A program made the translations under genes and the position numbers. From assembly GCA_913062735.1 (NCBI GenBank), contig CAJXWI010000004.1:1-20113 (forward strand): a stretch of DNA of 20,113 bases, written 5' to 3'. Each line of letters opens with the position of its first letter. The first letter of the stretch is position 1. The notes under the pieces were generated by a model. It saw only the letters and a program-made list of their open reading frames with translations, was not told the DNA's origin and made no database searches. Positions 1 to 20,113 of this stretch are shown here, in pieces. This DNA comes from an uncultured Arcobacter sp. (GTDB lineage: Bacteria > Campylobacterota > Campylobacteria > Campylobacterales > Arcobacteraceae).

Positions 1-924
1 TTAAGTTTTAATTTTAATTATAAAGAAACATCAGCTAAGTTTTTAGTAGAAGTAAAAGATTTGGCTTTTGGATATACGCTAGATAATACATTATTTAAAA
101 ATATCACCTTAGCGCTTTCAAAAGGTGAAACTATTGGAATTATTGGAAAAAATGGTAAAGGTAAATCTACTCTCTTAAATGTAATTGCTGGCGAATTACA
201 AGCCCAAAGTGGAAGTACTACTTTTCATCCCTCATGTAACTTTGGACATTTTGGACAAACAAATATTTCTCACCTTAATGCAAAAAATACAATTATGGAA
301 GAAATTTACTCTGTAAATCATAAACTTCCAGAGTCACTTATAAGAAGTATTTGTGGGATTATGATGTTTGGTGGAGACAATGCAAAGAAAAAAATCTCAC
401 TTCTTTCAGGAGGTGAAAAATCAAGAGTAATGTTAGCAAAAATCATTGCAAAAGATGTAAACCTTTTATTTCTTGATGAGCCTACAAATCACTTAGATAT
501 TGATTCAATAGATTCTTTAACTAAAGCAATAAAAGCTTTTAAAGGTTCTTGTATGATTGTAACGCATAGTGAAGAGTTATTAAGAGCTGTTTGTGATAAA
601 TTGATTGTTTTTACAAATGAGGGCGCTACTTATTTTAATGGAAACTATAATGAGTTTTTAAGAAATGTTGGTTGGGAAGAAGAAGAAGGAAGTGAAAAGA
701 AAAAAATTGTAAAACCAAAAAGAAACAAAAAAGAGATTAAAAAACTAAGAGCCCTTCTTGTCACTGAAAAAAGTAAACTTGTATTTCCTATTAAACAAGA
801 AATAACCCAAATACAAGCGTTAAGTGCAGCAGACAAAGCTAAAAAACAAAGCAGATTAAAAGACTTAGAAAATGACTTAGAAAAATTAAATACAGAGTTT
901 GAACAAAAACTAAATGATGTTTAA
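1..924 (+). CDS. ABC-F family ATPase, C-terminal part (5' end outside window)
   Basis: The reading frame is open from base 1, so this is the 3' part of a longer gene. It holds the second ATP-binding domain of an ABC-F protein: Walker A GKNGKGKST at residues 49-57 of the visible part, signature LSGGE at 135-139, Walker B ending FLDEPTNHLD with the acidic pair at 159-160, and the switch histidine in IVTHS. A lysine-rich, probably coiled-coil C-terminal tail follows (about residues 245-307). ABC-F proteins have no membrane domain and act on ribosomes, either in translation control or antibiotic protection. The tail recalls Uup/YheS-type housekeeping members, but the missing N-terminal half prevents a subgroup call. 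A TTG at 61 could be read as a start, but the upstream residues (LSFNFNYKETSAKFLVEVKD) match the usual strand before the second domain, so it is internal. Confidence 0.92.
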   Translation, partial: LSFNFNYKETSAKFLVEVKDLAFGYTLDNTLFKNITLALSKGETIGIIGKNGKGKSTLLNVIAGELQAQSGSTTFHPSCNFGHFGQTNISHLNAKNTIMEEIYSVNHKLPESLIRSICGIMMFGGDNAKKKISLLSGGEKSRVMLAKIIAKDVNLLFLDEPTNHLDIDSIDSLTKAIKAFKGSCMIVTHSEELLRAVCDKLIVFTNEGATYFNGNYNEFLRNVGWEEEEGSEKKKIVKPKRNKKEIKKLRALLVTEKSKLVFPIKQEITQIQALSAADKAKKQSRLKDLENDLEKLNTEFEQKLNDV

Positions 925-953
925 TTAGAATTTAGCACTTAAGAGGGACTGTT

Positions 954-968
954 GTCACCTTAGGTGAT
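954..968. repeat. Short inverted repeat after ABC-F gene
   Basis: CACC at 956-959 and GGTG at 963-966 form a stem around TTA, extendable by an A-T and a G-T pair. No T-run follows, so it is not a convincing intrinsic terminator. It lies between the ABC-F stop and the Cache-EAL gene. Confidence 0.3.
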
Positions 969-1048
969 GTCTGTCTATAGTTTGTATGTTGAAAACAATT
1001 TACTATTAATATGTTATGCTAATAAGCAAATAAATTATTGGACAGATT

Positions 1049-3082
1049 ATGTTTACAGAAAAAAATATTCCCAAACTTATATTCACTGTCCCTTTTATAG
1101 GGATTTTTATAGCTACACTACTCTTTACTTCTTTAATAATTGATAACGATTACGATGCATTAAAGAAAGAAACAAAAGAGATTAGAGAAAATTATATATT
1201 GAATGAAAAACAAATCCTTAAGGGTAAAATACAAGAAGTCTTGAGTTTCATCGAACATTCATCTTTTAAAAATGATCAAAATTTATTAAAAAAGAGTACT
1301 TTAAATTATATTGAAAATATAATTGCACAAGATAATGGCTACATCTATATTTTAAATGACAAGAGCACTATACTTTCACACCCTGTCTTAAAAAAAGGCT
1401 TTAATGCTTCCCAATTAAAGGATGTGAATGGACTAAGCATTGCAGATACATTAATAAAAGCGGGAAAGGAAAATCCTAAGGGCAGTTACATATCTTATTT
1501 TTGGACAAAACCAGGAGAAACCGTTCAAAAAGAAAAAACTGCCTATATTTATTATATAAAAGAGTGGAATTGGATAATTGCAATTGGTGGATACATGGAT
1601 GTTGTTGAACAACGTATACTTGATAAAACACAGCATAAAAATGATTTACTTCAAGAGAATATAAACTATACTCTTGCCGTATCCCTTGCGCTTACTCTAT
1701 GTGTTTTTCTATTCTCTTTTTTCTTTTCAAGATCGATTAATGGAATTTTTATAAATTATAAAAAAGAAGTAGAAATAAAAGAAGAAGAACTAAAAAGCCT
1801 AAACCTTGTTTTGCAAAACAGAGCAGATGATGAAGTTCTTAAAAGATATAAAAAAGAAGAAGAACTTGAAATTGCATACAAAGAGGTGATAACAGGACTT
1901 CCCAATAGAATGAAGCTGGTTCATACTTTAAAACAAAAAAATTCTCCTAAACTGGCCTTATTAAATATTGACAGATTTACGGATATAAATCATTGTTATT
2001 CAAGTGAAATAGCGGACAGACTTCTTTTTTTAATGGCACAATTACTTGTAAAATTATTTAAAGGCAAAAAAGAGATATTTATATTCAAATTACCAGTTGA
2101 TGAATTTGGAATATATACAAGCTCAAAAGAGATCTCAGATAAAGTGTTTTTGGACTTATGTGATTTAGCTATTGAAGAAATAGAAAAAGAGCCTTTTATT
2201 ATAGAAAAGAACAATATTATTGTTTCTATTACTTCAGGAGTTTCACTAACAAATGACAAAGTTTTAATTAATGCAAATACTGCACTTAAAATTGCAAAAA
2301 ACAAAAAACAAAGACTTTTTGTCTATAGAAAAGAAGATAATGTAGAAGTAAACTACCAAAATAATGTAAAATGGACACAAATATTAAAAGATGCCATTTC
2401 CAATAATAGAATACTTGTTTTTATACAGCCCATAATTAACAACAATAATCCCTTGGATGAAAAGTATGAATGTCTTATTCGTTTGAAGAATGAAAATGGT
2501 GAGATAATATCTCCTTTTCATTTCTTAGAACTCTCTAAGAAACTAAAGTTATACCACCAGTTAACAAGAATTGTAATAGAAAAATCTTTTGAGTATTTTA
2601 AAGACTCAAAAGCTGAGTTTTCTATAAATCTTACCCTTGATGACATTATGAATAAAGAGACTATTGCTTTTATTCATAAGAAACTGGAAAATCGCGATAT
2701 TGCAAAACGTGTGATTTTTGAAATTGTAGAGAGTGAAGGAATAGATAACTTTGAAGAGGTTTCTTTATTTATTAAAGAAATGAAAGCCGTGGGTTGTAAG
2801 ATTGCTATTGATGACTTTGGAACAGGATATTCTAATTTTGAATACCTGATGAAACTTAATGTTGATTTCATTAAAATTGATGGGTCTTTTATTAAAAATA
2901 TTGATATGTGTGAACAATCTTTACTTATCGCTGAACTTATTATTACGTTTGCAAAAAAACAAAATATAAAGACAGTAGCTGAGTTTGTTCATTCTAAAAG
3001 TGTCTTAGAAAAGGTAAAAGAATTAGGTATCACTTATTCTCAAGGTTTTTATTTAGGAGAACCTAAATCAATAGAGATTTAG
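1049..3082 (+). CDS. Cache-GGDEF(degenerate)-EAL c-di-GMP phosphodiesterase
   Basis: This 677-residue inner-membrane signalling protein is predicted to hydrolyse cyclic di-GMP in response to an extracytoplasmic ligand. A first membrane helix (about 9-31) is followed by a periplasmic Cache-type domain (about 35-200, with the typical FWTKPG...WNWIIAIGGYMD stretch), a second helix (about 207-229), a short helical linker, a GGDEF-like domain (about 280-428) and an EAL domain (about 440-675). The cyclase motif reads PVDEF (349-353) instead of GGDEF, so cyclase activity is very unlikely. The EAL domain keeps the ExLxR motif (E474-R478), N527, E558, D588-D589 in DDFGTGYS, K609, E645 and Q665, which is the usual catalytic set. 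The ATG has a weak GGA element 6 nt upstream. The gene appears monocistronic. The degenerate GGDEF domain may be a regulatory GTP-binding module, but this is inferred. Confidence 0.92.
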   Translation: MFTEKNIPKLIFTVPFIGIFIATLLFTSLIIDNDYDALKKETKEIRENYILNEKQILKGKIQEVLSFIEHSSFKNDQNLLKKSTLNYIENIIAQDNGYIYILNDKSTILSHPVLKKGFNASQLKDVNGLSIADTLIKAGKENPKGSYISYFWTKPGETVQKEKTAYIYYIKEWNWIIAIGGYMDVVEQRILDKTQHKNDLLQENINYTLAVSLALTLCVFLFSFFFSRSINGIFINYKKEVEIKEEELKSLNLVLQNRADDEVLKRYKKEEELEIAYKEVITGLPNRMKLVHTLKQKNSPKLALLNIDRFTDINHCYSSEIADRLLFLMAQLLVKLFKGKKEIFIFKLPVDEFGIYTSSKEISDKVFLDLCDLAIEEIEKEPFIIEKNNIIVSITSGVSLTNDKVLINANTALKIAKNKKQRLFVYRKEDNVEVNYQNNVKWTQILKDAISNNRILVFIQPIINNNNPLDEKYECLIRLKNENGEIISPFHFLELSKKLKLYHQLTRIVIEKSFEYFKDSKAEFSINLTLDDIMNKETIAFIHKKLENRDIAKRVIFEIVESEGIDNFEEVSLFIKEMKAVGCKIAIDDFGTGYSNFEYLMKLNVDFIKIDGSFIKNIDMCEQSLLIAELIITFAKKQNIKTVAEFVHSKSVLEKVKELGITYSQGFYLGEPKSIEI

Positions 3083-3291
3083 TTTTTTTAAATAGCTTTC
3101 TTATTTTAAAATGATAGAAAATCAAACAGAGTAAATTTCATACAAGCCAATATTTTTAATTAACGACAATTACTTCAATAATTAATAAAGTCATCAAAGT
3201 ATAAAAAACAATTTAACTATTAATAGAAAGTATTTTGTTAAATTATAGAATGTTATCTTAAACTACATATCTTTGGGTGAAAAGGAAAAGC

Positions 3292-3591
3292 ATGATAAAA
3301 CATATTTTATTAATAGAGTTTAAAGATTTTGTTAGTTTAGAGGAATTAAGTGAGTTAAGACTAATATTTGAAAGTATTCCAAATAAAATAGAAGGTGTCA
3401 CAAATGTTGAGTGGGGCACTAACAATAGTCCAGAAAATTTAAATAAAAACTATACTCATAGTATTGTAATGAGTTTTAAAGATGACAAATGCAGAGAAAA
3501 CTATTTCCCACATCCTGAACATGAACGTTTAAAAGAAGTATTTTTACCTATGATTGAGGACATACTTGTTTTTGATTATTTGCTTTCCTAA
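3292..3591 (+). CDS. Dabb-family (stress-responsive alpha/beta barrel) protein
   Basis: This 99-residue protein fits the Dabb family of ferredoxin-like alpha/beta-barrel dimers. It starts with the family-like 'MIKHILLIEFKD', has NYTHSIVMSF in the middle (53-62), then YFPHPEHERL (71-80) and ends LVFDYLL. Family members include stress-induced proteins and some enzymes or monooxygenase-like proteins, so no specific reaction can be assigned. I chose the ATG at 3292 because AAGGA (3282-3286) sits 5 nt upstream and the sequence then begins at the conserved first strand. A GTG at 3277 would add five residues and has no ribosome site. It is convergent with the PepSY gene downstream and looks monocistronic. 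Confidence 0.85.
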   Translation: MIKHILLIEFKDFVSLEELSELRLIFESIPNKIEGVTNVEWGTNNSPENLNKNYTHSIVMSFKDDKCRENYFPHPEHERLKEVFLPMIEDILVFDYLLS

Positions 3592-3707
3592 GATAGATTG
3601 ATTAAAATATATTAAAATTACACCTTTAGAGAAAAAAGCTTCATTAAACATTTCATTTGAATAAAGGAGTGTTATTTTCCCTAAAGGAGCTAATGTTGTT
3701 CGCTTAT

Positions 3708-4253
3708 TTAAACTGTAATTTTTTCTTTCTTTTCTTTTTTTTCTTTTTTCTTTTTTCGTCCTAATTTAGCAGGCAATAGTTTTAAGAATAAATATAAACC
3801 GGTTAATGACATTATCAACATAATAATTGCGGATGGCAAAAAAATACCTAGTTTTGCATTGTCATGAAACCATGACCCATCATGCAATGATTCAAAAAAA
3901 TCTGATCTTCTATAGTTAACTGCTAGTACTTCTCCTGTTTTATTATGAATTTGAATTTCCCAAGAACTTTTTGCTCTAATTTTTGTTATTCCTTTTCCTG
4001 GTCTAACATCAAGTAATTTAATATCTTTCCAAGACTTAATACCAACTTCTTCTACGCTCATTGCAGCTTTTAGTATTTGATCAAAACTCAGAGTTAACTC
4101 TCTGTATTTTGTTTTCACTGTTTTTGGTTGTATCCATGTAAACTCTTTTTTTACTTGTAAAAATATTCCACTAACTAATACAATTAGAAAGGGAATAATT
4201 ATTATAGAAGAACCCCAATAATGTATTTTGGTATTAATCTTTTTGTAATTCAT
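3708..4253 (-). CDS. PepSY-associated transmembrane protein, single unit
   Basis: This is a 181-residue membrane protein with one PepSY-TM unit: a helix at about 12-33, a periplasmic PepSY-like region (about 45-118), then a helix at about 135-160. H11 lies at the start of the first helix and H124 sits in an LHDG motif before the second. The protein aligns by eye with both halves of the 374-residue protein at 13261 (shared patterns: 'GIKSWKDI', 'TGEV', 'LHxG'). In the family, such histidines are associated with heme b binding in ferric-siderophore or iron reductases; that role is inferred here. The C-terminus is very lysine-rich (about 166-178) and encoded by a homopurine tract. ATG at 4253 has AAGG 6 nt upstream (4260-4263); a TTG at 4277 is a weaker alternative. 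Confidence 0.85.
   Translation of the reverse strand: MNYKKINTKIHYWGSSIIIIPFLIVLVSGIFLQVKKEFTWIQPKTVKTKYRELTLSFDQILKAAMSVEEVGIKSWKDIKLLDVRPGKGITKIRAKSSWEIQIHNKTGEVLAVNYRRSDFFESLHDGSWFHDNAKLGIFLPSAIIMLIMSLTGLYLFLKLLPAKLGRKKKKEKKEKKEKITV
3719..3757. repeat. Homopyrimidine/homopurine tract at the end of the PepSY gene
   Basis: There are 39 bases of only C and T on the plus strand (purines on the coding strand), with T-runs up to eight. They encode the lysine/glutamate-rich tail. A comparable purine tract closes the related gene at 13261, so this is a shared feature of the two paralogues and a possible slippage site. Confidence 0.6.
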
Positions 4254-4663
4254 TTTTTTCCTTAAGTTTAAAATCAAAAAGGAGTTTACCCATAAAAACT
4301 TAAATTAATAATAATTTTAATAACTAAAATCAATATTATTAAAAACTTTAGACATTATTTAATGATTTTTTTGATTTAACCTGTCTATTCTTGGTGAAGC
4401 TATTGATTTCTTTTTATTTTGAGTTTTTTTAGATGATAAAATTTTAGAGCTAGAAAATACGCTTTTTTTATAGATAAAATAAAAGACGAATACTCTTTTA
4501 TCTTTTAATCATGTCATTATTTAGCGTTTAATAAAATTAAAACACTAGCTACTAAAACAAAAAAACAACTATTTTATTCATTTTTTTATAGGCTGAATTC
4601 AGCGTTTTTTTGTATTTATATATAAGATACTTACTTCTTCTTATGTACTAAAGGGAGTTTATT
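4254..4663. other. Gene-free AT-rich region with small palindromes
   Basis: No supported gene is seen between the PepSY gene and the EamA gene. It holds an AT-rich inverted repeat (4305-4313 with 4334-4342) upstream of the PepSY start, a 7-bp AT-rich hairpin near 4483-4503, and the palindrome GCTGAATTCAGC (4592-4603) followed on the plus strand by seven T. The last is terminator-like in the plus direction, but no plus-strand gene precedes it nearby. The PepSY promoter should lie in 4265-4350; I cannot pick a clear -10/-35 pair. Confidence 0.5.
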
Positions 4664-5542
4664 TTATTTTTTGCTTTGGCTTTTAACCACAAATACAACT
4701 CCCACTACAGTAAGAACTGAGCCAATAATGGCCAATATTCCTAAGCGTTCATCAAAAAGTATCCAAGATTGAATAACAGCAGCTGGAGGCACTAAGTAAA
4801 AATAGCTGGTTACTTTAGCTACTTCTCCTTCTTTTATCATATACAATAATAATAAAACAGCAAAGACAGATAAACCGATGATTAACCAAGCCATTGCTAT
4901 GAATAACTCGGTGGTGTAAACAACAATTTGTTTTTCCATGCTAAATGTTATTAATGCAACTATAATAATTGCACCTATATATTGATAAAAAGATCCAGTT
5001 AATAATGAAACATTGCTGGCTAGTTTTTTTTGCAATACCGTACCTAAAGAAATACAAAGAAGAGCAATAAAACAGCTAAGTAAACCTAGTGCATTCATAT
5101 TTTGTGTATCGATACTTGCATTCTCAAGTATGACTAAAGAGACACCAATGAAGCCTAATAATAAACCAATAGATTGTTTAGCATTTAAAGATTGATTTAA
5201 GAATAAATATCCAATTACGCTTGTCACAATGGGTTGCATTCCTACAATAATAGCTGTTATTCCAGCCGGAACTCCTAGTTTTATTGCAAAAAAAACTCCA
5301 CCTAAATAGCCTCCATGAATTAATGTACCAATGAATATTTGCTGCAAACTTTTTGTTTGATTTAACCATTTTGCTTTATAAATATTAATTAAAATTAAAA
5401 AAATAAGAATAACGAAACAAAAACGTATAAAGAGCATAAAAAAAGGCTCTATATAGGGTAGGCCATATTTAGCACCAATAAAGCCAGTACTCCATAACCA
5501 TACGAATAAAAAAGGGGCTATTTTGGTTAAATTTAAAGACAT
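4664..5542 (-). CDS. EamA/DMT-family transporter
   Basis: This 292-residue polytopic inner-membrane protein is built almost entirely of hydrophobic segments, about ten helices, arranged as two EamA repeats (roughly residues 5-140 and 150-290). The opening 'FVWLWSTGFIGAKYG' and the 'IGFIGVSLVILE'-like end of the first repeat are typical of drug/metabolite transporter permeases, which export amino acids, metabolites or drugs by proton exchange. The substrate cannot be read from sequence. ATG at 5542 is chosen because GAAGGA (5549-5554) lies 6 nt upstream; a TTG at 5560 would add six residues. It is divergent from the TetR gene at 5852, so it could be part of that regulator's stress cluster, but no matching operator is seen next to it. 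Confidence 0.9.
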   Translation of the reverse strand: MSLNLTKIAPFLFVWLWSTGFIGAKYGLPYIEPFFMLFIRFCFVILIFLILINIYKAKWLNQTKSLQQIFIGTLIHGGYLGGVFFAIKLGVPAGITAIIVGMQPIVTSVIGYLFLNQSLNAKQSIGLLLGFIGVSLVILENASIDTQNMNALGLLSCFIALLCISLGTVLQKKLASNVSLLTGSFYQYIGAIIIVALITFSMEKQIVVYTTELFIAMAWLIIGLSVFAVLLLLYMIKEGEVAKVTSYFYLVPPAAVIQSWILFDERLGILAIIGSVLTVVGVVFVVKSQSKK

Positions 5543-5740
5543 AAGTAATCCTTCTTTCAAACTGCTATTTTATTGGCACATAATACATTTATATTAATAA
5601 AATTCCACCCTATAATTAATCTGAATTTTAAATTAGCGCGTAGGTATTTATTTATTGAAACAGTACTTTTACTTCAAAAACAATAGCCCTGTCTCTTTTT
5701 ACTTTTTTTGGAAAATATTTATAGAAGCAGATGTATTTCT

Positions 5741-5783
5741 TCACTCATAAGCTGCAAAATGTTTTGCATAATATAATGAGTGA
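5741..5783. repeat. Nested inverted repeats upstream of the TetR gene
   Basis: The outer arms TCACTCAT (5741-5748) and ATGAGTGA (5776-5783) are perfect complements. Inside them lies the 14-bp palindrome GCAAAATGTTTTGC (5754-5767). It could be a regulator binding site or a hairpin between the two divergent genes. It differs in sequence from the OYE operator. Confidence 0.5.
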
Positions 5784-5794
5784 GCTGCTCCTAA

Positions 5795-5824
5795 TTGCCT
5801 AAATTTAAGTATAATTAGTATAAT
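5795..5824 (+). promoter_or_regulatory. Putative sigma70 promoter of the TetR gene
   Basis: TTGCCT (5795-5800) is separated by 18 bases from a perfect TATAAT (5819-5824), giving a transcript start near 5831 and a leader of about 20 bases. A second TATAAT at 5810-5815 has no good -35. The high AT content makes chance matches possible. Confidence 0.4.
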
Positions 5825-5851
5825 TAAAGCTTGGAATTTAGAGGTAAGAAT

Positions 5852-6469
5852 ATGAATATAAATAAATCTACAACACCTAAGAGTGTGAGAGGACGACCAA
5901 AAACGTTAGACTGTAAAGAAACTGTAGATATCGCTATGCTTGAATATTGGCTGGATGAACAAAACAGTATTTCTTTAAATGAAATTTGCAGACGTGTAAA
6001 GGTTTCTAAACCAGGAATTTATAGAGAATTTGGAAATGAGGATGGTTTACTTGAAGCGGTACTTTTAAAATATGAAAAAGATGTTTCATCTTCTTTATTA
6101 GAAATATTGACACTTAATGAAAATTTTAAAGAAATACTTGAAAAAATAGCAGTTTATGTAACGTCGAAAAAAGAAGACAAAAAATCCGCAAAGGGTTGTC
6201 TTTTGGTAAAATTACAAGATTCAAAAATTAATATGGGACCAAAAACACAAAAGCAAATTCTTTCAATGCAAAATAAGTTTTTGCAAGCTTATGAAGAATG
6301 TATTTTAAATGCAAAAGAAAAAGGTCAACTACAAAAAAATATTACAACAGAACTCGCAGTTGATTATCTTAATACTCAAATTAATAATGCTGCTTCTTTA
6401 CTTATGCAAGGAAAAGAAGAGAAAAAGGTCAAAGAAATGTTGCTCTTGTCTTTTTCTATTCTTACGTAA
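5852..6469 (+). CDS. TetR/AcrR-family transcriptional regulator
   Basis: This 205-residue protein has a TetR-type helix-turn-helix at about residues 40-62 (SLNEICRRVKVSKPGIYREF), a positively charged N-terminal arm containing RGRP, and an all-helical ligand domain. The protein is expected to repress nearby stress genes until a ligand binds. Four cysteines are present (C21, C46, C116, C150); C116 is in a KGC motif. Thiol-modified TetR regulators such as NemR control old yellow enzymes, so a redox or electrophile switch is possible, but inferred. The ATG at 5852 has GAGG (5841-5844) 7 nt upstream; a TTG at 5831 is unlikely. It is convergent with the OYE gene, the two stops being 3 bases apart, and a palindromic operator sits over the OYE promoter. 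Confidence 0.88.
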   Translation: MNINKSTTPKSVRGRPKTLDCKETVDIAMLEYWLDEQNSISLNEICRRVKVSKPGIYREFGNEDGLLEAVLLKYEKDVSSSLLEILTLNENFKEILEKIAVYVTSKKEDKKSAKGCLLVKLQDSKINMGPKTQKQILSMQNKFLQAYEECILNAKEKGQLQKNITTELAVDYLNTQINNAASLLMQGKEEKKVKEMLLLSFSILT

Positions 6470-6472
6470 AAC

Positions 6473-7516
6473 TTAAACTAGTTCGTTTAACATTTCTTCT
6501 TGATACTCTATAACTTCTATGCCATTTTTAATTTTATGCATATAATCAGGGTTTGCAATAAAAGGACGTCCTATAGCTATTAAGTCGAAAGCTTTTTCAT
6601 TGATGGAATCTTTGGCGCTGTTATAAGTATAGGCTCCAACACCTACTAATGTTCCATTGTATCCTTCTCTTAAGTATTCAGAAAAATTTTTTCCTTCTAA
6701 AGAATCAAAACGCATAGAATCATCAAAAATTCCAGCATGTAAATAAACTAAGTTTTTGTCTTGCAATGCATATAACAAATAATCAAAAACAGCTTTATCT
6801 CGTTTATCTTCCTTCATATTAAAATATCCTGCTGGACTTAATCGTAAAGCTGTTCTATGTGAACCAATAGCATCAATAACTGCATCAACTACTTCCATCG
6901 CAAAACGTGACATATTTTTAGGTGTTTGTCCATATTCATCTTTTCTTATATTGGCTTCGTGGTGTAAAAACTGATCAATTAAGTAACCATTTGTTCCGTG
7001 AATCTCAACCCCATCAAAACCTGCTTCAATGGCATTTTTAGCAGCTTGTGCATAATCTTCAACCAAGGTTTTAATCTCTTGGATATTAAGAGCTTTTGGA
7101 GTTTGATAGCTTAACTCTCTCATTCTAGGAACAGAACCTTCTGTTGAAACTGCAGATGGTGCTAAAACATCGCTATTTGTAAAAAATGGATGTGCTACAC
7201 GGCCTACATGCCAAATTTGAGCAAATATTTTACCACCATTTTTATGAACAGCATCAGTAATATTTTTCCAAGCTTTTATTTGTGCTTTTGAGTATATACC
7301 TGGAGTATTTGGATAACCTTGTCCATCCGCTCTAATAATAGTTGCTTCAGAAATAATTAGACCTGCATCTGCACGTTTTGCATAATAATCTGCCATAGCT
7401 TGAGTAGGAACCAAATCATCATCTGCCATGCAACGTGTTAATGGGGCCATTAGTACACGGTTTTTTAATTCAATTGTATTATTTAGTTTAAAAGGGTTAA
7501 ATAAATTTATTTTCAA
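6473..7516 (-). CDS. Old yellow enzyme family FMN ene-reductase
   Basis: This is a cytosolic FMN-dependent NAD(P)H reductase of activated alkenes, nitroesters and N-ethylmaleimide-like electrophiles, with about the usual family length (347 or 360 residues). Numbered from the ATG at 7555, it shows ELKNRVLMAPLTR (29-41), FAQIWHVGR (111-119), the catalytic HGTNGYL with H186, N189 and Y191, the flavin-contacting arginine in LRLSP (238), and the C-terminal phosphate-binding AIGRPFIANPDY (327-338). The His/Asn pair marks a classical OYE/NemA-type rather than a YqjM-type enzyme. I favour the TTG at 7516: AAGGA (7524-7528) lies 7 nt upstream and the protein then begins MKINLFNPFKLNN, the normal family N-terminus. 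The ATG at 7555 adds 13 residues and lacks a clear ribosome site. Confidence 0.93.
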   Translation of the reverse strand: MKINLFNPFKLNNTIELKNRVLMAPLTRCMADDDLVPTQAMADYYAKRADAGLIISEATIIRADGQGYPNTPGIYSKAQIKAWKNITDAVHKNGGKIFAQIWHVGRVAHPFFTNSDVLAPSAVSTEGSVPRMRELSYQTPKALNIQEIKTLVEDYAQAAKNAIEAGFDGVEIHGTNGYLIDQFLHHEANIRKDEYGQTPKNMSRFAMEVVDAVIDAIGSHRTALRLSPAGYFNMKEDKRDKAVFDYLLYALQDKNLVYLHAGIFDDSMRFDSLEGKNFSEYLREGYNGTLVGVGAYTYNSAKDSINEKAFDLIAIGRPFIANPDYMHKIKNGIEVIEYQEEMLNELV

Positions 7517-7609
7517 AATAAGATCCTTGTTATTTTTGTTTAAGGCAAATGCCATATTCCATTTTTTAATTATTTCTAAGTAAGACTTTTTTTATTTAGT
7601 GTTTAATTA

Positions 7610-7625
7610 AATACCAGTTGGTATT
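7610..7625. promoter_or_regulatory. Palindromic operator over the OYE promoter
   Basis: ATACCAGTTGGTAT (7611-7624) has perfect 6-bp arms around GT, extendable by one A-T pair on each side. It overlaps the -10 box (7623-7628) and the predicted transcript start of the OYE gene, the position expected for a repressor site. The neighbouring TetR protein is the obvious candidate binder, by inference. Confidence 0.75.
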
Positions 7626-7651
7626 ATAACCTCAAAAAAATATTAAGTCAA
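7623..7651 (-). promoter_or_regulatory. Near-consensus sigma70 promoter of the OYE gene
   Basis: On the minus strand TTGACT (7651-7646) is followed after exactly 17 bases by TATAAT (7628-7623). The transcript start would be near 7616, inside the operator. It is the best-formed promoter in the window. Confidence 0.8.
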
Positions 7652-7732
7652 GTAAAATTTTCTTAGAGCTTAACTCATAAGTATAAAATGTATTTACTTT
7701 TTTACTTGATAAAGTTCTCAAAATTAACGTGA

Positions 7733-7738
7733 TATAAT
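7733..7738 (+). promoter_or_regulatory. Possible -10 element of the nitronate monooxygenase gene
   Basis: There is a TATAAT about 65 bases before the start codon. The sequence 17 bases upstream (TAAAGT) is a poor -35, so this is only a candidate. Confidence 0.3.
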
Positions 7739-7802
7739 TGATTTATAATAAAATAAATCAATTTTAGCTTGATAAATGACAGAATGTCAGTAAAGGTATA
7801 AA

Positions 7803-8780
7803 ATGAAGACATGGCTCACCGATACCTTCTCCATAAAGTTTCCAATAATTCTTGCTCCTATGTTTCTAATCTCAAATACAAAGATGCTTATTAACGCCTG
7901 TGAAGTAGGAGTAATGGGATGTATTCCTTCTTTAAACTTTAAAACCTCGAAGGCTTTTGAAGAAGCACTTATTGATTTGCAAGAAAATTGTACGGGGGCT
8001 TATGGAATCAATCTTATTGTTAATGCCTCTAATATTTTTTATGAAGAGCATCTTTTGCTTTTGGAAAAATATCCTCCTTCTTTTGTTATTACTTCTTTAG
8101 GTAACCCAAAAGAGACAATTAATAAGCTTTCTTCTAAAGGAGTACGTATTATTTGTGATGTAACAGAACTTAAATATGCAAAAAAAGTTGAGGCTTTAGG
8201 CGCAGATGCTGTTATTGCTGTAAATTCAGGAGCAGGGGGACATAGGGGAAATATCCCTTCAAGCGTGTTAATTCCTTTGTTAAAAGAACATATTAACATT
8301 CCAATTATTGCAGCGGGTGGGATAGGTACAGGTTCAGGTATTCTTTCTATGCTTTGTTTAGGGGCTCAGGGCTGCTCAATTGGAAGTGCTTTTATAGCAA
8401 GTAAAGAAGCTATTATTCATCAAGACTACAAAGATGCAGTGCTTCACTATGGGGCTAATGATATTGTTTTAAGTTCCAAAATATCAGGAACTCCTTGTAC
8501 TGTTATTAATACCCCTTACCAACAAAAAATCGGAAAAGAATTAAATTTTTTGGAAAAATTATTAATAAAAAACAAGTATTTAAAAAAATATCTTAAAATG
8601 TTGACCTATTATAAAGGTATGAAGTTAATAGAAAAAGCAGCTTTTTCTGCTACTTATAAAACAATATGGTGTGCTGGTCCCTCTATTGAGTTTTCAAATA
8701 AAATTGAAACAATAGAATCAATAGTGAAAAAATTCATGAATGAATATGAACTTGCTAAATTAGAACTAAATGATAAATAA
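7803..8780 (+). CDS. Nitronate monooxygenase family flavoprotein
   Basis: This 325-residue FMN-dependent TIM-barrel protein belongs to the nitronate monooxygenase (2-nitropropane dioxygenase/FabK-like) family. Features visible: an N-terminal FPIILAPM (13-20), the catalytic-loop motif NSGAGGHRG with H147, the phosphate-binding AAGGIGTG (170-177) and GCSIGSAF (190-197). Members oxidise alkyl nitronates such as propionate 3-nitronate, which poison respiration. Some relatives are enoyl-ACP reductases, so the substrate is inferred. AAAGG (7792-7796) lies 6 nt before the ATG. The gene is divergent from the OYE gene; together they suggest defence against nitro compounds or electrophiles. Confidence 0.88.
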   Translation: MKTWLTDTFSIKFPIILAPMFLISNTKMLINACEVGVMGCIPSLNFKTSKAFEEALIDLQENCTGAYGINLIVNASNIFYEEHLLLLEKYPPSFVITSLGNPKETINKLSSKGVRIICDVTELKYAKKVEALGADAVIAVNSGAGGHRGNIPSSVLIPLLKEHINIPIIAAGGIGTGSGILSMLCLGAQGCSIGSAFIASKEAIIHQDYKDAVLHYGANDIVLSSKISGTPCTVINTPYQQKIGKELNFLEKLLIKNKYLKKYLKMLTYYKGMKLIEKAAFSATYKTIWCAGPSIEFSNKIETIESIVKKFMNEYELAKLELNDK

Positions 8781-9070
8781 GAATCTTGAATAAGTAAAAT
8801 CTTAATCTTGCAATTAAAGTGACAAGAAGCAACTAAAAATAAAATGTAATGTGATGATTTATAATTAGTACTTCTACATAATATATCTTCAATGATTAAA
8901 GATAATTTTACTTTTTTAAAAATCACCTCCTATTAAATAATTTAAAATCATAGCTTAGTACTTTCTTTTTTTTAGTTTAAAATGCATTGCTTTAAAATTA
9001 TTATTTTGTTAAATAGAATTAAAACTACTACTTTTTTGTTAAACTTTATATATAAACTTAAAGGCATAAC
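8781..9070. other. AT-rich intergenic region
   Basis: There are 290 bases without a supported gene. No strong terminator follows the monooxygenase gene. The promoter of the next gene must lie near 8960-9055, but no convincing -10/-35 pair stands out. A short match to the 3' end of 16S rRNA (ATCACCTCCT, near 8922-8931) appears coincidental. Confidence 0.4.
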
Positions 9071-9997
9071 ATGAATATAGATTCACGTATTGATCAAAAT
9101 TCACATTCATCTTTAAAAAATAATATTGGTACTTTACAAACAGAAAATATAAGTAAGTCATTTTTTGTTCCTGCTTCCCGTGATGATGACTTCAATTCAA
9201 GAATGAAAGAGAATGAATTGAATGTAAATCATTTATTTGATATTCATGTACAAGAGTTTATGGATGAGGGATATTCTAAACAAGACGCAACACAAAGGAC
9301 ATCACAGTTTGCACTTATTGGGGTTCTTGATATTCCTGGACAATTTAATATTTCTAATTTATTATTTGATAAAAATGCAAGTTCTGATATAAAAGATATC
9401 TTTGCACAAACACTAAAATCAACGTTTAATGTTATGTCAAATGAGGGAATAGGGAGTATAATTGCAGAGATGTTACCACCCACAAAATCAGATGCCCTAA
9501 CACCCATTTCAAGTAGAGCTTTTATACCTAATCCAGAGCCAGCACCTACTGCTCATATAAGTAGAGCACAAGCAGAAAGTTTTGGAATGACTCTTAGTGC
9601 TGAAACAATGGAAGAATTTGGAATGAAAGATGATGAAGATTATAAAGCTTTTCACTTAGGTCCAATTGTATATTACAATAAAGAAGAAGATGATAATAAA
9701 AAAGACAAATATCAAAGTATTGAGCCAAATTTCTCATCTTTTGAGACTATAGAAACTTACTTTCACTCCATTATAAATAAATTAACAGCTATACAAAATG
9801 ATGAAGAAATTCCAGAAGACCAGAAGAAAAATTCGCAAAGCTCAATAGATTCTTTTAAACTACTCATTGCAAGATTACACAGCACCGTGGATAATAAAAT
9901 GGAAGAAGATAAAAATAATGAAAATTTATTGTATCAATATACTAAAAATAACAAAATTAATATTATAGATGAAAGGTCTAAATCTAACCTTGTTTAG
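9071..9997 (+). CDS. Unrecognised acidic protein
   Basis: This 308-residue protein belongs to no family I recognise. AAGG (9061-9064) is 6 nt before the ATG, and the codon usage resembles that of the neighbours, so the gene is probably real. There is no signal peptide, membrane helix or cysteine, so a soluble cytoplasmic protein is likely. The N-terminal 45 residues are polar and look disordered (rich in Asn, Ser and Asp). A middle region (about 50-190) alternates predicted helices with a Pro-rich stretch (NPEPAPTAHISRAQ, about 153-166). The section after about 200 is strongly charged (EEDDNKKDK), followed by a predicted helical section (about 225-280). It stands alone, convergent with the kinase-linked genes downstream. 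Confidence 0.75.
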   Translation: MNIDSRIDQNSHSSLKNNIGTLQTENISKSFFVPASRDDDFNSRMKENELNVNHLFDIHVQEFMDEGYSKQDATQRTSQFALIGVLDIPGQFNISNLLFDKNASSDIKDIFAQTLKSTFNVMSNEGIGSIIAEMLPPTKSDALTPISSRAFIPNPEPAPTAHISRAQAESFGMTLSAETMEEFGMKDDEDYKAFHLGPIVYYNKEEDDNKKDKYQSIEPNFSSFETIETYFHSIINKLTAIQNDEEIPEDQKKNSQSSIDSFKLLIARLHSTVDNKMEEDKNNENLLYQYTKNNKINIIDERSKSNLV

Positions 9998-10017
9998 GGC
10001 TGATATAAATGCAAAAC

Positions 10018-10043
10018 AATAAAGAGGTACTTAGTACTTTATT
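10018..10043. terminator. Weak hairpin between convergent genes
   Basis: AATAAA...GTAC-TTA-GTAC...TTTATT forms a 10-bp stem with a 3-base GAG bulge and a 3-base loop. It lies between the unknown gene and the convergent binding-protein gene. The downstream sequence is A-rich before a T-run, so terminator function is uncertain. Confidence 0.3.
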
Positions 10044-10081
10044 AAAAAATATTATTTTTTATTTAAAACCAAGTCTTTATA

Positions 10082-10924
10082 TTAATAAGAAAACATTTTT
10101 TCATTGATTTTATCAAACTCTTTTAAACTTGCTTCATCTAGTTGCCACTTTCTAACAAAAGATCTAATTTTTAATATATTTTCTTTATTTACATTTCTAT
10201 TTATTTTTTTTATGATTTTTTCACCCCATTCATTCTTACTACAAACAAGGTATGCAGATAAAGGAGCCTTATTTTTAGTTTCTGTTACTTTTATTGTTTT
10301 GAACATTTTATTCGTTTTTGATAAGGTAGTATGCCATTTGACAAATACCGGAGAATCATATATCCAATCTATTCGAGCTTTTTCTAACATATTCAATAGA
10401 CTTGTAGTTGGAGATGTTGTTGCAATAGAACTTACATTTTTTTGATTAGCATATTTTTTAACATCAATTGGATAAAGTAAGATATTAAGATGGTTTCCAA
10501 AGTTATAATTATGGTTTTGGATTAAGTTTTCCATAGATAATTCTTTGGGTGAACCCATTTTTTTGTAGGTAGTGTTTAAGACTATTATATTGGGGTTTGG
10601 CAAATAATATAAAGGCTTACTCCAATGAAACAAAGACTCAATAGCTTTAAACTTACCTACGGGCCCATAACATGTGTTTTTATTTCTTTGAACTTCAATT
10701 TTTAATCTAGATGCATTTATAGGTATGGTTTTATGTGAATAAGTAATAAGTTTAGACTTAAATATCTCTCTAATCATATCAGCATAACCTTGGTTTTTAT
10801 ATGGGCCTGCATTTATCATCCATGGGGGACGTTGATTTTGTAACCAGACAATTTCATTTGTATTTGCTTTTAGTTCTAAAGTTGAAAATAAAACAGTAAT
10901 AATAATAAAGCTAAATTTTTTCAT
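10082..10924 (-). CDS. Periplasmic solute-binding protein-like protein
   Basis: This 280-residue secreted protein has a signal peptide (about 1-20, MKKFSFIIITVLFSTLELKA). It starts its mature part with IVWLQNQRPPWMI, the W...RPPW pattern of a family related to family-3 extracellular solute-binding proteins. C85 in the NTCYGPVG stretch and a two-lobe pattern of alternating strands and helices agree with this. It probably binds a small ligand, perhaps an amino acid, in the periplasm. No permease or ATPase gene is nearby. Its start overlaps the end of the sensor-kinase gene by 14 bases, so the two are co-transcribed, and it may serve as the kinase's ligand-binding partner (inference). GAAGG lies 8 nt before the ATG. 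Confidence 0.85.
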   Translation of the reverse strand: MKKFSFIIITVLFSTLELKANTNEIVWLQNQRPPWMINAGPYKNQGYADMIREIFKSKLITYSHKTIPINASRLKIEVQRNKNTCYGPVGKFKAIESLFHWSKPLYYLPNPNIIVLNTTYKKMGSPKELSMENLIQNHNYNFGNHLNILLYPIDVKKYANQKNVSSIATTSPTTSLLNMLEKARIDWIYDSPVFVKWHTTLSKTNKMFKTIKVTETKNKAPLSAYLVCSKNEWGEKIIKKINRNVNKENILKIRSFVRKWQLDEASLKEFDKINEKMFSY

Positions 10925-12335
10925 TCTTTTTACCTTCTTTATTTATAATTATGTTAAATTCTGCACCTGTATATACTTCATTTTCATATTTATATTCAAC
11001 ATTTCGAACGTTTAATTTGCCTTGCATATGTTTTTCTATTATTACTTCTGACATATATAAGCCTATTCCTGTACCTTGTGATTGATGTTTTGTCGTAAAA
11101 TAGGGTTCAAAGATTCTGTTTACTGAATTTTCTTTTATTCCACCCGCATTGTCTTTAATAGATATATTTATTTTATTATCTGTTAAAAATACATTCACAA
11201 ATACTAAATTTCGTTTTTGCTTATTCCTTGCAAATTCATCTTTTGCATTGTTTAGTATATTTATTAAAACTTGAATAAGTTCATTTTCGAATCCATATAT
11301 TTCAATATCACTAATGTTTTTGATAAGGGTTACATTGTTATTTATTAACTGAGTATTTAAAAGCTTAAAGGTTTTTTCAAAGCAGTTAATTATTTTAAAT
11401 ACTTCTTTACTTTTATTGGGTTTAAAAAAGTCACTAAAGTCATCAATCGTATTTGAAAGATAATTTGCAGAATTCATGATTTCATCTGCATAATAATCCA
11501 ATTGTTTTTTATCTAATTGTCCAAGTTCATTATTTATTTGTATACCACTTGCTGTAGTGGTTATTAAAGAGAGAGGTTGTTTCCACTGATGTGCAATATT
11601 AACAATCATTTCCCCCATAGCAGCCAGTTTAGCTTGTTGAGCCATAATATTATTTTTTTCTTCACTTTCTTTAATTTGCCTAATTAAATTCACTCTCATT
11701 GTATTTATGGATTCACTTACAATGCCCAGTTCACTAAGATTATCCTTATTTGAATCTTCTATACACAAAGGTTTACTCAAGTTTTCTAATGAGAGAGTAT
11801 TCGCATAGAGTGCCATTTCTTCAAGCGGATTTATTATGAGTTTTTTTATAACAAATATAATAGACAGTGAAATCAAAAGCATTTTTATAATTTCAGTAAA
11901 AATAATTCCAATTGCGTTATTTTGTAAATTTTTATACAAGGGAGTTAAATCTGCAACTACAATTAATTTTCCAATAGGATATTTTTTAGAATTTATATTT
12001 TTATTTATAATAAACTCTTTTTTTATAATATCCTGATCTTTACTTTGCCCTTTACTTATCGTATTTCCATTGTTTTCAATAACTTGAGCATAAATTATTT
12101 TTTCACTTTTTATTAAATTATTTAAAAAAATATCTACGGAGATATAATCAACAGTCCACAAGGATTGGGATAATAGTGGAATTTGTTTTGTTTTAATATT
12201 GTCTAAACTTTTTTTAAAAGTTGTTATTTCATTTTTATATTGATTATTTATTTGAATATACACGGATATGCAAGTTATGACAAAACTAATTAAAAGTATT
12301 AATGATATTAATTTATAAGAAATTTTATTTTTCAT
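10911..12335 (-). CDS. Membrane sensor histidine kinase
   Basis: This is a 474-residue inner-membrane histidine kinase. A first helix (about 9-27) precedes a periplasmic sensor domain (about 30-142), a second helix (about 143-165), a HAMP linker (about 166-220, with NPLEEM), a short coiled coil, the phosphoacceptor helix MGEMIVNIAHQWKQPL with H249, and the ATP-binding domain. That domain shows the N box (N363 in LINILNNAKDE), the G1 box DNAGGI (395-400), the F box FEPYFTTK and the G2 box GTGIGL (421-426). All catalytic motifs are intact. No response-regulator gene is adjacent, so its partner is elsewhere. The last 14 bases overlap the binding-protein gene. A GAGG element lies close to the ATG. 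Confidence 0.94.
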   Translation of the reverse strand: MKNKISYKLISLILLISFVITCISVYIQINNQYKNEITTFKKSLDNIKTKQIPLLSQSLWTVDYISVDIFLNNLIKSEKIIYAQVIENNGNTISKGQSKDQDIIKKEFIINKNINSKKYPIGKLIVVADLTPLYKNLQNNAIGIIFTEIIKMLLISLSIIFVIKKLIINPLEEMALYANTLSLENLSKPLCIEDSNKDNLSELGIVSESINTMRVNLIRQIKESEEKNNIMAQQAKLAAMGEMIVNIAHQWKQPLSLITTTASGIQINNELGQLDKKQLDYYADEIMNSANYLSNTIDDFSDFFKPNKSKEVFKIINCFEKTFKLLNTQLINNNVTLIKNISDIEIYGFENELIQVLINILNNAKDEFARNKQKRNLVFVNVFLTDNKINISIKDNAGGIKENSVNRIFEPYFTTKHQSQGTGIGLYMSEVIIEKHMQGKLNVRNVEYKYENEVYTGAEFNIIINKEGKKNEKI

Positions 12336-12730
12336 AATCCTCTTTGCCGTTGTATTTAATTCTAATTATAACTATAGTATGTAAAAAATAGTATTAAAAG
12401 TTAATCTTAATTTAAATTATCTTTAAGAAGGATAGAAAATTATTTATGAACAAATAAAAAAGTGCTAATCCTAATTACTTGAGAAAACAAAATATAAAAA
12501 GGAGCATATAATAGAAATAAACATTTTATTATAGGTATGTAAGAAATTACATTTGAAAGATATCATAAGTTAAAGATTTTAAGGTAAAAAAGCCAAAAAA
12601 ATGGTATTTAGCTGCTGAGAAAAGTTTAGTATTTTTGTTAACTTTACTTTAAATCTAGTATATTTACAATAAATCTTTAAAATGTGAATAATAATATAAT
12701 TCATTTATTTATATAATTTTATCTTTACTA

Positions 12731-12769
12731 TTAAAAACTAATTAAAAATCAATTAAAAACTAATTAAAT
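12731..12769. repeat. 11-bp tandem repeats with phased A-tracts
   Basis: TTAAAAACTAA (12731-12741), TTAAAAATCAA (12742-12752) and TTAAAAACTAA (12753-12763) follow one another without gaps, then a partial fourth unit starts. The A5 tracts recur every 11 bases, close to one helical turn, so the DNA should be intrinsically curved. Iteron-like protein binding is an alternative. Confidence 0.65.
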
Positions 12770-12897
12770 TATGTTGGCCATTTTATTTGATTATCCTGAC
12801 CTTGATTTTCTTTCTTGTTAAATAGATTTTTTGCCTTTGTTATGTCAATGTCGAATAAACTAATTTTAATAAGCTAAATAAAATAAGTATTTAGAAA

Positions 12898-12915
12898 AAG
12901 CGGTACTTACAGCTT
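12898..12915. repeat. Imperfect palindrome
   Basis: AAGCGGTA and TACAGCTT flank CT; seven of eight positions are complementary. It is a possible regulator site in the long intergenic region, and its GC content exceeds its surroundings. Confidence 0.3.
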
Positions 12916-13108
12916 GTATTATTTTACATCAAAAATAAAAATATGTATTTTTTTAACACTTTTTATTCAATACTTTTTAATTTGATAAGCTGATATTTCT
13001 TAGAATGGAAGAAGTAGTTATGTTAATTAATTATATGAAAGTGATTGTATAAAAACTTATTTTTTATATTATTATTATTTTATTAATAAACTTTTATATT
13101 AGGAATAC

Positions 13109-13137
13109 TTGACAAATAATAAGCAATTTACTTTGAT
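13109..13137 (+). promoter_or_regulatory. Putative promoter of the PepSY/Sia gene run
   Basis: TTGACA (13109-13114), a perfect -35, is followed after 17 bases by TTTGAT (13132-13137), four of six matches to the -10 consensus. Transcription would begin near 13144, at the left edge of the perfect inverted repeat. Closer TATAAT boxes at 13181, 13218 and 13223 lack good -35 partners. Confidence 0.5.
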
Positions 13138-13140
13138 TTT

Positions 13141-13177
13141 CACTGAATATATCAATAAAGTATTGATATATTCAGTG
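13141..13177. promoter_or_regulatory. Perfect 17-bp inverted repeat (operator or leader hairpin)
   Basis: The left arm CACTGAATATATCAATA (13141-13157) and the right arm (13161-13177) are exact complements around AAG. TTTT follows the right arm. It overlaps the predicted transcript start, so it could be an operator for a dimeric regulator, a 5' leader hairpin protecting the mRNA, or an attenuator-like terminator. I cannot match it to a known binding-site consensus. Confidence 0.8.
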
Positions 13178-13260
13178 TTTTATAATAATTATATGGTAAT
13201 ACTACAATATTGTATTTTATAATATAATAATTAATTAAATAATAAATTGAATGGAGTATT

Positions 13261-14385
13261 ATGAATAGAATAATGAGATTATGGCATATTTGGGGATCAG
13301 TAATTAGCTTATTTGCAATAGTGATATTTTTTACAACAGGCTATTTTATGAAAATACGAAGAGATTTTCCAATTGTAATGCCAAGTGGAGTAAGTGCAAA
13401 AAACGAGGAAGGAAAAAAGCTTAAGTATCAACATCTTTTAACACATGAAGAGATTTTAAAAGCGGTTATGGCTGAACCTAAAATGGGTGTAAAATCGTGG
13501 GATGATATTTATCATTTGGATTGGCGTCCAAAAAAATCCATGGTTAAGGTAAAAGCAAACAATCTAATGGAAGCGCAAGTTAATACTGTTACTGGTGAGG
13601 TAGAGGAAGTTTCAAAAAGAAACTATGATTGGATTTCAAGGCTACATGCAGGTGAAATAGTGGGACCCAATCAAAATATGAATGAAGAGAGTACTCTTAA
13701 TTTAAGTTATTATTTTTTGATTTCTTGTTTTATTTTTATTTTTTTAATGATTAGTGGAGTTTATTTATGGCTTAAAAAAATGAAAACAATAGGATGGAAA
13801 AGTTTATTAAGTGCAAGAGGTATTCATCTTTGGTTAACTCCTATTATAGTTTTACCCCTATTCATAACGGCATTAAGTGGCTTAGTTTTGCAATCAAAAC
13901 ACTATTTACCTGAATCCTTTTCTCCTAATGATGAGTATAAACAAATTAAAAAAGCAGCAGTTATTGTTCCAAAGATTGAAATACCAGAGTTTTTAAGGAT
14001 TCTAAAAACACATCAGGCTGCAAAAGAAGCAAATATCACCTCATGGAAAGACGTCTGGAGAGTTTATACTTATCCCCGCAGTGGCCATATGGTTGCTCGA
14101 GTATATAACAAACATGATATAGGTTATGAGGTTAGAATTAACTCTGTTACAGGGGAAGTTCAAAGAGCAATTCCAAGATATACTGATTGGATTGAAGATA
14201 TACATGAAGGGCGTTTTTTTGAGAATAAGGGTTTTAGGTGGATGAGTTGGGGGGTATTTTTAAGTACTCAAGTGCTATTTATTCTTGCTTTTATAAGTGG
14301 CATAATTCTACTAATAAGATATTTCTGGAAAAAAAGTAAAAACAAAAAAAGAAAAAAGAGAAGAAAAAGAAAGAAGAAACAATAA
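13261..14385 (+). CDS. PepSY-associated TM protein, tandem duplicated unit
   Basis: This 374-residue inner-membrane protein is made of two homologous units. Unit 1 (about 1-175) has a helix at 10-30, a PepSY-like region containing GVKSWDDI (76-83) and TGEV, LHAGE with H129, and a helix at about 149-171. Unit 2 (about 183-356) repeats this: helix 188-210, ITSWKDVW (259-266), TGEV (297-300), IHEGR with H315, helix 332-354. H9 and H189 start the first helix of each unit, so each unit offers two histidines placed as in heme-binding PepSY-TM reductases. A role in iron or heme reduction is inferred. The tail after 356 is almost all Lys/Arg. GGAG lies 4 nt before the ATG. Its stop overlaps the next ORF start (TAATG). 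Confidence 0.88.
   Translation: MNRIMRLWHIWGSVISLFAIVIFFTTGYFMKIRRDFPIVMPSGVSAKNEEGKKLKYQHLLTHEEILKAVMAEPKMGVKSWDDIYHLDWRPKKSMVKVKANNLMEAQVNTVTGEVEEVSKRNYDWISRLHAGEIVGPNQNMNEESTLNLSYYFLISCFIFIFLMISGVYLWLKKMKTIGWKSLLSARGIHLWLTPIIVLPLFITALSGLVLQSKHYLPESFSPNDEYKQIKKAAVIVPKIEIPEFLRILKTHQAAKEANITSWKDVWRVYTYPRSGHMVARVYNKHDIGYEVRINSVTGEVQRAIPRYTDWIEDIHEGRFFENKGFRWMSWGVFLSTQVLFILAFISGIILLIRYFWKKSKNKKRKKRRKRKKKQ
14344..14379. repeat. Homopurine tract at the end of the duplicated PepSY gene
   Basis: These 36 uninterrupted purines on the plus strand encode the basic tail, mirroring the tract in the paralogue at 3708. The A-runs reach seven. It could slip in replication and would then change only the tail and the coupling to the next ORF. 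Confidence 0.55.
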
Positions 14386-14639
14386 TGACAAGAAAATATA
14401 TCTTCAATTCATTTTGCTGCATCTTCTTAATTGGAACAAGTGAAAAAGCAAAAGACACAGGTATAAAGTACTTCATTGCAAAAAAATTACGGCAGGTAGT
14501 GAATAAAAAAATTGAAGGAATGCTTGATCTTGTAGCTTCTAGTACTAAAGAAATGTATATAAAAAATATTGAAAATTCTTTTTTTTATTATTTACACGGG
14601 TCATGGATAACTAAACTTACACGAGTAAAGGTAGGTTGA
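14385..14639 (+). CDS. Small unknown ORF, 84 residues
   Basis: The ATG overlaps the preceding stop as TAATG, which suggests translational coupling, and the ORF ends 18 bases before the SiaA-like gene. The product begins with a short hydrophobic segment containing two cysteines (CCIFLIG, about 11-17), followed by a basic helical stretch (KKLRQVVNKKIEGMLDLVASSTKEMY, written here only as the approximate span 33-58). The latter vaguely recalls the start of Cache sensor domains, so it could be a remnant of a larger sensor gene. There is no clear Shine-Dalgarno sequence besides the purine tract. I do not recognise a family and cannot exclude that it is non-functional. Confidence 0.45.
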   Translation: MTRKYIFNSFCCIFLIGTSEKAKDTGIKYFIAKKLRQVVNKKIEGMLDLVASSTKEMYIKNIENSFFYYLHGSWITKLTRVKVG

Positions 14640-14657
14640 AAACTTAAGGTTTTAGAA

Positions 14658-16346
14658 ATGAAAAAATATAATAGTATCAAGAAAACGTCGTTAAAGGTTA
14701 TAATTCCTTTTTCGGTAGTTCTTTTTTTTACTTTTCCTGGGCTTATTTATTATGTAAGTGGTAGTTTTAGTATAATTAAAAAAAATACAGCAGAGATACT
14801 TGTTGTGAAACAAAGAATGGAATCAATTTATATTGCTTACTCTAAACAAGCAAAAAATAGGAAAAATCTTTTTATAAGAGGTTTTAGAAAAAAAGATTTA
14901 GATAAATACTATAAAAAAATAGAAAAATCATCTAAAGAAATTTATATAGAAATGGATATTTTATTTAAAGACCCACTCTTTGCAAAATATACAAAATCTT
15001 TGCATAAAATTAAAAAAAGCCATATTTTTTTAATACAGAAATATTATGAATCCATTGATGTTTATGTTGATGATAATTTTGATTATTTGAATGCTGATAA
15101 ATTAACAAGAGGACGTGGAAAAGAAATTGGTCAACACATACTGGATATTATTAATTTAATTCAAAGTGATTTAACCCAAAAAACAGAAGATAAGTATTCT
15201 GATTTAACAAATAAACTTCTTTATTTATCCTTAATTATTCTTCTAGGCTACTCTATTGTAATGTACTATTTAATTAGAAGTATTTTAAACCCACTAACAA
15301 GAATCTCTAAATTATCATCCTATTTAACATACATAAACACGAATCATTTGGAAGATTATAAAGAATACAAAAAAGATAAAAATGATGAAATTGGAGACTT
15401 GATCACAACCTTTAACAAGTTTTTAAATACTATTGTTGATTATAATAAGAATCTTCAATCTAAGATTTTACAAAGAACGGAAGAGCTTGATTATGCCAAT
15501 GAACAATTACTAAGAATTAATAAAAACTTAACAGATGCAATGAATTATTCAAGTCTTTTACAAGATGCTATTAGACCAGCTAAATCACTTCTTCCTCTCT
15601 TGTATGAAGATGGTTTTATTACTTGGAAACCCAAAAGTAAAGTTGGTGGAGATATTTATTTCATGGATGTTTTAAGGAAGGATGAAAATAAGTCTCTTGT
15701 TATGTGCATTGATTGTACAGGACACAGTATTTCAGGTGCATTTGTAACAATGATTGTAAAATCAATTCAACATGAACTTATTAATAAATTGAATAATAAT
15801 GAAATGGAAATCTCCCCAGGAAAAATTCTAGGATACTTCAATAAAAGAATTAAAGATATTTTACAACAATACAGTAATACATCAAAATCAAATGCAGGAT
15901 TTGATGGAGGAATTTTATTTATTGATAAAAGAGCTGGTTTCTTAACGTATGCAGGTGCAATGATGAATCTAATTATGCTGGATGAGAAAAACTGCGTAAA
16001 ATTGATTAAATCAAATCGTTATTCTGTAGGTTACCAATCTTGTAAATATGACTATGAGTATGAAGAAACGTCAATTATTTTTGAAAAGGAGGTAAAGGTC
16101 TATTTAACTACAGATGGAGTTGTAGACACAATTAGCGAAAAAAAAGAATTGAGGTTTGGAAGAAAAAGGCTGATTGACATGATAACTGAACATCATCATA
16201 AAATATTTAAAGAACAAAAAAAAATATATATATCAATTCTTGAAAATTATAGAGGCAATTATGAAGTAGTGGATGATATCTGTTTTATAGGCTTAAAAAT
16301 TAAAAAAACCGTATTAAATGAAGCAGGAGAAGAAAATTATGAGTAA
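14658..16346 (+). CDS. siaA: SiaA-like HAMP-PP2C (SpoIIE-type) phosphatase
   Basis: This 562-residue membrane-bound serine/threonine phosphatase is predicted to dephosphorylate the SiaC domain encoded by the next gene. It has a first helix (about 13-34), a mostly helical periplasmic sensor (about 35-185), a second helix (about 187-206), a HAMP domain (about 207-262, with NPLTRISKLS), a coiled coil (about 265-300) and a SpoIIE/PP2C domain (about 310-548). The metal-binding aspartates are all present: D332 in KVGGD, D352 in CIDCTGHSISGAF, D416 in FDGG, D486 in TTDG and D539-D540 in VVDD. In Pseudomonas, SiaA has the same order and reverses SiaB phosphorylation of SiaC. AAGG (14646-14649) is 8 nt upstream of the ATG. 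The end overlaps the next gene by 8 bases (ATGAGTAA). Confidence 0.88.
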   Translation: MKKYNSIKKTSLKVIIPFSVVLFFTFPGLIYYVSGSFSIIKKNTAEILVVKQRMESIYIAYSKQAKNRKNLFIRGFRKKDLDKYYKKIEKSSKEIYIEMDILFKDPLFAKYTKSLHKIKKSHIFLIQKYYESIDVYVDDNFDYLNADKLTRGRGKEIGQHILDIINLIQSDLTQKTEDKYSDLTNKLLYLSLIILLGYSIVMYYLIRSILNPLTRISKLSSYLTYINTNHLEDYKEYKKDKNDEIGDLITTFNKFLNTIVDYNKNLQSKILQRTEELDYANEQLLRINKNLTDAMNYSSLLQDAIRPAKSLLPLLYEDGFITWKPKSKVGGDIYFMDVLRKDENKSLVMCIDCTGHSISGAFVTMIVKSIQHELINKLNNNEMEISPGKILGYFNKRIKDILQQYSNTSKSNAGFDGGILFIDKRAGFLTYAGAMMNLIMLDEKNCVKLIKSNRYSVGYQSCKYDYEYEETSIIFEKEVKVYLTTDGVVDTISEKKELRFGRKRLIDMITEHHHKIFKEQKKIYISILENYRGNYEVVDDICFIGLKIKKTVLNEAGEENYE

Positions 16347-17280
16347 TAAAAAAAATACTATTTTATTTATGGGATACAGTGGTTACTTTTCTCAAGCTAT
16401 AATTTTATCCTTAATAAAAGCATTAGAAGTTCAACTAAAAGATATTGTCGAAGGGCACACAATTGTACGAAGATTATATATAGTTTTTATAGAATTAGCT
16501 CAAAATGTAATGAAATATTCTAAAAGTGACTATGTTCATAATTACGATAGTGAACAGATCCTTATTGAGTATGATGAAAAAAACTATTATGTTACTACAA
16601 TAAATAATATTGATAATAAAACACTTTTAAAGATTGAAAATATATTTAAAAATATGGGCGAATTAAATAAAGAGGAAATTACAAAAAAATATAAGGAATT
16701 ACGTAAAAGTGGTGAAACTTCACATTCAAATGGTGGAGGAATCGGTTTGTACCAATTGGCTAGAAAGTCCGATAATATTTCTTATCAGATTAAAAAATTA
16801 GATGATAACTTATCAAGGCTTGAAATTACTGTACAAATAAATAAATATGGAGATAAAACAATGAAATACAAGACAATATTTATAGAAAAAACCTTGCATA
16901 CACCTGAAATAAATTTTGATTTTCAACGTGGAATTTTTAGTATTGAAGGCAAATCTTATTCTGAAAATACTTTTGAGTTTTATAAAGAACTGTTAATCAG
17001 TTTAGAAGCTTTTTTCAAAGATCAGTCTAATAAAAAATTGGAAAATATAATATTCAATTTCAAGTTAACGTATTTTAATTCAAGTAGTTCAAAAGCATTG
17101 TTTGAAATGTTTGATTTAATTGATATTTTTGTACAGAGTCAAAGCGATATAAGTGTAAATATTAATTGGGTGTATGATGAAGATGATGATAGTTCTAGAG
17201 AAGATGGTGAAGATTTTCAAGATAGTTTTGACTCTTTAAATATTCAATTACTTGTAAATAAAACTGAGCTAATAAGATAA
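16339..17280 (+). CDS. siaBC: SiaB kinase - SiaC regulatory phosphoprotein fusion
   Basis: This 313-residue protein joins two proteins that are normally separate. Residues 1-174 match the SiaB kinase family: FMGYSGYFSQ at the start, the N-box-like IELAQNVMKYS (E52, N56) and the ATP-lid-like SNGGGIGLYQLARKS (130-144). Residues 175-313 match SiaC (DUF1987): TLHTPEINFDF, then GKSYSENTFEFYKEL, then LTYFNSSSSKALFEMF, and WVYDEDDDSSREDGEDF. S248 occupies the place of the threonine phosphorylated in Pseudomonas SiaC (T68, in an NTSS context). The two halves have the lengths of the separate proteins. M175 (16861) is an in-frame ATG with GGAG 8 nt upstream, so free SiaC might also be made. ATG at 16339 has AGGAG 9 nt upstream and overlaps the siaA stop; an ATG at 16318 is less likely. 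Confidence 0.88.
   Translation: MSNKKNTILFMGYSGYFSQAIILSLIKALEVQLKDIVEGHTIVRRLYIVFIELAQNVMKYSKSDYVHNYDSEQILIEYDEKNYYVTTINNIDNKTLLKIENIFKNMGELNKEEITKKYKELRKSGETSHSNGGGIGLYQLARKSDNISYQIKKLDDNLSRLEITVQINKYGDKTMKYKTIFIEKTLHTPEINFDFQRGIFSIEGKSYSENTFEFYKELLISLEAFFKDQSNKKLENIIFNFKLTYFNSSSSKALFEMFDLIDIFVQSQSDISVNINWVYDEDDDSSREDGEDFQDSFDSLNIQLLVNKTELIR
16849..16863 (+). promoter_or_regulatory. Internal ribosome binding site and ATG for the SiaC half
   Basis: GGAG (16849-16852), an 8-base spacer and ATG (16861-16863) lie in frame at the exact domain border of the SiaB-SiaC fusion. This could drive separate synthesis of a 139-residue SiaC. Its use is inferred. Confidence 0.45.
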
Positions 17281-17285
17281 ATGTT

Positions 17286-18083
17286 ATGAATACAGTAGAA
17301 GATAACAAATATGTATTAGAAATAAAATCTTTACAAACAGATTTTATTTCAACAACTAATAAACTTATAAAAGACATCGAACGTCGTGAAAAAATTATGA
17401 CACGTAGTGATAAGCGGCAAAAACAAGATTATGACCAATTACAAGATAAACTTAAAGAAGTACAATCGTTAGGAAAAGAAATAGAAGAAACGCAAAGAGA
17501 AGTTATTTTCACCATGGGAGCAATAGGTGAGAGTCGTTCTAAAGAAACAGGAAATCATGTAAAAAGAGTTGCAGAATATTCAAAACTTTTGGCCTTATAT
17601 TATGGATTAAATAAAAAAGACGCAGAAATGCTTCAACAAGCAAGTCCTATGCATGATATAGGTAAGGTTGCTATTCCTGATTTGGTGTTAAATAAACCAG
17701 GATCTTTTACGCTTGATGAGCGAATAATAATGGATACGCATGTTAATATTGGTTATGAAATGCTAAAGCATTCAAGCAGACCCCTTCTTAAGTGTGCAGC
17801 AACTATTGCATATGAACATCATGAAAAATACAATGGAAAAGGGTATCCAAGAGCTTTAAGAGGTGAACAAATTCATATTTACGGAAGAATCACTGCATTA
17901 GCAGATGTATTTGATGCTTTAGGAAGTGATAGATGTTATAAAAAAGCTTGGAGCGATGATCGTATTTTTGCTTTATTTAAAAAAGAACGTGGGGAACATT
18001 TTGATCCAAAACTCGTAGATATATTTTTTGAACATCTTGATGAGTTTTTAGATATTAGAGAATCTTTAAGAGATCTTTTTTAA
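17286..18083 (+). CDS. HD-GYP domain c-di-GMP phosphodiesterase
   Basis: This 265-residue cytoplasmic protein is predicted to hydrolyse cyclic di-GMP. Residues 10-78 form a long, charged, probably coiled-coil helix (with IERREKIMTRSDKRQ at 31-45). The HD-GYP domain (about 80-265) carries H91, the HD pair H123-D124 in MHDIGK, H152, HHE (178-180) with GKGYP (184-188), and D207 in ADVFDAL. All metal-binding motifs look complete. It has no receiver domain and no membrane helix, so its input must come from a partner. It starts 5 bases after the SiaB-SiaC stop, in the place that the diguanylate cyclase SiaD occupies in Pseudomonas. The helical N-terminus could be the SiaC docking site, by analogy. 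No clear Shine-Dalgarno precedes the ATG, so coupling is likely. Confidence 0.92.
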   Translation: MNTVEDNKYVLEIKSLQTDFISTTNKLIKDIERREKIMTRSDKRQKQDYDQLQDKLKEVQSLGKEIEETQREVIFTMGAIGESRSKETGNHVKRVAEYSKLLALYYGLNKKDAEMLQQASPMHDIGKVAIPDLVLNKPGSFTLDERIIMDTHVNIGYEMLKHSSRPLLKCAATIAYEHHEKYNGKGYPRALRGEQIHIYGRITALADVFDALGSDRCYKKAWSDDRIFALFKKERGEHFDPKLVDIFFEHLDEFLDIRESLRDLF

Positions 18084-18091
18084 AGTGCAAA

Positions 18092-18119
18092 TTTAACTTT
18101 CTTTTAAATACTTTATAAT
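18092..18119 (+). promoter_or_regulatory. Possible promoter of the SUKH gene
   Basis: TTTAAC (18092-18097), 16 bases, then TATAAT (18114-18119), 24 bases before the start codon. The -35 is weak, but the -10 is perfect. Confidence 0.4.
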
Positions 18120-18142
18120 ATATTACTCCATAAGGAGTTCTT

Positions 18143-18706
18143 ATGAAAAAAGAATTTGATAGATTTAAAATATGGCTTAATGATAATTATAAAGAAGGAA
18201 TAGATGATTTAAATCCTCCTGCTAGTGATGAAGAAATAAAAGAATTAAAAGATACTCTTGGTCTTACTTTACCTAGTGATTTAATTTGTTTACTTAAAAT
18301 ACATAATGGGCAAAAAGGAAATTCTGCTTGGCTTTTTGATTCTCAAGAGTTTTTATCAACACATGGAATTATTAATGCATGGAATAACTGGAATACGTTC
18401 TTTCAAACAGATACCTTTCCCAAAAATAAGGCTAATTCAGATCTAGGAATTAAAGATGATTGGTGGAATAAAAAATGGATTCCTTTTTGCTCACCTGGAT
18501 CAGGGGATCATTATTGTATTGACTTAGATCCTACAAAGATGGGAAAAAGTGCTCAAATTATTACGCTTTGGCATGATTATGATGAAAGAGAATTAGTAAG
18601 TTTAAGTTTAAAAGACTGGTTCAATGACTATATTGAACAATTATTTAGCGGAGATTTTTTTTATTCGAAAGAATATAATTCAATTGTAAACAAAAATGAA
18701 ATATAA
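18143..18706 (+). CDS. SMI1/KNR4 (SUKH) family protein
   Basis: This 187-residue soluble protein has SUKH features: NPPASDEEIKELKDTLGLTLPSDLICLLKIHNG (24-56, given as a span), the WIPFCSPGSGDHYCIDLDP segment (about 114-132) and a WHDYDERELVS region before a C-terminal helix. SUKH proteins are often immunity proteins against polymorphic or contact-dependent toxins, while others have housekeeping roles. AAGGAG (18132-18137) is 5 nt upstream of the ATG. No toxin gene is visible on either side, so this is an orphan. It is separated from the HD-GYP gene by 59 bases that hold a possible promoter and is closed by a strong terminator, so it probably forms its own unit. Confidence 0.88.
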   Translation: MKKEFDRFKIWLNDNYKEGIDDLNPPASDEEIKELKDTLGLTLPSDLICLLKIHNGQKGNSAWLFDSQEFLSTHGIINAWNNWNTFFQTDTFPKNKANSDLGIKDDWWNKKWIPFCSPGSGDHYCIDLDPTKMGKSAQIITLWHDYDERELVSLSLKDWFNDYIEQLFSGDFFYSKEYNSIVNKNEI

Positions 18707-18709
18707 ATT

Positions 18710-18745
18710 GAACTAAAAAGAGAGGTATCTTTTTAGTTCTTTCTT
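18710..18745 (+). terminator. Intrinsic terminator after the SUKH gene
   Basis: GAACTAAAAAGA (18710-18721) and TCTTTTTAGTTC (18728-18739) are perfect complements around the loop GAGGTA, followed by TTTCTT. It is the clearest rho-independent terminator in the window, with a stem that also carries an A-run and T-run and so could work in both directions. Confidence 0.85.
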
Positions 18746-18811
18746 AATTAGATATAATATGTAATATGATAAGAACTTCTTAAATCTTTACAAACCCCAA
18801 GGAATATATTA

Positions 18812-20113
18812 GTGCGACACTTGAGCCTAAAAAATCTACATTTTAAGTATAAAAACTCTGTACTGTCTATTTTTGAAAATCTAAATTTAGAGTTTGAGCA
18901 AGGCTGGTGCTGTATTGTTGGAGCTAATGGTTCAGGGAAAAGCACACTTTTAAAACTTATTTCAAAAGAAGAAAAAGCAGATGAGGGAAGTATAACAGGG
19001 AATGATTTAACACATTATTGTGTACAAAGCACAGAAGAGATTCCTCCTAACTTAGAAGATTTTATGATGACGTATACCAGTAAAGCGTTTAAAATAAGAG
19101 ATATGCTAAATATAAATGATGAATGGTTATATCAGTGGGATACGCTTTCTTTTGGTGAGAAAAAAAGAATGCAAATAGCACTTGCTATTTTTGTAGAACC
19201 AGATGTTTTGCTTGTGGATGAGCCTACGAATCATTTAGATGTAAAAAGTAAAAAGATAGTCTTAGAAGCGCTTAAAGCCTTTAAAGGAATTGGAATACTT
19301 GTTAGCCATGATAGAGAACTTTTGGATAATTTAACACAGGCTACTATAATTTTAAGAAACAGTCATATTTTTTCGTTTAAAACTTCTTTTTCAAAAGCAA
19401 TGAATGAGTATCTTACAAATATGGATTTTTTAGGAAAATCACAAGACAAACAATACAGTGAATTAAAAAAACTAAAAAAATCCATACAAAACCAAAAAGA
19501 AAAAGTAAGTCAATCTAAAAAACGAATGTCAAAAAGAGATTTAGAACCAAATGATAAAAATAGTAAAACTAAAATTGATTTAGCCAAATTTACGGGAAAA
19601 GATAAAAATGATGGAAGAGAGTTATCCAAACTAAAAGCCAAACAAAATAAACTGATATCCAATACCATTAAAACGGATAAGGTTTTTGAGCTTGGCATTG
19701 AATTTGAAACAGCAAAAAATAAAAATATTTTCCCTATTGTTATTAAAAACAACATCTTAAAATTAGGTGAAATAAAAGAATTGGCTTTTCAATCTCTCTC
19801 AATTAACCAATACGATAAAATTGGACTTATTGGTGAAAATGGTGCAGGAAAAAGTAGTTTTTTAAAGCATCTCTTAGCAAGTGCAGATTTAAAGAATGAA
19901 TATTTATATATAGCTCAAGAGATAACACAAAAAGAGAGCAAAGATATTTTTGATAGAATAAATAATCTTCCTAATGATCTAAAAGGTGAAATATATACCA
20001 TTGTGCGAAAATTAGCCTCAGATCCTATTAAACTACAAGATAGTTTTATTCCAAGTCCAGGGGAGGTGCGAAAACTGATGATTGCAAAAGGTCTTTTAGA
20101 ACATCCTTCTTTG
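18812..20113 (+). CDS. ABC-F family ATPase, N-terminal part (3' end outside window)
   Basis: The frame stays open for 434 codons to the window edge. The start is a GTG at 18812 with AAGGA (18799-18803) 8 nt upstream; the protein begins MRHLSLKNLHFKY. Domain 1 has Walker A GANGSGKST (37-45), signature LSFGE (112-116), Walker B LLVDEPTNHLD (133-143) and H166. A long, lysine-rich linker follows (about 195-320, normally the ribosome-contacting helical hairpin). Domain 2 has Walker A GENGAGKSS (341-349) and the signature PSPGE (414-418); its Walker B lies beyond the window. Lacking membrane helices, it should act on ribosomes, in translation or antibiotic protection. Both signatures deviate from LSGGE. 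The subgroup is not assignable. It does not appear to be the same gene type as the ABC-F gene at base 1. Confidence 0.92.
   Translation, partial: MRHLSLKNLHFKYKNSVLSIFENLNLEFEQGWCCIVGANGSGKSTLLKLISKEEKADEGSITGNDLTHYCVQSTEEIPPNLEDFMMTYTSKAFKIRDMLNINDEWLYQWDTLSFGEKKRMQIALAIFVEPDVLLVDEPTNHLDVKSKKIVLEALKAFKGIGILVSHDRELLDNLTQATIILRNSHIFSFKTSFSKAMNEYLTNMDFLGKSQDKQYSELKKLKKSIQNQKEKVSQSKKRMSKRDLEPNDKNSKTKIDLAKFTGKDKNDGRELSKLKAKQNKLISNTIKTDKVFELGIEFETAKNKNIFPIVIKNNILKLGEIKELAFQSLSINQYDKIGLIGENGAGKSSFLKHLLASADLKNEYLYIAQEITQKESKDIFDRINNLPNDLKGEIYTIVRKLASDPIKLQDSFIPSPGEVRKLMIAKGLLEHPSL

Follow-up and report, generated by a model that had tools for sequence, protein, structure and literature searches.

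In the SiaABCD system of Pseudomonas aeruginosa, the diguanylate cyclase SiaD is activated by SiaC (PDB code 7E6G; PMC8457831), whose residue Thr68 is held by residues Ser82 and Gln86 of SiaD (PMC8457831). In the HsbA–HsbD and BgrV–BgrR partner switches, as cited in PMC8457831, STAS proteins act on cyclases. For Campylobacterota, the available text of a 2022 mBio paper (PMC9239204) inferred from co-occurrence that clusters of PP2C, 'stas_STYK' and STAS genes control "a c-di-GMP turnover enzyme".

The locus described here lies in the window, a stretch of 20,113 nucleotides from an uncultured Arcobacter sp. It shares with P. aeruginosa SiaABCD a PP2C phosphatase, a SiaB-type kinase, a SiaC phosphoprotein and an adjoining c-di-GMP enzyme, whereas its effector is an HD-GYP protein instead of a GGDEF cyclase, its SiaB and SiaC are fused, and a serine takes the place of Thr68. 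As in HsbA–HsbD and BgrV–BgrR, a STAS-like partner-switch protein would act on a c-di-GMP enzyme; the targets of those switches, as far as they are cited, are cyclases, with a STAS protein as the partner instead of SiaC. The clusters of PMC9239204 belong to the same phylum and are of the same kind, and the comparison with SiaABCD is explicit in its available text, whereas the HD-GYP, the docking motif, the effector-class survey and the fusion are not described in that text. The co-occurrence inference on control of a c-di-GMP turnover enzyme is therefore already known from that text, and the new observation is the presence of SiaD-type SiaC-contact residues in a stalk ahead of an HD-GYP domain.

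Gene organization of the locus

Three genes on the same (+) strand were packed as one operon at positions 14658–18083, according to the open reading frame coordinates. The first gene (14658–16346) encoded 562 residues, the second (16339–17280) 313 residues, and the third (17286–18083) 265 residues. The first two genes overlapped by 8 nt, and the second and third were separated by 5 nt. An alternative in-frame ATG upstream of the second gene, at 16318, would give a product of 320 residues. The first-pass annotation had described three overlapping or nearly touching genes for a phosphatase, a SiaB–SiaC protein and an HD-GYP protein, which was borne out by the coordinates and domain matches. The sequence itself shows the order of the genes, their domains, the intactness of the catalytic motifs and the motif in the stalk, together with the linkage and the co-occurrence. 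A promoter scan of the DNA gave 26 promoter-like sites, compared with 26.4 expected by shuffling.

Phosphatase and SiaB–SiaC fusion

The first gene (14658–16346, + strand) encoded a predicted SiaA-like membrane phosphatase, composed of an N-terminal sensor region, a weak HAMP match and a PP2C/SpoIIE domain. The Pfam SpoIIE model matched residues 343–548 with 57.8 bits (E-value 1.8e-15; cut-off 25), and the HAMP model gave 16.9 bits, below its own cut-off of 25. The earlier designation as a HAMP–PP2C phosphatase was thus retained for the PP2C/SpoIIE part, the HAMP part being weak. The PP2C metal motifs VGGD, DCTGH, TDG and DDI were intact at residues 329, 352, 485 and 539, as matched by eye to the active-site residues named in PMC7647112.

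The second gene (16339–17280, + strand) encoded a SiaB kinase domain (DUF6272) fused to a SiaC phosphoprotein, with the SiaC part starting at approximately 16861. The fusion protein matched DUF6272 with 86.1 bits and SiaC (PF09345) with 120.7 bits in Pfam, and the NCBIfam model SiaB_fam_kinase (NF038262) with 103.2 bits, above its cut-off of 85. The SiaB part contained the motifs IELAQN and GGGIGL. None of the three Sia components reached its NCBIfam equivalog cut-off, with scores of 210 bits for prot_phos_SiaA (cut-off 700), 52.8 bits for SiaB (cut-off 225) and 76 bits for SiaC (cut-off 150).

The phosphoacceptor Thr68 of Pseudomonas SiaC aligned with a serine in the YFNSSSS segment of the fusion protein, and the position-68 equivalent was therefore a phosphorylatable residue. 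The SiaC contact residues Arg103, Leu107 and Asp114 were not conserved in the SiaC of the window.

The single open frame of SiaB and SiaC was a point absent from the first-pass annotation. In one relative (L065), SiaB and SiaC were encoded in two frames, split at the equivalent junction. A possible internal start was found at 16849–16863 (+ strand), with GGAG at 16849–16852 and an in-frame ATG at 16861–16863. Because the SiaC part retains its own ATG and GGAG, free SiaC of 139 residues may also be made. As kinase and substrate form a single polypeptide, SiaC would perhaps be kept phosphorylated by default, and the internal start would perhaps add free SiaC.

HD-GYP catalytic domain

The third gene (17286–18083, + strand) encoded a predicted effector of 265 residues, an HD-GYP phosphodiesterase, which matched Pfam HD_5 with 106.6 bits (E-value 1.5e-30). 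The signatures ETGNH (from residue 87), HDIGK (123), His152, HHEKYNGKGYP (178) and ADVFDAL (206) were all intact. With the metal ligands as described in the literature on PmGH of Persephonella marina, an HD-GYP phosphodiesterase whose metal centre is trinuclear, the HD, GYP and metal-ligand residues were all present by alignment and motif positions. Residues 62–263 aligned to PmGH (PDB code 4MCW) with an E-value of 4.4e-58, a match that leaves out the predicted docking part of the stalk. The same structure was the best structural match of the AF2 model built from relative L001, by Foldseek (E-value 3.6e-19, 48% identity). The intact catalytic motifs claimed in the first-pass annotation were confirmed by the located signatures and this alignment, and the product is predicted to be an enzyme for c-di-GMP breakdown.

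Stalk and predicted SiaC-docking motif

The N-terminal residues 1–75 (17286–17510, + strand) formed a predicted coiled-coil stalk and SiaC-docking region, based on the stalk alignment and on the AF2 model of a homologue (L001), which contained a long helix at the stalk. The core predicted docking motif, residues 33–50 (RREKIMTRSDKRQKQDYD; 17382–17435, + strand), aligned with Arg74–Asp91 of SiaD. An N-terminal helical stalk bearing R..K[IV]...SDxxQ is shared with P. aeruginosa SiaD, although the window stalk has one motif and SiaD has two. The 13 contact residues of SiaD named in PMC8457831 were compared with the window stalk (R..KI...SDxxQ). Six were identical (Arg74, Lys77, Ser82, Asp83, Gln86, and Asp91) and two were conservative (Val78 and Arg84), a similarity that discriminates little on single ORFs, since many unrelated ORFs also score 8/13, mostly with fewer identities. 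The other five (Arg80, Ile81, Tyr85, Met88, and Arg90) differed. Residues Ser41, Asp42, and Gln45 of the window stalk were in register with the Ser82/Gln86-type SiaC-binding motif.

The strict motif was present in 120/120 of the closest homologues listed (best 120 of 7814), counted irrespective of siaC linkage. Two motifs were found in 0 of 98 stalk-bearing HD-GYP ORFs (repeats included), each stalk having one. The spacing from the motif to KETGNH was 45, 38 or 66 residues in all 148 distinct proteins with both patterns, and these spacings differ by multiples of 7 only. Among HD-GYP proteins of 450–481 residues, the identity was 39–63% in the matched part of the stalk, compared with ~32–40% over part of the catalytic domain. 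Profile comparison linked the HD-GYP and kinase stalks (E-value 2.3e-5) and the kinase and SiaD-type stalks (E-value 1.6e-6), whereas the direct comparison of HD-GYP and SiaD-type stalks was weak (probability 15%, E-value 1.8e-3). PDB searches with the HD-GYP stalk, as a single sequence and as a profile, did not find SiaD.

When SiaC and the HD-GYP protein of L001 were modelled by AF2 as a single chain with a 69-row alignment and without inter-domain error, the pLDDT was 82 and the pTM was 0.50. Foldseek on this model confirmed the two folds, a result that bears on the folds alone. The model speaks neither for nor against docking, which leaves room for a reading in which the HD-GYP gene would simply be transcribed along with the module, SiaC would have some other target, and the stalk would be a coiled coil of the common dimerising kind. 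That reading is considered improbable; the conserved stalk columns include SiaD contact residues, which argues against it, as does the genomic distribution of the stalk.

Distribution of the stalk and linkage to siaC

A phylum-wide search found SiaC in 8 of 150 genomes, one of them below the cut-off, and was followed by family-level surveys. Of the 499 genomes surveyed, 31 had stalk-matching proteins, and each of these 31 was SiaC-positive; among the matches listed, the number was 0/446 for SiaC-negative genomes. Because the profile used for the stalk derives from SiaC-linked proteins, diverged unlinked stalks could be missed. In Arcobacteraceae, the stalk was matched in 20/22 SiaC-positive and 0/82 SiaC-negative genomes among the matches listed, at a full-stalk cut (E-value 2.4e-20 or better) chosen after a gap was seen. 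The next match was at 3.2e-8, and at least six of the weaker matches begin before model position 30 and may span the motif region. With a limit of 1e-10 fixed beforehand, the corresponding numbers were 9/22 and 0/99 in a second family and 2/9 and 0/265 in a gammaproteobacterial sample. The restriction of the stalk to SiaC genomes in all three surveys, among the matches listed, argues against mere co-transcription.

Of the 36 stalk matches, 35 were located ~1.5 kb or less from siaC, and the remaining one was at a contig end beside siaA/siaB. Two departed from the motif: L126 (G589) has glycine in place of serine, and L119 (G528) fits no motif version. The latter, a SiaC-adjacent HD-GYP without the motif, is a point in favour of co-transcription. 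Another is that stalked and unstalked HD-GYP catalytic domains were intermixed in a poorly resolved tree of 48 rows, in which 26 of the 45 inner branches were open and the stalk label required 5 changes; rows L094 and L095, from genomes without SiaC, were called 'stalk' by a loose motif pattern. Against it, HD-GYP domains up to 79% identical and without the full stalk were located in loci, and genomes, in which SiaC was not found (L088–L097).

Proposed mechanism

The HD-GYP enzyme is very probably the target of SiaC, because its stalk bears the SiaD-like motif and such stalks were found, among the matches listed, only in SiaC-bearing genomes, with nearly all of the stalks adjacent to siaC. Action of the Sia switch on the HD-GYP protein, as put forward in the first-pass annotation, was upheld at this strength. 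Binding, dimerisation, control of activity, its sign, and the substrate are what we infer. The SiaA-like membrane phosphatase and the SiaB kinase part would determine whether SiaC is phosphorylated on the serine. The HD-GYP protein would be a dimer; unphosphorylated SiaC, using the same face as in Pseudomonas, would dock on the SDxxQ of its coiled-coil stalk and alter its phosphodiesterase activity, and phosphorylation of the docking serine would block docking. This proposal as a whole is held with good confidence. A modest preference is given to activation of the HD-GYP enzyme through ordering of the stalk dimer, in which case activation of the phosphatase would lower c-di-GMP, the reversed output sign that the first-pass annotation had raised as a possibility.

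The same docking could instead inhibit the phosphodiesterase, so that active SiaA would still increase c-di-GMP, with the output sign of Pseudomonas conserved. This possibility, tentative by comparison, is the other branch of the proposal and is compatible with its docking part; the shared motif argues for binding and not for activation, and the sequence leaves the sign unfixed. In SiaD, however, the ordering of the stalk dimer by SiaC is activating (PMC8457831), and the constant heptad register suits conformational transmission, though either sign fits.

Docking might also serve to sequester or scaffold the HD-GYP protein, bringing it to SiaA at the membrane or to another effector and leaving the catalytic rate unchanged. 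Certain loci with a further SiaC-linked motif gene, L003 and L060 among them, are in keeping with such a role: L003 has an HD-GYP and a kinase, and L060 has a 300-residue gene with RYEKILKISDKFE in addition to an HD-GYP. It is nevertheless thought unlikely, as the sole relative studied in the literature cited works by enzyme activation.

Effectors at SiaC sites

Among effector-type ORFs, the pattern R.......[STG]D..Q was found in 62/89 of those lying 1.5 kb or less from SiaC and in 2/26 of the others, namely L007, 2.9 kb off in the same cluster, and L165, at a contig end with SiaA/SiaB adjoining. Of the remaining ORFs, 1/449 had it. The motif also occurred in SiaC-linked histidine kinases and SiaD-type cyclases, and scarcely elsewhere.

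It is fairly likely that SiaC is a general plug-in regulator, with the R..K[IV]...SDxxQ stalk set before varied outputs, so that one switch would drive c-di-GMP synthesis, breakdown or histidine phosphorylation, in Arcobacteraceae usually breakdown. The data suggest GGDEF cyclases, at least two HD-GYP lineages, histidine kinases, and other HATPase proteins as the stalked outputs. If so, the output would be set by the stalked enzyme encoded beside the switch and be predictable from that enzyme's stalk motif of 13 residues. The four-protein circuit, described for one Pseudomonas cyclase in the literature cited, would be a modular switch, and HD-GYP phosphodiesterases without a sensor domain of their own would have an input route. 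Alanine at two stalk positions should then uncouple the enzyme from SiaC.

The 104 Arcobacteraceae genomes did not show the pattern named earlier as contrary evidence, in which the three genes would lie apart and the conserved neighbour would be a SiaD-type cyclase. An HD-GYP gene was nearby at 23 of the 27 SiaC sites, and HD-GYP is therefore the local norm beside SiaC in this family. An HD-GYP effector in place of a cyclase is thus usual in Arcobacteraceae and not peculiar to the window, and any swap may have run from GGDEF to HD-GYP or the other way round. A GGDEF gene was assigned by the classifier at 0/27 of these sites in the DNA examined there. At one Arcobacteraceae site, a gene between SiaC and the HD-GYP gene had a weak, sub-cut-off GGDEF match.

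Gene organization and catalytic motifs of the operon

The first-pass annotation had described a HAMP-PP2C phosphatase, a SiaB–SiaC protein and an HD-GYP protein with intact motifs. Sequence inspection and domain search recovered all three genes on the forward strand, a SpoIIE/PP2C phosphatase (14658–16346), a SiaB–SiaC fusion (16339–17280) and a 265-residue HD-GYP protein (17286–18083); the motifs were likewise confirmed, and the HAMP assignment was left weak (16.9 bits, cut-off 25). The translated proteins carried motifs expected of an active phosphatase, kinase and phosphodiesterase, with residues that we take to be the metal ligands in the HD-GYP protein. A PDB sequence search retrieved Pseudomonas SiaC and SiaB, and residues 62–263 of the HD-GYP protein matched 4MCW (E = 4.4e-58). 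The PP2C active-site residues used for comparison were those named in PMC7647112. An AF2 model of SiaC and the HD-GYP protein of the relative L001 as a single chain showed both expected folds.

A SUKH/SMI1-KNR4 family gene (18143–18706) followed the operon immediately, as in the close relative L001. The window also encoded a Cache-GGDEF-EAL protein (1049–3082), in which the GGDEF signature appeared degenerate (VDEFG in translation) and EAL was replaced by ECL.

A probable SiaC-docking motif in the HD-GYP stalk

In the SiaC–SiaD structure, as described in PMC8457831, two stalk motifs of SiaD are bound by SiaC, and SiaC T68 inserts beside SiaD S82 and Q86. The N-terminal coiled-coil stalk of the HD-GYP protein (residues 1–75) was aligned with the SiaD sequence of 7E6G. 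Among the SiaD contacts named in that text, R74, K77, S82, D83, Q86 and D91 were identical, V78 and R84 were conservatively replaced, and R80, I81, Y85, M88 and R90 differed. Residues R33, I37, R40, D42, R44, Q45, D50 and L52 were invariant in 18 aligned HD-GYP stalks, and S41 was Thr in one and Ala in another. In the alignment with Pseudomonas SiaC, the window SiaC had a serine at the place of the phosphorylated Thr68 and kept Y65, N67, S69 and D79, with E110 replaced by Asp and R103, L107 and D114 not conserved (numbering counted from T68). A second motif was found in the stalk of none of 98 HD-GYP ORFs, repeats included; the HD-GYP stalks thus have one motif each, whereas SiaD, by the published description, has two.

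Both the motif serine and the catalytic KETGNH-type pattern were present in 148 distinct proteins. Their spacing was 45 residues in 144 of them, 38 in three and 66 in one. These differences of 7 and 21 residues are as expected if the coiled-coil register must be kept. HD-GYP proteins of 450–481 residues shared about 32–40% identity with the window protein over part of the catalytic domain and 39–63% over the matched part of the stalk, which argues that the stalk is conserved beyond the needs of the enzyme.

The pattern R.......[STG]D..Q, sought in the first 160 residues, occurred in 62 of 89 HD-GYP, kinase or GGDEF ORFs within 1.5 kb of SiaC and in two of 26 elsewhere, one 2.9 kb from SiaC in the same cluster (L007) and one at a contig end of the gammaproteobacterial genome G470 (L165). 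Other ORFs carried it in 0 of 162 cases near SiaC and 1 of 287 far from it. An earlier, longer pattern gave 63/222 near, 2/240 farther and 9/9240 in shuffled sequences; among the matches listed, no motif-bearing ORF was more than 3 kb from a SiaC. Profile comparison aligned the SD residues between HD-GYP and kinase stalks (E = 2.3e-5, probability 76%) and between kinase and SiaD-type stalks (E = 1.6e-6, 90%), and the direct match of HD-GYP to SiaD-type stalks was weak (E = 1.8e-3, 15%), all being single comparisons of helical sequences without a coiled-coil control.

Linkage of the stalk with SiaC across genomes

SiaC (PF09345) was found at 27 places in 22 of 104 Arcobacteraceae genomes. A profile built from SiaC-linked stalks matched (E = 2.4e-20 or better) at 23 places in 20 of these 22 genomes but nowhere in the 82 SiaC-negative ones; a SiaC lay no more than 1 kb from each of the 23 places. 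Of 121 genomes of a second family, 22 had SiaC, one of them by a match below the cut-off. The stalk was present in nine genomes, all SiaC-positive, and none of its 11 places was farther than about 1.5 kb from SiaC. Among 274 gammaproteobacterial genomes, nine had SiaC and two the stalk, both SiaC-positive. In one of these, G470, SiaA and SiaB adjoined the stalk HD-GYP at a contig start. Some 30 matching residues of SiaA stood at the end of a second contig, the one with SiaC, so the assembly has apparently split the operon. Pooled over the surveys, 31 of 53 SiaC-positive genomes had the stalk, as against 0 of 446 SiaC-negative ones (Fisher p = 2e-35, genomes counted as if unrelated). Two of the 36 stalk matches were weak in the motif, which was absent in L119 and had G for S in L126.

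SiaC docking activates SiaD, according to PMC8457831. By analogy, we lean slightly towards an HD-GYP protein that acts like SiaD; active SiaA would then reduce c-di-GMP, reversing the Pseudomonas output. In PMC9239204, which cites SiaABCD, co-occurrence across Campylobacterota had already led to the inference that "a c-di-GMP turnover enzyme" is under the control of a PP2C phosphatase and a kinase, acting via a STAS protein. In PMC8457831, DUF1987 proteins are suggested to modulate their neighbouring proteins; PMC12834913 and PMC13232838 bear on other points. The accessible text searched held no description of SiaC acting on an HD-GYP protein or of a docking motif common to several enzyme classes.

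Effector classes beside SiaC

BLAST and pattern matching were used to assign classes to the genes up to 2.2 kb from SiaC, the DNA per site often being only 3.3 kb. In Arcobacteraceae, HD-GYP accompanied SiaC at 23 of 27 sites; one site had a histidine kinase only, and at three none was seen. Of 30 places in the second family, one was a fragment and was excluded. The other 29 sites had HD-GYP at 12, four of them also with a GGDEF ORF lacking the motif, a kinase at three, a motif-bearing HATPase protein at one, and GGDEF with and without the motif at one each; none was seen at 11, among them L146, with a motif-bearing kinase at 2.9 kb. The 11 gammaproteobacterial sites comprised six with GGDEF, one with HD-GYP, one with an unclassified motif-bearing protein (L098) and three with none recognised, including G470, for which the other contig apparently carries HD-GYP and SiaB. 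When the pattern was tightened and the distance capped at 3 kb, a motif-bearing neighbour was present for 57 of the 83 distinct SiaC proteins; several of the remaining 26 had motif variants, were cut by contig ends or lacked the motif.

At four distinct sites (L002/L046, L004/L028, L012/L049 and L060/L083, paired loci being the same site), SiaC and HD-GYP stood ~0.9 kb apart, with a gene of ~300 residues between them. Its product had a weak GGDEF match in L004 (18.5 bits, cut-off 23.8) and none in L060, with docking-motif variants in both (YKRQEKMIKLSDN and RYEKILKISDKFE, respectively), and is possibly a degenerate cyclase serving as a second SiaC partner. A further output class may be represented by a 717-residue protein next to SiaC (L145, 2497–4650; also L027), which combined the docking motif with a HATPase domain and matched CheX below the cut-off. 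The SiaC-adjacent HD-GYP gene of L045 (1878–2676) consisted of two overlapping frames (155 and 119 residues), either a broken gene or a sequencing error. No effector was recognised near the SiaA–SiaB–SiaC sets of L138–L141 and L137, as far as ~4.5 kb to each side or to the contig end; their target may therefore lie elsewhere.

The SiaB–SiaC fusion

SiaB and SiaC shared one reading frame in the window, as in L001. The SiaC part had its own ATG at 16861 with GGAG upstream (16849–16852), and this internal start perhaps partly undoes the fusion. In the close relative L065, the two lay in different frames at the junction, either naturally or through faulty assembly. The fusion was rare in a search, of limited reach, among 5.8 billion proteins, which listed 10 relatives. 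The first four listed had 302–320 residues and covered 96–100% of the fusion, and P0008 (321 residues, 28% identity) and P0006 (210 residues) also carried both domain labels.
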